Shown piece by piece: positions 1-64,000 of a stretch of 64,000 nt of DNA. Origin of the DNA: Bacteroidota bacterium (GTDB lineage Bacteria; Bacteroidota; Ignavibacteria; Ignavibacteriales; Ignavibacteriaceae); contig JADFLR010000023.1 in NCBI GenBank assembly GCA_022564295.1, forward strand, positions 1 to 64,000, read 5' to 3'. Position 1 is the first letter of the stretch, and each line of letters begins with the position of its first letter. The notes beneath the pieces were generated by a model that was given only the letters and a program-made list of their open reading frames with translations, did no database searches and had not been told where the DNA came from. Position numbers and translations under genes: made by a program.

Positions 1-224
1 GCACTATCCAATTGTATCCAGTTAGTTCCTCCATCAGATGTAAAGTATAAGCCTGAGTTAATGTTAACACCGCCTCTTACTGAAATTCCTGCATAAATTG
101 TATCGCCAGAAACATACAGTTGTTTTACAACAAGAGAATCCAACCCCACAAACTCCCAGGTTTGGGCGTAAATACTAATTGTGGATAAAAGCAAGGAGAA
201 AATTATAAAAACAGTTTTTTTCAT
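1..224 (-). CDS. Secreted protein with BNR-like repeat, N-terminal part only
   Basis: The reading frame starts at an ATG at 224 and runs off the left edge, so only about 74 residues are visible. Residues 1-22 form a clear signal peptide: MKKT, then a hydrophobic run ending in IYAQ. The mature part ends with LYFTSDGGTNWIQLDS, which resembles the Asp-box/BNR repeat of sialidase-like and YCF48-like beta-propellers (xSxDGGxxW). Proteins of this build in related bacteria are often T9SS cargo, but the C-terminus is outside the window, so this cannot be checked here. No enzymatic function is claimed. Confidence 0.75.
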   Translation of the reverse strand, partial: MKKTVFIIFSLLLSTISIYAQTWEFVGLDSLVVKQLYVSGDTIYAGISVRGGVNINSGLYFTSDGGTNWIQLDS

Positions 225-330
225 TTTCTAACTAATTGTAGTTTGTAAATGAACTTTTGTAGCATAATAGTAAATATTTATTTTAATGTCTTTAGTATTT
301 GTACTAACGTTGTTTGTATACTGTAATAAT

Positions 331-426
331 TTGATGGGGGAATCCAGGAAAACTGCAATCGGGGCAAGGATTATAATTTACGAGATCAATATTATTCTGG
401 ACAAGAATATAACCAGCCCCCATCAA
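331..426. other. Structured intergenic element, possible three-way-junction RNA
   Basis: This sits in the 315-bp gap between lnt and the secreted protein at the left edge. A perfect 10-bp inverted repeat (TTGATGGGGG at 331-340 and CCCCCATCAA at 417-426) encloses two smaller hairpins: AATCC 341-345 with GGATT 368-372, and TATTCT 393-398 with AGAATA 404-409. Together they could fold as a three-way junction. It does not match the SRP RNA, tmRNA or riboswitch cores I know. Strand and function are unknown. Nothing else is recognisable in 225-539. Confidence 0.4.
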
Positions 427-539
427 CTGTCATATACTGATAAATAACATATTCAATAAATTGAGAAGATACAAGTGAAACCTGGTGACTATTACTCATC
501 CAAAAAAGGAAGTGCTGATCGAATTCAAACATTTATCTC

Positions 540-2207
540 TTACAATTTAAATTTATTTTTAATAAATAAAAGAATACTTAATCCAACTATCCACAAAGAT
601 ATTACAGAAATGATTGTGGTTATTATTGCGGGATGTTCTGTATAAAAAGTTTTTTCATTTTGCAATGACACCTCGCCAACAAGAACAGTTTTTGTGAACA
701 TCTCCGTTTCAGCTTCGGTAATTCCTAAAGGATTGATGATACAGCTTATTCCTCCGTTTGCGCAGCGCACTACTGCTCTCCTGTTTTCTACCGCGCGAAG
801 AACAGCAAACTCTTTATGCTGATAAGGACCGCTTGAATTTCCGTACCAGCTATCGTTTGTTACAACCGCAATAACTTCAGCTCCGCGCTGAACAAAGTTT
901 GGTGCAAAGAGCGGGAATATTGATTCATAGCAAACCTGCCCATTTATTTTTACAATTTCATCTTCTCCATCAATTTGAACTGATGCGTTAAAAACAACTG
1001 TATCTTTTCCAACATTCCACCCGCCTAATCCCACACCCCATTTAAATACATCTGCTAAAAAAGTAAACTGATCGGCAAAAGGAACGTGCTCGCCTAAAGG
1101 AACAAGATGCGTTTTACCATATTGCTGAAACTCTTTCGTTCCTGGTTTTAATAATAGAATGGAGTTATAAGTTGTGTAACGATAGTTACCGCCTTTATTA
1201 AATTTTGCGTCTGCAGGAGCTTTAGTGCTGTCATAATAAAATTTAATGTGAGGCATTCCTGTTAGAAGGGAAACATTATTCTCTTCTAAAAATTTATAGA
1301 TGCTGTCCAATTCAGCCGGGTAACCACCGTTCATAAGATAAACGGGTAACGCTGTTTCTGGCCAGAGAATTATCTGCGCTCCCTCATCAGCAGCTTGTTG
1401 AGAAAGTTGCAAATAATTTTCAACCATGTTTTGCAAACTGCCAAGTTCCCATTTTTTCCAGGGATTTATATTTGGTTGGACAAGACCAACTCTAACTTTT
1501 TTATCAGATGGTTTGAATGAGGATATTTTGATCATCCCATAAACAATAAAAACGAGAAAGATTGAAAGGGCAACAACAAAGTATTTTACTGCAACTTTTC
1601 TTTCTTCTTTATAATTTATAAATGTTTTGTAAAGAAGTAAGTTGATGTACAAAACAATCAGCGATAAACCGAATGCACCGATAATATCAGCAGCTTGAAT
1701 GAAAGATGTAAATTTTGCAAGTCCATGCCCAAGTATAAGCCATGGAAATTTCAGATCGGTGAGAGTTAAAAGATATTCGGCGGTAACCCAAAAAGCCGGG
1801 AACAACCAAAAACTAATTTTTGTTTTAAACACTTTTGACGAAAGATAGTACAGTGTTGATGGAATGATCATTACAGCAGGTAAAGCGAGAAGCATTGCCC
1901 CGCCAGCCATCATTAAAAAGGGATCGGCTTCTGCCTGCCAGCTTCCAACCCAGTAAACGGTAACCACACAAAAAACAAATGCCATCAAATACGTTGCCCG
2001 ATTTATCTCAGCAAGAGTTTGTCTATTCTTCAAAACAATTAAGTAAGGAATAAATCCAACAAACGATAATAGAGCAAAGGGAAAAGGAAAAGGCGGAAAT
2101 GAAATTCCCAATAGAACCCCGCTTAAAATCAGTAGTAATATTTCCTTTCTGATTTTCTTTTTCTCATCCGGTGTTTTGTGAGATTTAAATATACTGAGAA
2201 CGCTCAC
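540..2207 (-). CDS. lnt: Apolipoprotein N-acyltransferase
   Basis: Lnt transfers an acyl chain from phospholipid to the N-terminal cysteine of apolipoproteins, the last step of lipoprotein maturation in the inner membrane. The 555-residue protein has hydrophobic segments over residues 20-230 and a periplasmic nitrilase-type domain from about 237 to 510, followed by a last membrane helix. The catalytic triad is visible as E284 (LWPETALP), K365 (QYGKTHLVPLGE) and C426 (NGQVCYES). Translation starts at GTG (2207), overlapping the stop of the upstream dedA gene in a GTGA junction, which implies translational coupling. It is the last gene of an ispF-dedA-lnt run. Length and motifs fit the family well. 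Confidence 0.97.
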   Translation of the reverse strand: MSVLSIFKSHKTPDEKKKIRKEILLLILSGVLLGISFPPFPFPFALLSFVGFIPYLIVLKNRQTLAEINRATYLMAFVFCVVTVYWVGSWQAEADPFLMMAGGAMLLALPAVMIIPSTLYYLSSKVFKTKISFWLFPAFWVTAEYLLTLTDLKFPWLILGHGLAKFTSFIQAADIIGAFGLSLIVLYINLLLYKTFINYKEERKVAVKYFVVALSIFLVFIVYGMIKISSFKPSDKKVRVGLVQPNINPWKKWELGSLQNMVENYLQLSQQAADEGAQIILWPETALPVYLMNGGYPAELDSIYKFLEENNVSLLTGMPHIKFYYDSTKAPADAKFNKGGNYRYTTYNSILLLKPGTKEFQQYGKTHLVPLGEHVPFADQFTFLADVFKWGVGLGGWNVGKDTVVFNASVQIDGEDEIVKINGQVCYESIFPLFAPNFVQRGAEVIAVVTNDSWYGNSSGPYQHKEFAVLRAVENRRAVVRCANGGISCIINPLGITEAETEMFTKTVLVGEVSLQNEKTFYTEHPAIITTIISVISLWIVGLSILLFIKNKFKL

Positions 2208-2815
2208 TCTTTATTTTTCTTTCTGCTTAAATAGAATTTCATAACAAAAATAATAACCACAACAACTGTTAATGCTATTGCAATGTTACTGTAAGTTGAA
2301 AGATATTTATCAACAACAGATACGTTATTACCAAAAATATATCCAAGGTAAATTATTATTGCATTCCAAACGAAAGCGCTTATTACCGCCAGCACAATAG
2401 TTTTTTTAGCATCCATCATGCTCATCCCGGCAAAGAATGAAATAACGGACCTTGTGCCCGGAAGAAATCTGTTAGCGATTATAACATAGTAACCATACTT
2501 CTTAAACCATAACTCTACCTTTTCAATTGCATTGACAGGAATGTATTTATACTTGCCCGAGTGTACTACTTTTCTATCAACTGTTGAACCGAAGTAAAAT
2601 AAAATCATAAAGCCCACAACACTCCCGATTGTGGTTAACAGTAAAGCTGGTATAAAACTTATCACGCCTGTTGAAACAAGTGAGCCGCCAAGTACTACAA
2701 CTAAATCGCTTGGCGATGGTGGGAATACATTTTCTACAAACGCAAATAAGAAAAGTGTAACGTAAATCCAAAAGGGAGTGAAACTTGAAATGTTATTGAG
2801 TATATCTTCAAACAT
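2204..2815 (-). CDS. DedA family membrane protein
   Basis: A 203-residue polytopic membrane protein of the DedA/SNARE-associated (VTT) family. These proteins are linked to lipid flipping and membrane homeostasis (undecaprenyl-phosphate recycling in some bacteria). Family signatures seen are ENVFPPSPSDLVVVLGG near residues 28-44 and RFLPGTRSVISFFAGMS near 116-132, where the arginine and glycine are conserved. Four to five hydrophobic helices are apparent. It lies one base after ispF and overlaps lnt by four bases, so the three are probably cotranscribed. The exact substrate cannot be told from sequence. Confidence 0.9.
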   Translation of the reverse strand: MFEDILNNISSFTPFWIYVTLFLFAFVENVFPPSPSDLVVVLGGSLVSTGVISFIPALLLTTIGSVVGFMILFYFGSTVDRKVVHSGKYKYIPVNAIEKVELWFKKYGYYVIIANRFLPGTRSVISFFAGMSMMDAKKTIVLAVISAFVWNAIIIYLGYIFGNNVSVVDKYLSTYSNIAIALTVVVVIIFVMKFYLSRKKNKE

Positions 2816-2816
2816 A

Positions 2817-3299
2817 TTATTCTGATTTAACTACTAATACAGTAGCAAATGCTGCAATTCCTTCTTCCCTGCCCACAAAACCAAGTTTCTCCGTTGTTGT
2901 GGCTTTTACCGAAACATTCTCAATTTCTGTATCGAGTAATTTGGAAATTACTTTTCTTATCTCATCAATATAAGGTGAGAGTTTTGGTTTTTGTGCAGAT
3001 ATAACAGCATCAACATTTCCAATTTTATAACCCTTTTCTTTTATAAGATCGTATGAATCCCTTAATAGAATCTTACTGTCGGCATCTTTATATTTTTGGT
3101 CAGTATCGGGGAAGTGTTTTCCCAAATCGCCTAATGCAAGTGAACCAAGTAATGCATCTGTTATTGAGTGCAGAAGAACATCCGCATCTGAATGACCGGC
3201 AAGCCCTTTTTCATGTGGAATTTCAATTCCGCCAATGATAAGTTTTCTATCATCAGCAAAAGCATGTACATCAAATCCGATTCCTGTTCTATATTTCAT
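2817..3299 (-). CDS. ispF: 2-C-methyl-D-erythritol 2,4-cyclodiphosphate synthase
   Basis: IspF cyclises CDP-methylerythritol phosphate in the non-mevalonate isoprenoid pathway; it is a cytosolic zinc-dependent homotrimer. The 160-residue length is typical. The metal ligands are visible as D10 and H12 in GFDVHAF and H44 in [15 protein letters not shown]. The C-terminal [16 protein letters not shown] segment, which binds the cytidine moiety, is intact. It heads the ispF-dedA-lnt run. About 40 bases upstream of its start the GxxExxY repeat cassette begins, so the cassette may separate ispF from an older upstream neighbour. Confidence 0.97.
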
Positions 3300-3338
3300 A
3301 TTGTTATTGATTTTATGATTTTCAATTTTTTAAACTTT

Positions 3339-3433
3339 CTTAGCGGTCTTTGCGTGGAACTTTTTTCCTAATCCTTCCTATGCTATCTTTGCTCTTGGTT
3401 CACGCAAAGGGCGCAAAGAGTAAACACGCTAAG
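3339..3433. repeat. Palindromic CTTTGCG repeat, copy 1
   Basis: Outer arms CTTAGCG (3339-3345) and CGCTAAG (3427-3433) enclose an inner inverted pair, CTTTGCGTGGAAC (3348-3360) and GTTCACGCAAAG (3398-3409), 12 bp with one bulged G. Bases 3343-3415 (73 bp) are identical to 3858-3930 on the other side of the GxxExxY gene. The stop codon of that gene directly abuts this copy. Confidence 0.85.
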
Positions 3434-3811
3434 TTATAAATTGTTTACAATCCGATGAATTCCATCTTTGAGAAGTTTTGTGTTAAAATTAATTAATAAT
3501 CCCAGTTTCAAATTTGATAACTTCAAATATGTAAGTAACTGTGCATAATGAACCGGAGCAAGTGATTCAACTGATTTTATTTCAACTATTACTTTGTTTT
3601 CAATTAATAAATCTAATCTGTAACCGATGTCTAACTTTATTTCCTTATAAATAAAAGGCATTGATACCTGTTGCTTAGTATCCAGACCAATTTCTTTCAA
3701 ATCGTAAGCTAATGCATTTTCATATGCCGATTCCAATAAACCAGGACCAAGTTTTTTGTGTAATTCAATCGCAATTCCAATAATTTTATTAGATAAATAA
3801 TTTTCGGTCAT
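3434..3811 (-). CDS. GxxExxY family protein
   Basis: A 125-residue protein of the GxxExxY family, named for the motif here read as GPGLLESAYENAL (residues 22-34). The core IGYRLDLLIENKVIVEIKSV (residues 57-76) matches the PD-(D/E)XK pattern: D62 followed by the E-I-K of VEIKS. The family is widespread in multiple copies in Bacteroidota, cyanobacteria and relatives, but its biological role is not established. The gene lies tightly between two copies of a palindromic repeat: its stop touches one copy and its start is about 20 bases from the other. That looks like a self-contained cassette inserted between ispF and the acylphosphatase gene. Nuclease activity is an inference from the fold signature. 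Confidence 0.88.
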   Translation of the reverse strand: MTENYLSNKIIGIAIELHKKLGPGLLESAYENALAYDLKEIGLDTKQQVSMPFIYKEIKLDIGYRLDLLIENKVIVEIKSVESLAPVHYAQLLTYLKLSNLKLGLLINFNTKLLKDGIHRIVNNL

Positions 3812-3831
3812 AATTATTTTCCTCCAATTTT

Positions 3832-3961
3832 CTTAGCGGTCTCTGCGAAAGATCTTTGCGGTCTTTGCGTGGAACTTTTTTCCTAATCCTTCCTATGCTA
3901 TCTTTGCTCTTGGTTCACGCAAAGGGCGCAGAGTTAATCTACGCAAAGTTCGCAAAGAGTA
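3832..3961. repeat. Palindromic CTTTGCG repeat, copy 2 with extra units
   Basis: Contains the second identical 73-bp copy (3858-3930) with the same internal arms (3863-3875 and 3913-3924). It is extended on the left by CTTAGCGGTCTCTGCG and on the right by two further CGCAAAG units (about 3941-3958). The right end lies against the stop codon of the acylphosphatase gene. Confidence 0.85.
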
Positions 3962-3962
3962 A

Positions 3963-4235
3963 TTATCTTATCTTAAAACTATCAAACTCGTTTGCAGTTT
4001 CTTTCCATTCAATAAAACAATTTTTAACCGCAGCGTGCATTGGTCCGACTTTTAATTTAATTATTAGTTCTTCAACTAAAGCTTTCTCACCTTCTACAAC
4101 AGTTAGCACTTCGCCCGTGTACAAGTTTTTTACGAATCCTTTAAGACCTAAATCTTTTGCCTCTCTATAAACAAAATACCGGAAGCCGATTCCCTGCACT
4201 AATCCGTTTACAATTATTTCAGCTCGTGATTGCAA
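3963..4235 (-). CDS. acyP: Acylphosphatase
   Basis: A 90-residue cytosolic enzyme that hydrolyses the carboxyl-phosphate bond of acyl phosphates. The signature VNGLVQGIGFRYFV carries the phosphate-binding arginine R19, and GFVKNLYTGEV carries the catalytic asparagine N37. The length is exactly that of the single-domain family. It reads in the same direction as era upstream, with a 104-base AT-rich spacer, and it is followed directly by the repeat bordering the GxxExxY gene. No signal peptide is present. Confidence 0.95.
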   Translation of the reverse strand: MQSRAEIIVNGLVQGIGFRYFVYREAKDLGLKGFVKNLYTGEVLTVVEGEKALVEELIIKLKVGPMHAAVKNCFIEWKETANEFDSFKIR

Positions 4236-4339
4236 AGTAGTTAAAAGATTTTATTCAAAATTTTTATCCGATTAAAAATTAAATTAGAGATTTTTTTGAA
4301 TTACTACAAAGAAACGGTTTACTGCTTGATAATTTAAAC

Positions 4340-5254
4340 TTATTTTTTTGTGTCGGATTTATAACCAAACTGCTTTAGTAAGTTTTCATCTGAACGCCAA
4401 TTTTTTCTAACCTTCACACGTAATTCCAGAAAGACTTCCCGCTGAAGAAAATCCTCGACGGCTTTCCTTGCAATTTCACCAAGCTTTTTAATTGCCGTTC
4501 CGCCTCTCCCGATAATAATTGCTTTTTGAGTATCTCTCTCAACAACGATCTCAGCGCTTATAAAATCTTTACTTTCTTCTCTTTCTTTAAATTCACTTAT
4601 TAAAACTTCGACGCTGTACGGAATTTCTTCCCTGTAGAGTTCGAGAATTTTTTCACGTATAATTTCAGAGACGAAAAATCTCTCATCCTCATCAGCAACA
4701 ATATCTTCCGGATAGTAGCTTGGTCCATCCGGTAATTCATCCACAATAGTTTCTATTAATCTATCCAAATTAAAAATTAACTTTGCCGAAATTGGAATGA
4801 CTGCATTGAATTTATTCAAACTTTCAAAATGTTCAAGCAATCTTACCGCTTCGTTTTGTTTGATCAGATCAATTTTATTTAGCAGAAGCACGATCTTTCT
4901 TTTTCCCTTATCTAAAATATTTACCAAAAATTTCTGGTTAAAAGTTTCATTCCCAGAGGAATCTTTTTTTACATCAATTAAAAGTAATATTATATCTGCA
5001 TCATGAACCGAAAGGGCAACTTCTCCCATCATTTTTTCCTGCAATAGATATGATGGAGATAATATTCCCGGAGTATCGAGAAAAATTATCTGGTAATTCT
5101 TGTCCGAAAGGATTCCAAGAATTTTCTTTCTTGTGGTTTGTGGTTTTTTATTTGTTATTGCTATTTTCTGCCCAAGCAAAGCATTAAGTAAAGTTGATTT
5201 ACCTGTATTCGGTAAACCAAGTATTGCAACATAACCTGATTTATGATTCATCAA
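4340..5254 (-). CDS. era: GTPase Era
   Basis: Era is an essential GTPase that binds 16S rRNA near its 3' end and assists 30S subunit assembly at the membrane. The 304-residue protein has the GTP-binding motifs G1 GLPNTGKS (13-20), G3 DTPG (60-63) and G4 NKID (126-129), then a C-terminal KH RNA-binding domain with GRGGTAIKKLG near residue 250. Length and domain order are normal. Two adjacent ATGs (MMNH) give a one-codon uncertainty in the start. It lies about 66 bases downstream of the anti-sigma gene on the same strand and may share its transcript. Confidence 0.97.
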   Translation of the reverse strand: MMNHKSGYVAILGLPNTGKSTLLNALLGQKIAITNKKPQTTRKKILGILSDKNYQIIFLDTPGILSPSYLLQEKMMGEVALSVHDADIILLLIDVKKDSSGNETFNQKFLVNILDKGKRKIVLLLNKIDLIKQNEAVRLLEHFESLNKFNAVIPISAKLIFNLDRLIETIVDELPDGPSYYPEDIVADEDERFFVSEIIREKILELYREEIPYSVEVLISEFKEREESKDFISAEIVVERDTQKAIIIGRGGTAIKKLGEIARKAVEDFLQREVFLELRVKVRKNWRSDENLLKQFGYKSDTKK

Positions 5255-5320
5255 ACTAATAATTTATTTATGTTTATTAGCAATTTATCAAAGGAAGGTA
5301 AACAATAAAAGAAGAATATT

Positions 5321-5842
5321 CTACGCCCCTAAATTTATTTTACTACGCTTTTGATGTTCAAAGAAAAAATAGCCGGATATTAAAATGCCTAACGAAAAAA
5401 CTGACCCGATGATAGATAGATTTTTTCCGCTGAACAGCTTTTTTAATTCTGATATCAATCCATTTCCAAAACGATTGACAGTTTCAGTAATTTGAAGTGA
5501 TTCGGTTTGAGGTGCTGCAGAAGAAAAGATTGATATAGAAATAAAAACAACTATACCAATACAGAGCAAGATAAGAAATGATGTGATAGAATAAATAAAA
5601 TATTTTTGTGCGGCGGGTATTACAAAACTTTTACTAAGCATTGTCATTACATTATTTGTGAAATCAACACTAACTTTGTCTTCCTGCATTAAAGATAGTT
5701 CTTTATGAATTCGCTTAAGAGCGCTAAATCTTTTTCTGTCACTTTCAGAATTAATAATGATTTCCTCAACTTCAGCGGTTTGGTTTTTGTCTAATTCACC
5801 ATCAAGATATTTGTTCAAAATTTCATCAGAGAGTAAAATCAT
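5321..5842 (-). CDS. Putative anti-sigma factor, two membrane helices
   Basis: A 173-residue protein whose start overlaps the stop of the sigma factor gene by four bases (ATGA), the usual layout for an ECF sigma factor and its anti-sigma partner. Residues 1-55 are a charged helical cytoplasmic segment (LLSDEILNKYLDGELDKNQ) resembling the anti-sigma domain but without the zinc-finger His/Cys ligands. Two hydrophobic helices follow, at about 80-106 and 144-162, and the end is short and basic. Function is inferred from position and architecture; no family match is certain. It could sequester the sigma factor at the inner membrane until an envelope signal arrives. Confidence 0.7.
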   Translation of the reverse strand: MILLSDEILNKYLDGELDKNQTAEVEEIIINSESDRKRFSALKRIHKELSLMQEDKVSVDFTNNVMTMLSKSFVIPAAQKYFIYSITSFLILLCIGIVVFISISIFSSAAPQTESLQITETVNRFGNGLISELKKLFSGKNLSIIGSVFSLGILISGYFFFEHQKRSKINLGA

Positions 5843-6405
5843 ATTAACTCCTCAACAAGATTATTTTCAATAATAATATCCTTCAATGCATTTCTTGAAC
5901 GATACAACATTACCTTTACATTTGAAAGCGAAATATCCAAAGCTTTGCTTATTTCTTCGCAGCTCATCTCATCTAAATAAAATAAGCTAATTATTGCAGA
6001 ATGCTTTTCGGGTAATTTATTAACAAGTTCATTTATAAATTCTGACATATCCTTTCTTTCAGAAACATTATAATCATAATCACTTTTCAAATCAAAATGC
6101 TCATGAACCGAGGACATTTCATTTTCCGTTTTTCTTTTCTGTGATGATAACTTTGTTAAAGCTGTATTATAAACTATCCTGTAAAACCATGTCGAAAATT
6201 TTGCTTCACCTTTAAATCCGTTTAATGAGTTGTACGCTTTAATAAAGCAATCCTGCAAAGTTTCCTCAGCATCTTGTTCATTCTTTAACATTCTCTTTAA
6301 CAGAGAAAAGGCTTTGTCTTTATATCTATCAACAATAATTGAAAAATCAGCCTGATTACCAAGCTTAATTGAATCTATTATTTCCTGATCAGATAGCTTT
6401 TTCAT
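5839..6405 (-). CDS. RNA polymerase sigma factor, ECF subfamily
   Basis: A 188-residue sigma-70 family protein with only regions 2 and 4, the ECF layout. Region 2 is seen as DAEETLQDCFIKAYNSL followed by KFSTWFYRIVYN; the region 4 helix-turn-helix is CEEISKALDISLSNVKVMLYRSR. It directs RNA polymerase to a small regulon, probably under control of the adjacent membrane anti-sigma protein. Just upstream there is a TGTAACC-N16-GTCAAAA site in the correct orientation. The same site occurs twice in front of the divergent DUF6249 gene, so autoregulation is likely. The -10-like element is only about 7 bases from the ATG, so the transcript may be almost leaderless. Confidence 0.93.
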   Translation of the reverse strand: MKKLSDQEIIDSIKLGNQADFSIIVDRYKDKAFSLLKRMLKNEQDAEETLQDCFIKAYNSLNGFKGEAKFSTWFYRIVYNTALTKLSSQKRKTENEMSSVHEHFDLKSDYDYNVSERKDMSEFINELVNKLPEKHSAIISLFYLDEMSCEEISKALDISLSNVKVMLYRSRNALKDIIIENNLVEELI

Positions 6406-6411
6406 CTAAAC

Positions 6412-6441
6412 TTTTGACTAATACATAATAATAAGGTTACA
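6412..6441 (-). promoter_or_regulatory. Putative ECF promoter of the sigma factor gene
   Basis: On the minus strand TGTAACC (6441-6435) and GTCAAAA (6418-6412) are separated by 16 bases. ECF promoters in other bacteria often pair an AAC-type -35 with a GTC-type -10. The match to two sites upstream of the divergent gene is the main support. Confidence 0.65.
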
Positions 6442-6509
6442 GAAAATCCTCATACCAATGACCTATTTGAAATATATCTATCTGCAATGTGATATGCAAT
6501 TTTGATAAT

Positions 6510-6539
6510 TGTAACCAATTAATTTCTTTTGGGTCAAAA
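6510..6539 (+). promoter_or_regulatory. Putative ECF promoter, distal copy
   Basis: TGTAACC (6510-6516) and GTCAAAA (6533-6539) have a 16-base spacer, identical in layout to the site in front of the sigma factor gene. It points toward the DUF6249 gene and lies about 84 bases before its start codon. Confidence 0.55.
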
Positions 6540-6563
6540 CTACAAATAATAATTAAAAATGAT

Positions 6564-6594
6564 TGTAACCGGCTGCTTAACGGTTTAGTCAAAA
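6564..6594 (+). promoter_or_regulatory. Putative ECF promoter, proximal copy
   Basis: TGTAACC (6564-6570) and GTCAAAA (6588-6594) have a 17-base spacer. It lies about 28 bases before the DUF6249 start codon, leaving room for a short leader that contains an AGGAG ribosome binding site (6611-6615). Confidence 0.6.
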
Positions 6595-6622
6595 TAAGAA
6601 ATTAACAAAAAAGGAGCTATAA

Positions 6623-6988
6623 ATGGAAGATATAATTGCAGTCTTTATTCCGATTATATTCATACTCGTTATCGGATTAGGTTATGTAACATTCATATTT
6701 TACAGATCGCGTGAAAGACAAATGCTGATTGAAAAAGGATTATCAGCTGAGGAAATTAAACAGTTCTTTGAGAAGAAAAGGGATTACTTTATTCTTTTTA
6801 AGATGGGAATCATTGCCATCTTCTTTGGAATTGGATTAGGATTAGGCATGATCTCCGGTGATGGAAGTGGCGGAGAAAGAGAAATCTGGTTGCCTTCTTC
6901 CATATTCATTTTCACTGGATTAGGATTCGTAGTTGCAAATATTCTGGGGAATAAAATGAGGAAACAGTATAAACCTCATGAAGATTAA
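6623..6988 (+). CDS. DUF6249-like small membrane protein
   Basis: A 121-residue protein with a hydrophobic N-terminal helix (residues 4-27), a charged cytoplasmic stretch around GLSAEEIKQFFEKK, and two more helices (about 58-77 and 90-108). This matches the DUF6249 family of Bacteroidota, of unknown function. It is transcribed divergently from the ECF sigma / anti-sigma pair. Two TGTAACC-N16/17-GTCAAAA sites lie in front of it, so it is probably a target of that sigma factor. An AGGAG motif precedes the ATG at a good distance. An envelope-stress role is an inference from the regulation only. Confidence 0.82.
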   Translation: MEDIIAVFIPIIFILVIGLGYVTFIFYRSRERQMLIEKGLSAEEIKQFFEKKRDYFILFKMGIIAIFFGIGLGLGMISGDGSGGEREIWLPSSIFIFTGLGFVVANILGNKMRKQYKPHED

Positions 6989-7028
6989 TTTAATGGAAGT
7001 GAATTTTTTAATAGTCACTTTACGCAGG

Positions 7029-7076
7029 GCGAAGAATCTTCCTTAATAAAAAAAAGATTCTTCGCAATTTTTTAAA
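7029..7076 (+). terminator. Rho-independent terminator after the DUF6249 gene
   Basis: A perfect 12-bp stem (GCGAAGAATCTT at 7029-7040, AAGATTCTTCGC at 7054-7065) is followed by AATTTTTT on the plus strand. It lies between convergent genes. The loop is A-rich, so the reverse strand also has a T-run inside the loop, but the plus-strand reading is the better terminator. Confidence 0.85.
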
Positions 7077-7105
7077 TAATTATCCAAATTTTCTATCCGG
7101 TTAGA

Positions 7106-8053
7106 TTAATCTTTCTGAGCATCCAGCCATCGTTCAGCATCCATCGCAGCCATACAACCTGTACCAGCGGCGGTAACTGCCTGCCTGTATTTACTATCAG
7201 CTACATCACCGGCAGCGAATACACCTTCAACACCTGTGTGAGTTGAGCCTGATTTCACTTTTAAGTAACCAAGTTCATCCATTTCGAGCTGGCCTTTGAA
7301 TATATTTGTGTTTGGTTTATGACCGATAGCAATAAACAATCCATCAGCTTTAAACTCTTCGGTGGAATGATCTATAGTATTTTCAAGAATAACTCCTGTC
7401 AGTTCTTTTTTACCGTTTTCTTCCTTACCAAGAACTTCTTTAATTACTTTATTTGTATGGAAGAAAATTTTCGGATTCTTCTTTGCTTTATCTATCATAA
7501 TTTTAGATGCACGAAATCCATCGCGCCTGTGGATGACGTGAACTTCTTTTGCATGATTAGTTAAATATGTAGCTTCCTCCATTGCAGTATCGCCGCCGCC
7601 AACTACAATTACAATTTGGTTTTTAAAGAAAAAACCATCACAAGTAGCACAGGCAGAAACACCGTGGCCCATATATTTATTTTCGCTTTCCAGCCCAAGC
7701 AACTTTGCGGATGCACCTGTAGAAATTATTACAGCATCTGCAGTATATTCATCTTCGTAAGATTTTAATTTAAATGGTCTTTGAGAAAGATCAACCTCCG
7801 TAATTTCACTGAAAATACATTTGGTACCGAATCTCTCAACTTGTTTTCTCATGATATCCATTAATTCGGGTCCTTGAATTCCATTCTCGAAGCCGGGATA
7901 GTTATCAACTTCGGTAGTAATGGTTAATTGCCCGCCCGGCTGCATTCCTTCGAATATTACCGGGCTTAAATTTGCTCTTGCATTATACAAAGCTGCCGTA
8001 AATCCTGCAGGACCGGAACCAATTATTATAACTTTATGATGATTATCAGCCAT
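7106..8053 (-). CDS. trxB: Thioredoxin-disulfide reductase
   Basis: A flavoprotein that reduces thioredoxin with NADPH in the cytosol. The 315-residue length is standard for the low-molecular-weight bacterial type. Seen are the FAD-binding GSGPAG (12-17), the redox-active CATC at 135-138, the NADPH-binding [10 protein letters not shown] (152-161) and the C-terminal FAD contact [15 protein letters not shown]. The gene stands alone, with a terminator of the convergent gene downstream. An AGGTAAC-like ribosome binding site lies just before the ATG. Confidence 0.97.
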
Positions 8054-8156
8054 TTGTTACCTCATTATCCTAAATAATTTTTATAAGTTTTATGGATTTG
8101 ATTCAACAAATTTAAGAAAGATTCAAATAGGAAACTTGCTGTGTTAAGAGACACAA

Positions 8157-9083
8157 TTATCGCTCACGAAGGAATTTTGCGTTCCTTTTCAATCCTTTTA
8201 ACTTTGTCCGGGAGATTGGACTTCCCGAAAACCTCTCTTTAAATTCTTCATTATCCATCTTATCAATTTCATTAAGATCAATTTCAATGTTTTCATTTTT
8301 GGGGTGAAAATCTTGAACAAAAGATGGCTCTGAAAATTTTATGTTCCATGGACATACATCCTGACAAATATCGCAGCCGAAAAGCCAGCCATCGAACTTA
8401 TCACTCAATTCCTGCGGCATATCTTCCTTGTTTTCTATAGTTAAATACGAAATACATTTATTTGAATCGACAACATAATCGGAAACAATTGCATCTGTTG
8501 GACAGGCATCTATACAAGCGGTACAGCTTCCGCAGAAATCGGGAATTTGATCCGCATAATCAAATTCAGCATTTGTAATTATATTTGCTATAAAAAACCA
8601 ACTTCCATAATCGCGGTTAATAATGTTAGAATGTTTGCCCATCCAGCCAATACCTGATTTAACCGCCCAAACTTTATCCATCATAGGTCCTGTATCCACG
8701 TAAGACTTACAACTAAATTTAGGATCGATATCGCACAATTCTTCTTCAAGATTTTTCAGCATTTCCCTGATAATTAGATGATAATCTTTTCCCCAGGCAT
8801 ACCGCGAAACTTTTCCTTTATTTTTATTGTTGCTGTATTGATGGTGAGTATAATAATTTAAGGTAAGAGATATGATACTTTTTGCATCAGGTAGGATTTG
8901 AGAAACATCTTTTCTTTTATCAATGTTCCTCTCCATATAACTCATCCCGCTTTGGTAACCAAGCTTTAGCCAGTCTTCTAAATTTTCAACTTCACTCGCT
9001 AACTTTTCAGCTTTTGCAAATCCAACTAAATCAAAACCGATTGATTTTGCTTTTTGGATGACAATTTCGTTTGTTAATTTCAT
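8157..9083 (-). CDS. queG: Epoxyqueuosine reductase
   Basis: QueG is a cobalamin- and iron-sulfur-dependent enzyme that reduces epoxyqueuosine to queuosine in tRNA, the last step of the Q34 modification. The 308-residue protein carries two [4Fe-4S] sites: C184, C187, C190 and C194 (CGSCTACIDACP), and C237, C240 and C244 (CDICQDVCP) with C210. The catalytic DTGP loop is at D130. Its dependence on B12 fits with the cobalamin-controlled uptake locus later in the window. The start ATG directly follows the stop of the Rieske gene (TGAATG), so the genes are translationally linked. Confidence 0.95.
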   Translation of the reverse strand: MKLTNEIVIQKAKSIGFDLVGFAKAEKLASEVENLEDWLKLGYQSGMSYMERNIDKRKDVSQILPDAKSIISLTLNYYTHHQYSNNKNKGKVSRYAWGKDYHLIIREMLKNLEEELCDIDPKFSCKSYVDTGPMMDKVWAVKSGIGWMGKHSNIINRDYGSWFFIANIITNAEFDYADQIPDFCGSCTACIDACPTDAIVSDYVVDSNKCISYLTIENKEDMPQELSDKFDGWLFGCDICQDVCPWNIKFSEPSFVQDFHPKNENIEIDLNEIDKMDNEEFKERFSGSPISRTKLKGLKRNAKFLRER

Positions 9084-9422
9084 TCACCAATTAAACCTTT
9101 TAGGAACAACCTTTACATAAATATTTTCATCAACAATTTTCACCTCATAACTATCCAATCCTCTGCTGCCGGATTTTTTGTTTCCTGTTCGCAGATCAAA
9201 CTTCCAGCCATGTGCAGGACAAACAACACAGCCATCTTCAATAATTCCATCATAAATTAAAGCTGTTTGCTGATGCGGACAAATATTATTGAGTGCAAAT
9301 ATTTTACCATTAGATTTAATTACAGCAATCTCAGTTTCATTTATAATGAACCGCTTACCGGAATCTTCTTCAATATTGTTCACACTGCAAATTTTAGTAA
9401 AACTTATTTCAGCTAAGCTCAT
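9084..9422 (-). CDS. Rieske [2Fe-2S] ferredoxin, NirD-like
   Basis: A 112-residue soluble Rieske-type protein. Cluster ligands are C48 and H50 (CPH) and C68 and H71 (CPAH), followed by GWKFDLRTG, as in NirD and dioxygenase ferredoxins. It has no signal peptide or membrane helix, so it acts in the cytosol as an electron carrier whose partner is unknown. It overlaps the metallo-hydrolase gene by 14 bases and abuts queG. One possibility is electron supply to QueG, but that is only suggested by the gene order. Confidence 0.88.
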   Translation of the reverse strand: MSLAEISFTKICSVNNIEEDSGKRFIINETEIAVIKSNGKIFALNNICPHQQTALIYDGIIEDGCVVCPAHGWKFDLRTGNKKSGSRGLDSYEVKIVDENIYVKVVPKRFNW

Positions 9423-10269
9423 CGAAACTCTTATATTTTTTATCGGGTCTAATTCCTTTTTCCGTATTCATAACAGTGCAAAATGCAACTTCAGGATCGT
9501 GACCAAAAAATAGTATCCAGTTTTCATCAGCAGCAATAGGAAGTATTTTCTTTTTTTCTTCCAAAGTTACCAATGGCTGCAGGTCATATCCCATAATATA
9601 CGGCAACGGGATGTGTGAAACAGTTGGTATTAAATCTGCACAAAACAAAATTGTATTTGAAGAATCAGATACTTTAATCATATGTTGTCCGAACGTGTGT
9701 CCGTTTATTTCGATAAACTGAATTTCATCATCAAATTCCTCATTACCGTTTATAAAATTAATAACTCCTTCTTCAAAAAGAGGAAGGAAGTTATCTTTAA
9801 TATAGCTGCCCCTGTCTCTATCTGATGGATTGACTCCCCAATCATAATTTTGTTTTTGAACATGATATTTTGCGTTTGGAAAAGCAGGAATTAGTTTGCC
9901 ATCTTTTAAAATTGTTGAGCCGCCTGTGTGATCGAAATGAAGATGAGTGAGGATAACATCAGTTATATCTTCCGGCTTAAATCCAATTTTATTTAGTGCA
10001 ATATCCATAGAATGATCTTCATCATATGCATAAATACTTTTCGATTTATCATCCCACTTATTTCCCATTCCTGTATCGATGATAATCTTTTTGCTGTCGC
10101 TTTCTAAAATTAAATGTCTTGTTGAAAGTTTTATCCTGTTGCTTTCATCCGCTGGATTTGTTTTTTGCCAAAGTGTTTTCGGGATGATACCAAACATAGC
10201 TCCGCCATCAAACCCCAAATAGCCTGAGGTAATTATTTCAAGTTTATATTTTCCTATTTCCATATTCAT
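9409..10269 (-). CDS. MBL-fold metallo-hydrolase
   Basis: A 286-residue protein of the metallo-beta-lactamase superfamily, with the zinc-binding HLHFDH motif at residues 109-114. Further ligand candidates are the histidine in NGHTFGQH and the aspartate in LFCADLIP, and FFGHDPEVAF lies near the end. Layout and length resemble the quorum-quenching-lactonase/AttM-like branch, but the substrate cannot be assigned. There is no signal peptide. It is the first gene of a tight run with the Rieske and queG genes. An alternative start lies two codons downstream (MNMEIG). Confidence 0.88.
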   Translation of the reverse strand: MNMEIGKYKLEIITSGYLGFDGGAMFGIIPKTLWQKTNPADESNRIKLSTRHLILESDSKKIIIDTGMGNKWDDKSKSIYAYDEDHSMDIALNKIGFKPEDITDVILTHLHFDHTGGSTILKDGKLIPAFPNAKYHVQKQNYDWGVNPSDRDRGSYIKDNFLPLFEEGVINFINGNEEFDDEIQFIEINGHTFGQHMIKVSDSSNTILFCADLIPTVSHIPLPYIMGYDLQPLVTLEEKKKILPIAADENWILFFGHDPEVAFCTVMNTEKGIRPDKKYKSFDELS

Positions 10270-10325
10270 TTTATTTTTAAATAACTAAAAAATACAATTT
10301 AACCGCTTCTGAATTTAAAATACAA

Positions 10326-10348
10326 AAGGACATCACAAAGATGCCCTT
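10326..10348 (-). terminator. Terminator after the ferredoxin gene
   Basis: On the minus strand AAGGGCATC pairs with GATGTCCTT (one G-U) around a short loop, followed by TTGTATTTT. It lies 24 bases downstream of the ferredoxin stop codon and separates it from the metallo-hydrolase operon. Confidence 0.6.
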
Positions 10349-10371
10349 ATAAATTAAAACAATTTCTTATG

Positions 10372-10704
10372 TTATCTTCCTAACTCATCGAGATAATCTT
10401 TTCTCTTTAATAATTCTTCCTCGGTTTCTACATGTTTCTCATCGGGAAGGCAACAATCAACAGGACAAACAGCAGCACATTGCGGTTCATCGTGAAACCC
10501 TTTACACTCTGTACATTTATCAGGGACTATGTAGAAAAATTCATCTGAATAAAAACCCGTGGCATCTGATGGTGCATTATCGTCAGGTCCATAAGATTTG
10601 CCTGCAAGTTCCCATTCAACACCGCCTTCATAAATTGCAGTATTCGGACATTCGGGTTCGCAGGCACCACAGTTAATGCACTCTTCCGTAATATAAATAG
10701 CCAT
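10372..10704 (-). CDS. 2[4Fe-4S] ferredoxin, Chlorobi-like with insertion
   Basis: A 110-residue low-potential ferredoxin. Cluster I ligands are C9, C12, C15 and C19 ([12 protein letters not shown]). The second set is C64, C67, C76 and C80, with eight residues between C67 and C76 as in Chlorobium and Allochromatium ferredoxins. It is longer than the usual roughly 60-80 residue proteins because about 25 residues are inserted between the clusters, and the C-terminus is an acidic-basic helix. It probably supplies electrons to reductive enzymes such as pyruvate:ferredoxin oxidoreductase. It appears to be a single-gene unit with its own terminator. Confidence 0.93.
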
Positions 10705-10808
10705 TATTACATTCCTTTAATGGTTAGCATTCGTTAATTTATTATGCAATAAACATTTCAAATAATCAATTCAAATATTATAAAAATTCATGTGTTGTTC
10801 AAGATAAT

Positions 10809-11873
10809 TCATCTATAAAAAGCAAATAAATTAGGATTATTTTTAAATTTATATTGAATGTTGAGTTTAAAATTAACATTTAAAATTCTTGCAAAACTAT
10901 GCGCAATAAAAATTATTACCACAGGATAAACTTCATAATAATCTCTCAATTCATCCAAATATCCAAGTAATAAGGTTAATATTACTAATGGGATAAGCAT
11001 CCACAGCGATGTTTTGAGAAATTTCGGTTTTTCATTCCACTTATACAAAACGAGAAGTACTAATCCTAGAACAGTTGCCGCAAGTGTTAAATCGTAACCA
11101 GTTAACAATCTTAGATTGTGATCAATCAAATGAAACTCAATAAAAGTACCCGGATTATTTTTAAAGACGAAATACAGTAAACTCTTAACCAAAATGAATG
11201 TCGCAAGTTGGGCTACCAATAATTTGTTAAACAATTCTTTATTAAGACCGCTTTTATAAAAAATATAGAAGACGAGCGTGAGCAGTATTGTTGTTTCCTT
11301 GTTAATGCAGCCAACTAAAAATATTATCAGAAATTTTTTCCAACCCTGTTTATATAAAAATATTAAGCCGAGTGTGTAAAGGAGCAGAAGAGGGAAATCG
11401 TAGATGAAGCTCGTATACTGAAACATTGCCGGTAAACCAAGTAAAGCTAAAACAGATACAGAGTCGGCAAACCAAGAAGATGTATTATAGAAAAGAATGA
11501 AGAGATGTCTTACTGCGATTGAAAATCCCCAAAGTGAGAGAAACATTATCAACATCGCAAAGGAATATTCTACAGCTAACTCCTTTTCCCACTTCAGTTT
11601 CTTAAAAAGTTTGTTTAACGAAATGCTGTCTTCAATTTTAATTGAGATTGTATTCCTGAGTGTTTGAGGAATCGGCGCTGAGAGCACTCTTACTGTTGCA
11701 GGCAGTAAAACCCGGTAAACATACGGTTTTGAAGCTTTGCCGTAAATCATATCGCCAAACATTGATGGTTTGTCATCGTTTATTCCGGGGAAAATAACAA
11801 ATATTATCAACACACAGCCGGCTATTAAAGCTGTAACAAAATAATAGGTGAATTTATGGAGTTTACTGTTCAT
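10809..11873 (-). CDS. Polytopic membrane protein, glycosyltransferase-like
   Basis: A 354-residue protein with about eight or nine hydrophobic helices. After the first helix comes a luminal-type loop with GDMIYGKASKPYVYRVLLP, a motif I associate with uncharacterised membrane proteins of the mannosyltransferase/PMT-like kind in Bacteroidota. No catalytic residues can be assigned, so the function is unknown. It lies six bases downstream of a broken small membrane-protein gene that may once have been its operon partner. Codon use and composition are like its neighbours. Confidence 0.7.
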   Translation of the reverse strand: MNSKLHKFTYYFVTALIAGCVLIIFVIFPGINDDKPSMFGDMIYGKASKPYVYRVLLPATVRVLSAPIPQTLRNTISIKIEDSISLNKLFKKLKWEKELAVEYSFAMLIMFLSLWGFSIAVRHLFILFYNTSSWFADSVSVLALLGLPAMFQYTSFIYDFPLLLLYTLGLIFLYKQGWKKFLIIFLVGCINKETTILLTLVFYIFYKSGLNKELFNKLLVAQLATFILVKSLLYFVFKNNPGTFIEFHLIDHNLRLLTGYDLTLAATVLGLVLLVLYKWNEKPKFLKTSLWMLIPLVILTLLLGYLDELRDYYEVYPVVIIFIAHSFARILNVNFKLNIQYKFKNNPNLFAFYR

Positions 11874-11879
11874 AGTGCT

Positions 11880-12146
11880 TCAGGTTATTTTTTCTGTCCT
11901 CTCCAATAATTTAATTACAGTATGGTTCAGTAAATACTTGTAGTAAACCAGGCCAATTATTTTTCCCAGGACTGCTCCAAGCACAACCAACACAAATCCT
12001 TACTCAATGGTCTGCCACTCAAGTATACTGCTAATGCCTACTATTACAAATATGAAGACCAAATATAAGAATAGAAAAACTATGACAAACTTTGCTCCAA
12101 TATCGCATCCGCATTCAAAAAAGTATCGTGAGAGTTTTTCCCCCAT
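11880..12146 (-). pseudogene. Small two-helix membrane protein broken by an in-frame TAA
   Basis: From an ATG at 12146 the frame encodes MGEKLSRYFFECGCDIGAKF and then a strongly hydrophobic helix ending in LEWQTIE. It is then cut by TAA at 12002-12000. The same frame continues without a break for 39 more residues (GFVLVVLGAVLGKIIGLVYY, then KYLLNHTVIKLLERTEKIT) to TGA at 11880. Both halves look like membrane protein, and together they give an 88-residue two-helix protein. A nonsense mutation in one gene is the simplest reading; stop-codon readthrough or two separate tiny proteins are alternatives. It ends six bases before the next membrane protein gene. Confidence 0.55.
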
Positions 12147-12286
12147 CTAAGTTTTTCGTTTTCAAATAAATAATCTAACAATAACTTGATATTGCCTTCC
12201 CGCGGCAGAAAAGATAAGGATTGATTTGAAAGAAGATCTTTCAATTCTTGTTTGCTGCGAATAGTATGTTCTATTTGATTTGTCAA
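12080..12286 (-). CDS. Small hypothetical protein, 68 residues
   Basis: An open frame of 68 codons starting at TTG (12286); no ATG is available in frame. The product is a charged soluble peptide (SKQELKDLLSNQSLSFLPRE) with no recognised domain. It overlaps the start of the broken membrane-protein frame by about 67 bases in another frame. It may be a real short gene, or a remnant like its neighbours in this degraded stretch between the toxin gene and the membrane protein. No ribosome binding site is evident. Confidence 0.35.
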   Translation of the reverse strand: MTNQIEHTIRSKQELKDLLSNQSLSFLPREGNIKLLLDYLFENEKLRWGKNSHDTFLNADAILEQSLS

Positions 12287-12372
12287 AATTCAATTAGCTT
12301 ATTTCATCTTCCATATTAATTCAATATTTACTATTTTCAAATATTTTTTAAGCATTATGAAATCTATAAATT

Positions 12373-12654
12373 CTATATGTTTTGTAAATACTGTTTTAAA
12401 TCACGGTAATAATTTTCTAATGTACCAATCATTATTAATTCAAGTGTGTTTTTCTTTATACGATAAGCTAAAAGATATTGCTGTGTTTTTAATTTGAACT
12501 TATAAACGAACACCCCTTGTAAATCGCCCTTCTTCTCCTCACCAATTTTAAGATTTTCGAGTATCTTTTTGATATGATAATCTAAAGATTTTTTCCGATC
12601 TTTGTGAAATTTTTTAACCCTGCGGGCAAATGAGGGGGATTGAATTACTTTCAT
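12373..12654 (-). CDS. RelE/ParE-family toxin
   Basis: A 93-residue protein of the RelE/ParE toxin superfamily, with the family core FKLKTQQYLLAYRI followed by IGTLENYYRDLKQYL at the C-terminus. Such toxins cleave ribosome-bound mRNA or inhibit gyrase. I chose the ATG at 12654 (MKVIQSPSFARRVKK) over a TTG nine bases upstream that lies on the antitoxin stop. The upstream gene is a ParD-like antitoxin ending five bases before this start, as expected for a type II toxin-antitoxin operon. The antitoxin appears to have lost its start codon, so whether the toxin is still active or expressed is uncertain. Confidence 0.85.
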   Translation of the reverse strand: MKVIQSPSFARRVKKFHKDRKKSLDYHIKKILENLKIGEEKKGDLQGVFVYKFKLKTQQYLLAYRIKKNTLELIMIGTLENYYRDLKQYLQNI

Positions 12655-12659
12655 AAAAA

Positions 12660-12882
12660 TCAACCGAATTTATATTCGGTTCCCCGCTTGCTATCTACCT
12701 CTTCAATTCCAATTAATATTTCTTTGATTAGTTCGAAAGACATCGTTGGATTTTGTTCGGCTATTTTCCCGATTTTTGCCCAATACTCTATCTGCCCGGT
12801 AACGGAACGATTTTCTACTTTAGATAAGGTTTTGGCTTCTCTAATTAGCTCATCAGAAATTCTTACGGCAGGACCCTGCTAT
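12660..12882 (-). pseudogene. ParD-like antitoxin with disrupted start codon
   Basis: The frame encodes QGPAVRISDELIREAKTLSK, then RSVTGQIEYWAKIGKIAEQN and a C-terminus TEYKFG. This matches the ParD_like antitoxin family (ribbon-helix-helix DNA binding plus a toxin-binding tail), about 73 residues long. No ATG, GTG or TTG start precedes it: the codon before Q is TAG. Removing one A from the ATAG at 12882-12879 restores ATG CAG GGT, exactly where homologues begin. A one-base insertion, or a sequence error, in the start codon is the best explanation. The only in-frame ATG is far downstream. Confidence 0.7.
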
Positions 12883-12969
12883 GTTATAAATTGGTCATCT
12901 CTATCAAAACTCGGTTTTGCTTAATGCCGTTATTTTTTAACTAAAGATATCAACACTATTGCCACTTTG

Positions 12970-14538
12970 TTAATCCGTTAACATTGTTTCTTCTATCTTT
13001 TTATCCAACTTCAATTTGTGATCGAGATTAGCAATTTTTAGTGTAAGCTCTGTAATAAGTGTTGAGACTTTTTCAATTTTCTCAAAGTTGATCTTCTCCA
13101 CGTCATCCGTCGGTTTATGGTAATCTTCAATCATATGATCGTAGAAGAAAACGATCGGAATGTTTAGTTTTGCATAATTATAATGATCGCTGCGATAATA
13201 ATACCTGTTGGGATCGTTCGGGTCATCAAATGTGTAATCCAATTCAAACTTTACTGTTTCCGAATTTGTCCTTTCAACAAGTTCATACAGTTCGGCGCTT
13301 AACTTACCGGAACCGATACTGTAAATTGATTCGGTGTCTTCTCTTCCAACCATATCGATGTTTATGTTAGAAACAACCCCACGCATAAAGTCACTGTTTT
13401 CCGTTAAATACTTTGAACCGAGCAGTCCTTTCTCTTCACCGGCATGAAAGACTATCAAAATTGATCTTTTATTATCTTTAAGAAGAGCAAGCCGTCTTCC
13501 GGCTTCAAGTATTGCTACAGTGCCGGAACCATTATCATCAGCACCGTTATATATTTCACCTCCGATTATTCCTTCGTGATCGTAATGAGCAGTTAATACT
13601 ACATATTCATTTTTTAATTGCTCATCTGTACCTTCAATTATTCCTATTACATTTCTTGCTTCTTTAATTTCACTATTGGTTTTGTAATTAAAAATTATTT
13701 TCTTTGTTAGATCAAATCCCGAAATCGGTTTGTTATTTTCACTTGCTTCCAAAATTTCATCGTAAGAATATTTTTCATACGAAAGTAAATCTTTCACAGA
13801 TTCTTCAGATAATAATGCAAGTGGTATGGTTTCCTTATCCGCTTCACCAGTATTTATTAACGAGATTGACGGAGATACTGAGCGTTTTTTAAGAAATCCC
13901 CAAACCCTCAGCAACCGAGCACTTGGAATGAGAAGTGCTCCAACTACCCCATGATCTTTAGCGTTCTCGATTTTATAATTACTATCACCAAATCTCTTTT
14001 CATCTTCTAAAGAAAAACCTACCTCACCTATCTTCGGGGCGCCTGATTGAAGAAGTACTATCTTACCTTTAACATCAATTCCATTATAATCATCATAGTT
14101 ATAATTTTCTGCAGTAATGCCGTATCCGGCAAAAACTATATTGCTCTCATTTCCATTATATTTATCCGAAGGCATTAGTTTTTTTGAAAAATAGAAATCA
14201 TCTCCGAGTTTCAAAACTTTTAATGAACCGTCATTGTTTATTATTGTTAATTGTGTTTCCGGTTCTACCTTTCTAACCATAATATCGAAAAACTGAAAAT
14301 AAGTTTCGTCATCTCCGAATGGTTTTACACCGTATTTTGTGAGTTCTTTGGAGATAAAAAGTGCAGCAAGTTGCTCGCCTCTTGTGGCAGTTTCTCTTCC
14401 CTCAAATAAATCGGAAGCAAGAACTTCAAGGTTTGATTGGAGATATATAAGCCCTTTTTCCCTGTCTATTTCACTTTGTCCAAAAAGAAAATGAGCCGAA
14501 AGTATTATGAGTAAGCTAAATATCTTAATGATTTTCAT
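12970..14538 (-). CDS. Secreted M28-family zinc peptidase
   Basis: A 522-residue exported aminopeptidase-like enzyme. A signal peptide (residues 1-20, ending LFGQ) is followed by a region with a PA-type insert (about 130-250) and the M28 catalytic domain. Metal and catalytic residues are visible: the histidine in LTAHYDHEG, the aspartate in YNGADDNGSGT, the glutamates in HAGEEKGLLGS, the aspartate in INIDMVGRED and the histidine in DYHKPTDDVE. It probably trims peptides outside the cytoplasm. It appears to be a single gene, without the T9SS sorting domain found in other secreted proteins of this window. Confidence 0.92.
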   Translation of the reverse strand: MKIIKIFSLLIILSAHFLFGQSEIDREKGLIYLQSNLEVLASDLFEGRETATRGEQLAALFISKELTKYGVKPFGDDETYFQFFDIMVRKVEPETQLTIINNDGSLKVLKLGDDFYFSKKLMPSDKYNGNESNIVFAGYGITAENYNYDDYNGIDVKGKIVLLQSGAPKIGEVGFSLEDEKRFGDSNYKIENAKDHGVVGALLIPSARLLRVWGFLKKRSVSPSISLINTGEADKETIPLALLSEESVKDLLSYEKYSYDEILEASENNKPISGFDLTKKIIFNYKTNSEIKEARNVIGIIEGTDEQLKNEYVVLTAHYDHEGIIGGEIYNGADDNGSGTVAILEAGRRLALLKDNKRSILIVFHAGEEKGLLGSKYLTENSDFMRGVVSNINIDMVGREDTESIYSIGSGKLSAELYELVERTNSETVKFELDYTFDDPNDPNRYYYRSDHYNYAKLNIPIVFFYDHMIEDYHKPTDDVEKINFEKIEKVSTLITELTLKIANLDHKLKLDKKIEETMLTD

Positions 14539-14598
14539 TTATGACTCTCTCTCTATAGAATATTAGTAATTTAGTTTTTGTTAAAATCTTTAATGCGT

Positions 14599-15444
14599 TC
14601 AAGGTTTTAAACCGTCATATTCAAACTGAAGATAATTCAATGCTCTATTACTTATCACCATATTTTTCTCCTGTGCAAAATTTTCTGCGTTTTGTAGATT
14701 TCCCCTATAAAACCTTAACCATAAAAAGTTAGCAATTACAATTCCGTCAAATATTCTTTCAGAAACAAAGGCATTAATTGTAAGATAACCCCAGAGAACA
14801 TTCCAGCCAAGTGATAAAAGCCCACTAATATACTCACCTGTGTAAATTTGTCCGGCTCCGGGAATTATATAAGAAATAGTTTTAGCAAACGATACGGAAT
14901 ACAAATCATCATCCACCTCTTCTGCTAAAGCTTTTAGCACATGGGTTGTATCAATCTCAGCAAAAGTTTGAGCTGCTTGTTCCCAATCATCAGCAAACAT
15001 ATAAGCCCACCCGCGCCAGTATTTTATTTCATCGGACCTATCTGTAAATCGTTCATCAGTTTCGAGAATATCGAGCAGATTAATCGCTCTCCGCGTTGTT
15101 CTTCTTAAAATATTTATCCTGATAATTTCAATTCTTGTATTGTATAACTCATCAATGTTTATTGCATTTATTTCCGCTAAAGTTAAATAACGTATTGCAT
15201 CGGAAAATTTAGCCCCCTGCTTATAACTTTTACCGATGAGCATGTTGGCTTCGTAATTGAATTCACCCTTTTCATCAAAGAATAATAAACGCTTTAACTC
15301 GGTTACAGTATCAAAATAATTTTCATTGCTGTAAAGTTTTTTTGCAAAGTTGAATTGTGCATCAAATGAATTCTGAGCAAACGAAGCACTGCTAATAAGC
15401 AAAATAGTTGTAGCAATATGTTTCCTGTTAATCACAAAATTCAT
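14599..15444 (-). CDS. TPR-containing secreted/membrane protein with PGAGQIY motif
   Basis: I chose the ATG at 15444, which gives 281 residues starting MNFVINRKHIATTILL with a signal peptide ending SFAQ; an earlier in-frame start at 15483 would add an unlikely extension. Residues 25-190 are helical TPR-like repeats (QFNFAKKLYSNENYFDTVTE). Then comes ISYIIPGAGQIYTGEY followed by hydrophobic helices, similar to TM2/DUF5683-like modules in envelope proteins. It overlaps the upstream paralogue-like gene by 17 bases. The function is unknown. The tight operon with a similar protein and a YidD-like protein suggests one joint envelope role. Confidence 0.75.
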   Translation of the reverse strand: MNFVINRKHIATTILLISSASFAQNSFDAQFNFAKKLYSNENYFDTVTELKRLLFFDEKGEFNYEANMLIGKSYKQGAKFSDAIRYLTLAEINAINIDELYNTRIEIIRINILRRTTRRAINLLDILETDERFTDRSDEIKYWRGWAYMFADDWEQAAQTFAEIDTTHVLKALAEEVDDDLYSVSFAKTISYIIPGAGQIYTGEYISGLLSLGWNVLWGYLTINAFVSERIFDGIVIANFLWLRFYRGNLQNAENFAQEKNMVISNRALNYLQFEYDGLKP

Positions 15445-16288
15445 ATTTCGTAATGTAGTAATTTTTTTTATTAAGATACACATTCAATCCATCATTAAAT
15501 TCAAATGTTATTTTTGCATTATGAACCTGTGCTGCCGCGACCGAACCATACACATTACCGGCATAAAACAAAGCTGCAACGCTCGTCCAGATCCATGCAC
15601 GGGTTGTGTGCCCTGCTTTAAAGTTATCATAAGCAATAAAAGCAAAAACGGTTGTGGTTAAAAATGAAACAATACCATCACCTGTTTCGCCTGCATATAT
15701 TTTACCGCTGCCGGGAATAACAGCAGACATAATTCCTGCTAAAGTTCCTTTCTTATAAGGCGGTTCTTTTTTCCAATCGTAGAAGGATGAAATTTTCTCT
15801 TCTTCATTAACATCAAAAGGCAACAGAAATTCATCTTTTGAGGGCAATTCATCATCAGTAAAAAGATATGAAAAATTAAAAAGCTTTTCGCCTTCGGTTT
15901 GGTATTTATTAACTACTGCTATGAATGAATTTTTAAAATAACTTCGCAGTCCTGCGAAATCATTTATTAAAAAGTTTACTTTCATCTCTTCAAGTTTAGC
16001 TTCGTTAAAATAAACAGATGAATTAATTATTCCGGAAAATTTTTGAATTGCAGAGTAATAATCTTTAATGTATGAATAAGATAAAGCGATTTTAAATTCT
16101 ATTGTATCGCTCCTATTAATATCTGCTAAGCGTTCATATTCTATTGCAGCCCTAAAATAGTCATCGTCGCAATACAGATAATCGGCAAATTTTTTTATGT
16201 TGTTAGGAGAGTTAAAATCTATATTGCCGGTTTGTGCAAACCGAACCGTTGTGATGCATAATAGTAAAAATAAAAAGACAACTTTCAT
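15428..16288 (-). CDS. TPR-like envelope protein with PGSGKIY motif
   Basis: A 286-residue protein with a signal peptide (MKVVFLFLLLCITTVRFAQ), a helical repeat region (FADYLYCDDDYFRAAIEYER) and AVIPGSGKIYAGETGDG followed by two or three hydrophobic helices. It has the same architecture as the next gene downstream (signal peptide, TPR, PG[AS]G-x-IY, membrane helices), so the two may be old duplicates. Its start shares one base with the stop of the YidD-like gene (TAATG). No enzymatic motif is visible; a scaffold role in the envelope is only a guess. Confidence 0.75.
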   Translation of the reverse strand: MKVVFLFLLLCITTVRFAQTGNIDFNSPNNIKKFADYLYCDDDYFRAAIEYERLADINRSDTIEFKIALSYSYIKDYYSAIQKFSGIINSSVYFNEAKLEEMKVNFLINDFAGLRSYFKNSFIAVVNKYQTEGEKLFNFSYLFTDDELPSKDEFLLPFDVNEEEKISSFYDWKKEPPYKKGTLAGIMSAVIPGSGKIYAGETGDGIVSFLTTTVFAFIAYDNFKAGHTTRAWIWTSVAALFYAGNVYGSVAAAQVHNAKITFEFNDGLNVYLNKKNYYITKYEFCD

Positions 16289-16770
16289 TATTTAGTAACA
16301 GTTACTGACGGAGGGATATAATCGATCTGGTTTTCATCCAATGTATATAACGAAACCGGATCATAATAATGACCATCTTTTACACGCGGATAATGTTCGT
16401 GGCGTTTATAAATATTAAAGTCGCGGGTAAAGCGATCGAAAAACATTAATGTGCCTTGAACAATATTTGTTTCCTTTGAAGCTTGTACAAAAAAAGAAGA
16501 GCAGGAAGGTCTGTAAGGACAATTATCACCATCGAGATCGGAAATAAAATACCAGTAAGCATTAGCTGTTGATTTAGCAATAAAGCCCGATACATTTTCA
16601 GTATCAAATGAATATTCACGATGACGGAATTCACTCGGTTTTTCGTACCGGGTATCTGCCTTCTCCCATTTAACCCAGCCCGCTTTGTCTCCGACTTGTT
16701 TTAACTGGTTTGTTTGAGGGAGAACAAAACCCGTAAATAATAAAACAATTATGAAAAATATTTTTATCAA
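16288..16770 (-). CDS. Exported YidD-like protein
   Basis: A 160-residue protein with a signal peptide (residues 1-19, ending VLPQ) and a C-terminal half that resembles the YidD membrane-protein-insertion factor domain: GDNCPYRPSCSSFF (C84 and C90, the C-x3-P-S-C-S core), GTLMFFDRFTRD and DGHYYDPV. Normal YidD is a short cytoplasmic, membrane-associated protein next to YidC and rnpA. Here the domain carries an export signal and an N-terminal extension, and it heads an operon with two TPR/membrane proteins. The YidD call rests on motif recognition; the role outside the cytoplasm is unknown. Confidence 0.75.
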   Translation of the reverse strand: MIKIFFIIVLLFTGFVLPQTNQLKQVGDKAGWVKWEKADTRYEKPSEFRHREYSFDTENVSGFIAKSTANAYWYFISDLDGDNCPYRPSCSSFFVQASKETNIVQGTLMFFDRFTRDFNIYKRHEHYPRVKDGHYYDPVSLYTLDENQIDYIPPSVTVTK

Positions 16771-16778
16771 TTCAGGTT

Positions 16779-17921
16779 TTATTTTTTAAGTAATGAACGG
16801 GCGATAACTATACGTTGTATTTCAGAAGTACCTTCATAAATTTCAGTGATTTTGGAATCGCGTAAATATCTTTCAACAAGATATTCTCTAACGTAACCAT
16901 AACCGCCATGAATTTGTATTGAATCTAAAGCACACTCAACAGAAATTTTTGAAGCATATAATTTTGCCATTGCAGCTTCTGTAACATAAGATTTGTCCGC
17001 ATCTTTTAATGCAGCTGCTTTTAAAGTAAGCATTTTTGCCGCATCAATTTTAACTGCCATATCCGCAATCATAAATTGAATTGCTTGAAATTTAGATATC
17101 TCACGCCCGAAAGCTTTTCTTTCCTGTGAATACTTTAAAGCAGCATCAAGCGATGCTTCGGCAATACCTATTGCCTGGGCTGCAATTCCTATTCTGCCGC
17201 CGTTAAGGGTACTCATCGCAAAGTTAAATCCTTTGCCTTCTTCCCAAACTAAATTTTCTGCCGGCACTTTACAGCTTTCGAATGTGATAGAGCATGTATC
17301 AGAACTTCTTATTCCGAGTTTATCTTCTTTTACACCATGCCCAAATCCTTCAGTACCTTTTTCAACCAGAAAAGTTGAGATGCCTTTATGTGCTTTTTCT
17401 TTATCGGTTGTTGCCATAACCAAATAATAATCAGCACTCTGCCCGTTTGATGTCCAATTTTTAATTCCGTTCAACACATAAAATTCACCCTCTTTATCGG
17501 CAGTGGTTTTTTGTTTTGTTGCATCGCTTCCGGCTTCAGGTTCGGATAGAGCAAAAGCACCCAGTTTTTCTCCCAGTGCTAAAGGTACGAGATATTTTTC
17601 TTTAATAAAATCTGAGGCATAAGTTTCTAATCCCCAGCATACGAGTGAATTGTTAACAGACATAATCACACCAAGACTTGCATCGACTTTTGAGATTTCA
17701 ATCATTGCTAACACATAGCTTATCGTATCCATTCCCGCACCACTGTAATCGGGTGAGACCATCATTCCCATAAATCCTAATTCTCCCATCTTCTTAACAA
17801 TCTCGGTTGGAAAAATCGCATTTATATCTCTTTCTACTGCTGTCGGTGCAATTTCATTTTCTGCAAAACTCTTTGCAGATTCTTGTATCATTTTTTGTTC
17901 TTCGGTGAAGTCGAAATTCAT
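16779..17921 (-). CDS. Acyl-CoA dehydrogenase, short-chain type
   Basis: A 380-residue FAD enzyme that oxidises acyl-CoA to enoyl-CoA in fatty-acid or branched-chain amino-acid degradation. Seen are the FAD/substrate loop FALSEPEAGSDA, IKNWTSNGQSADYYLV, the subunit-contact region ERKAFGREISKFQAIQFMIA, and the catalytic base E363 in YEGTSEIQRIVIAR. The glutamate position matches the butyryl/short-chain class. It is preceded by a 269-base AT-rich spacer shared with the divergent rlmN gene. Eight bases separate its stop from the YidD-like gene start, so they may be cotranscribed although functionally unrelated. Confidence 0.95.
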   Translation of the reverse strand: MNFDFTEEQKMIQESAKSFAENEIAPTAVERDINAIFPTEIVKKMGELGFMGMMVSPDYSGAGMDTISYVLAMIEISKVDASLGVIMSVNNSLVCWGLETYASDFIKEKYLVPLALGEKLGAFALSEPEAGSDATKQKTTADKEGEFYVLNGIKNWTSNGQSADYYLVMATTDKEKAHKGISTFLVEKGTEGFGHGVKEDKLGIRSSDTCSITFESCKVPAENLVWEEGKGFNFAMSTLNGGRIGIAAQAIGIAEASLDAALKYSQERKAFGREISKFQAIQFMIADMAVKIDAAKMLTLKAAALKDADKSYVTEAAMAKLYASKISVECALDSIQIHGGYGYVREYLVERYLRDSKITEIYEGTSEIQRIVIARSLLKK

Positions 17922-18190
17922 TTTATTCCCTGTCTTTTAAATTATATTTTAAATTCTAATCATCAATTTTAAAAATAGGAGAATAAAAAACTTATCGCAA
18001 AGTATCTCTTTCAAATTTATTGATAAATAATAAGAGACTTCCTCAAATTATCATAATGATAAGAGTGTCATTTTAAAACTCCCTGACAAAAATTCTGTAG
18101 TCAAGCTCGGCATGAGTAAAGCGATTGAATTTTTCAGAAATCTCTATTAATTATATTTATTCAATAAGTTCTTATTCTTATATTTAAGGT

Positions 18191-19267
18191 ATGAAATCAG
18201 AGGATAACACAGTTATTGATAAAAAGCTGGTACTTAAAGGTTATACCTTAAATGAATTAAAAGAGTATTTCTCATCCATTGATGAGAAAAGGTTTAGGGG
18301 TGAACAACTTTTTAACTGGATGTACCGGCATCTTGCAGATACTTACGATGAAATGGACAGTGTGCCAAAAGTACTGCGTGTAAAATTATCAGAAACAACG
18401 GGTCCAATCAATACACTTAGTTTAGTTACCAAAACAACTTCGCCGCAAAGTGGAACCACAAAATTTTTATTCGAAACATTGGACGGTTATAAAATTGAAT
18501 CGGTTGTTATTCCCGAGGAAAACCGTACAACACTTTGTCTTTCAACTCAAGTTGGATGCCCTTTGGATTGTAAATTTTGTGCGACAGGATTAATGGGATA
18601 CAAAAAAAACTTATCTGCCGGCGAGATATTTGATCAGTATAAACTTATAAGCAAAGAGTATGAAAAAGGAACCATTAAGAATATTGTTTATATGGGAATG
18701 GGCGAACCACTCATCAATTTTGAGCAAACTCTTAAATCGCTGAGAATATTTGCTGAGAATGTAGATACTTCAATACGACTAAAACGAATATCTGTTTCCA
18801 CTGCCGGCATTGCACCAAAAATAATCGAGCTTGCCGATACAGGATTAAGAGTTAAGATTGCATTTTCACTTCATTCCTGTTTCGATGATATTCGTTCCAG
18901 GTTAATGCCGATAAATGAAAAATACCCGTTAAAAGAAAATTTACGTGCAATACATTATTATGCAAAGAAAACTCACACACGCATCTCATTCGAATATGTA
19001 ATGATAGATGGTATAAACGACCGTGAAGAAGATTTTTTTGAACTTGTAAAAATTTGTAAATCACTTCCCTGCAAAATAAATGTTATACCTTTCAATTCAT
19101 TAGAACACATGAACCCAACAGGATTTTCCGCCGAATTAAAACCGACACCTAAGGAACGAATTGAAGCATTTGTTGAAGCACTTAGAGAACAAAATATTAT
19201 TGTAACTGTTAGGTTCACACAAGGTGATGATATAGCTGCTGCCTGCGGTCAGTTGGCTTATCCTTAA
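18191..19267 (+). CDS. rlmN: 23S rRNA (A2503-C2) / tRNA (A37-C2) methyltransferase
   Basis: RlmN is a radical-SAM enzyme that methylates C2 of A2503 in 23S rRNA and A37 in some tRNAs. The 358-residue protein has the iron-sulfur ligands C123, C127 and C130 (CPLDCKFC). The two extra catalytic cysteines correspond to C116 (TTLCLSTQ) and C352 (AAACGQLAYP). YMGMGEPLINF and the serine-rich IRLKRISVSTAGI are typical. It stands as a single gene on the plus strand, with a palindromic repeat between it and the next gene. Confidence 0.97.
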   Translation: MKSEDNTVIDKKLVLKGYTLNELKEYFSSIDEKRFRGEQLFNWMYRHLADTYDEMDSVPKVLRVKLSETTGPINTLSLVTKTTSPQSGTTKFLFETLDGYKIESVVIPEENRTTLCLSTQVGCPLDCKFCATGLMGYKKNLSAGEIFDQYKLISKEYEKGTIKNIVYMGMGEPLINFEQTLKSLRIFAENVDTSIRLKRISVSTAGIAPKIIELADTGLRVKIAFSLHSCFDDIRSRLMPINEKYPLKENLRAIHYYAKKTHTRISFEYVMIDGINDREEDFFELVKICKSLPCKINVIPFNSLEHMNPTGFSAELKPTPKERIEAFVEALREQNIIVTVRFTQGDDIAAACGQLAYP

Positions 19268-19294
19268 AGAGATTTATACAAAAGTAAATGCATA

Positions 19295-19385
19295 GTCATT
19301 GCGAGGATCCCGATGCATCGGGAGACGAAGCAATCTTATTATGATATGAATGTAAATCAGATTCTTTCGATGTGCTCAGAATGAC
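19295..19385. repeat. Palindromic intergenic repeat, GTCATTGCGAGG type
   Basis: Opposed arms are GTCATTGCGAGG at the left end and CTCAGAATGAC at the right end. Inside is the perfect 16-bp palindrome TCCCGATGCATCGGGA (19308-19323) and GACGAAGCAATC. Similar GTCATT-type arms recur at 60835-60922. This looks like a dispersed, non-coding repeat family of the genome. Confidence 0.7.
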
Positions 19386-19424
19386 CGTAATTTTATTAAG
19401 AATGTACATTTACAAAGTGATTCA

Positions 19425-19961
19425 ATGGAGAAACTAACACACGACCAAATTTCAGAGCACAGGAGCTCTTTGGATTCGCTCCACAAAGTAAAGCGTCTTC
19501 CTGTTTATGTAATTCTCAACAGTATAAGAAGCAACTATAATGTTGGTTCAATCTTCCGAACATCTGACGGTGCTATGATTGAAAAGCTTTACCTTTGCGG
19601 TTACACACCTCATCCTCCAAAGAAAGAAATAATGAAAACCGCACTCGGTGCAATTGAAAGTGTGAATTGGGAATACGTTGAAGACCCGAAAGAAGTGATT
19701 TTAAAATTGAAGAAAGATGGAATAAAAATAAGTGCGCTTGAACTAACCGAAAACAGTTTCCCTCATTATAATTTAAAAGCAGATTTCCTTCCCCTTGCAA
19801 TAATTATTGGGAACGAAATATCCGGTGTATCACAGGATTTACTTGATCTGTGTGATTTCTCAATTGAAATTCCCCAATATGGAATTAAGCAATCACTTAA
19901 TGTTGCAGTGGCTTACGGTGTTACCATTTTTGAGTTAAGGAAAATTTTTGATTTAAGCTAA
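19425..19961 (+). CDS. SpoU-family RNA 2'-O-methyltransferase
   Basis: A 178-residue SPOUT-class methyltransferase. The three family motifs are visible: NSIRSNYNVGSIFRTSDG (motif 1), LAIIIGNEISGVSQD (motif 2, SAM pocket) and IPQYGIKQSLNVAVAYG (motif 3, the knot). It lacks the N-terminal substrate-binding domain of TrmB/RlmB types and is close to the TrmH/TrmL size range. The precise target (tRNA or rRNA ribose) cannot be fixed from sequence. It follows rlmN but is separated by a repeat-bearing spacer, so it is probably transcribed on its own. Confidence 0.9.
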   Translation: MEKLTHDQISEHRSSLDSLHKVKRLPVYVILNSIRSNYNVGSIFRTSDGAMIEKLYLCGYTPHPPKKEIMKTALGAIESVNWEYVEDPKEVILKLKKDGIKISALELTENSFPHYNLKADFLPLAIIIGNEISGVSQDLLDLCDFSIEIPQYGIKQSLNVAVAYGVTIFELRKIFDLS

Positions 19962-20051
19962 ACTTTTTTAAAAAATTATTTTGTGGAGGGAACTTATGCT
20001 TGGATTCCTCAAACATCTGGTCAATTTTGAATTATAAAATATTAGCATAAA

Positions 20052-20708
20052 CTAAACTGCAGCGGTGAAAAATTCTTCGCCATTATCTTTCGTGTGGATT
20101 ATCAATAAGTTTGCTCTTATCATTTTAACTAAAGTCCGTGATGCTCTTCTTTCTGAAATGTTAACAAGGTTGCTAAGTTCTTTAACAGAAATTCTCTCTT
20201 TTTTTGCAAGATATTCAAACACATTTTTTTCGGTTGTTCCAATGGTATATTTCTGCAGAGCCAGGTTACCTGCATTGGCTCTCATTATTCTCACCATCTC
20301 TTTACTTGCTTTCATACTTTTATCATTAACTCTTATCATCACTACAGCTTTCGTAATATCAAAATCTTTTTGGTAATCCTGCAAACGGTGAGGTTTGTTA
20401 TTGGATTCATTAACAGTAACACTTACAATTTCCTTTCCCTTGTGCATAATGTAATTGATTTTAAACTCAAGGGGGGGTTCACAATAATTATTAGCAGCAT
20501 CACTTATCATCTCTGCTTCCGATTTTTCACTCTCTACACCTGTTATTTTTTTATCATCATCAATACCGAATAATATATAACCACCTTTAGTATTGGCAAA
20601 GGCAATCATTTCTCTTGCAATTTTTTCAGGAGTTGTGAAATGTCGTTTGAATTCACATTGAATATTTTCCCCTTCTTCAATCAAATCTATCAGATCTTTA
20701 CGGTTCAT
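20052..20708 (-). CDS. AlbA_2 domain transcriptional regulator with winged helix
   Basis: A 218-residue protein. The N-terminal half (CEFKRHFTTPEKIAREMIAF, then ANTKGGYILFGIDDDKKITGV) is the AlbA_2 / Schlafen-like nucleic-acid binding domain. The C-terminal 60 residues form a winged helix-turn-helix (RISVKELSNLVNISERRASR). This pairing is found in putative transcriptional regulators of unknown targets. It is monocistronic, with no obvious partner: the next gene is a lipoprotein read in the same direction from further upstream. No signal peptide is present. Confidence 0.85.
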   Translation of the reverse strand: MNRKDLIDLIEEGENIQCEFKRHFTTPEKIAREMIAFANTKGGYILFGIDDDKKITGVESEKSEAEMISDAANNYCEPPLEFKINYIMHKGKEIVSVTVNESNNKPHRLQDYQKDFDITKAVVMIRVNDKSMKASKEMVRIMRANAGNLALQKYTIGTTEKNVFEYLAKKERISVKELSNLVNISERRASRTLVKMIRANLLIIHTKDNGEEFFTAAV

Positions 20709-20789
20709 AGCTATTAATTAAAATCGGTGTTGCGAATATCTTCCTTTCAGAGTATATACTAGTCTATTGCTTTGAAGAATTAGTCGGGA

Positions 20790-23183
20790 TTATCTTCTCG
20801 TCCTCGGATTCCAGAGCGGTTCTTTTATTTTTGGTAAAGTTGTAACCTTTTCATCCTGTTTCTTCTCTTCCGGTTTTTGTTCTTCTTCCCGAAGAGCAAC
20901 TTGCGTTGTATCGCCTATTGTTTCATACTCTGTTAAAGTTTGGTTAAGAGAATCAAGAGCCAGTGAATCAGTAACTGATAAATCAGAACCGTTTAATGAG
21001 TCAAGTGCCGCTAACTGTAATCTTCTTTGTTCCTGCTTGTAGAACGAAAGTTTTCCTGCAACAGACCTAACATAAACAGATGCAGGATACTTCACCACCA
21101 AAGAATCATAAACTGCTGCAGCAGAATCGGGTTGTGACAATTTGTTTTCAAGTATCCATCCCGAAGTGTAAAGAGCTTTTGCTGCATAAGGTGAATTCGG
21201 ATAAGTTTTATAAACATCGTAGAAAAGTTCTAAGGCATCATCATAATTTTCGTTTTGCATAACATACTCTGCATCTTCATAGTCATCTTTTGCAGGATCG
21301 AAATTCAAATCAATTAAAGGTTTATTAAGTTTGTCGGCAGCAGCATTTACTATACTTTCATTTCGGTAATTTTCATAAATGATATTAAATAAACTATCTG
21401 CTCTTTCTTTATTATCTATTGTTAAATAGTAGCTTCCTAAAGCGTAAATAGTATTAGCATAGTATTTAGTATTTGGATAGTTGGTTAGAATATTGTTGTA
21501 ATACGATTTCGCAGAGTCAGGCAATTCAAGTTCGGTAAGAAATAAATTTCCCAGTTCAAGTTCATTTTTAGCCAGAAGCGTTCGGAGAGAATCTTCCGAT
21601 ATAGTTGGTCTACGTGGAGGATTATTTTTAAATTTAAGCGAATCGGGCAATTGATTTGCCAATCGATTTTGTTGACCCTTTTGTTTCAACAATTTCTGCT
21701 GATCGAATTCTGTTGTTATTATAAATCCCTGCGAGTTAAAGAGACTATCGAACTTTGCAATAAATGTAGAATCACCTGGAAGTGGATTTTGAAGTTTTGC
21801 AATCAAAGAATCTTTAACGAGGGTTGTATCGCTAACAATTAATGAATCGACTGCTCGAATTGTATCGGCATAAAAGCCGGTTGTATCTTTTACATTAATC
21901 AATGAATCAAGCCCTGCCCAAATTGCCTGCAGTTCTTTTATATTTGAGATCTCTTCTGCAATTGCAAGTGAATCTTCCACGTAAACAACAGAGTCCTTTA
22001 CAAACTCATTCGGATTTTCAAGATAGAATAATTGCTTTCCGAATTTTGAAACATCGTTGTTCAATTTCAGATAGCGTGTAAAAAGTCTGTTCTTTTCTCT
22101 CGCCGGTTTAACATATTCTTTAGGTAATGTAGATGTGGAGGCTTTTTTATAATATGCTGCTGCGCTATCTAACTGCAGGTATTCGTACTGATATATCTGT
22201 CCTAATTCAAACTTGGCTGCCGATGAAGTTTGTGTATTTCTGTAGAGAGTGTCCACTTCAGTAAACAGATCAATTGCAACTTCAATATTTCCAAGTGCGC
22301 GTTGAGTTTTAGCCATTTCAAAATCAATTTCACCAAAATCTGCTGAATATTTAGCTTCATCTCTCATATCAGAAAATATTTTCAATGCTTCTTCGCTTCG
22401 GTTTCCTTCTCTTAAAGCTATACCCAACTGTAGCTTTGCATCAAATTCAAGATCAAAATCAGTAGAGAATTCAAACACATTTTCAAAAGCTATAATTGCA
22501 TTTTCAATATCACCGATTTTAATATTTAATTGTCCTATTCCGTACCAAACCCTCGCTTTTATATCATCATCATCCGATACATCCATAAATTCATTTGCAA
22601 CTTCAACTGCGCTTTTATAATCCTCAATTGTAATTTTATAAACAATTTCTTCCACATACGATTCACGAATTATATCACCTTCACCTTCATCAACCGCACG
22701 CTTTCTAACACCAGATAAAGTGGTAAGAGCATCGTTGTAATTCTTTAGTCTCATCTGGCATTTGCCAATCCATAATTGAGATTCAAGAAGGTAACTGCTT
22801 TCGGGAAAAGTTTCTTCAAGTTCTTTAAATTTTCGCAACGATTTTTGATAATTTTTCTGGTAGTAAAACGATTTGCCAAGCATCATCAAAGCATCTTCCA
22901 CATAAGCACTTTCCGAATTGAATTGCAGCAGGTCAGAACATTTTTCAATTACCTTTACAAGATCGGCCTTTGCTGTACCTGGAAGTAACGGGGGCTCGGT
23001 GGAAAACAAGTCTGTTTCTTGCGATAATATCTGTTTCTCTGCTTTATCAAACAGATTGCTGGCATTATGATACAGATTAAAATAGGTAGTAAAATTTTCC
23101 CAAACACCACAACCGGAAATGAGCTGCGAGGATAAAAACACCCATAGCAGGAGTTTAATTTTTGATTGATAGGAAAAATTCAT
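20790..23183 (-). CDS. TPR-repeat lipoprotein, BamD/TolA-related architecture
   Basis: I start at the ATG at 23183 (MNFSYQSKIKLLL), which gives 797 residues with a lipobox ISGC (C25); an upstream TTG at 23222 would bury the signal. The protein is almost entirely TPR-like repeats (LGKSFYYQKNYQKSLRKFKE; IGKCQMRLKNYNDALTTL), in an N-terminal block (to about 400) and a C-terminal block (520-720). They are separated by a Ser/Asp/Thr-rich linker with repeated DSL motifs, and the tail is Glu/Lys-rich. It is probably attached to the outer membrane facing the periplasm. It follows the PII gene after 45 bases. A scaffold role in envelope assembly or gliding/T9SS is possible but unproven. Confidence 0.82.
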   Translation of the reverse strand: MNFSYQSKIKLLLWVFLSSQLISGCGVWENFTTYFNLYHNASNLFDKAEKQILSQETDLFSTEPPLLPGTAKADLVKVIEKCSDLLQFNSESAYVEDALMMLGKSFYYQKNYQKSLRKFKELEETFPESSYLLESQLWIGKCQMRLKNYNDALTTLSGVRKRAVDEGEGDIIRESYVEEIVYKITIEDYKSAVEVANEFMDVSDDDDIKARVWYGIGQLNIKIGDIENAIIAFENVFEFSTDFDLEFDAKLQLGIALREGNRSEEALKIFSDMRDEAKYSADFGEIDFEMAKTQRALGNIEVAIDLFTEVDTLYRNTQTSSAAKFELGQIYQYEYLQLDSAAAYYKKASTSTLPKEYVKPAREKNRLFTRYLKLNNDVSKFGKQLFYLENPNEFVKDSVVYVEDSLAIAEEISNIKELQAIWAGLDSLINVKDTTGFYADTIRAVDSLIVSDTTLVKDSLIAKLQNPLPGDSTFIAKFDSLFNSQGFIITTEFDQQKLLKQKGQQNRLANQLPDSLKFKNNPPRRPTISEDSLRTLLAKNELELGNLFLTELELPDSAKSYYNNILTNYPNTKYYANTIYALGSYYLTIDNKERADSLFNIIYENYRNESIVNAAADKLNKPLIDLNFDPAKDDYEDAEYVMQNENYDDALELFYDVYKTYPNSPYAAKALYTSGWILENKLSQPDSAAAVYDSLVVKYPASVYVRSVAGKLSFYKQEQRRLQLAALDSLNGSDLSVTDSLALDSLNQTLTEYETIGDTTQVALREEEQKPEEKKQDEKVTTLPKIKEPLWNPRTRR

Positions 23184-23228
23184 ATTGAAAGCTATTAAAG
23201 AATCTAAAAAAGAAAAAGGCAATTTAGT

Positions 23229-23579
<351 letters not shown>

Positions 23580-26500
23580 TTACCTGCCATGACAATGTTT
23601 ATATTTTTTACCGCTGCCGCAAGGACAAGGACTGTTTCTGCCAACTTTTTCGGCAGTTTTTACCGGCTGCAATTTTCCAGCTCGAGATGCCTGTCCCTGC
23701 TGAGAGCCTCCTCCGCGGTAACCGATATTAGTTGTACTTTGTTTACTTTCGGTAATTCTTCCGGCAGGTTGTCTTCTTCTTTGTTGAACTTCATCAGGTG
23801 CCTGTGGAAAAAATTTAAATGCGAAAGAGACTACATCATTTCTTATTTCATCGAGTAAACTCATAAACAATTTAAATGCTTCACCTTTATATTCAACTAA
23901 CGGATCTTTCTGCCCGTAAGCACGCAAACCGATTCCTTCTTTTAAATCATCCATTTCGCGCAAATGCTCTTTCCATTTGTGGTCAATTACACTAAGCATT
24001 GCGTAACGTTCAAGCCGCGCCATCATTTCGGAGCCGAGCATTTCTTCTTTCTTCGTGTAAAACTCTTTACAGGCGTTAATAATTATTTCTTTTACTCCTT
24101 CTTCGCCAAGAGTTTCAAATTCTTCCGGGTTCAACTTAACTTCAACTAATATGTTGTGAAGTAATTCTTCTCTTATCGAATCAGCGGAAACACTTTCAAA
24201 ATATCTGCCGAGTAAATCTTCAACATACTCATCAAGTAAATCGAACACTTCGCCTTTCAGGCGTTCGCCCTGCAAAGCTCTGTCTCTTCTTGTATAGATA
24301 ACTTCGCGCTGCTGATTCATTGTATCATCGTATTCCAGCAGTCTTTTTCTGATTGCGAAGTTATTCTCCTCAACTTTTTTCTGTGCGCGTTCCACAGATT
24401 TAGTTATCATAGGATGCTGGATAACTTCACCTTCCTGGATACCTATTCGTTCCATAACAGATGTTATCCTGTCGCTCCCGAACAATCTCATCAGATCATC
24501 TTCTAATGAAAGGAAAAACTTTGATGTGCCGGGATCACCTTGTCTTCCTGCACGACCCCTTAGCTGTCTATCAATACGGCGAGAATCATGCCTTTCAGTT
24601 CCGAGGATGAACAATCCGCCGTTTTCTACAACACCTTTACCTAATTTTATATCCGTGCCACGACCAGCCATATTAGTTGCAATTGTGATTGCGCTAATTT
24701 CACCAGCATGTGCAATAATTTCCGCTTCCCTTTGATGCTGTTTTGCATTAAGAACATTGTGAGCTACACCTTTTCGTTTAAGCATTCTACTCAATGTTTC
24801 AGAAACCTCAACAGAGGTAGTACCTACAAGTACCGGTCTTCCGGCTCTTTTCAGCTCTTCAATCTCCTCGATAACAGCATTGTATTTTTCTCTTTTTGTT
24901 TTATAAACCCCATCATCAATATCTTCCCGAACTATTGGTCGGTTTGCTGGTATGACTACTACTTCAAGTTTATATATATCAAAGAACTCATTCTCTTCGG
25001 TTTCGGCTGTACCAGTCATTCCGGCAAGCTTATTATACATTCTAAAGTAGTTTTGAAGTGTAATGGTTGCAAGCGTTTGAGAATCTCTTTGTACTTTTAC
25101 ATTTTCTTTTGCTTCAATTGCCTGATGCAGTCCATCACTATACCGTCTTCCCGGTAAAACTCTTCCCGTAAATTCATCAACAATTGCAATCTTTCCGTCT
25201 TCGGTAACGACATATTCATCATCTATCTGAAAGAGTGTATATGCTTTAAGAAGCTGATGAAGAGTATGGATCCTGTCACTCGCTTCTGAGTAATGATGAT
25301 AAAGCACATCCTTCTTTTTAAGTTTTTCCTGTTCACTGAGATCGGGATCGTTTTCAAACTTGCTTATCTCGGTTCCCAAATCCGGCAATACAAAATATTC
25401 TTTTTCTTCCCTGCTGCCTTTTGCAAGTTCTTCCCTTCCTTTTTCCGTAAGGTCGATTGTATTATTTCTTTCATCGATAACAAAGTATAATTCGTCATCA
25501 ATGATGTACATATTTTTTGCTTTTTCACGAAGGTAATCAAGCTCGGTCTTTTCCATTAACCGTTTGTTAGAAGGTTCGCTGAATACTTTTGCAAGACGGT
25601 TACTTTTAGGCAAACCCCTGTACGCTCTGAACAAAAGCACCCCGGCTTCCGTATCGCCCGCACCATTTTCTTCAAGTAGCTTTTCTCCTTCCTGAACAAG
25701 CGATGCAACAAGATTTTTTTGCTTACGAAACAAGTTCTCAATTTTCGGTTTCATCTCGCCATACAAATGGTCATCAACATCAACAGGACCAGAGATGATA
25801 AGAGGTGTTCTCGCTTCATCAACAAGAACGGAATCTACTTCATCCACTATTGCATAATTATGTCCTTTCTGAACCTGGTTTTCTTTTTCGATGGACATAT
25901 TATCACGTAAATAATCGAAACCGAACTCGTTATTGGTACCGTAAGTAACATCGCAGACATATTGCTCCTGGCGCTGCTGCGAATCCATTGTATTTAAAAT
26001 AACACCGACTGTAAGTCCATGGAATTTGAAAATTTCACCCATCCACTCACTATCACGTTTTGCAAGGTAATCGTTAACCGTAATAAGATGAACTCCTCTG
26101 CCTGTTAATGCATTTAAATACATTGGAAGAGTAGCAACCAAAGTTTTTCCCTCGCCGGTTGCCATCTCAGCAATTTTACCCTGATGCAGCACAACCCCGC
26201 CAATTAACTGCACGTCATAAGGAACCATGTCCCAGGTGATTTTGTTTCCTGCCATAGTCCAGCTTTTACCAATTAGCCGCACGCAGGTTGATTTGATAAC
26301 GGCAAAAGTTTCGGGAAGAATCTGATCTAAAATTTCTTCGTACTCTTCCTTTAGCTTTTCGTTGTAATTATCTAGCTCATCGTGAGCATCTTGCCTGTCA
26401 AAGTCTTCATTCGATTGCAGTTTTGTATTTAGCTCTTCAATTTTTTCACGGGTTTCTTTTGTGTATTCATTTATCTTCTGTCTGAATTCCTCAGTTTTAG

Positions 26501-26633
26501 CTATCAACTGTTCATCGGTGAGATCTTTTATTTTTTCATATTCTTCATTTATCTCATCAACGATAGGCCAGAGAAACTTCAAATCTTTTTCGTGCTTATC
26601 GCCGAATATTTTTTTAACTAAATTGCTTAACAT
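23580..26633 (-). CDS. secA: Preprotein translocase ATPase SecA
   Basis: SecA drives post-translational export through SecYEG. The 1017-residue protein has the Walker A region MATGEGKTLVATLP, DEVDSVLVDEARTPLIISG, the preprotein-binding domain, NBD2 (TNMAGRGTDIKLGKGV and RRIDRQLRGRAGRQGDPG), the helical scaffold, and a C-terminal zinc-binding CPCGSGKKYKHCHGR that binds SecB or ribosomes. It is about 110 residues longer than the E. coli protein. The extra part is mainly an insertion around residues 290-370 of the preprotein-binding region, as known in Bacteroidota/Chlorobi SecA. A Gln/Arg/Gly-rich linker precedes the zinc motif. It is first in a secA-glnB-TPR lipoprotein run. Confidence 0.98.
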   Translation of the reverse strand: MLSNLVKKIFGDKHEKDLKFLWPIVDEINEEYEKIKDLTDEQLIAKTEEFRQKINEYTKETREKIEELNTKLQSNEDFDRQDAHDELDNYNEKLKEEYEEILDQILPETFAVIKSTCVRLIGKSWTMAGNKITWDMVPYDVQLIGGVVLHQGKIAEMATGEGKTLVATLPMYLNALTGRGVHLITVNDYLAKRDSEWMGEIFKFHGLTVGVILNTMDSQQRQEQYVCDVTYGTNNEFGFDYLRDNMSIEKENQVQKGHNYAIVDEVDSVLVDEARTPLIISGPVDVDDHLYGEMKPKIENLFRKQKNLVASLVQEGEKLLEENGAGDTEAGVLLFRAYRGLPKSNRLAKVFSEPSNKRLMEKTELDYLREKAKNMYIIDDELYFVIDERNNTIDLTEKGREELAKGSREEKEYFVLPDLGTEISKFENDPDLSEQEKLKKKDVLYHHYSEASDRIHTLHQLLKAYTLFQIDDEYVVTEDGKIAIVDEFTGRVLPGRRYSDGLHQAIEAKENVKVQRDSQTLATITLQNYFRMYNKLAGMTGTAETEENEFFDIYKLEVVVIPANRPIVREDIDDGVYKTKREKYNAVIEEIEELKRAGRPVLVGTTSVEVSETLSRMLKRKGVAHNVLNAKQHQREAEIIAHAGEISAITIATNMAGRGTDIKLGKGVVENGGLFILGTERHDSRRIDRQLRGRAGRQGDPGTSKFFLSLEDDLMRLFGSDRITSVMERIGIQEGEVIQHPMITKSVERAQKKVEENNFAIRKRLLEYDDTMNQQREVIYTRRDRALQGERLKGEVFDLLDEYVEDLLGRYFESVSADSIREELLHNILVEVKLNPEEFETLGEEGVKEIIINACKEFYTKKEEMLGSEMMARLERYAMLSVIDHKWKEHLREMDDLKEGIGLRAYGQKDPLVEYKGEAFKLFMSLLDEIRNDVVSFAFKFFPQAPDEVQQRRRQPAGRITESKQSTTNIGYRGGGSQQGQASRAGKLQPVKTAEKVGRNSPCPCGSGKKYKHCHGR

Positions 26634-26948
26634 TCGTTTTTATCTCTTAAGTTTGAATAATAAAAATTTAAATTATAAATAGATGTTTTGAAATGCAATT
26701 TACGAATAATTCCACATATCAGTGGTAAATTTTAGATGTATCATCACTTTTAGATTTGGTATAATTTACGGTTATTAGATGAGCAATGATGTTTAAATGA
26801 TTTATCTGCACAATTACTTATATGGTAATTTGGTTGTTGTTTTAATTTCCATTTAACAGGTGAGTAATGGGATTCCAATTCTTGATAAAAAAAATGAATC
26901 TTTTTAAAGTAATTAATTAATCCGGGTTTCTAGTTCAAAGGAATTAGA
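26634..26948. other. Gene-free spacer upstream of secA
   Basis: An AT-rich stretch between the secA start codon and the terminator-like hairpin at 26949-26970. It must hold the secA promoter. I see no conserved RNA fold, repeat or short coding frame in it. Confidence 0.5.
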
Positions 26949-26970
26949 AGGCGGTCCTCACCGACCGCCT
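26949..26970 (-). terminator. Hairpin after the 1381-residue T9SS protein gene
   Basis: AGGCGGTC (26949-26956) pairs perfectly with GACCGCCT (26963-26970) around a 6-base loop, 59 bases downstream of the minus-strand stop codon. On the minus strand the run after the stem (TCTAATT) is only weakly T-rich, so termination efficiency is uncertain. Confidence 0.55.
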
Positions 26971-27028
26971 ATTTTACTGTATTGCAATAAGTAAAAAATC
27001 ACTTCAAAAATACTTGTCCTCCGTAGCT

Positions 27029-30000
27029 TTAACGCAGGAGTATCATCTTCTTCGCACTAACAAAGTCATTTATGCTAAGCCGGTACAAATATACTCCGCT
27101 TGCAAGCGAAGATGCGTTAAAGTTTACAGTGTGTCTTCCTGCTTCCTGCTGTGTATTTATTAGTGTCTTTACTTCTCTTCCGAGTATATCATAAATCATT
27201 AGTTTTACATCGCCTGGTTTTGGCAGATCATAACTAATTGTTGTAACAGGATTAAACGGATTAGGATAGTTCTGGTATAATGTGTATTCCTTCGGCAATA
27301 TTTCACTTTCTTCAGTTTCACTTTTAGAGCCGAAGTTCTTTCTTAATATGTCATTTATTTTAACTATGTAATCCGCAGTTGTTTTAACAAGGTATCTTCC
27401 GCCTGCTGTCTTTCCAAGTGTTGAGTCATTCCCCTCAACCAGCAATGCTGTTGTCAGTGCATCTATCTCAGCATAAACAGCTTCTTCACTGCCCGGGTTT
27501 TGCTGTATGATTTCATCGTATTCACTTATTGCAGGAATATACTCCTGTTCACCTACCATAGACTTTGTGGATAACTGTTTGAATATCTTCTCTAACAATT
27601 CATTTTCAGAAGACTGTGAAAGAGTTGAATATGTGTTCTTCAAAATATTAAAATACTCAGGACTCCTTTTCATAAGCTTGCCGATGGTATATTTTCTTGA
27701 GTAAGCTTCAAGCTTATTTTCTGTTGTATCACTGCTGCTTATTATTTGGTCGTAATAAATCTCTGCCGATTCATAATCTGCGGATATAAATGATTCATTT
27801 GCTTTTGAATAAAGAATTTCATTTTCAGTTAATGTGCCCATTTCTCTTTCTACTGAGTACAAGGTATCAATTACTTCACCTCCCGATGATTTTGAAAGCA
27901 GAAATCCGCCACCGCCTCCGCCATCAGGTGTTGGACAGGATTCAGAATAATATGGGTCAAAATCTACTATCAGACTGCCAAATCTTAAGCTGTTCAGAGG
28001 ATAGAAAGGATCATCCTCCCATATGTTATATTCGGCACTCACTGAAATTGGTAATCCAAAGCTTATTCCGTTCATTAATAATATTGTATTAATTAAAGGA
28101 GATGAGGGTTCCCTGTCATCCATTATTTCATTACAACCCCTGGCGAGCAATACATTTGCGTTGTTTATAAATATCTCCGACCCGTCATTATTTGGCGGAG
28201 GATTTAACTCCTGCCAGCCGCCGTTTTCATATATTTTGTTATAACCTGATGTAGCATAGAATACAGGAGGGTCACCAATCCATCTTCCTCCGAGCATATT
28301 CGGCAAGGAACCAATACCAATGTAAATTCCGTGATATTTATTGTCATAGATTATGCTGCTTCCAATATCAGGCGATGAATTACCAAGATGTATTCCGTTA
28401 GAATGTCCCTGAACAATATTTGCTCTCAAGTTTCCCCCGCTGTTATCTAAGAATATTCCCTGCATACTATACTGGTTTGATGTTATTATATTTCCTATAA
28501 CATCTACCTTGGTAATGTTTATTAATCGAATGCCCATCTCAGTATTTGTGAAATAGTTGTTGAAAATTACTACTTCATCAAGGTTAACTGCTGAAACTCC
28601 GTATGCTGAACCAGTAAAGCTGCTGTTCTCAATCATTGCTTTATTTACATACTGCCCGGTTATGTTAATACCGAAGTCTTCACAATCAATAAAATCTACA
28701 CTATCCACACGGAAATGAAAAGCTTCTGACTCAGGAGCTGAGGATGAGAATGATGATACCATTATACCTGTACCGGCATTCTTAATTTCACAATTGGAGA
28801 TGATTATCACTAGTCCTGAGTCTGCTATTATTCCGTTATTCTCAGATGGGGATACAAAATCCAGAACAAGTTTATTCTGTGATAAACTGCTTAGTGTTGA
28901 ATTGCCCTGAAGTATAAGTTTGTGATCATTATAAAAAGTGATTTTGCCGTTGCTTGTATTAACTATCCTTCCCCCGTCTTTTACAATTATATCTGCATAA
29001 ACGCTATAGTTTCCGGAAATGCCAAGGGTTGCACCATTTTCTATTATCATTTCATCGTGAAGTGTTTCTGATGCTATCTCCTCATCGTAAATTAACCTGC
29101 CTCCGTATTTAACTACGGGCGCAACCTGATACAACTTCCCTTCGCCCGGTGGGAACTCGTCTTCTACAGTTATCATCAAATTTCTAGCAATTGTTGTATC
29201 CAATTCTCCAATCCCTCCCTCTATATTTCTTGCACTCAAATTTTCGTACGATGTAGTATTCTCCAAAGTAATTCTAGCCGTTCTATTTCCATCCTCTCTT
29301 AAATTAACAAGAAGAACATAATCGTTATCAATAAAATATTTTTGTTGATGGAATCCTGCGTGCCAGAAATAATCAGTTCCGTTATCATTTAAGGTAAAAT
29401 ATCTATGTGTTATATCAGGTAAGGGTGGTTCACCCTGATGACGAAGCATTTGTAGATAATCACCTGTGTAATCTAATGTTAGAAGTGTTTTACCAAGTTT
29501 CCCTTTCAATCTTGGTGAAAGACCATCTTTTACATAATCATAAAGAGGTGTTGGATTAAGATTCTCGTCAACTAATCCATCAAAATATAGATGACCTACA
29601 ACATCGCAGGCTGTAGTTGAAGCTATAGAGAAATTTGGACTAAAATGCCAGAACAATATGCCTTTTGAACCGTGTGCGAGCGCAAGCATTACAGATGCAT
29701 TTAATTCAGTGGAATCGGGTCTTCGCCAACGGCAGTAATTAGAGTCAATTGGATTACCTACTCTCATCGAGAAGCCCTGTGCAACATACCAAAAACCTGC
29801 TCGTACGTCATCTGCTAACTGAAATGATTTTCGTAATTCGAATAGACCTGCCTCTGCGGGGTAACCAACGTTAAAAACGTATCTGTCTATCATCAACTGT
29901 TTCGGCTTGGTAAGTTCAACAAATTTTTGCAGGTGCAGGTCACCATTCATAACCCCTCTCCAGTGCGGGTAGATTTCCGTAATTATTGGTTTTTTAAATG

Positions 30001-31174
30001 AGGCAAATTCAGTAACAATTGAATCAACTATTCTCATCGGTTCATATGAATCCATTGTATTCGGTTCATCGTTTACGTACCAGTATTTTAAGTTTACTAC
30101 ATTTGAAAAGGAATTAGCGTAAGTTATTAGATTGGGTTTTACTTCTGTCTCAAATGTTTCTTCATTTTGCAATTGCGTCCCAATTATATTATCATAAAGA
30201 TCAACATAATCTATGTAGAGTTTTCCTACACCGTACCAGTCTAACTGGAATTCAATCCCTGTTAAAGAAATATCATCAATAAAAATTGTATCTGTTTCAG
30301 AAAACATTCCTTCAGGAAATTTACCTAAATATTTGTTTCCGAACCTATCAGGATATTGATATATAACAGGAAACGTTTTAAATGTATTTACCGGGAAATC
30401 AAATAGTGTAAAATACGTTCGATTTAGTGTGTCTGTTTGATAGCCCCAGTCGTTTTCATTTAGATACCATTTATACCTGTAAATAATTGATAAAGCACAA
30501 ACAGTATCGGTCGTCTCATACTGTATCGGGTCGTAACTTAATGCCAAACGGTAATCTGCGGTGTACTCAATTTTACTATTACTAAAATTAGCAGTATAAT
30601 TTTTGTCCTGCTTGTAATTAGGTCCCCATAAAACGCTGTCAATCCTAATTTCACTTGTACTGTCTGTTGCCCAGCACCAGGCACCATTATAGTATTCTCG
30701 TTCACCGTAAAGATAACCTTGATTTGGATCCCAGTTATCGTGAGGATGCTTAAATCCTGTTACTAAAAATGCATATTCATCTCTCTCTGCTTCCCATCTT
30801 GTGTAGTAACCTTTTGAGTAATAGAATATATACTCTAAATCCTCGCTTTTTTTATGACCCATTAGATTAAATGACGTATTACTGGTTACGTCATTTATAT
30901 CATCCACTATATAATTTATTCCTGCATCTACCATTAAGTCTATTGATGTTTGTCCTTCATTTTCTATATGTGAGAAAACTCCTAATGGAAAACCCGATGG
31001 TGTTTGTGAGCTGCCCTGTGCGATCAGTTCTGTAGCATAGAAAATTAAAAAGACCATTGAGATTAGTAATAAATAGCAGTGCTTGTTCATCTGATTATAA
31101 TTAATTGTTTTGTCAGATGGAACTCGCAAATAATCATTTCCTTGTTTGTAAGTTATCTCACTTGCTCGTTTCAT
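27029..31174 (-). CDS. Large T9SS-secreted protein, glycoside-hydrolase-like region plus beta-helix
   Basis: A 1381-residue secreted protein. A strong AAGGAGG ribosome binding site supports the ATG at 31174. The signal peptide begins only at residue 29 (MNKHCYLLLISMVFLIFYAT), so the protein would have a 28-residue N-terminal extension unless the ATG at 31090 is used. Residues 60-650 form a large domain resembling carbohydrate-active TIM-barrel proteins (DAGINYIVDD, YWYVNDEPN, GILFWHFSP). Residues 700-1020 are a right-handed parallel beta-helix (repeated NSG/IIxNN turns). Residues about 1110-1260 are helical, and the last roughly 80 are a T9SS sorting domain (PNPFNP at 1304-1309). The substrate is unknown. 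Confidence 0.82.
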   Translation of the reverse strand: MKRASEITYKQGNDYLRVPSDKTINYNQMNKHCYLLLISMVFLIFYATELIAQGSSQTPSGFPLGVFSHIENEGQTSIDLMVDAGINYIVDDINDVTSNTSFNLMGHKKSEDLEYIFYYSKGYYTRWEAERDEYAFLVTGFKHPHDNWDPNQGYLYGEREYYNGAWCWATDSTSEIRIDSVLWGPNYKQDKNYTANFSNSKIEYTADYRLALSYDPIQYETTDTVCALSIIYRYKWYLNENDWGYQTDTLNRTYFTLFDFPVNTFKTFPVIYQYPDRFGNKYLGKFPEGMFSETDTIFIDDISLTGIEFQLDWYGVGKLYIDYVDLYDNIIGTQLQNEETFETEVKPNLITYANSFSNVVNLKYWYVNDEPNTMDSYEPMRIVDSIVTEFASFKKPIITEIYPHWRGVMNGDLHLQKFVELTKPKQLMIDRYVFNVGYPAEAGLFELRKSFQLADDVRAGFWYVAQGFSMRVGNPIDSNYCRWRRPDSTELNASVMLALAHGSKGILFWHFSPNFSIASTTACDVVGHLYFDGLVDENLNPTPLYDYVKDGLSPRLKGKLGKTLLTLDYTGDYLQMLRHQGEPPLPDITHRYFTLNDNGTDYFWHAGFHQQKYFIDNDYVLLVNLREDGNRTARITLENTTSYENLSARNIEGGIGELDTTIARNLMITVEDEFPPGEGKLYQVAPVVKYGGRLIYDEEIASETLHDEMIIENGATLGISGNYSVYADIIVKDGGRIVNTSNGKITFYNDHKLILQGNSTLSSLSQNKLVLDFVSPSENNGIIADSGLVIIISNCEIKNAGTGIMVSSFSSSAPESEAFHFRVDSVDFIDCEDFGINITGQYVNKAMIENSSFTGSAYGVSAVNLDEVVIFNNYFTNTEMGIRLINITKVDVIGNIITSNQYSMQGIFLDNSGGNLRANIVQGHSNGIHLGNSSPDIGSSIIYDNKYHGIYIGIGSLPNMLGGRWIGDPPVFYATSGYNKIYENGGWQELNPPPNNDGSEIFINNANVLLARGCNEIMDDREPSSPLINTILLMNGISFGLPISVSAEYNIWEDDPFYPLNSLRFGSLIVDFDPYYSESCPTPDGGGGGGFLLSKSSGGEVIDTLYSVEREMGTLTENEILYSKANESFISADYESAEIYYDQIISSSDTTENKLEAYSRKYTIGKLMKRSPEYFNILKNTYSTLSQSSENELLEKIFKQLSTKSMVGEQEYIPAISEYDEIIQQNPGSEEAVYAEIDALTTALLVEGNDSTLGKTAGGRYLVKTTADYIVKINDILRKNFGSKSETEESEILPKEYTLYQNYPNPFNPVTTISYDLPKPGDVKLMIYDILGREVKTLINTQQEAGRHTVNFNASSLASGVYLYRLSINDFVSAKKMILLR

Positions 31175-31368
31175 AACGCACCCTCCTTTTTAGTTAATGA
31201 ATATTATTTGACTACTATTCCCCCACCAGGGAGAATTTTATTATTATGCTATATACCAGTCTTTGCCGGTCGAAATCTGACTTTATATGTTTTTATTCTA
31301 TTCAATCTTTTTAACGCGAGCACTAATTTACATAGATTCCCAATGGGACTTCTGTTTATGTGACAGAG

Positions 31369-33174
31369 TTACTTGATCATAAGCATCTTCTTCATATCAG
31401 TAAAAACAGGAATACTATTTTCACTCTTTATCATTATCTGGTAAATATAAATACCCGATGCTAACTGTTTGGCTGTGCTTTGGGCTTGATGAATCAAGCC
31501 CCTACCGAACTCCACTTCATAATATCCTGCATCCTGAACCTGGTTAACCAGCACATCAATCAACTCTCCCTTTATATCATAAACATACAGCTTTACATAT
31601 CCTCTTTCTTCTAACTTGTATGCAATCTTTGTTGATGGATTAAACGGGTTTGGATAGTTCTGGTATAATTGGTAATTGCTTACTGCTGCAGGGTATTCAT
31701 TAACCGAAGTTATTATCACCGCTAACTCTTCCGAGGGTTGTGATTCATTTCCTTGATTGTCTGTTGCTGTTAGCTTGTAATAGAATGCATCAATTCCCGG
31801 GGGAATTATATGCAGGTAAAATGTATCGATAAGCCCTATAACAAAAGTTGTTGAATCTGCAGTGAAGTTTGCCGTTGTATCCCTGAAAATGTTGTAACTG
31901 TTAAAATCAGATTCTGTATTCGGGTTCCACGTAAGTGCAATAAAATTACTGTCGATTATTGCTGATAGATTTCGCGGTGGTTTTGGTGCAAGGTCAATAT
32001 ATTCATATCTTTCACCAAAGAGTCCACCATGTAGTCCTATGTCACTTCTCGTTTCATCTATATCCAAAATATCCGGGTCTCCTGCATCTATTAACGGTGA
32101 GAACATCTGAAGATGAAAATCAAGACTGTCCTCACTTACCACCATTGGGTCTACTGACAAGTTTGTTGAATCTGGTGTGAATCCTCCATAGTTAATCGTA
32201 TTATTCCACGAATTGTTATACTGTATTATCGGGCTATCGCCTGGGTCTTGAATTATACCCCTCGGACTATTCATAATGTTATTATTTTTAATAATATTAA
32301 AGTTTTCAACGTTTATTCCTGCATCAGTAAAATTACCTATTAGAAAATTATTAAATTCAATAGTTGGAACTATTGTGTTATTTAATCCTTCAGTAAAATT
32401 ATAGTTACCCTCTGAGATTACAAGATTATTATAAACCCAGGCAGTATCAGAGCCACCACCCTGATATCCATCGGCACCATCACCGTTAAGAAAAATTATG
32501 TTGTTTCTTATTGTTGGTCTTGAGTTAAATTCAACTATAACTCCAAATCCATCACAACTAATAACATTTTTTTCAACAACAGGATAATAATTGCCATTAA
32601 ATGCGTCTATTTCAACACCTCTTTTAACATTTATAAATTGATTGTTAATTATGAGTGACTCTGAATTGGTAATACTTATCCCTTTTTCAAAATTTTGAAA
32701 TATGTTATTAATAACCAATGAATTTGATAATCTTGATAAAATCCCCCATAGAGCATTTTTCAGTTTGTTTGCTTCAATAACTGCATTAGCTGTATCAGAT
32801 TTTATTGCAATTCTAGTCCTGCTATTTGCAACTATCACCTGGAAACCTTTAAAAACAGAGCTATCTTCTACTGTAACAGCTGCGAATCCAATAGGTTTTA
32901 CTAATCCCCTCGTATCAATCACACAACTGTCCATTCCGGCACCAATAAGTGTTAAACCGGGTATCATTATTACCTGTTCTTCATAAATTCCGTTGGCTAC
33001 ATAAATTGTGTCACCAAATACGGATATATTTATTGCACTCATTATGCTGTCTGCTGCAGTTTCCCAGGTTAAGTATGGCGGTGTGTTGCTTCCTTCGTGG
33101 CTTACGTAGCGGATTGTGGCAGTAAGTGGTAGGCAGTAAGCAGTAAGCAAAATAATTGTGAGGAATACTTTCAT
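31369..33174 (-). CDS. T9SS-secreted parallel beta-helix protein, copy A
   Basis: A 601-residue protein. A signal peptide (ends PLTAT) is followed by the segment SHEGSNTPPYLTWETAADSI and a right-handed beta-helix (roughly residues 60-340, with repeated NNxIxN turns, NosD/pectate-lyase-like). Then come a DAGDPDILDIDETRSDIG motif near 360, a fibronectin-III-like domain (PPRNLSAIIDSNFIALTWNP) and a C-terminal T9SS sorting domain with YPNPFNPSTKI. It is a tandem paralogue of the gene upstream (33206-35101). In the sorting domain the usual D-A-S-N-L-x-SG loop is replaced by GRGLIHQAQSTAKQLASG, encoded by a palindromic insertion. Role: cell-surface or secreted, ligand unknown. Confidence 0.88.
   Translation of the reverse strand: MKVFLTIILLTAYCLPLTATIRYVSHEGSNTPPYLTWETAADSIMSAINISVFGDTIYVANGIYEEQVIMIPGLTLIGAGMDSCVIDTRGLVKPIGFAAVTVEDSSVFKGFQVIVANSRTRIAIKSDTANAVIEANKLKNALWGILSRLSNSLVINNIFQNFEKGISITNSESLIINNQFINVKRGVEIDAFNGNYYPVVEKNVISCDGFGVIVEFNSRPTIRNNIIFLNGDGADGYQGGGSDTAWVYNNLVISEGNYNFTEGLNNTIVPTIEFNNFLIGNFTDAGINVENFNIIKNNNIMNSPRGIIQDPGDSPIIQYNNSWNNTINYGGFTPDSTNLSVDPMVVSEDSLDFHLQMFSPLIDAGDPDILDIDETRSDIGLHGGLFGERYEYIDLAPKPPRNLSAIIDSNFIALTWNPNTESDFNSYNIFRDTTANFTADSTTFVIGLIDTFYLHIIPPGIDAFYYKLTATDNQGNESQPSEELAVIITSVNEYPAAVSNYQLYQNYPNPFNPSTKIAYKLEERGYVKLYVYDIKGELIDVLVNQVQDAGYYEVEFGRGLIHQAQSTAKQLASGIYIYQIMIKSENSIPVFTDMKKMLMIK
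31482..31501. repeat. Palindromic micro-insertion inside a T9SS sorting-domain gene
   Basis: GGGCTTGAT (31482-31490) and ATCAAGCCC (31493-31501) are perfect 9-bp arms. The element is read in frame (GLIHQA) within the sorting domain loop of the 601-residue protein. Confidence 0.6.
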
Positions 33175-33205
33175 TTTTTTATTCCTTTATTGGTTTATAT
33201 ATTCT

Positions 33206-35101
33206 TCATTTTAAAAGTATCATCTTATTTATATCTGTAAACACAGGAATACTTCTATCGCTTTTTACCATTATTTGGTAGATATATATTCCGCTTGCAA
33301 TGTCATCATTATAACCTGTCGCCCAATCTAATCCTAATTTTCCTTTTCCTCTCTCGCTACTGTTTGGTCTAAATTCCACTTCATAATATCCTGCTGTTTG
33401 ATACTCATTTACAAGTAACTTTACCAATTCTCCCTTTATATCATATACGTACAACTTTACATATCCTGGTTCTATTAGCCGGTATGGTATTTTTGTGCTT
33501 GGGTTAAACGGATTTGGGTAGTTTTGAAGCAACTTATATTCTTCCACTACTATCGGGGGTCCTTCAGGAACTCCTGTTACTGTTACGTGTACTTCTTCAC
33601 TTGTTGCTGATTGATGTCCTGTTGAATCCATTGCTGTTAACTTGTAATAATAATCAGTTGCAAGATACTTCTCCGGCAGATCATCATAATAGAATGTATC
33701 CACTACTACTGCTATTATCTTTGTCGTATCATAAATGAAGTTTGGGACTGTATCCCTGTAAACACGGTAACGGTAAAAATCCGCCTCTGTATTTCTGTTC
33801 CATCTTAACAGAACAAAACCAGAATCATAAACTGCAGTTAGGTTAGAGGGTGGTTTTGGAGCAAGATCACGGTAAGTATATCTTCCTCCGTAAGGTCCAC
33901 CCCAAAGTCCAATATCACTTCTGCTTCCATCAATATCAAGTATGTCCGGATCTCCTGCATCAATAAGTGGAGAAAACATCTGAAGATGAAAATCTAAACT
34001 ATCCTCACTTACTATCATTGGGTTTACAGAAAGATTGGTTGAATCCTGACCAAAATTGGTGTAGTTTATATCGTTATTCCAAGCGTTATTATACTTAAAT
34101 TTTGCATTCACTCCCATATTAAATCCATATTTTGCATTCATTACTACATTATTATGTAATTGAAGTAAGGAGTCATTTAGCCCAGCTTGTTTTATACCTA
34201 CTTCCATATCACCTATGACAAAATTATTTCTTATAAGATGTGGGACACCTGTGATTGACATACCCCGAGTATGCGGCTGTTCTCCTTCCGCAATAATTAA
34301 GTTATTAAATATTTTTACTGTATCAGAAAGACTTCCAGAATAACCTCTTGCAAAATCATCAATTAAATAAATTATGTTGTTTTTAATTAATGGATTTGTG
34401 CCAAAATCAATATCAATCCCAAAAGAATTTGTAGTAATATTATTTGCTTCTATTATTGGAGTTTCACTTACACTAAAATCAACTAAAATTATTCCTGTGT
34501 CTTGAAAGTAATCAGAATAAATATTATTACCCCTAACAATAGAACTTGAATGACTTACTCTAATACCTATCCTGTTATTTTCACATATATTATTTTCTAC
34601 TTTAATGTCGGACTGAAATAGATATATTCCATTTACTCCATCTTTTATCTTGTTGAGTGTAATCAATCCGTATGGTCCTTCACCTTTTATTCCATTACCC
34701 ACATCCTGATTTGCGACTATTATTTGAAAACCTTTAAAAACACAACTATCCTTTAATGTAACAGAGTTAAATCCACTAAATGCTAATTGCCTCGTATCAA
34801 TCACACAACTATCCATCCCGGCACCAATAAGTGTTAAGCCCCGTATCATTGTTACCTGCTCTTCATAAACTCCGTTAGCAACATAAATTGTATCGCCAAA
34901 CACGGAAATGTTTATTGCAAACATTATGCTGTCTGCTGCGGTTTCCCAAGTTGTGTATGGTGGTGTGTTGCTTCCTTCGTGGCTTACGTAACGCACCGTT
35001 GCATTGGTGGTAAAGAATCCGCCTACGGCGGACGAGTGAAAAATTAAGAATGAGAGGAGGAAGAATAAAATTCTGGACGAATTGGAATTATTTTTAACCA
35101 T
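33206..35101 (-). CDS. T9SS-secreted parallel beta-helix protein, copy B
   Basis: A 631-residue paralogue of the next gene downstream, with the same order: signal peptide, SHEGSNTPPYTTWETAADSI, beta-helix, DAGDPDILDIDGSRSDIG, a fibronectin-III-like domain (PPSNLTAVYDSGFVLLRWNR), and a T9SS sorting domain with YPNPFNPSTKIPYRL. The first 90 residues and the C-terminal part are very close to copy A while the beta-helix core differs, which suggests duplication followed by divergence of the surface repeats. The signal peptide region (SAVGG, residues 24-28) is encoded by a short perfect palindrome, and the sorting-domain loop also has an extra segment (NSSERGKGKLGLDWATGYND). Confidence 0.88.
   Translation of the reverse strand: MVKNNSNSSRILFFLLSFLIFHSSAVGGFFTTNATVRYVSHEGSNTPPYTTWETAADSIMFAINISVFGDTIYVANGVYEEQVTMIRGLTLIGAGMDSCVIDTRQLAFSGFNSVTLKDSCVFKGFQIIVANQDVGNGIKGEGPYGLITLNKIKDGVNGIYLFQSDIKVENNICENNRIGIRVSHSSSIVRGNNIYSDYFQDTGIILVDFSVSETPIIEANNITTNSFGIDIDFGTNPLIKNNIIYLIDDFARGYSGSLSDTVKIFNNLIIAEGEQPHTRGMSITGVPHLIRNNFVIGDMEVGIKQAGLNDSLLQLHNNVVMNAKYGFNMGVNAKFKYNNAWNNDINYTNFGQDSTNLSVNPMIVSEDSLDFHLQMFSPLIDAGDPDILDIDGSRSDIGLWGGPYGGRYTYRDLAPKPPSNLTAVYDSGFVLLRWNRNTEADFYRYRVYRDTVPNFIYDTTKIIAVVVDTFYYDDLPEKYLATDYYYKLTAMDSTGHQSATSEEVHVTVTGVPEGPPIVVEEYKLLQNYPNPFNPSTKIPYRLIEPGYVKLYVYDIKGELVKLLVNEYQTAGYYEVEFRPNSSERGKGKLGLDWATGYNDDIASGIYIYQIMVKSDRSIPVFTDINKMILLK
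35018..35032. repeat. TCCGCC/GGCGGA palindrome in a signal-peptide coding region
   Basis: TCCGCC-TAC-GGCGGA, a 15-bp hairpin-forming sequence. It encodes residues SAVGG at the end of the signal peptide of the 631-residue T9SS protein and is absent from its tandem paralogue. Confidence 0.55.
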
Positions 35102-35331
35102 TTTGATAGCCCTAAAAAATTCAATTTTAATGTAAGAAAAATGAGTGAGAAAAGCGAGGGGGGAGGTGAAAGAAAAAAAATTTGGCGCTCAATAAAGAGG
35201 ATGATGTTAGCGGCAGACCAAAACGAATTAATTATAGCTGATGAAAGGTAAATGTGAAGATACTATAAAATTTCCATTTATATTCATTTAGTATTAGATT
35301 TATTCCGTCTGATTCAATTTAATTTCATATC

Positions 35332-38133
35332 GTGCGTTTATATAAAATATCTAAAGAATTCGAAGGCAAACTAGCAGGGCTTTCTGCCGGTGTACTCTCA
35401 TCCGATGAGTTTGAGAAGCTGATAAATATTTATGAAGCTGAGATTAACAGAGTTTATTTTACAGCTACTTCCGAGGCAAATCTTTTCAGAATTATTTATG
35501 GAATGTATGATAAGGTTTTCTTAATCAGGGAATGCATCAAATATCCTCATTATCTGGAAATCCTTATCTCAATAGCTGCAAATAGTAATTATTTAACTGA
35601 TATTCTGGTCATCAACCCGGAAAACTTTTACTGGATTGTAAATCCTTCCACATTAAATGCAAACTTAGCCAAAACTGATTTTAAGAGAGAAATTAAATCC
35701 ACTCTTTCTTTATTTACTACCTTCCGTGCTAAGATAAGCTCACTAAAAACAATTAAAAGGAAAGAGCTGCTTCGAATAGGGCTGCGGGATATTTACTTAA
35801 AAATTCCGGTTAAAAATATTACTGAAGAATTATCCATCCTGGCTGTTCACCTTACCGGTGAATTGTTTTTAATCTGTTACAAAGAGATTCTTAAAAAGAA
35901 TGCAATAGAAAACCCTCCCGGCAAATACTGCCTTGCATCTCTTGGTAAGTTAGGCGGCGATGAACTAAACTACAGTTCGGATATTGATCTGATCCTTTTT
36001 TATGATAAAGAAAGAAAATTTCGTAATAAAAAATATTTAAGTGAACTGCTCACGGAAACAACTTTACTTTTCTTAAAGTCTTCTGCTGAAATTACCGGCG
36101 GTTTTCTTTATCGCATTGATTTTAGATTACGACCGGACGGCAGAAACTCCCCGTTATGCAGAAGTTTGCAGGAGTATCTTAATTACTATGAAAGCAGAGG
36201 TGAAGACTGGGAAAGACAAATGCTTATCAAGGTAAATTTCCTTGGTGGAAGCAAGTCGTTATATAAAAAATTTATAGACTTCCTTACACCTTTCATTTAC
36301 CCCTCCGCTCATTCTTTTTCACCGAAGAAGCAAATTTTAAAAATAAAAGCAAGCATTGAAAGAAGAATAAAAGATGAAGACAACATTAAACTTATTTACG
36401 GAGGAATAAGAGATATTGAATTTTCCTTACAGGCACTGCAATTACTTAACGGTGGAAAAATTGAAAGCATACGCAATGGCAATACGTTGCACGCAATAGA
36501 AGAATTGGAGAAAGCAAAACTACTAAACATAATGGAAGCAAAAACATTTTCGGATGCTTACATCTTCTACAGAAAAATAGAACATTATCTTCAGTTGATG
36601 AATAACAGACAAACTCATGTTATTCCCGAAGAAGGTGAACTGCTGGAAAAGATGAGCTACTTTTTGGGTTATAAAAGCAGCAAGGATTTTAAGCACCAGG
36701 TTATTGATAACAGAAATAAGGTGCGGAAAATATATCAATCAATTCTAAGCGAAGATGAAACTCACAGTGATGTTAATGCTGTATTAACCGATATTGTTTT
36801 TGAAGACAAAATCAGGGCGAAGAATGACTTCCAATATTTAAGAGAAGGTAAGGGAATAACCGGCACACGTACGTTTGATTCAAAATCAATTGAAAGTTTT
36901 CAGAAAATTGAAAACCGGATTTATAACTATTTAAAGAATTCAATTTATCCTGATAAAACTCTTTCAAACTTTGTGCGGATAATTAAAGGAGCAGATTTCC
37001 CTTCTATTTGGTACCACGAATTTGAAGATAAAACTTTTTTTGAATTCTTAATGAAAGTCTGCGAACTTTCACAATTCTCAATCAATCTTTTTGCAGAAGA
37101 TAAAGAGCTAAGAGAGTTTTTACTAAGCCGCAAAGTATTTACAAAAATACCTGTCAGAGAATTATCCTTCTTCAATATAAAAACAATTTTATTCTATTTC
37201 TCGGTGCAAATAAGTGTTGATATGTATGAGCCGTTAAAGGCATCGGAAATTTTAAGCAAATTAATTCACATAAAAATAAAAACACTTTTTGAAGAGCAAA
37301 CCAAAGAGATGAAATGGATGAAAGATTATTTTGTTGCAGCTCTTGGCAGTTTAGGATCATCGGCATTAACTTTCTTTTCAGATTTGGATTTAATTTTTAT
37401 CGTGCGCGACTCGCAAAAGTATCCGAATGCCGAAAAACAATTTCAAAAAATATTAGCTTTACTCAGGAAAGAATTAGAACCATTCACAGTTGACTGCAGG
37501 TTAAGACCGGAAGGTAAAAGCAGTCAGCTTATCTGGGATATTGAAAATTCTAAAAATTATTTCAGGAACCGTGCACGCGTGTGGGAGTTTCAGACACTTA
37601 CAAAAATTTCTTTCATTGCGGGAGATAAAAGACTATTTGAAAATTTTACAAGGGCAGTGATATCATCCGTATCAAGGTTTGATGTAAAAAATATTCGAAG
37701 CGAAATGCACGAGATGAGGAAAAAAATCTCATCGCAAAAAATAACAGCCTTATTCGAAATATTTGATATTAAAAAAAATAGCGGAAGTATAACCGATATT
37801 GAATTTATTGTACAGTATTTTTTACTTTGCAGCCCGGTTTTGTTTAATAAATCATTGGGCAAAAAAACAACAGAACAGCTATATCTAATTAGTGAATCTT
37901 TAGATGATAATTCTGCAAAGATAGTATTAAAAAATGCATTAGAATTTTATAAAAGTGTGGGGCTGCTGAATCAACTAATTTTTAACAATACTACTTCCAA
38001 AATTGTTTTAGAAGATAAAACACTTAACAGTTTTTCTAAAAAAATGGGCTATAAAAATCCGGCCCAATTTAAAGATGATATTAAATCCTTTTCAGCAAAA
38101 GTAAGAAACATTTATTCACAAATTTTCAGTTAA
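35332..38133 (+). CDS. glnE: Glutamine synthetase adenylyltransferase/deadenylase-like protein
   Basis: GlnE adds and removes AMP on glutamine synthetase under PII control. The 933-residue protein has two nucleotidyltransferase domains, each followed by a helical domain. The first carries the normal motif GKLGGDELNYSSDIDLIL (205-222; D217 and D219). The second reads GSLGSSALTFFSDLDLIF (672-689): the metal-binding D684 and D686 remain, but the Lys and the second Gly of GKLGG and the Glu are changed. In known GlnE the C-terminal half does the adenylylation, so the activity of that half here is uncertain. Translation starts at GTG. It runs into the DUF2723 gene six bases downstream. Confidence 0.9.
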   Translation: MRLYKISKEFEGKLAGLSAGVLSSDEFEKLINIYEAEINRVYFTATSEANLFRIIYGMYDKVFLIRECIKYPHYLEILISIAANSNYLTDILVINPENFYWIVNPSTLNANLAKTDFKREIKSTLSLFTTFRAKISSLKTIKRKELLRIGLRDIYLKIPVKNITEELSILAVHLTGELFLICYKEILKKNAIENPPGKYCLASLGKLGGDELNYSSDIDLILFYDKERKFRNKKYLSELLTETTLLFLKSSAEITGGFLYRIDFRLRPDGRNSPLCRSLQEYLNYYESRGEDWERQMLIKVNFLGGSKSLYKKFIDFLTPFIYPSAHSFSPKKQILKIKASIERRIKDEDNIKLIYGGIRDIEFSLQALQLLNGGKIESIRNGNTLHAIEELEKAKLLNIMEAKTFSDAYIFYRKIEHYLQLMNNRQTHVIPEEGELLEKMSYFLGYKSSKDFKHQVIDNRNKVRKIYQSILSEDETHSDVNAVLTDIVFEDKIRAKNDFQYLREGKGITGTRTFDSKSIESFQKIENRIYNYLKNSIYPDKTLSNFVRIIKGADFPSIWYHEFEDKTFFEFLMKVCELSQFSINLFAEDKELREFLLSRKVFTKIPVRELSFFNIKTILFYFSVQISVDMYEPLKASEILSKLIHIKIKTLFEEQTKEMKWMKDYFVAALGSLGSSALTFFSDLDLIFIVRDSQKYPNAEKQFQKILALLRKELEPFTVDCRLRPEGKSSQLIWDIENSKNYFRNRARVWEFQTLTKISFIAGDKRLFENFTRAVISSVSRFDVKNIRSEMHEMRKKISSQKITALFEIFDIKKNSGSITDIEFIVQYFLLCSPVLFNKSLGKKTTEQLYLISESLDDNSAKIVLKNALEFYKSVGLLNQLIFNNTTSKIVLEDKTLNSFSKKMGYKNPAQFKDDIKSFSAKVRNIYSQIFS

Positions 38134-38139
38134 AAACAA

Positions 38140-40089
38140 ATGGAATTAGCAAAAAAATATTTTTATGTAATAACTGGTTTTTTTGTATTTATGATTTACC
38201 TCTTTACTTTAGCTCCTTCGGTGGTGCAGATAGATTCGGGTGAGTTAGCAGCAGTGCAGGCAACTTTAGGGATTGCACACCCAACGGGTTATCCGCTGTT
38301 CACTATAATTGGTTACATCTTTTCTTTAATACCGTTACCGTTCACAAAAATATTTCAGCTCAATCTTCTTGCGGCTGTATTCTGCAGCGCCGGTATCGCA
38401 GTGTTTGTTTGCACTGCAAAACTTTTGCTGGATAATCTAAATTTGTTCTCCCCTTCCAAGGTTAAAATTGAAAAGAAAAAAAAGGACAAAAGGAATGACA
38501 AGAAGGGTGATACGAAAAAGGTGGGGCAAGAAACGACTTTAACGGAAACAGTTAAATATATTATTGCTATTGCCGGTGGATTAATTCTCGCATTCAGCGA
38601 AACATTCTGGCTTCAAAGTACCTCGGTAGAAGTTTATTCACTCCATATTTTTTTGATGAATATAATTATTCTTTACCTTGTTAAAGCATTCATTTATGTT
38701 GAGAAGGAGAACGATAAGACCAACTTAAAGTTGTGGCTTATCTTTTCAGCATTTCTTGCACTCGGTTTTACGAATCACATGACAACACTCTTAATAATTC
38801 CGGGAGTCACATATTTATTTTTTATAAAAAATAAATTCGGCAAAGCAGGATTTATAAAAATATTAATTATGCTTACTGTGTTTTTTCCGATTTTAATTTT
38901 AATTTATTCTTACCTTCCAGTAAGAGCGGCACAAAACCCAATATTAAACTGGGGTAATACTACAGATTTTGAAAATTTAATAAGACACATAACCGCCAAA
39001 CAATACCAGGTATGGCTTTTTGCTTCGTCAGCAGCAGCAAAACGGCAGCTCATTCATTTTGTTGAAACGCTGCCCGGACAATTTTCAATCGCACTGCTTT
39101 TATCTTTTGTCGGGTTAATTTCATCTTTTTTTTATGCGAGGAAAATTTTTGTTTTTCTCATCATTATATTTTTATTCACTGTGTTTTATTCAATCAATTA
39201 TGAAATACATGACATAGATACATACTTTTTACTCGCTTACATTTCTCTTGCTTACTTTGCGGTATTCGGATTGCTGAAACTTTTTAAGATGAACAAAAAG
39301 AAAAAAATAATTCTACCACTCATTGTTGCAGTTTTGGTTATAGTAATTCAATTTGTTACGAATGTTAATAAAACCAACCAGAGCGGAATTTATACTTATG
39401 AAGATTATACGCGAACCATTCTTAATGGTGTTTCGTCGGAAAGTATAATTTTTAGTTATCAATGGGATTACTTTATTTCTCCCTCATATTATTTCAGGTA
39501 TGTGGAAAACTACGGTAAAGATATTGCTGTAGTTGATAAAGAACTTCTTCGACGCTCCTGGTATTTTGATCAGTTGGATAGGAATTATCCATTTCTATTC
39601 GAAGAGTTGGAAGATGTTGTAAGTAAATTTAAAGCAGCTTTACTGCCCTTTGAGAGAAGTGAAAATTTTAACTCAAAATTGCTTGAGGGTCTTTACAGAA
39701 GATTGATGACCGGATTGGTTGCAACAAATATTGATGAAAGAAATTTTTATATTGCCCCGGAATTATACCAAAATGAAATGCAGCGGGGCGAATTTAAATT
39801 ACCGCAAGGTTATCAACTTGTGCCGGATAATTTACTATTTAAAGTTGTAAAGGGCGATGAGTATGTTCCGGCATCCGACCCTGATTTTCAAATAAGATTT
39901 ACTGACAAGAAAAACTATTACCTTGAGAAGATAGAGTATTTTACCGGCTTTATGCTTTTAAACAGAGTTAATTATGAATTGCAGCATGGAAAAGTTGAAA
40001 GAGCAAAAGTTTATATGCGAAAGCTTAAAAAAATTCTACCTGATTATAGTATCCCAATCACTTTAAAAAATGTTTTGCCGGATGACTAA
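38140..40089 (+). CDS. DUF2723 family membrane protein, PMT-like glycosyltransferase
   Basis: A 649-residue protein with about ten to twelve hydrophobic helices. The N-terminal motif DSGELAAVQATLGIAHPTGY, then PLFTIIGYIF, is the DUF2723 signature. This family is related to protein O-mannosyl- and other dolichol/undecaprenyl-sugar glycosyltransferases of the GT-C fold, with an acidic residue after the first helix (D-S-G-E). A Lys-rich cytoplasmic loop (about residues 110-130) and a soluble C-terminal tail of roughly 200 residues follow. It is cotranscribed with glnE by spacing but functionally unrelated as far as can be seen. The acceptor is unknown. Its end overlaps the convergent DUF4837 gene by four bases. 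Confidence 0.88.
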   Translation: MELAKKYFYVITGFFVFMIYLFTLAPSVVQIDSGELAAVQATLGIAHPTGYPLFTIIGYIFSLIPLPFTKIFQLNLLAAVFCSAGIAVFVCTAKLLLDNLNLFSPSKVKIEKKKKDKRNDKKGDTKKVGQETTLTETVKYIIAIAGGLILAFSETFWLQSTSVEVYSLHIFLMNIIILYLVKAFIYVEKENDKTNLKLWLIFSAFLALGFTNHMTTLLIIPGVTYLFFIKNKFGKAGFIKILIMLTVFFPILILIYSYLPVRAAQNPILNWGNTTDFENLIRHITAKQYQVWLFASSAAAKRQLIHFVETLPGQFSIALLLSFVGLISSFFYARKIFVFLIIIFLFTVFYSINYEIHDIDTYFLLAYISLAYFAVFGLLKLFKMNKKKKIILPLIVAVLVIVIQFVTNVNKTNQSGIYTYEDYTRTILNGVSSESIIFSYQWDYFISPSYYFRYVENYGKDIAVVDKELLRRSWYFDQLDRNYPFLFEELEDVVSKFKAALLPFERSENFNSKLLEGLYRRLMTGLVATNIDERNFYIAPELYQNEMQRGEFKLPQGYQLVPDNLLFKVVKGDEYVPASDPDFQIRFTDKKNYYLEKIEYFTGFMLLNRVNYELQHGKVERAKVYMRKLKKILPDYSIPITLKNVLPDD

Positions 40090-41177
40090 TCTTCCAAAGC
40101 TTCAAGCAGTTCTTCTTTTCTTTCCTGCGTAAGTTCTTTCTCTGTTCTGAAGGATTGCAAAGTTACATCCATTTGCTGAATGAGGTTTCGTTTATAGTAC
40201 TTTGGTGCGTACACGCTGCCGTCTAACATATAAAGCCGTTGAGTATCTTCATCATAAAAAACATAGTTAACAAACGGACCACCCATACCTTTTATGTTCA
40301 AATCCCACAAACCCTGCGTGAATAAAGCATATCTACCGTTAAAGTTAACTTCGTTTACAGTAAAATAATCTTCAGCAATAACAACGTAACCTTTATTATC
40401 GGCTGTTAAATAAAATTTATTTGTAACTCTGTTTCGTATAACTTTAATAGAATCTTCATTTAAATATTCCGGTGTTGCGTTATCAATCCAATGAATGAAA
40501 ATCCATCTTTCCATCCCGCTGCCCGGTGCACGCCTTAACCATACAAAATTATCTACGGGTTTATTAAGTGCAAGATGATAATCTGCCTGAACATAAATTA
40601 TCCAGCCGTAATCTTTTAATAATTTGCCTTCAATTTCTTTTCGTTCATATTTTGATTTATATAAACTGTTGAATAATCTTTCATCCGAATTTTTTTGAAA
40701 TGCGTAAAGAAGATTATCTGCATTCCCTAAAATTTTAGAATTCAGTTTTTCAATAGATGGAGCAGCAAGAACAGCAACAAATTGGTTTTTTGCCCAGAGA
40801 TCATTCTTATAAACAATAAAATCCGGATCATCTTCCATTTTTTTTTCAACGGAGGAATCTACCACTATAGAAATAAAATCAGATGTTTTTGAACCTGAAT
40901 TTAGAGGCGCAGCAATAATGATATTTTTTTTTCGTTTATATTTATTTATCTGTGACGGATTAATTCTTTTAAGCGTAAATATTTTTTCCGGCTGGGGGGT
41001 GTAAATTATTCTTTCGAATGTTGAATCGAGAGCCGCTTTAATTTCGAGATATTCCAGTGAATCTGCCACAACAAAAATTTCATCTTCAAAACCTTTTGCG
41101 GGCTTGTTTGATGGATCGCATCCGTAGATAACTAATAAAATTATAACGACAGTAAATATTTTTATTGAAACCTTCAT
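40086..41177 (-). CDS. DUF4837 family lipoprotein
   Basis: A 363-residue lipoprotein with lipobox VIYGC (C20, right after a hydrophobic stretch) and the DUF4837 body: FVVADSLEYLEIKAALDSTF, then ERIIYTPQPEKIFTLKRI. The family is found across Bacteroidota and relatives and has no known function. A conserved late block (RAPGSGMERWIFIHWIDNAT) is present. It lies three bases downstream of the polyprenol/diacylglycerol-kinase-like gene at the end of a long minus-strand run that starts with greA, and it converges with the DUF2723 gene with overlapping stops. Confidence 0.9.
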   Translation of the reverse strand: MKVSIKIFTVVIILLVIYGCDPSNKPAKGFEDEIFVVADSLEYLEIKAALDSTFERIIYTPQPEKIFTLKRINPSQINKYKRKKNIIIAAPLNSGSKTSDFISIVVDSSVEKKMEDDPDFIVYKNDLWAKNQFVAVLAAPSIEKLNSKILGNADNLLYAFQKNSDERLFNSLYKSKYERKEIEGKLLKDYGWIIYVQADYHLALNKPVDNFVWLRRAPGSGMERWIFIHWIDNATPEYLNEDSIKVIRNRVTNKFYLTADNKGYVVIAEDYFTVNEVNFNGRYALFTQGLWDLNIKGMGGPFVNYVFYDEDTQRLYMLDGSVYAPKYYKRNLIQQMDVTLQSFRTEKELTQERKEELLEALED

Positions 41178-41180
41178 AAT

Positions 41181-41849
41181 CTAACCCGGTACTCTTGATA
41201 ATGTTAATTCAAGATTTGGTAGAAATATTATATAAAGTATCCACATTGTAAAGCCAACCGCAAATGGAATTGAAAGATTATCATCAACATATTCAGAAGA
41301 AACATTTTCGATTATAGCACCGACAAATGCTGCGACAAAACCAATAATATATTCTTCGTAAAAATATCCGATTTTTGGAGTAAATAATATAACTATGCTT
41401 GAACTAATTAAAAAAGCTAAAGTTCCCTCAAAACTTTTATAAAGGAATTTGTGTTTACCGAACCTTCTTCCTATCAGTGCAGCCATAGTATCGCCGATAA
41501 TAAGAATTGAGAATGCAGTAATAAAAATTATTTTCGGAAAGACAAGCACACCAAAAATTGCAGATAGCAAAACATAAGTTGCACCGTTTAAGTTTTTCTT
41601 ATCGCTATCAATCTCATGACGTCTTAATAAAAAGCCAAATAATTTATAAAATACTTTTCCTATTTGCGGCGATAAATATCTGGTAAGATCAAGAGTAATG
41701 GCGAATGCTGCCAGACTACCCAATATTATAGCAGCCGTTGATTTGGGAATAAAATAATATATGATTGGAATTGACAAAGAAAAAAGATGAATCAGTTTCC
41801 TAACCAATTCATCTTTATAATCAATCGTACCGCGATCAGTTGGAGTCAT
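41181..41849 (-). CDS. Diacylglycerol/polyprenol kinase family membrane protein
   Basis: I use the ATG at 41849 ([20 protein letters not shown]), giving 222 residues; an in-frame TTG at 41885 lies well inside ftsH. Seven or so hydrophobic helices are seen. The family motifs of the CTP-dependent dolichol/phytol/diacylglycerol kinases (SEC59/VTE5/DGK1) are visible: [33 protein letters not shown] and [14 protein letters not shown]. It would phosphorylate a membrane lipid alcohol with CTP, or take part in phosphatidate cytidylyl-type chemistry. It overlaps ftsH by 14 bases, which implies coupled translation. Confidence 0.87.
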
Positions 41850-43932
41850 CTTTAGGAACTTTATCTTGATCTTTCCGCTTTTCAATCATTTCCTTTACAT
41901 GCTCGGGTACTTCCTCGGCACTCACTTCACTCTTAGTTGATGCTTCACCTTTTCCGTTTTCCGGAAGAGGCGGTAATTCTTCACCCTTAATTATAGTGTC
42001 AATTTCATTACCTTCAAGTATCTCTCTTTCTAACAATTCTTTTGATAATTTGTGTAGAATTCCCATATTATCTTTTAATATCTTCTCGGCTCTTTCCATA
42101 CCAAGCTTCACTATTTTGCTTACTTCTTCATCAATTTCGATAGCGGTTTTTTCACTATAATCTCTGTGTTTTTGAATTTCGCGACCGAGAAAAATTTCTT
42201 CTTCTTTAGCACCGTAGCTCAATGGTCCCAACTTGTCACTCATTCCCCACTCACAAACCATTTTGCGTGCAATACCCGTAGCTTTTTCAATATCATTACC
42301 GGCACCGGTTGTATAATGATTAAACACAATTTTTTCCGCTGCTCTTCCGCCTAAAGCATAAGTAATTATAGCTTCAAGATATTCTTTAGAGTATGTATGC
42401 TTTTCATCAATAGGAAGATAACTTGTAACACCAAGTGCTCTGCCTCGTGGAATTATGGTTACTTTATGAACCGGGTCTGCTTCCGGAATCATCCTCGCCA
42501 CAAGTACATGACCAATCTCGTGATAAGCAGTCGTTTTCTTTTCTTCCTCGGAAATGATGAGACTCTTTCTTTCCAATCCCATCATTACCTTATCTTTGGC
42601 TTCCTCAATATCTATTGACTCAACCTTTTTCTTGCTTTTACGTGCAGCAAGTAATGCAGCTTCGTTAATAAGATTGGCTAAGTCAGCACCCGCTAATCCA
42701 GGGGTGCCTTTTGCGATCACTTCAAGGTTTACATCATCGCCTAAGGGAATATCTCTTGTATGAACCTTAAGAATACCTTCACGCCCTTTTACATCCGGAC
42801 GGTCAACAACTATCTGCCTGTCAAATCTTCCGGGTCTTAGTAATGCGGGATCAAGAATATCGGGACGGTTTGTAGCTGCAATAATTATTACGCCGCTGTT
42901 CTGTTCAAATCCATCCATTTCAACAAGTAACTGATTTAGAGTTTGTTCACGTTCATCGTGACCGCCGCCAAGTCCAGCACCTCTCTGCCTTCCGACTGCA
43001 TCAATCTCATCTATAAAAATAATACATGGCGCATTTTTCTTTCCCTGCTCAAAAAGATCTCTTACTCTGCTTGCACCAACACCAACAAACATTTCCACAA
43101 AGTCGGCACCACTTATGGAGTAGAACGGAACGCCGGCTTCTCCGGCTACTGCTCTTGCAAGCAATGTTTTTCCCGTTCCGGGAGGTCCTAAAAGAAGAAC
43201 TCCTTTAGGAATTTTTCCACCGAGTTTTTGAAATTTGGTAGGTTCCTCTAAAAATTCAATTACTTCCCGCAGTTCAACTTTTGCTTCATCAGCTCCGGCT
43301 ACATCATTAAAGGTAACCTTATGACCCGATTGCGTTATTAATTTCGCTTTACTTTTGCCGAATGAAAAAATGCCGCGTGAACCACCACCCTGCCCCTGCA
43401 TTCTTCTCATAATAATTACCCAAACGGCAATTATTAAAATCCATGGGAGAAAACCGATAATAATGTTTAACCATTCATTAGATTCTTTTTCGAAGGAATA
43501 TACTATTCCTTTTTCCTTCCAGATAACTTCCTGATCTTTAATAATGGGCTCAGGTATATAAACTGAAATAGCATTAACCTTTTTTGGTTTTCCGTTAATT
43601 GTAATTGTTGTTTCGGATGTTAAATCGGCAGTAAAGTAATAATCGTTGATATCAGATTTTGTGATTGTTGCTTCTTTAATTTTATCCGGTTGTTCGAGTA
43701 ATCTTTCATAAGCATCAAAAGGTATTTCTGCATAATTAACCTGATCTGTTCTAACCAACTGCATTACAATAACTGCTGCAACTATAACTGCTCCCCATCC
43801 AAAAACCATCCTAATAATTTTCGTCCAATCAAAATTGTCGTCCGGTTTATTAGGTTTGTTGCCCTTTGAATCCTGGGGATTTTGTTTTTTATCTTTATTA
43901 TCAGACATAAAATTTTTCATATTCAAATTCAT
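41836..43932 (-). CDS. ftsH: ATP-dependent zinc metalloprotease FtsH
   Basis: A membrane-anchored AAA+ protease that degrades misassembled membrane proteins and regulatory proteins. The 698-residue protein has a low-complexity Lys/Asn/Asp-rich N-terminus, a first membrane helix (39-60), a periplasmic domain, a second helix (155-175), the AAA module with Walker A GPPGTGKT (249-256) and Walker [11 protein letters not shown], the second region of homology ([19 protein letters not shown]), and the zinc site HEIGH (471-475). The C-terminus is acidic-basic. It lies 10 bases after hpt in the tilS-hpt-ftsH order conserved across many bacteria. Confidence 0.98.
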
Positions 43933-43942
43933 TCTTTTGTTA

Positions 43943-44515
43943 TTACTCTGTTTCTTTTCTCAAAACATAAATTGATCTTAAGTTCCTGTATTTTTGAGCA
44001 TAGTCAAGCCCATAACCAATAACGAATTGACTTGCAATATTAAAGCCAATATAATCAATTTTTATCTTATATTTAAGACTCTCCGGTTTCACCAGCAGTG
44101 AAACAACTTTTATACTTTTCGGATTATTTTCTTCAAATAATTCCTCTATATATTTTATTGAAAGCCCTGAATCCACAATATCTTCAACTATAATGATGTC
44201 TCTTCCATTAACATCACAGTTAAGCTCTTTTAACATTTTCACCTTTCCGGAAGAGAGTTTTGCATCTCCGTAGCTCGATAGCTTAAAGAAGTCAATTTCG
44301 CAATCAATTTCAACACATTTAATTAAATCGGACATAAAAAGGAATGAGCCGTTTAAAACACCAATAAAAACCGGAACACTTCCCTCGTAATCCTTTGTAA
44401 TTTCTTCCCCAAGTTCGGCAACTCTTTTCTGTATTTGTTCCTCTGTAAGTAAAGGTACAAATATCTCATCACCAACAATTACTTTTTCTTTTGGTTCGTT
44501 CATCAGTTCAGGCAT
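43943..44515 (-). CDS. hpt: Hypoxanthine phosphoribosyltransferase
   Basis: A purine salvage enzyme that converts hypoxanthine or guanine to IMP or GMP with PRPP. The PRPP-binding motif [14 protein letters not shown] is present, together with [16 protein letters not shown] and the C-terminal [12 protein letters not shown] loop. The length (190, or 186 from the second ATG) is normal. Two starts are possible: an ATG at 44515, or an ATG at 44503 that shares bases with the tilS stop (TGATG). The second would be a tight coupling site. It sits in the conserved tilS-hpt-ftsH order. Confidence 0.96.
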
Positions 44516-45873
44516 AATTCCAACACTTTTTTTGTATTAGCCGAAATTTTGTAGCGTTCATCAATTCTTATACCAACTACCCAAACAATCATTCCGGAAT
44601 TTGTTAATACTAGTTGTTCTTTTTTCTCTGATGATCTTATTTTTTGTTCAGTTAAAAAATCAGAAAGCTTTTTTGAGTTCTTCATTCCCAATGGATAAAA
44701 ACGATCGCCGTCTTTCCATCTGCGTACAACAAAATTGCTTTTAATTTTATCTGCGGAAATATATTCTTTGTTGATTGTATTATAAAAACTTAGTTTATTC
44801 CGATTAGACACACTTATTGAGACTGATTTACCTTCAAATTGTTTTTCTTCGCCTATTTTTATTTCAACCTGCTTAACATTTTTCATCTCTCTTTTTTTTA
44901 AATAGATAATAATCGAATCTCTTTCTTTTACCGCAACAATTCTATTCGGAAATTTTATCTCCCTGCCGGTTTGAGCTTTGATAAGCTTTAACAAATCCAA
45001 AATGTTTTTACTTTCTAATTCTTCATTGAAATATTTTCTTACAGTTTTCCGTAGAACATCGCCGTATAATCGTACATCAGTTTCTTCTAAATGTTTCAAA
45101 TTGATAATTAATTGTTGCTGCTTATAAGTTATTGTTTTTTTAACAGCGTTTTTAATTTGTTCATCAATTAAAGAAGTATAACCTCGGATAATTTCAGAAG
45201 TTCGGAATACAGCACTATCAAATTGCGGATTAAGTTTATTTTTTATTAAAGGAATTATTTCATTCCGCAGAAAATTTCTCTGATAATCATTTTCAAAATT
45301 GCTGCTGTCGGTTCTGTAATTTATTTTTTTATTATGAAGGTAATCCAAAATTTCCTTTTTTGAGAGAACAAGAATCGGGCGGATAATTTTTCCTCTTCTT
45401 TCGGGAATGCCCGATAAACCTTTTATTCCCGTACCTTTAATTAAATTAAGTAAAACAGTTTCAGCGTTATCATCTGCATTATGTGCCGTTGCAATTTTTG
45501 TGTAATTATGAGTTTTAGCAATCTTTAGCAGCTCACCATATCTTAATTCTCTGCCAGCTTCTTCAAGTGACATTCGATTTCTTTTTGCATAAAGCTTCAC
45601 ATTTTTCGAAGTTGAAAAGAAAGGAATTCTTTTTTGTGCTGTAAAGTTTTTACAAAATTGCTCATCAATATTTGCCTCTTTTCCTCTTAAATTATGGTTA
45701 AGATGAAAAGCAGCTATATCCATATTAAATCTTTTTTTATACCTAAGAAGAAACTCGAGTAAAAAAACCGAATCCGCTCCGCCGCTTAGTGCTACCAAAA
45801 TACTGTCACCGGCATCAATAAGCTTTTTATTCAGAATAAACTTTACAACCTTTTGCTCAGTTGATTTAATCAT
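44503..45873 (-). CDS. tilS: tRNA(Ile)-lysidine synthase
   Basis: TilS attaches lysine to C34 of tRNA-Ile(CAU), changing both charging and codon reading; it is essential in most bacteria. The 456-residue protein has the PP-loop SGGADSVFLL (residues 30-39), the HNADDNAET motif, GIKGLSGIPERRGKIIRPIL, and a C-terminal domain with VRRWKDGDRFYPLGM followed by KKLSDFLTEQKI that binds the acceptor stem. Length and order are typical. It overlaps hpt slightly and is the first gene of the tilS-hpt-ftsH set; a palindromic repeat lies between it and greA. Confidence 0.96.
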   Translation of the reverse strand: MIKSTEQKVVKFILNKKLIDAGDSILVALSGGADSVFLLEFLLRYKKRFNMDIAAFHLNHNLRGKEANIDEQFCKNFTAQKRIPFFSTSKNVKLYAKRNRMSLEEAGRELRYGELLKIAKTHNYTKIATAHNADDNAETVLLNLIKGTGIKGLSGIPERRGKIIRPILVLSKKEILDYLHNKKINYRTDSSNFENDYQRNFLRNEIIPLIKNKLNPQFDSAVFRTSEIIRGYTSLIDEQIKNAVKKTITYKQQQLIINLKHLEETDVRLYGDVLRKTVRKYFNEELESKNILDLLKLIKAQTGREIKFPNRIVAVKERDSIIIYLKKREMKNVKQVEIKIGEEKQFEGKSVSISVSNRNKLSFYNTINKEYISADKIKSNFVVRRWKDGDRFYPLGMKNSKKLSDFLTEQKIRSSEKKEQLVLTNSGMIVWVVGIRIDERYKISANTKKVLELCLN

Positions 45874-45900
45874 TTCATCTGATTATAATTTTATATTATT

Positions 45901-45938
45901 TTCCCGACACCTCGGGAAACTTGTCCCGATCCATCGGA
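45901..45938. repeat. Palindromic CCCGA/TCGGG repeat between greA and tilS
   Basis: TTCCCGA-CACC-TCGGGAA (45901-45918) is a perfect 7-bp hairpin, followed by the imperfect TCCCGATCCATCGGA (45924-45938). The second unit resembles the palindrome TCCCGATGCATCGGGA in the repeat at 19295-19385, so the two may belong to one dispersed family. It could also act as a terminator after greA. Confidence 0.55.
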
Positions 45939-46058
45939 ACTCGTTTCATTTACTAAAAAGTAATTTCTAAAATATAAATTTAATACATTGCCAGGCAATT
46001 AATTGTGGAATCCTTTAGACCGGAAAATATGGTAGTGTATTTTAACTTTTGCTGAATT

Positions 46059-46535
46059 CTATTCAATACTCAATATTTCAAATTCAAGTAAACCTGCAGG
46101 TGCTTTTACTTTTACTTTATCGCCAACTTTTGCACCTATTAATCCTTTACCAACGGGAGATGTTACAGAAATTTTTCCTTCCTGGAAATCTGCCTCTTCA
46201 GGAGAAACGAGAAGATAATCGAATGATTTTTTTGTTTTTAGATTTTTAATTTTTACTTGCGATAAAATTCCAACCTGTCCTTTAGTTAACTGAGATTTAT
46301 CTATTATTCTTGCGCGGGAAAGCGAATCCTCTATATGGCTTATTTTCAGTTCGAACAAACCCTGTTCTTCTTTAGCGGCATCATATTCGGCATTTTCCGA
46401 GAGATCGCCATGAGCACGTGCAGTAGCGATTTTTTCAGCCATTTTTTTTCTGCCGTTAGTTTTCATTTCTTTTAATTCTTTTTCTATTTCCACTAATCTT
46501 TCTTTAGTCAGATAAACGAAATTTCCCTGAGACAT
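46059..46535 (-). CDS. greA: Transcription elongation factor GreA
   Basis: GreA rescues backtracked RNA polymerase by stimulating transcript cleavage. The 158-residue protein has the N-terminal coiled coil with the acidic tip ARAHGDLSENAEYDAAKEEQ (the Asp and Glu that hold the catalytic magnesium) and the C-terminal FKBP-like domain with ISVTSPVGKGLIGAKVGDKV. Length and motifs are standard. It is divergent from the ATP-grasp gene, with about 180 bases of shared spacer, and a palindromic repeat follows its stop. Confidence 0.97.
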   Translation of the reverse strand: MSQGNFVYLTKERLVEIEKELKEMKTNGRKKMAEKIATARAHGDLSENAEYDAAKEEQGLFELKISHIEDSLSRARIIDKSQLTKGQVGILSQVKIKNLKTKKSFDYLLVSPEEADFQEGKISVTSPVGKGLIGAKVGDKVKVKAPAGLLEFEILSIE

Positions 46536-46713
46536 AATTTCTTCTCTTGTTGATGAATGATTTAAAAAAAATTGCCACCGTCTCTCTATTGGGGCAGTGG
46601 CATGGCAAAAATATATATTTAGTGGAATGATGTCAAGAAGATAATTTTAATGTGAGTAATTAATTTTCATTTTTCATCTTTTTAGAATCTATCTATTTAA
46701 TTAACTTTCTTTA

Positions 46714-47775
46714 ATGAAAAACAAAAAATTAAAAGTAGCTATCGTTTATAACGAAGCCGCACCGGAACTTTACCAAAAATCTGCAGAATCCGAAATATCC
46801 ACAGGAAGTTTTGTACCTTATTTTGAAGTTGAAGAACTTACTCCAATGGAGGAGTTCGATTATATTGCCAAAAAACTAAAAAGAGTCGGTATAAACGCAT
46901 ATACTTTGAACATAATGGATAATGTTCAGTTAATGCTGAATAATTTTAAGAAAAACAAACCTCATGTGATTTTCAATTTTGTTGAGTTGTACAAAGATGA
47001 ACCTCAATACGAAATGAATGTGGTGGGTCTGTACGAATTGTTAGGTATTCCTTACACCGGCGCACATTCAATGGCACTTGCAAATTGCCAGAGTAAAATT
47101 TTTGTAAAACGATTACTTCGATCAAAAGGGATAAAAACTCCCAACTTTTTTATTGTCGAAAAAGAAAAGAATAGATATCATCACAAACTAAACTTTCCTC
47201 TTATGGTCAAACCAGTTATGGAAGATGCAAGTGTTGGCATTGAAAATGAATCGATAGTAATTGATAATAAGCAAATGAAGGAAAGGATTAATTATATACT
47301 TAAATATTTTTATCAGCCGGCACTTGTTGAAGAATATATAGACGGAAGAGAATTAAATGTGGCAGTTTTAGGTGATAAAAAACCAAGGGCTTTGCCTATA
47401 AGTGAAATAGATTTTTCAAGAATGCCGGAGAATCTTTACAACATAGTTAGCTACCAGGCAAAGTGGAACCCAAATCACGAATCATATCATAAAACCATTC
47501 CTAAATGTCCTGCCCGCCTTCCAAAAAAAGTTGAAGCCAAAGCAAAAAAAATTGCATTGGCATCATTTAAAATAATGGGCTGCAGAGATTATGCAAGAAT
47601 TGATATGCGTCTTTCAAAAAATAATGAGCTGTTTGTACTTGAAGTTAATCCGAATCCTGATTTAACAGACGGTGCGGGATTTATGCGTTCCGCAGGTGTT
47701 GCGGGATTAAGCTATGCACAAGCACTGAAGAAAATTGCATTGCTTGCGTGGGAAAGAAGAGTTAACGGGAAATAA
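46714..47775 (+). CDS. ATP-grasp ligase, D-Ala-D-Ala ligase-like
   Basis: A 353-residue protein of the ATP-grasp superfamily. The order is that of Ddl: an N-terminal domain with VIFNFVELYKDEPQYEMNVV, a hinge LLGIPYTGAHSMALANCQSK, a central ATP-binding region (FPLMVKPVMEDASVGIENES, ALVEEYIDGRELNVAVLGD) and the metal-binding C-terminus (LFVLEVNPNPDLTDGAGF). The last loop and the missing omega-loop serine differ from true Ddl, and the gene is not among mur genes. A peptide or amino-acid ligase of unknown substrate is therefore equally likely. It is monocistronic on the plus strand. Confidence 0.85.
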   Translation: MKNKKLKVAIVYNEAAPELYQKSAESEISTGSFVPYFEVEELTPMEEFDYIAKKLKRVGINAYTLNIMDNVQLMLNNFKKNKPHVIFNFVELYKDEPQYEMNVVGLYELLGIPYTGAHSMALANCQSKIFVKRLLRSKGIKTPNFFIVEKEKNRYHHKLNFPLMVKPVMEDASVGIENESIVIDNKQMKERINYILKYFYQPALVEEYIDGRELNVAVLGDKKPRALPISEIDFSRMPENLYNIVSYQAKWNPNHESYHKTIPKCPARLPKKVEAKAKKIALASFKIMGCRDYARIDMRLSKNNELFVLEVNPNPDLTDGAGFMRSAGVAGLSYAQALKKIALLAWERRVNGK

Positions 47776-47928
47776 GAATAACTTAACTTAGTTCATCTCT
47801 AATTTGAATATTGAATAATGATTAACGAATGAAGATTTATGAAGTTCAAGAACTACACCTGAAATCAAAACTCAACATTTCTAGCTTACCTTGCTGTGTA
47901 ACCGGTTTTCCATTTACTCACTATCATT

Positions 47929-48696
47929 TTAAAAATTCAATCTTATTATTTCAATTATTTCTTTAAGATTTTGTGCTTCAAAATCCGGTTTAATTTTCGC
48001 ATCATCTCTCAGCGGATAATTTGTTTTGCCAGTATAGATTAAAATCCCCTTTCCACCTGCTTGTTGAGCACCAATGATATCACTATCAATATCATCTCCG
48101 ATCATTATAAAATCTGAACCTTTTGAAAATCCTAATAAATCTAAGGCAGATTGGAAATAAATTTGTGATGGTTTGCCAATTAATATTGCTGTTTTCCCTG
48201 ATGCATATTCAAGCGCATTAATAAAAGCGCCGGCATCTAACGAAAGCTTTCCTTCGGGATACCAAAATTTGTTTTTATGCATTGCAACAAATTCCGCCCC
48301 GGTATAAACTTTGTTGAATATTTCATTCATCATTTGAAAATTCCAATTTTCACCGTTATCTCCAATTATTATTGCTTCAGGATTTTCATCATCTATATAA
48401 TTATTAAAGAGTTGTTTAATTTCATCAACACAATAAACTGATACTTTTTTATGATGCTCATTTACATATTGAAGCGTGGCATCGGCTGCGGTCATTGCCG
48501 GAACTTCTGAAGGAAGTTTATTATCATCCAGAAATTGTGTGATCCCTTTCCCGGTTTTTAAAGTAGAATTACTGATAATGTACGAGGGAATATTATTCTC
48601 TATAATAAAGTTCAGGAATTCACCTGCATCAGGCGCAGGATTATTCCCTAATCTAATCACTCCGTCAAAGTCTATAAGAATTGGAATTTTATGCAT
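47929..48696 (-). CDS. HAD-IIA family hydrolase, NagD-like
   Basis: A 255-residue haloacid dehalogenase superfamily phosphatase. Motif I is DFDGVIRLGNNPAP (the nucleophile aspartate and the general acid), motif II is ISNST, the C2 cap fills the middle, motif III is the lysine of GKPSQIYF, and motif IV is MIGDDIDSDIIGAQQAGG. The cap type and the D-F-D-G-V-I start match the NagD/AraL-like sugar-phosphate or nucleotide phosphatases. The substrate is unknown. It stands alone between the ATP-grasp gene and a T9SS cargo gene on opposite strands. Confidence 0.92.
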   Translation of the reverse strand: MHKIPILIDFDGVIRLGNNPAPDAGEFLNFIIENNIPSYIISNSTLKTGKGITQFLDDNKLPSEVPAMTAADATLQYVNEHHKKVSVYCVDEIKQLFNNYIDDENPEAIIIGDNGENWNFQMMNEIFNKVYTGAEFVAMHKNKFWYPEGKLSLDAGAFINALEYASGKTAILIGKPSQIYFQSALDLLGFSKGSDFIMIGDDIDSDIIGAQQAGGKGILIYTGKTNYPLRDDAKIKPDFEAQNLKEIIEIIRLNF

Positions 48697-48844
48697 AATA
48701 AAAATTTGTTATTATAATGTTTTAAAATATAAATTTCAAATATTTAATGATATAAATCTCGCCATAAATCTAATTAACTCTTACAAATATAACTTGCTAT
48801 TTAATTTTATTTAATTAGATTGGATTAAGCAATCACTAACGGAT

Positions 48845-50344
48845 ATGAAAACCATAATAAAAATATTTTCATTTCTCCTTTTCTTATCTCCGCTGTTTCC
48901 TCAGCAGCTTTATGAAGAGCAAATTATCCCATTTGACGGATTGGATAGTGATCATTTTGGCTCTGCAGTTGCAGTCAGCGATAGTTTTCTTTTTATATCA
49001 AGTCTTCGTTATAGTGACCATACTCAAAATTCTGTTTACGTCTATAGATTAGAAAACAATAGTTACAGCTTTCTATACAAAATTTATCCAAGCGATACAC
49101 AATCCGGCACAAACGGAGCACTTTTTGGAGTAGCGTTATTATATAGTGATGGACAATTATTTGTAGGAGCGCGAAATAGAAAGATAAATAATATACCGAT
49201 TGGAGCAGTTTATCTTTTTGAGTATGAAGATTATCATTGGGTAGAAAAACAAATTATTCTTCCACCACAACCATTTTCCTTCGGGTCGTGGTTTTCCAGT
49301 TTTATCTCAAAATCGAATGATTATTTATTAATTGGAGCGAATCGTTATGATTCAGAATTTGAAAGCTCGGGAAAAGCTTTTTTATATAAATTTATTAATA
49401 ATCAATATGAACTCTACCATGAATTTTCACCTTTTGATGCAAAGGAGGATCAACATTTTGGAAGCAGTGGAATAATAAAAGATAATACAATACTAATTGG
49501 CTCACCTCTTGATAGCACTAAAAGCGGTATATATTCAGGATCTGTTTATGTTTATTTCAAGGAAGATTCGTTATGGACATTCAACCAGAAATATGTTCCG
49601 GAACCAAACTCTGAGTATTTTAAGTTTGGAAGTGCAATGGCTGCGAATGACGATTATGTTTTTATTGGAAAATCTGATGACAACCCCGGGAAAGTATATG
49701 TTTATAATTATTATCCTCCTTTGCTGGACTATGATCAGTTTATTGAAACAGGGGATAATTTCTCTGGCGACCTGTTCGGGGTTTTTATGTTTCCGAAAGG
49801 TGATTCACTTTTAGTTGGGGCATTTAACGATACAGTGAAAAATGATTTGTCGGGCGCAGCATATTTATTTGTTAATAAGGGCGAAAGATGGGAGAAAAAA
49901 CACAAAATCTATCCCTCAGATGAGGTGAATACTAGAACATTTGGGTATAGGGGTATAATTACAGAAGATAAAATTTTTATAGGTGCTCTTGGAACTAAGG
50001 TAAATAATATTAGATCGGGAGCCGTGTATGTGTATGCCTCTATGCCATTATCTGTGGATAAAAATTATACATTAAATCCTAAAGATTTTTATTTATCCCA
50101 GAATTATCCAAACCCTTTTAACCCAACAACAAATATATCTTATTCAATCTCACAGAGAAGTTTTGTTACACTGAAAATTTATGATGTTTTGGGAAATGAA
50201 GTTACAACTCTTATTAATAAAGAAGTGCGGGCAGGAAGTTATGAAGTAGAATTCGACGCAAACAATTTGCCAAGCGGTATTTATTTCTACCAAATTCGAG
50301 CGGGGGCTTTTGTTGATACAAAGAAATTAGTTTTAATGAAATAA
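48845..50344 (+). CDS. T9SS-secreted FG-GAP-like beta-propeller protein
   Basis: A 499-residue secreted protein. The signal peptide (MKTIIKIFSFLLFLSPLFPQ) is followed by about seven repeats of the FG-GAP/integrin-alpha type, with F-G-S-A-V and I-G-A-x motifs alternating with Tyr-rich strands (DHFGSAVAVSDSFLFIS; YFKFGSAMAANDDYVFIGKS). The last roughly 85 residues are a T9SS sorting domain with YPNPFNPTTNI and LPSGIYFYQI. It is likely anchored to the outer surface or released. It is unlinked to neighbours by strand, and no partner is visible. Confidence 0.9.
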   Translation: MKTIIKIFSFLLFLSPLFPQQLYEEQIIPFDGLDSDHFGSAVAVSDSFLFISSLRYSDHTQNSVYVYRLENNSYSFLYKIYPSDTQSGTNGALFGVALLYSDGQLFVGARNRKINNIPIGAVYLFEYEDYHWVEKQIILPPQPFSFGSWFSSFISKSNDYLLIGANRYDSEFESSGKAFLYKFINNQYELYHEFSPFDAKEDQHFGSSGIIKDNTILIGSPLDSTKSGIYSGSVYVYFKEDSLWTFNQKYVPEPNSEYFKFGSAMAANDDYVFIGKSDDNPGKVYVYNYYPPLLDYDQFIETGDNFSGDLFGVFMFPKGDSLLVGAFNDTVKNDLSGAAYLFVNKGERWEKKHKIYPSDEVNTRTFGYRGIITEDKIFIGALGTKVNNIRSGAVYVYASMPLSVDKNYTLNPKDFYLSQNYPNPFNPTTNISYSISQRSFVTLKIYDVLGNEVTTLINKEVRAGSYEVEFDANNLPSGIYFYQIRAGAFVDTKKLVLMK

Positions 50345-50429
50345 GTTTCGATACCTTATTGTGAGACTCTTAAGATTTATTCTTTATTTTTCAACGAGTC
50401 AAATCATTTAACTTTAAATTAAAAATAGG

Positions 50430-50442
50430 CGGCTTTAAGCCG
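50430..50442 (-). terminator. Hairpin after the DUF6580 gene
   Basis: CGGCTT and AAGCCG arms lie between the convergent T9SS protein and DUF6580 genes. On the minus strand the stem is followed by CCTATTTTTAATTT, which fits a terminator for the cobalamin operon. Confidence 0.55.
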
Positions 50443-50452
50443 ACATTAAAAG

Positions 50453-50998
50453 TTAGACTTTTACTTCAGCAAGCTGTGGGTATTTTGTTTTAACAAGTTC
50501 AAACGAACCGAACATCAGCGTTACAAAAAAGAGATCACCTAATAAAGTATAGTGAAAGAAAGGAATTGCAGCAGTGTAACTTGCAGCAAGTCCGCTTAAA
50601 CCTTTCGGATAGTAAATTCCAAATGCCCAAACTGCGAAATTTGTAATAACAAAAAACAAAACCGATGCAGAAACCGAAGCGAGAAAAATATTTGACACTT
50701 TTTTCTGTTTTATCATTAGCATTCCAATTCCAACAATAAGAACAAAGCTCAAATAAACTGCCCACATTGTTGAATGAAATCCGAGAATTAAATCGGTTAT
50801 AAACATTGCAACAAGCGGAATTAAAAATGCTACCCACCTTTTTGTAAAATATGCGCCGCCAAATAATGCCATTGCTGCAATTGGTGCAAAGTTTGGAGGA
50901 TGCGGAATAAGTCTTACAAAAGCTGCAATAAATATCATTCCTGTTATTATAATAAATTTTGGAGTGATGGTTTTTGAGTTCATTACATTACCTTTCAT
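50453..50998 (-). CDS. DUF6580 membrane protein, probable vitamin-uptake S-component-like
   Basis: A 181-residue protein with five or six hydrophobic helices and the family motif FIAAFVRLIPHPPNFAPIAA followed by MALFGGAYFTKR. The DUF6580 fold resembles substrate-binding S components of ECF vitamin transporters. It follows the TonB-dependent receptor gene on the same strand after 100 bases, and the receptor is under a cobalamin riboswitch. An inner-membrane role in B12 or precursor uptake is therefore a reasonable inference. No ECF ATPase or T component is present in the window. The ATG at 50998 is used; a second ATG lies five codons in. Confidence 0.82.
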   Translation of the reverse strand: MKGNVMNSKTITPKFIIITGMIFIAAFVRLIPHPPNFAPIAAMALFGGAYFTKRWVAFLIPLVAMFITDLILGFHSTMWAVYLSFVLIVGIGMLMIKQKKVSNIFLASVSASVLFFVITNFAVWAFGIYYPKGLSGLAASYTAAIPFFHYTLLGDLFFVTLMFGSFELVKTKYPQLAEVKV

Positions 50999-51098
50999 AA
51001 TTAAAATTAATTTTATGATAATTCAAATTGTTGATATTCTTTCTTTACAATTTACAAAATAGTATTAATTAAAAAAGCAATCAAAAATTACCGGAATT

Positions 51099-53051
51099 TT
51101 ATAAATTTACTTTAACTCCCAACGAACCCGAAAAACCATAAGTAGCATATCCTAAAACTTCTTCATAGTCTTTATCAAAAATATTCTCAATTCTACCGTT
51201 TATAGTTATCCAATGTGTAACATCAAACTGAGCGGCAAAGTTTACAATTGTGTAATCTGCCATTGTAACCCGTGCTGCAGGAAAAGTTGAAAAATCCTTG
51301 TCATCTCTCTTACCAACATATATAATTTCCATTGTAATATTTCCTCTATCGAGGAATGAGTATGTTGTTATTAATGCAGCTTTATGTTTTGGTCTTCTTA
51401 ACAAAGGCATATCTTTATCCGGTGAACCTTCACTTTTATCGTTTGTTTCCATAAAAGTATAGTTTGTTTTTATCTTCAGATAATTCGTAGCGTGCAGGCT
51501 AAAAAACATCTCAATCCCTTTTGTTTCAGCTTCATCTATATTGATTGATTTAAAGTTTTCATCAAGACCAATAAGATCAGTAAAACTGTTATGAAAATAA
51601 GTAACTCCAAAAGATATTGATTGCTTAAAGAAAAACTGTTCAACTCCTGCATCCCACCCAATACTTTTTTCCGGATCGAGGTTTACATTTCCAAAGAATG
51701 GGTCGTATAAATAGAATATTGATGGGGCTTTGAAACCTGTCCCGATAGTAGCTTTTAGCTTTGTTCCTGTTTGCCAAAAAATATAAGCAGGAGCAAGTCT
51801 ATAAGTAATTGCCGATCCGAATTTATCGTGATTATCATATCGAATTCCTGAGGTTGCAAACAAGCTTTTGCCGAGTTTTAACTGGTCTTGTAAGTATAGT
51901 CCAAAAATTGTGGCTTTGCTTTCAGGAATAATACTTTCAAATGGACCAAAAGCGGAATTTAAAAAGAATTGTGTCGCTGCCTGTTCTGTTTCTGTATCAA
52001 ATCCAAATATTACTTTGTGATCTTTTGTGATGTTAAAATTATTCAACCAATTAACAGCATATCTTTTACCAACATATAAACTTCTCGATGATGCCGGGTT
52101 ATTTAACGTTGAGTCATAGCTGTATTTTCTAATATTTTTAAAATAGGAGACGTCGATTTTTTGATCCCAAAAACTATCAAATAATTTGAACCCGCCTTCT
52201 AGACGGGAAACAAATTCCTCCTGGTTGTATTTATAGGTTGGATCATCGCCAAACACGCCGCCGTGCTGATCGTAATCAGCTTTTGTTTTAATGAACCTTA
52301 CCAAAAGGTTAATATAACTACTGTTATTAAAATCATAACCAAGCCGTGTAGAAAAATTATTTCCTTCATAACTATCTTTTTCAGAATTTCCATATTTTTC
52401 TCCGGCAGCAGAAAATCCATCTGATTTAGTTCGACTTAAAGACAAAGTATAGTTAAAAGCATTTGTGCTGCCTGTAATTCCTAACGCACCTCTGAAAAAA
52501 TTGTAAGAACCACCTTCAGCAAATAAATTGATCGATGGTTTTCCACTTCCTTGTTTTGTTATAATATTTACAACTCCTGATAGTGCATCAGAACCATATA
52601 GTAAACTTTGCGGCCCGCGCAGAATTTCAATACGTGATATTTGGTCGGTAGTAAGGTTCGCAAAATCGTAAACATTAGATGGATCGCTTGTAAGATTCAT
52701 TTTAATACCATCTACCAATACAACTGTATTGCCGCTATTACCTCCGCGAATACTGATGTTTGAAAGTGTACCGATTGGTCCCTGGGTGGTGTAACTAATC
52801 CCGTATTCAGTTTTGAGTAGTTCAAAAACGTTTAACTTGCCGCGGCTTGCAATTTCGGAAGAATCAATAACTGTTATGGAATTTGCCAACTCAAGAGTAT
52901 TAGTGTTTGTTTTGGTTGCAGTTATTACCACTTCGGAAAGTTTATAAACACCTGATGTATCAGTTTTTTGAACAATATCTTTTTGTGCAGTAAGGAAAGA
53001 ACTGCATAACACAGATAGAAGAATTAAATAGAAAATGTTTTTTAACTTCAT
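51099..53051 (-). CDS. TonB-dependent receptor, BtuB-like, under cobalamin riboswitch
   Basis: A 650-residue outer-membrane receptor. Signal peptide residues 1-22 (ending LTAQ) are followed by a TonB-box-like region (LSEVVITATKT), the plug domain (TVIDSSEIASRGKLNVFELL; VVLVDGIKMN; IEILRGPQSLLYGSDALSGV) and a beta-barrel ending GYATYGFSGSLGVKVNL. The size fits the small BtuB-type receptors. The upstream cobalamin riboswitch and the downstream DUF6580 gene point to B12 import. Translation may be controlled through a hairpin over its AGGAG site. QueG in this window needs cobalamin, which gives the cell a use for it. Confidence 0.93.
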   Translation of the reverse strand: MKLKNIFYLILLSVLCSSFLTAQKDIVQKTDTSGVYKLSEVVITATKTNTNTLELANSITVIDSSEIASRGKLNVFELLKTEYGISYTTQGPIGTLSNISIRGGNSGNTVVLVDGIKMNLTSDPSNVYDFANLTTDQISRIEILRGPQSLLYGSDALSGVVNIITKQGSGKPSINLFAEGGSYNFFRGALGITGSTNAFNYTLSLSRTKSDGFSAAGEKYGNSEKDSYEGNNFSTRLGYDFNNSSYINLLVRFIKTKADYDQHGGVFGDDPTYKYNQEEFVSRLEGGFKLFDSFWDQKIDVSYFKNIRKYSYDSTLNNPASSRSLYVGKRYAVNWLNNFNITKDHKVIFGFDTETEQAATQFFLNSAFGPFESIIPESKATIFGLYLQDQLKLGKSLFATSGIRYDNHDKFGSAITYRLAPAYIFWQTGTKLKATIGTGFKAPSIFYLYDPFFGNVNLDPEKSIGWDAGVEQFFFKQSISFGVTYFHNSFTDLIGLDENFKSINIDEAETKGIEMFFSLHATNYLKIKTNYTFMETNDKSEGSPDKDMPLLRRPKHKAALITTYSFLDRGNITMEIIYVGKRDDKDFSTFPAARVTMADYTIVNFAAQFDVTHWITINGRIENIFDKDYEEVLGYATYGFSGSLGVKVNL

Positions 53052-53052
53052 T

Positions 53053-53087
53053 GAAGTTACTCCTGTAAAAAAGTTGAAAGTAACTTC
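53053..53087 (-). promoter_or_regulatory. Hairpin overlapping the ribosome binding site of the TonB receptor
   Basis: GAAGTTACT (53053-53061) pairs with AGTAACTTC (53079-53087), 9 bp. On the minus strand the AGGAG site (53064-53060) lies partly in the stem, eight bases before the ATG. It is a plausible expression platform of the riboswitch 80 bases upstream, acting on translation. Confidence 0.6.
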
Positions 53088-53167
53088 GCTGAGTGATACG
53101 GTATGATAAAACGAAATGCATTTACAGATCGTTAATCTATCCTCGCTCGCGAAGGTTGATTATAAAA

Positions 53168-53355
53168 TTTTATGGCAGGTCTCCTGGCTTTATCAAAGAA
53201 GAATGTTTTGTGTAAAATTCAGAATGAATTCAATTCTACATTCTAAATTCCTAATTCTACATTAATAATCACAGTTGCGCGACAGCGCCGGACTTACACC
53301 GGACTTCCCTATAAATCCCGTTATCCCGCCGAAGCGTGACCGGGACACCATAAAA
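53168..53355 (-). ncRNA. Cobalamin (B12) riboswitch
   Basis: Read on the minus strand, the element has the full set of B12-riboswitch landmarks: a closing stem TTTTATGG/CCATAAAA (53355-53348 with 53175-53168), the core TCCGGTGTAAGTCCGGCGCTG region around 53310-53285, CGCAACTG (about 53279-53272), and the 3' B12 box GCCAGGAGACCTGCC (53188-53174). It lies about 117 bases ahead of the TonB receptor start. Between the core and the B12 box an AT-rich arm contains two ATTCTACATT copies (53233-53242, 53254-53263), which look like a small repeat inserted in a variable loop. High B12 would be expected to repress the receptor. Confidence 0.95.
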
Positions 53356-53621
53356 ATTTGAAAGAACTATACTAAGTTATTTTATAAATAGTTAATATCA
53401 AAACAATGAGATTTTTAAAAACGGACTGTTCAAAAACACATGTTTTCTTTTGATTTTATAAGCTTAATTTGATAAGTTTGGTCTGTTAATTATTGATGTT
53501 ATAACTTATAAAAAACTTTACTTTTAATGCTTTTCAAACAATTACACTTCAACTTTTTCATTCAGAATAGTATCATCAAATCATTTATAAAACTAATTTC
53601 AGTTAGGAAAAGGAGAGTTTA

Positions 53622-54287
53622 ATGGGTTGGATATTAAAATTCGTTGACTCTTCCATAGGTAAAAAATTTGTGATGGCAGTAACCGGTTTATCACTTATAC
53701 TTTTTTTAATAATTCATCTTGCAGGGAATTTAACCCTTTATATTAGCGAGGAAGCATTTAACAGTTATGTATCCACGATTGATATTATTAAACCTTTAAT
53801 CAGAGTGGCAGAAGTAATACTTGCGCTCTTCTTCATCTTTCATATTTATAATGGTTTTAGGTTATGGTATGAAAACAGGAAAGCTAAATCTTCAAAATAT
53901 AAAGTTAACGTATCCTCGAAAAACAGTACAATTTATTCACGGACAATGATAATATCCGGAAGTATAGTATTTATTTTTCTCATCTTACATCTTTCTACAA
54001 TGTGGTATGCTTTTAATTTCGGAGAGCATGGAGAAAATCATAGTTATTATAAGATTGTATTGGATTGGTTTTCAAATCCCGTATATTCAATGTTTTATGT
54101 GTTTGCAATGGTACTCCTTGGTTTTCATCTTAACCATGGATTCCAAAGTGCATTTCAAACCTTTGGCTGGACACATAAAAAGTACACACCGTTTATTGAA
54201 AAACTGGGAACACTTTACGCTATTGTGATGGCTGTTGCTTTCGCCTCTATACCCATTTACTTTCTATTTTTCTTTGGAGGTAAGTAA
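53622..54287 (+). CDS. sdhC: Succinate dehydrogenase cytochrome b subunit (type B)
   Basis: A 221-residue membrane anchor with five hydrophobic helices that binds haems and quinone, fused as in the type-B (single-anchor, di-haem) enzymes of Bacillus and Wolinella. Helix I carries [13 protein letters not shown] and further candidate haem-ligand histidines are in [23 protein letters not shown] and [12 protein letters not shown]. An AGGAG site precedes the ATG. It shares one base with sdhA. Together with sdhA and sdhB it oxidises succinate or, in reverse, reduces fumarate with menaquinol. Confidence 0.95.
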
Positions 54288-56197
54288 TGATAAAATTAGA
54301 TTCTAAAATACCCGAAGGTCCTATCGCTGATAAATGGACTAATCATAAATTTAATATGAAGCTGGTTAACCCGGCAAACAAACGAAAATTCGATATTATT
54401 GTTGTGGGGACAGGTCTAGCCGGAGCCTCTGCTGCTGCTTCTCTTGGTGCTTTGGGATATAATGTTAAAGCATTCACATATCACGATAGCGGAAGAAGAG
54501 CCCACAGCATTGCTGCACAGGGCGGAATAAACGCAGCAAAAAATTATCCGAATGATGGTGATTCTGTGTTTCGTTTATTCTATGATACCGTTAAAGGAGG
54601 AGACTTCCGTTCAAGAGAAGCAAATGTCTATCGTCTTGCAGAAGTAAGCAACAATATTATTGATCAATGTGTTGCACAAGGTGTACCTTTTGCAAGAGAA
54701 TACGGAGGACTTTTAGATAACCGTTCGTTTGGCGGCGCACAAGTATCACGTACTTTTTATGCAAGAGGGCAAACGGGGCAGCAGCTTTTGCTTGGCGCTA
54801 TCAGTGCTTTAAACAGGGAAATTAGCAGAAAAAAGGTTGTGCTTTATACAAGAAGGGAAATGCTTGAAATTGTTTTAGTTGATGGTCATGCAAGAGGAAT
54901 AATCTGCAGAAATCTTGTAACGGGTGAGATTGAAAAATATTCCGCACAAGCTGTGGTGCTTGCTACTGGAGGTTACTCAAACGTTTACTTCCTATCAACT
55001 AATGCGATGAATTCCAATGCAACAGCAGCATGGCGTGTGCATAAAAAAGGAGCGGCGTTTGCAAACCCATGCTACACTCAAATTCATCCAACCTGCCTTC
55101 CTCTTCACGGAGGAAGTCAATCTAAATTAACGTTGATGAGCGAGAGCTTACGTAATGATGGAAGAATTTGGGTTCCGAAGAAAAAAGGTGAACCACGAAA
55201 ACCAAATGATATTCCCGAAGAAGACAGAGATTATTATTTAGAAAGAAAATATCCATCCTTCGGTAATCTTTCACCGCGGGATATCTCATCTAGAAGTGCA
55301 AAAGAAGTATGTGATGAAGGAAGAGGAGTTAACGGCGGAGAAGCTGTATATCTCGATTTTTCCGATGCAATAAATCGTCTCGGACAAAAAGTAATTGAAG
55401 AAAAATACGGCAACCTTTTCGAAATCTATGAAACAATTACAGGAGAAAATCCCTACCAGGTTCCGATGAAAATTTATCCTGCACCTCACTACACAATGGG
55501 CGGGCTTTGGGTTGATTATAATCTGGAAAGTACAATTCCCGGTTTATTTATTCTCGGTGAAGCAAACTTTTCAGACCACGGTGCAAACAGATTGGGTGCA
55601 AGTGCATTGATGCAAGGACTTGCTGATGGTTACTTTGTTGCTCCGTTCACAGTTGGAAATTATCTCGCAAGTGAAAAACCTGAAATGATTGATGTTGAAC
55701 ACCCTGAGTTTATTGCTTCTCAAAATGAAGTGGATGATAAAGTGAAAAAATTACTTTCGATTAAAGGCAATAAAACTGTTGATGAAATCCACAAAAAACT
55801 TGGCAGAATAATGTGGAATAAAGTGGGAATGGCTCGTAATGAAAAAGGATTAAAAGAAGCAATAGAAGAAATAAGAGAATTAAGGGATGACTTTTGGAAG
55901 AATGTGATTGTTGTTGGAGATGGGCGCGATTTAAATCAAACTTTGGAACGTGCGGGAAGAGTTGCCGATTACCTTGAGCTCGGTGAGCTTATGGCACTTG
56001 ATGCACTTAACAGGAATGAATCCTGCGGAGGTCATTTCCGTGAAGAATATCAGACTGAAGGCGGAGAAGCCTTACGTAACGATGATGAATATGCTTATGT
56101 AGCAGCCTGGGAGTTCGTGGAAGTTGGAAAATGGAACCCTCATAAAGAACTGCTTGAATTTGAAAATCTAAAACTAGCTACAAGGAGTTACATATAA
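54287..56197 (+). CDS. sdhA: Succinate dehydrogenase flavoprotein subunit
   Basis: A 636-residue flavoprotein. The FAD-binding GTGLAG is at 41-46, the histidine that carries covalent FAD is H73 in [19 protein letters not shown], and [20 protein letters not shown] belongs to the active-site region. [10 protein letters not shown] and [18 protein letters not shown] line the substrate and FAD pockets. Length and order fit the type-B (Bacteroides/Chlorobi-like) SdhA/FrdA. It lies between sdhC and sdhB with single-base overlaps on both sides. Confidence 0.97.
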
Positions 56198-56967
56198 TGA
56201 GTAGCGAAAATTTAGATTTAACTTTGATGATATGGAGACAGGAATCTTCACAATCTGTTGGAAGTTTTGAAGAGTTCAAAGTATCTGTTTCGCCCGATGC
56301 ATCAATACTTGAAATGCTTGATGAATTAAACAACCGGCTGGAAAAAGAAGGGAAAAATCCCGTTGCGTTTGAAAGCGACTGTCGGGAGGGAATTTGCGGT
56401 ACATGTGGTTTGGTAATAAACGGGCATCCTCATGGTAAGATACCTAATATTGCTACATGCCAGTTGCATATGAGGAATTTTGAAGACGGTGAAACATTAT
56501 ACATAGAACCATTCAGGGCAAAAGCTTTTCCTGTATTGAAGGATCTTATTGTAGAGCGTGACGGAATGGACAAAATTTTACAAGCCGGAGGTTACATCTC
56601 GATTAGCACAGGCGGAGTGCCGGACGCCAACGAAATGCTTATCTCAAAGGAAACCTCATCCTTGGCAATGGATGCTGCAGAGTGTATTGGCTGCGGCGCT
56701 TGTGTTGCTGCATGTAAGAATGCTTCTGCCATGTTGTTTGTCGGAGCAAAAGTATCTCAATACGCATTACTTCCGCAGGGACAGCCCGAACGATACAGGC
56801 GTGTGCAGTCGATGGTAGCTGTAATGGATGAAATGGGTTTCGGAAGCTGTACAAACACTTACGCCTGCGAAGCCGAATGCCCGAAGGGAATATCAATTAC
56901 AAACATTGCAAGAATGAACAGGGATTTTATTGTGGCTAAATTTAAATCTCAAGACGAAGATTCCTAG
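56197..56967 (+). CDS. sdhB: Succinate dehydrogenase iron-sulfur subunit
   Basis: A 256-residue electron-transfer subunit. The [2Fe-2S] ligands are C62, C67, C70 and C88 (CREGICGTCGLV, ATCQL). The ferredoxin part has C163, C166, C169 and C173 (CIGCGACVAAC) plus C218, C224 and C228 (GSCTNTYACEAECPKG) for the [4Fe-4S] and [3Fe-4S] clusters. It ends the sdhCAB operon; a Rho-independent terminator follows 33 bases downstream. Confidence 0.97.
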   Translation: MSSENLDLTLMIWRQESSQSVGSFEEFKVSVSPDASILEMLDELNNRLEKEGKNPVAFESDCREGICGTCGLVINGHPHGKIPNIATCQLHMRNFEDGETLYIEPFRAKAFPVLKDLIVERDGMDKILQAGGYISISTGGVPDANEMLISKETSSLAMDAAECIGCGACVAACKNASAMLFVGAKVSQYALLPQGQPERYRRVQSMVAVMDEMGFGSCTNTYACEAECPKGISITNIARMNRDFIVAKFKSQDEDS

Positions 56968-57000
56968 CAGGAGAATAATTTCATATTAACTTATTTCATC

Positions 57001-57027
57001 CCCGGTTAACCTAGCCGGGATTTTTTT
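57001..57027 (+). terminator. Rho-independent terminator of the sdhCAB operon
   Basis: CCCGGTTA and TAGCCGGG pair (one G-U) around a 3-base loop and are followed by ATTTTTTTA. It fits directly after sdhB. The remaining stretch to the next gene (about 57030-57290) is AT-rich, with no recognisable element. Confidence 0.85.
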
Positions 57028-57295
57028 ATATTATTGTTGAACAATTGAATTTCCTGTAACATTTCGAAACACTTATAATCTTCCAAAAGAGTTGAATTTT
57101 GATAAGCAGTACACGATAATTCAGCTCTAACAAAACTTAAATTATGTGAGTTATACAACTTGTTTATCCCCTCTCTTAACAATTATCACCGTAATCTTTT
57201 ATAAATAAGCCAATTAGCACCTTTCAGCTTAAAATTTTAATTATTTTTTAATGGGGAATTTTTTATTTTATATAGTCAATTTCAAAAAAAGTGAT

Positions 57296-60816
<3,521 letters not shown>

Positions 60817-60834
60817 CTCACCTTGTACAAAATT

Positions 60835-60922
60835 GTCATTCTGAACGGAACGGTGTGGAGCCAAGAATCTCAAGGATTACAATTTGCACTATTCAGAGAT
60901 ATTTCGCTGCGCTCAATATGAC
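60835..60922. repeat. Palindromic intergenic repeat, GTCATTCTGA type
   Basis: Opposed arms GTCATTCTGA (60835) and GCTCAATATGAC (ending 60922), with GAGCCAAGAATCTC and GATATTTCGCTGCGCTC inside. It resembles the repeat at 19295-19385 and lies between the convergent obg and AddB-like genes. Confidence 0.65.
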
Positions 60923-60983
60923 AAAAATCATTCCATTGTGTAACATGAGTAATTAATCTATATAAACCGGAATTCATCGCCGC

Positions 60984-63900
60984 TTAATTAACCTCCTGTA
61001 TTCTGCAAATAGAACGGAAATTACAATACTTGCATACCTTGTTTTCTCTATCTTCTAACTGCGAAAGATTAAATTTGCCCGATGATATTTCTTCAACATA
61101 TTTGCTTACCGATTCAACACATTTCTTTATCATTTCTTCAGCGAGATGCACCATTTTATCTTTATCGTTTTTTGCTCTGCTAATTCCGACTAATTTGCTT
61201 CCGAAATCCTTTTGAGTAAACTTAAGTGAAAATATCTCCGCTCCGAAAGGTTCATAATTTTTATTAAGCTGCGATTTAATTAATTCTTTTGCTGCATAAA
61301 GATACAAAGGAAGCTGCAATGATAATCCGCATTGCAAATCGTTTTGTGTCGGTCTATTTCCTGAGAGTTTATAGTCAACAATTTTAATTGTTCCATCTTT
61401 CTCATTAATATCAACTCTGTCTATTTTACCTCTTACTTTTATATCGCCAATTTCAAATTCTTCGTTGGAAAATGATTTATCACCCGTAAGCCTATCAACT
61501 TTACCGAATGCAAGCTCAAAATATTCCGGTATAAAACCATCTGTTGAATTCCTTTCTTCTATTAAAAATTTATACAGAATTGAATTCCTTTTATCATCAT
61601 CAATTCCGAGTATTTTTTCTTTTTCATAAAAAGTTAATGAAGAGTTTAGTTTCAGCTTATCTATTTTATCCCGCGCAGTATTAAATAATAATTTTTCAGC
61701 TTTGATAAAATTTTTATCATCAGCTCCTTGCAGTACTATATTATTTCTTTTTAACCCGGTATAAAATTCAAACAAAATTGTATGCAGTAAACTTCCAAGT
61801 TCAAATGCTTCCAATTCTTCCGTTGGTTCTTCCAAAGTATTTAGATGAAGAACACGATCAGCAAAATACTGGTAAGGGCATTTTGCATAACTCTCCAACT
61901 GAGTTATTGAATATTGTTTATCCTTTAGTTCCAATAGTTTATTTTTTAATTCATCGGTAAGTTCATTTGTTAGCACACCTGTATATGATGAATCGGTAAA
62001 CGGTTCATTCAACCTGATTTCGTTTATCTCAATTACTCTCTTTGCCTCTTTTAGATTGAAGACTTCCTCTTCCGGTAAGATAATGTTTGGATGGTTTTTT
62101 CTTACGCTTTCTCCAACATATTTTAAAAGTTCGAGTCGTGAAAAAATTATATCGTCATAATCTTCTTCTGTCTTCTCAACTATTTCAAAAGTTACTTTAA
62201 ATTCCTGTAAGAAGTTTGATTCAACAAGTTCTTTTCTTTCATCAGTTTGCGGATGAGTCAGGTAAAGTCCTTTTTTCCATGAACATAGCGCCTGATAAAA
62301 GTGATATCTCTCTTCGGTTTGATGTCTTATCTCCTCCTTAGCAAATGAACCGGAAAAGAAAATCTCCGGGGAATAACGTGTGGGGAAATCTCCATCAGTT
62401 AATCCTGCAATAAATAAATAATCGAACTGCAATCCTCTTATCTCATTTAGAGTTGTAACAAGCACGCCGTAACCGGGTTTTTCTTTTATGTTGTAGCGGC
62501 TGAATGATGCAATGGTAATTAATTGGTTTAGATAGAATTTTAGGGGAAGCTTTTTATCCTCTCCATATTCAAGCTTCAGTAGATCCATTAACTCTTTTAT
62601 ACTATTTAAGAATGTGTTTACAGCTTTTACGTCTTTTTCAATCGAGTTTTCAGATCCATCTAATATTTTTATGTAAATATTAAGACTATAAATTAAGTCG
62701 CAAATGTTTTGGTAAAATGTATTCAGAGTCATCGGCTTTTCAAACTGCTTCAGTAATAAATAAAGCTCAGTAATATCATCAAACGCTTTTTCATAATTAA
62801 CATTATATCTTCTCATTTCATTTATTGAACCATCATCATTTTGCTGTTCAATAATTGCATCGTTAATACTGTTTATCCAATTCTTAAAACCAGAAATAAC
62901 TTTCAGCTCAATTGAGGCTTTAAGTAAGTTGTTTAGATCAACGTCACCTATTACAATTATATTATTGCTTAATGCACGAAAAATATTTTTGTAATAAAAA
63001 TCGTTCTCCAATATCTCAAGTAAATTTATTATGGCAATAATTGGTGAAGAGGTACTTAAAGAAAATCTGTCCGTAAGGTTAAAAGGAATTCCGTAAACAC
63101 TGAATTGATTGCGTACAATCGGTGAGTATGGTTTGATGAGATTGAACGCCACACAAATTTTATTAGGTGCAGCTTTATTATCAGCAATTAACTTTTTAAT
63201 CTCTTTGGCAATCAGCGAGATTTCATTTTCTCTGTTAAAAGCGGTTATCTCAGTTATCTGCGATTTAAAGTGAACAGTCTTATTTGTTTTTTTAATGCTG
63301 AATAAATTTTGTTTTACATCATCTAAAAACCTTGTTTGTTCAGCTATTGAAAGATCATTAATTACTCTAAATCCTTTTCCCTTCAATTTATTATAGCAGC
63401 TATCAAGATGAGAAAAAATTACAGGATTGTATTTGTAATAATCGAAGTATAGGTAAAGATCGACATTATTAATATCGGAAGATGAATTAATTATCTCTAT
63501 CTCAGGAATTGTAAACTCATCAAATCCATTAATAATTACGGTATTAACATCCGGGAAGTATTCTAAAAATCTTTGTGAAAATCCTTCACCATTAAGATTA
63601 AGTAACTCATCATAAACATCACCGATTTCCTTAGCACCAATATCTTCAAATTTACTTTGGTATCTTCTGTAAATTTTAGAGATATCTTCCGTTTTAATTT
63701 TTTCAGAGCCGGAAAGTTTTTCTGCTTCCTTCATCAATAATTCCGGAGTAATTCTGTGTCGCTTATATTCCGATATAACATTTTTAACTCTCTCAAGTGT
63801 GCCGAATGGAATTTCATCCCGGTAATTAGAAAAATATTTTAATTCGGTTTCCTGAAAACTCTGCTTTAGTAAAACGATTGCAGCTTCGTCGCTTATTAAC

Positions 63901-64000
63901 CTGCTGTGCCCTTCAAATCCCAATAATAGTTTAACCGCAAATGTGCCAATGGTCTCAAGGTTTATACCCTCTGCCACTTTGTTGGGTGATGCGGAAATTA
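60984..64000 (-). CDS. addB: AddB-like helicase-nuclease subunit, truncated at the window edge
   Basis: About 1004 residues are visible. The frame stays open past a possible GTG at 63977 to the right edge (ISASPNKVAEG), so the N-terminus, including any Walker A motif, lies outside. The middle is helicase-like (GYGVLVTTLNEIRGLQFDYL, then FIAGLTDGDFP). The C-terminal third is a PD-(D/E)XK nuclease (GKIDRVDINEKDGTIKIVDYK) with the AddB iron-sulfur cysteines: YAKCPYQYF, then CKYCNFRSIC (C-x2-C-x5-C) at the very end. AddAB processes double-strand ends for RecA. The paired addA gene would be expected nearby beyond the window. Confidence 0.85.
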   Translation of the reverse strand, partial: ISASPNKVAEGINLETIGTFAVKLLLGFEGHSRLISDEAAIVLLKQSFQETELKYFSNYRDEIPFGTLERVKNVISEYKRHRITPELLMKEAEKLSGSEKIKTEDISKIYRRYQSKFEDIGAKEIGDVYDELLNLNGEGFSQRFLEYFPDVNTVIINGFDEFTIPEIEIINSSSDINNVDLYLYFDYYKYNPVIFSHLDSCYNKLKGKGFRVINDLSIAEQTRFLDDVKQNLFSIKKTNKTVHFKSQITEITAFNRENEISLIAKEIKKLIADNKAAPNKICVAFNLIKPYSPIVRNQFSVYGIPFNLTDRFSLSTSSPIIAIINLLEILENDFYYKNIFRALSNNIIVIGDVDLNNLLKASIELKVISGFKNWINSINDAIIEQQNDDGSINEMRRYNVNYEKAFDDITELYLLLKQFEKPMTLNTFYQNICDLIYSLNIYIKILDGSENSIEKDVKAVNTFLNSIKELMDLLKLEYGEDKKLPLKFYLNQLITIASFSRYNIKEKPGYGVLVTTLNEIRGLQFDYLFIAGLTDGDFPTRYSPEIFFSGSFAKEEIRHQTEERYHFYQALCSWKKGLYLTHPQTDERKELVESNFLQEFKVTFEIVEKTEEDYDDIIFSRLELLKYVGESVRKNHPNIILPEEEVFNLKEAKRVIEINEIRLNEPFTDSSYTGVLTNELTDELKNKLLELKDKQYSITQLESYAKCPYQYFADRVLHLNTLEEPTEELEAFELGSLLHTILFEFYTGLKRNNIVLQGADDKNFIKAEKLLFNTARDKIDKLKLNSSLTFYEKEKILGIDDDKRNSILYKFLIEERNSTDGFIPEYFELAFGKVDRLTGDKSFSNEEFEIGDIKVRGKIDRVDINEKDGTIKIVDYKLSGNRPTQNDLQCGLSLQLPLYLYAAKELIKSQLNKNYEPFGAEIFSLKFTQKDFGSKLVGISRAKNDKDKMVHLAEEMIKKCVESVSKYVEEISSGKFNLSQLEDRENKVCKYCNFRSICRIQEVN

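Follow-up and report, generated by a model that had tools for sequence, protein, structure and literature searches.

A putative membrane-signal ECF sigma factor module with a conserved DUF6249 neighbour in Ignavibacteria and other Bacteroidota

The SigW/RsiW module of B. subtilis, which contains the closest solved relatives of both the sigma factor and the anti-sigma factor described here, is autoregulated. SigW recognizes promoters with the −35 element TGAAAC, and its regulon includes the DUF4097 protein YvlB. According to PMC11237479, a role in protecting cells from membrane permeabilisation has been ascribed to a B. subtilis-type Toastrack (DUF4097) protein that accompanies a PspC homologue. 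A promoter of the form tGTAACc-N16-CGAA was reported for ECF group 16, which includes SigF of C. crescentus, EcfF-OsrA of B. japonicum, and BcrS of Brucella, and in Brucella a divergent pair of sites of this type serves the sigma factor gene and a small peptide gene (accessible parts of PMC3420878 and PMC8315932). Two ECF/anti-sigma pairs from Bacteroidales, EcfO/Reo and CirY/CirZ, were tied to envelope or oxidative stress in the accessible text of PMC13114119, in which the string "DUF" occurs zero times. The RpoE-RseA-RseC locus of E. coli combines a sigma factor, an anti-sigma factor, and an extra small membrane protein, as does the locus described here.

We analysed a 64,000-nucleotide stretch of DNA from an Ignavibacteriaceae genome (the window). 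The window quite probably encodes a membrane-signal ECF module, in which the genes of a sigma factor and its anti-sigma factor are autoregulated, a DUF6249 protein and a DUF4097 protein are targets, and the DUF6249 protein is a proposed co-component of the switch. The module differs from SigW/RsiW in its −35 element, the two hydrophobic segments of its anti-sigma factor, its DUF6249 neighbour, its leaderless geometry, and the small number of conserved targets found. As far as the promoter description of group 16 allows comparison, the −35 element is the same as that of the window sites, but the −10 element of the group is CGAA, whereas that of the window sites is GTC(A/T)NAA. The anti-sigma factor of group 16 is described in the accessible sources as a DUF1109 protein with six membrane helices, whereas that of the window matches RsiW, and DUF1109 is not among the Pfam matches shown. 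The window module was therefore not assigned to group 16. EcfO/Reo and CirY/CirZ resemble it, by their description, as ECF/anti-sigma pairs of Bacteroidota, but Reo, according to PMC13114119, extends through every compartment as far as the surface. ECF/anti-sigma modules as a kind are already known, as is, from the accessible descriptions of group 16, the −35 element TGTAACC. What appears to be new from the sequence comparisons is the near-constant DUF6249 neighbour, the fusion of a promoter to the start codon of the sigma gene, and the DUF4097 target. A search of the open-access literature, outside which most subscription papers lie, returned no account of such a DUF6249/ECF module and nothing joining Ignavibacteria with "ECF sigma factor"; the term "DUF6249" was met in a plant gene-family context, and a query for a Bacteroidetes sigma-factor promoter TGTAAC found the sequence in primers in the passages shown of one paper.

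The sigma factor is a 188-residue protein encoded on the minus strand (5839–6405). It is short and contains sigma-70 regions 2 (PF04542, E-value 8.8e-15) and 4 (PF08281, 3.4e-12) only, it is co-encoded with a membrane anti-sigma factor carrying a class I anti-sigma domain, and its gene is preceded by a predicted bipartite promoter conserved at orthologous loci, as expected of an ECF (group 4) sigma factor. SigW is its best relative among PDB sequences (1.1e-25), and its score against the NCBIfam SigW equivalog model is below the cut-off (122.9 versus 209 bits). The score against NF058625 (sigma_PG0214 / GFO_1088) is also below the cut-off (102.6 versus 130 bits). Of eight wider relatives of the sigma factor, five score 93.8–98.2 bits against the same model, and three (L108, L091, and L110) are not listed at E ≤ 1e-25. 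Because the sigma factors score under this cut-off, P. gingivalis PG0214/PGN_0319 was rejected as a studied member of the present sigma class.

The gene at 5321–5842 on the minus strand overlaps the end of the sigma gene by 4 bp. From profile and model comparisons, we take its product to be an anti-sigma factor of class I, in which an N-terminal anti-sigma domain is combined with two hydrophobic, presumably membrane, segments centred at residues 87–103 and 144–156. A profile of 65 homologues matches RsiW with an E-value of 5.6e-10 among PDB sequences and, weakly, DdvA, ChrR, and RsrA. The leading Foldseek matches of the AF2 model (pLDDT 84) are RsiW, ChrR, MucA, and RslA, with weak E-values, the best being 0.12. 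At E ≤ 0.1, the Pfam domain zf-HC2 was found in 28 of the 65 homologues and RseA_N in 10, and the window protein itself has no Pfam match over the cut-off.

The first-pass annotation placed three copies of one ECF-type promoter between this sigma gene and a DUF6249 gene. The two gene identities are confirmed by Pfam matches over the cut-offs, and a pattern search of the window found the three sites exactly where they had been described, with the same spacing and orientation. TGTAACC-N16-GTCAAAA is located at 6412–6441 on the minus strand, where it is the predicted autoregulatory promoter of the sigma/anti-sigma operon, and at 6510–6539 on the plus strand, where it is the predicted distal sigma-dependent promoter of the DUF6249 gene. 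TGTAACC-N17-GTCAAAA, the predicted proximal promoter of the DUF6249 gene, spans 6564–6594 on the plus strand. Between the −10 heptamer and the start codon there are 6 bp at the sigma gene and, for the distal and proximal sites, 83 and 28 bp at the DUF6249 gene, and AAGGAG at 6611–6616 on the plus strand is the likely Shine-Dalgarno (SD) sequence of the DUF6249 gene. When the window was shuffled 100 times with its dinucleotides preserved, no match of the pattern with N16 or N17 arose. The pattern occurs four times in the whole genome (4.07 Mb, 59 contigs), as the three window sites and one at C13:243951–243981, and the reversed pattern used as a control has no match in that genome. An Rfam search of positions 5300–7100 gave nothing at the gathering score.

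The conservation of the sites was studied in 41 genomes, consisting of the genome of the window and 40 relatives. Orthologues of the sigma factor with scores above 165 bits are encoded in 33 of them, and the next matches fall to about 100 bits. The DUF6249 gene is divergent from the sigma gene in all 30 orthologous loci that were read. A site 5–8 bp before the ATG of the sigma gene is present in every one of the 30 start regions, with up to two changes allowed in the −35 heptamer and the −10 end. On the DUF6249 side, an automatic scan found a site in 28 of the 30, and the remaining two, G022 and G007, also have one. Alignment of the intergenic region with that of the nearest relative showed that each of the three sites, including both predicted DUF6249 promoters, has largely kept its −35 and −10 elements, whereas the spacers differ; AAGGAG is kept as well. 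The sequence had been claimed as the recognition sequence of the sigma factor, and absence from orthologous loci had been named as grounds for refuting this. The sites at the orthologous loci, the footprint of conserved −35 and −10 elements, and the absence of a site at DUF4097 genes of three genomes without the sigma factor support the claim, and we consider that the three sites are very probably recognized by the adjacent sigma factor. The further claim that the DUF6249 gene is a target is supported by the conservation, orientation, and spacing of its sites at the orthologous loci. From these comparisons, the sigma factor appears to induce its own gene and those of the anti-sigma factor, the DUF6249 protein, and a secreted protein.

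The DUF6249 protein (6623–6988, plus strand; 121 residues) has three hydrophobic segments, with the motif ERxxLIEKG after the first. It matches PF19762 with an E-value of 1.3e-13 and 51.2 bits against a gathering score of 33, and the same family matches all 76 aligned homologues at E ≤ 0.1. In the alignment, residues E31, I36, and G39 are at least 90% conserved. The AF2 model (pLDDT 88.5) contains helices at residues 2–37, 42–51, 57–77, and 86–115, and the protein is predicted to be a helical membrane protein. No fold match was found in the PDB at E ≤ 0.001, and profile comparison with the anti-sigma factor showed no homology. Among the weak Pfam matches of the DUF6249 proteins, RseC_MucC ranks second in frequency (20 of 76, best E-value 0.0021). 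This hint probably reflects generic membrane composition, since MFS_1 matches almost as often (17 of 76). The DUF6249 protein of the window scores 13.8 bits against the RseC_MucC family, for which 24.4 bits are needed, and alignment of the DUF6249 profile to one E. coli RseC sequence with hhalign gave a probability of 0.35%; homology to RseC was therefore rejected.

The association of DUF6249 with ECF sigma factors extends across the phylum. A scan of named genomes returned 80 of 141 related loci, mostly from metagenome-assembled genomes (MAGs) of Bacteroidetes, Ignavibacteria(les), Ignavibacteriaceae, and Melioribacteraceae, together with Brumimicrobium, Dysgonomonas, Petrimonas, Prevotella, Tannerella, Fulvivirga, and one Ectothiorhodospiraceae MAG. 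A DUF6249 gene detected by HMM adjoins the sigma gene in 75 of these 80 loci. Among the five misses, L110 has DUF6249 by Pfam, and in L058 and L083 the contig ends close to the sigma gene. The other two, L070 (2963–4079) and L085 (2966–4070), have the sigma gene, the anti-sigma gene, and a leaderless-type site without a DUF6249 neighbour. Starting from the domain, a search of 296 genomes sampled across the phylum found PF19762 in 89 of them, over the cut-off in 83, and also in three of 14 control genomes, Caulobacter vibrioides, Bacteroides ihuae, and Haloferax volcanii, two of them over the cut-off. The neighbourhoods of 80 of the 99 listed matches were inspected, the remainder being 14 matches in genomes already covered and five weak ones. 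An ECF sigma gene is present within the same 2.6–4.4-kb stretch in 75 of the 80. The two genes are divergent in 62 of the linked neighbourhoods, DUF6249 comes first on the same strand in 12, and the sigma gene comes first in one, with a gap of at most 1149 bp. Two of the five neighbourhoods without a sigma gene, L193 and L195, are sub-cut-off Pfam matches that were not found again by HMM. DUF6249 is thus a near-constant neighbour of ECF sigma factors across the phylum. In Dysgonomonas macrotermitis, a single sigma gene is flanked by a tandem pair of DUF6249 genes (L107:2185–2997), and G014 (L021) has two DUF6249 matches.

We favour the DUF6249 protein as a membrane co-component of the anti-sigma switch rather than only an effector, because its gene keeps its place next to the sigma gene throughout the phylum even where the gene order has been rearranged. 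The broader proposal is tentative and would at present have the odds against it. It holds that an ECF class found throughout the phylum, with a leaderless, promoter-fused sigma start, has DUF6249 as a third core part of its signalling, a small membrane protein that would set sigma activity jointly with the anti-sigma factor. The chief rival of the favoured reading, which we rate somewhat short of an even chance, is that DUF6249 is a mere effector, for example one that stabilizes the membrane, without a part in signalling, and that the linkage is a convenience of co-regulation. In keeping with an effector role, a separate sigma-type site lies no more than 70 bp before the DUF6249 gene in 119 of 140 divergent loci, and L070 and L085 dispense with DUF6249 while keeping the rest of the module. 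However, DUF4097, the other conserved target, is not kept beside the sigma gene (zero of the 80 named loci and one of the 80 stretches L116–L195), unlike DUF6249, and persistence of an ECF gene in 75 of 80 DUF6249 neighbourhoods in three gene orders is probably commoner for signalling partners than for effectors. A mirror-tree comparison of evolutionary distances did not reveal a distinct DUF6249–anti-sigma pairing, as the partial correlation is 0.36 for DUF6249 and the anti-sigma factor, 0.31 for the sigma factor and DUF6249, and 0.62 for the sigma and anti-sigma factors.

The 6 bp separating the −10 heptamer from the ATG of the sigma gene are too few for a normal 5′ UTR, a point that the first-pass annotation had not made. 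Transcription by ECF sigma factors usually begins about 8–12 nt after the GTC, and therefore transcription from this site would begin on the ATG or within a few nucleotides of it. For EcfF, mapping placed the transcript start 6 bp downstream of the −10 box, according to PMC3420878. In 108 of 140 non-redundant divergent loci, a site with up to two mismatches ends 0–12 bp from the sigma ATG, and in 101 it ends 5–8 bp from it, versus 36 near-ATG sites in 42,000 mononucleotide-shuffled upstream regions. The near site is missing in the remaining 32 loci. It is found in 68 of the 70 loci up to L092, which come nearly all from searches of Ignavibacteriales, versus 40 of the 70 later ones. When TGAAACC is also allowed as the −35 element, the 140 loci divide into 111 with a near site, 20 with a far site (13–66 bp), and nine without a site. 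The near-ATG promoter design is common, not universal. An SD-like motif precedes the sigma gene in seven of the 111 near loci, compared with 5.8% in shuffled sequences, and precedes the DUF6249 gene in 70. The loci with a far site do not regain an SD motif before the sigma gene (two of 20 versus seven of 111, p = 0.63), and therefore the simple alternative of a leader with an SD sequence is unconfirmed there. Of 22 loci with co-directional genes, none has a site 0–12 bp before the sigma gene, as is expected if a promoter before DUF6249 serves the whole operon, and 15 have a site before DUF6249 (seven of nine and eight of 13). The mRNA of the sigma factor thus seems, from its promoter geometry, to be leaderless or nearly so.

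An alternative explanation is that the main sigma transcript comes from a housekeeping promoter farther upstream, that the adjacent site yields little sigma factor, and that leaderless translation does not take place. A basal promoter is presumably needed for the synthesis of the first sigma molecules, and in 29 of the 140 divergent loci the 11 bp next to the ATG are free of any site. Furthermore, leaderless mRNAs are rare in B. thetaiotaomicron, in which about 3.7% of 5′ UTRs are shorter than 10 nt (accessible part of PMC7366714), and the mapped transcript start of B. japonicum EcfF led the authors to shift the start codon downstream (accessible part of PMC3420878). Here, the in-frame stop codon TAG at 6406–6408, directly 5′ of the sigma ATG, excludes an upstream start, and homology begins at residue 1 in most orthologues, which together speak against a moved start. 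The 5–8-bp spacing in 101 loci and the chance-level frequency of SD motifs before the sigma gene also argue against the housekeeping promoter as the main source, and we consider this explanation unlikely. If the sigma mRNA is leaderless, translation of the sigma factor would follow other rules than that of its targets, and could persist or even rise when initiation on leadered mRNAs is impaired. The geometry allows a rare translation mode to be tested as a regulatory choice in Bacteroidota.

The motif had also been offered as a ready probe for the whole regulon, which holds only in part, since as a probe it is weak. Relaxed to 12 defined bases, TGTAACC-N15/18-GTCNNAA, it occurs at 133 sites in the 41 genomes. 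Of these, 61 lie no farther than 1.2 kb from the sigma gene and are spread over 32 of the 33 genomes that encode the sigma factor. Outside the locus, this relaxed motif is at background, with 72 sites versus 72 for the reversed control (63 versus 64 in the 33 genomes with the sigma factor, and nine versus eight in the eight without it). Within the genome of the window, WGTAACY-N16/18-GTCWNAA gave six sites and six control sites, and therefore single sites are no proof by themselves. The six comprise the three of the locus, one before a DUF4097 gene, one at L004, and one inside ORFs at L287. Of the 63 outside sites in genomes with the sigma factor, 61 were inspected; the set did not include G032:C311 and G034:C66, nor the nine sites in genomes without the sigma factor. 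Among the 61, 37 lie inside ORFs of at least 120 residues and 24 are intergenic; for 19 of the latter, an ORF begins no more than 300 bp away. Pfam searches with nine of the 19 proteins encoded downstream gave no match for two of them, and the DUF4097 family recurred among the downstream genes; the site at G032:C311 also precedes a DUF4097 gene. The recurrence among sites thus exposed a target that even the relaxed motif misses in the genome of the window, where the site, at C6:15602, is AGTAACT-N17-GTCTAAA.

A DUF4097-type match is present in 37 of the 41 genomes, and the best 30 loci, one per genome, were scored for sites with up to two weighted mismatches within 150 bp upstream, using a score, distance window, and cut-off set after the first sites had been seen and mononucleotide shuffles for each locus. 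Among these best 30 of 37, a site precedes the gene in 22 of 27 genomes with the sigma factor and in none of three without it (one-sided exact p = 0.014). None of 98 other ORFs has a comparable upstream site; this negative control excludes 15 DUF4097 genes and those ORFs of L196–L255 that are preceded by a TGTAACC-N15/18-GTCNNAA site, since these ORFs were chosen for the site. Of the genomes with the sigma factor, G007, G021, and G022 lack a DUF4097 site, and G037 and G038 have only sites with three mismatches. The DUF4097 copies begin with apparent signal peptides, as read by eye, and DUF4097 is apparently a conserved further target encoding a secreted beta-helix protein. Elsewhere, DUF4097 proteins partner membrane-stress systems, and the accessible text of PMC11237479 places the domain in the cytoplasm, which contrasts with the signal-peptide-like starts of the present copies. 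Among the DUF4097 promoters of L256–L285, the 22 scored sites have the −10 element GTCTAAA in 14 cases, begin with GTCTAA in 19, and their −35 elements are often one or two bases off the consensus; these deviations may mark a graded hierarchy of promoters.

That the repeated sequence is not specific to this sigma factor, being instead an operator bound by a different regulator or an ECF promoter of general type shared among several sigma factors, is highly improbable: the −35 element is not unique, being reported in the accessible part of PMC3420878 for group 16, and the relaxed search of the window genome equals its control, but the sites consist of two elements with a 16–18-bp spacer whose sequence is free to change, are aimed at genes, and are absent at DUF4097 in the three examined genomes without the sigma factor, while four of the six relaxed sites in the window genome belong to this locus and DUF4097, and the ORFs listed near the remaining pair (L004 and L287) include no ECF gene.

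Based on these comparisons, a mechanism of the module can be proposed. At rest, the membrane anti-sigma factor would hold the sigma factor with its RsiW-like cytoplasmic domain, until a membrane or envelope signal leads to its release. The free sigma factor probably recognizes TGTAACC-N16/18-GTC(A/T)NAA, as comparative genomics supports. It would then induce its own operon from a −10 element abutting the start codon; the resulting mRNA would have no leader or almost none, and the sigma factor would be translated from it in leaderless fashion. In the divergent direction, two tandem promoters in the window would direct synthesis of the DUF6249 membrane protein from an mRNA with a normal leader, and a site elsewhere in the genome would direct that of the DUF4097 beta-helix protein. 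In the reading we favour, DUF6249 would act on the anti-sigma factor, either by feedback or by passing on a signal. The proposal places DUF6249, a domain family so far unstudied, within a sigma factor class of Ignavibacteria and other Bacteroidota for which a promoter and targets can now be named and a mechanism tested.

Other candidates recur among the genes downstream of TGTAACC-N15/18-GTCNNAA sites. They include beta-lactamase-like serine hydrolases (L231, L233, and L237), CBM9/DUF5916 proteins (L241 and L247), and a YkuD protein (L240). L231 and L241 were identified by Pfam, and L233, L237, and L247 by likeness. In several members of the order, such sites are located 25–65 bp upstream of the genes in L231, L237, L241, and L247 and 261 bp upstream in L233, and the products are apparently secreted. 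The hydrolase and CBM9/DUF5916 genes are possible lineage-specific targets.

The fourth exact site in the window genome (L004, on C13) precedes a gene with an orthologue in one of five other members of the genus, and the fetched stretch around this orthologue has no exact-type site in that direction. The site is therefore, by its distribution, probably either lineage-specific or due to chance. The gene below it (L004:1736–2867) consists of two overlapping ORFs in different frames, encoding 270 and 114 residues, whereas in the nearest relative it is a single 377-residue ORF without the site (L289:1171–2304). The gene looks frameshifted in the genome of the window, unless the difference is an assembly error. 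The window also contains a small ORF at 3434–3811 on the minus strand, which we take to resemble the GxxExxY family.
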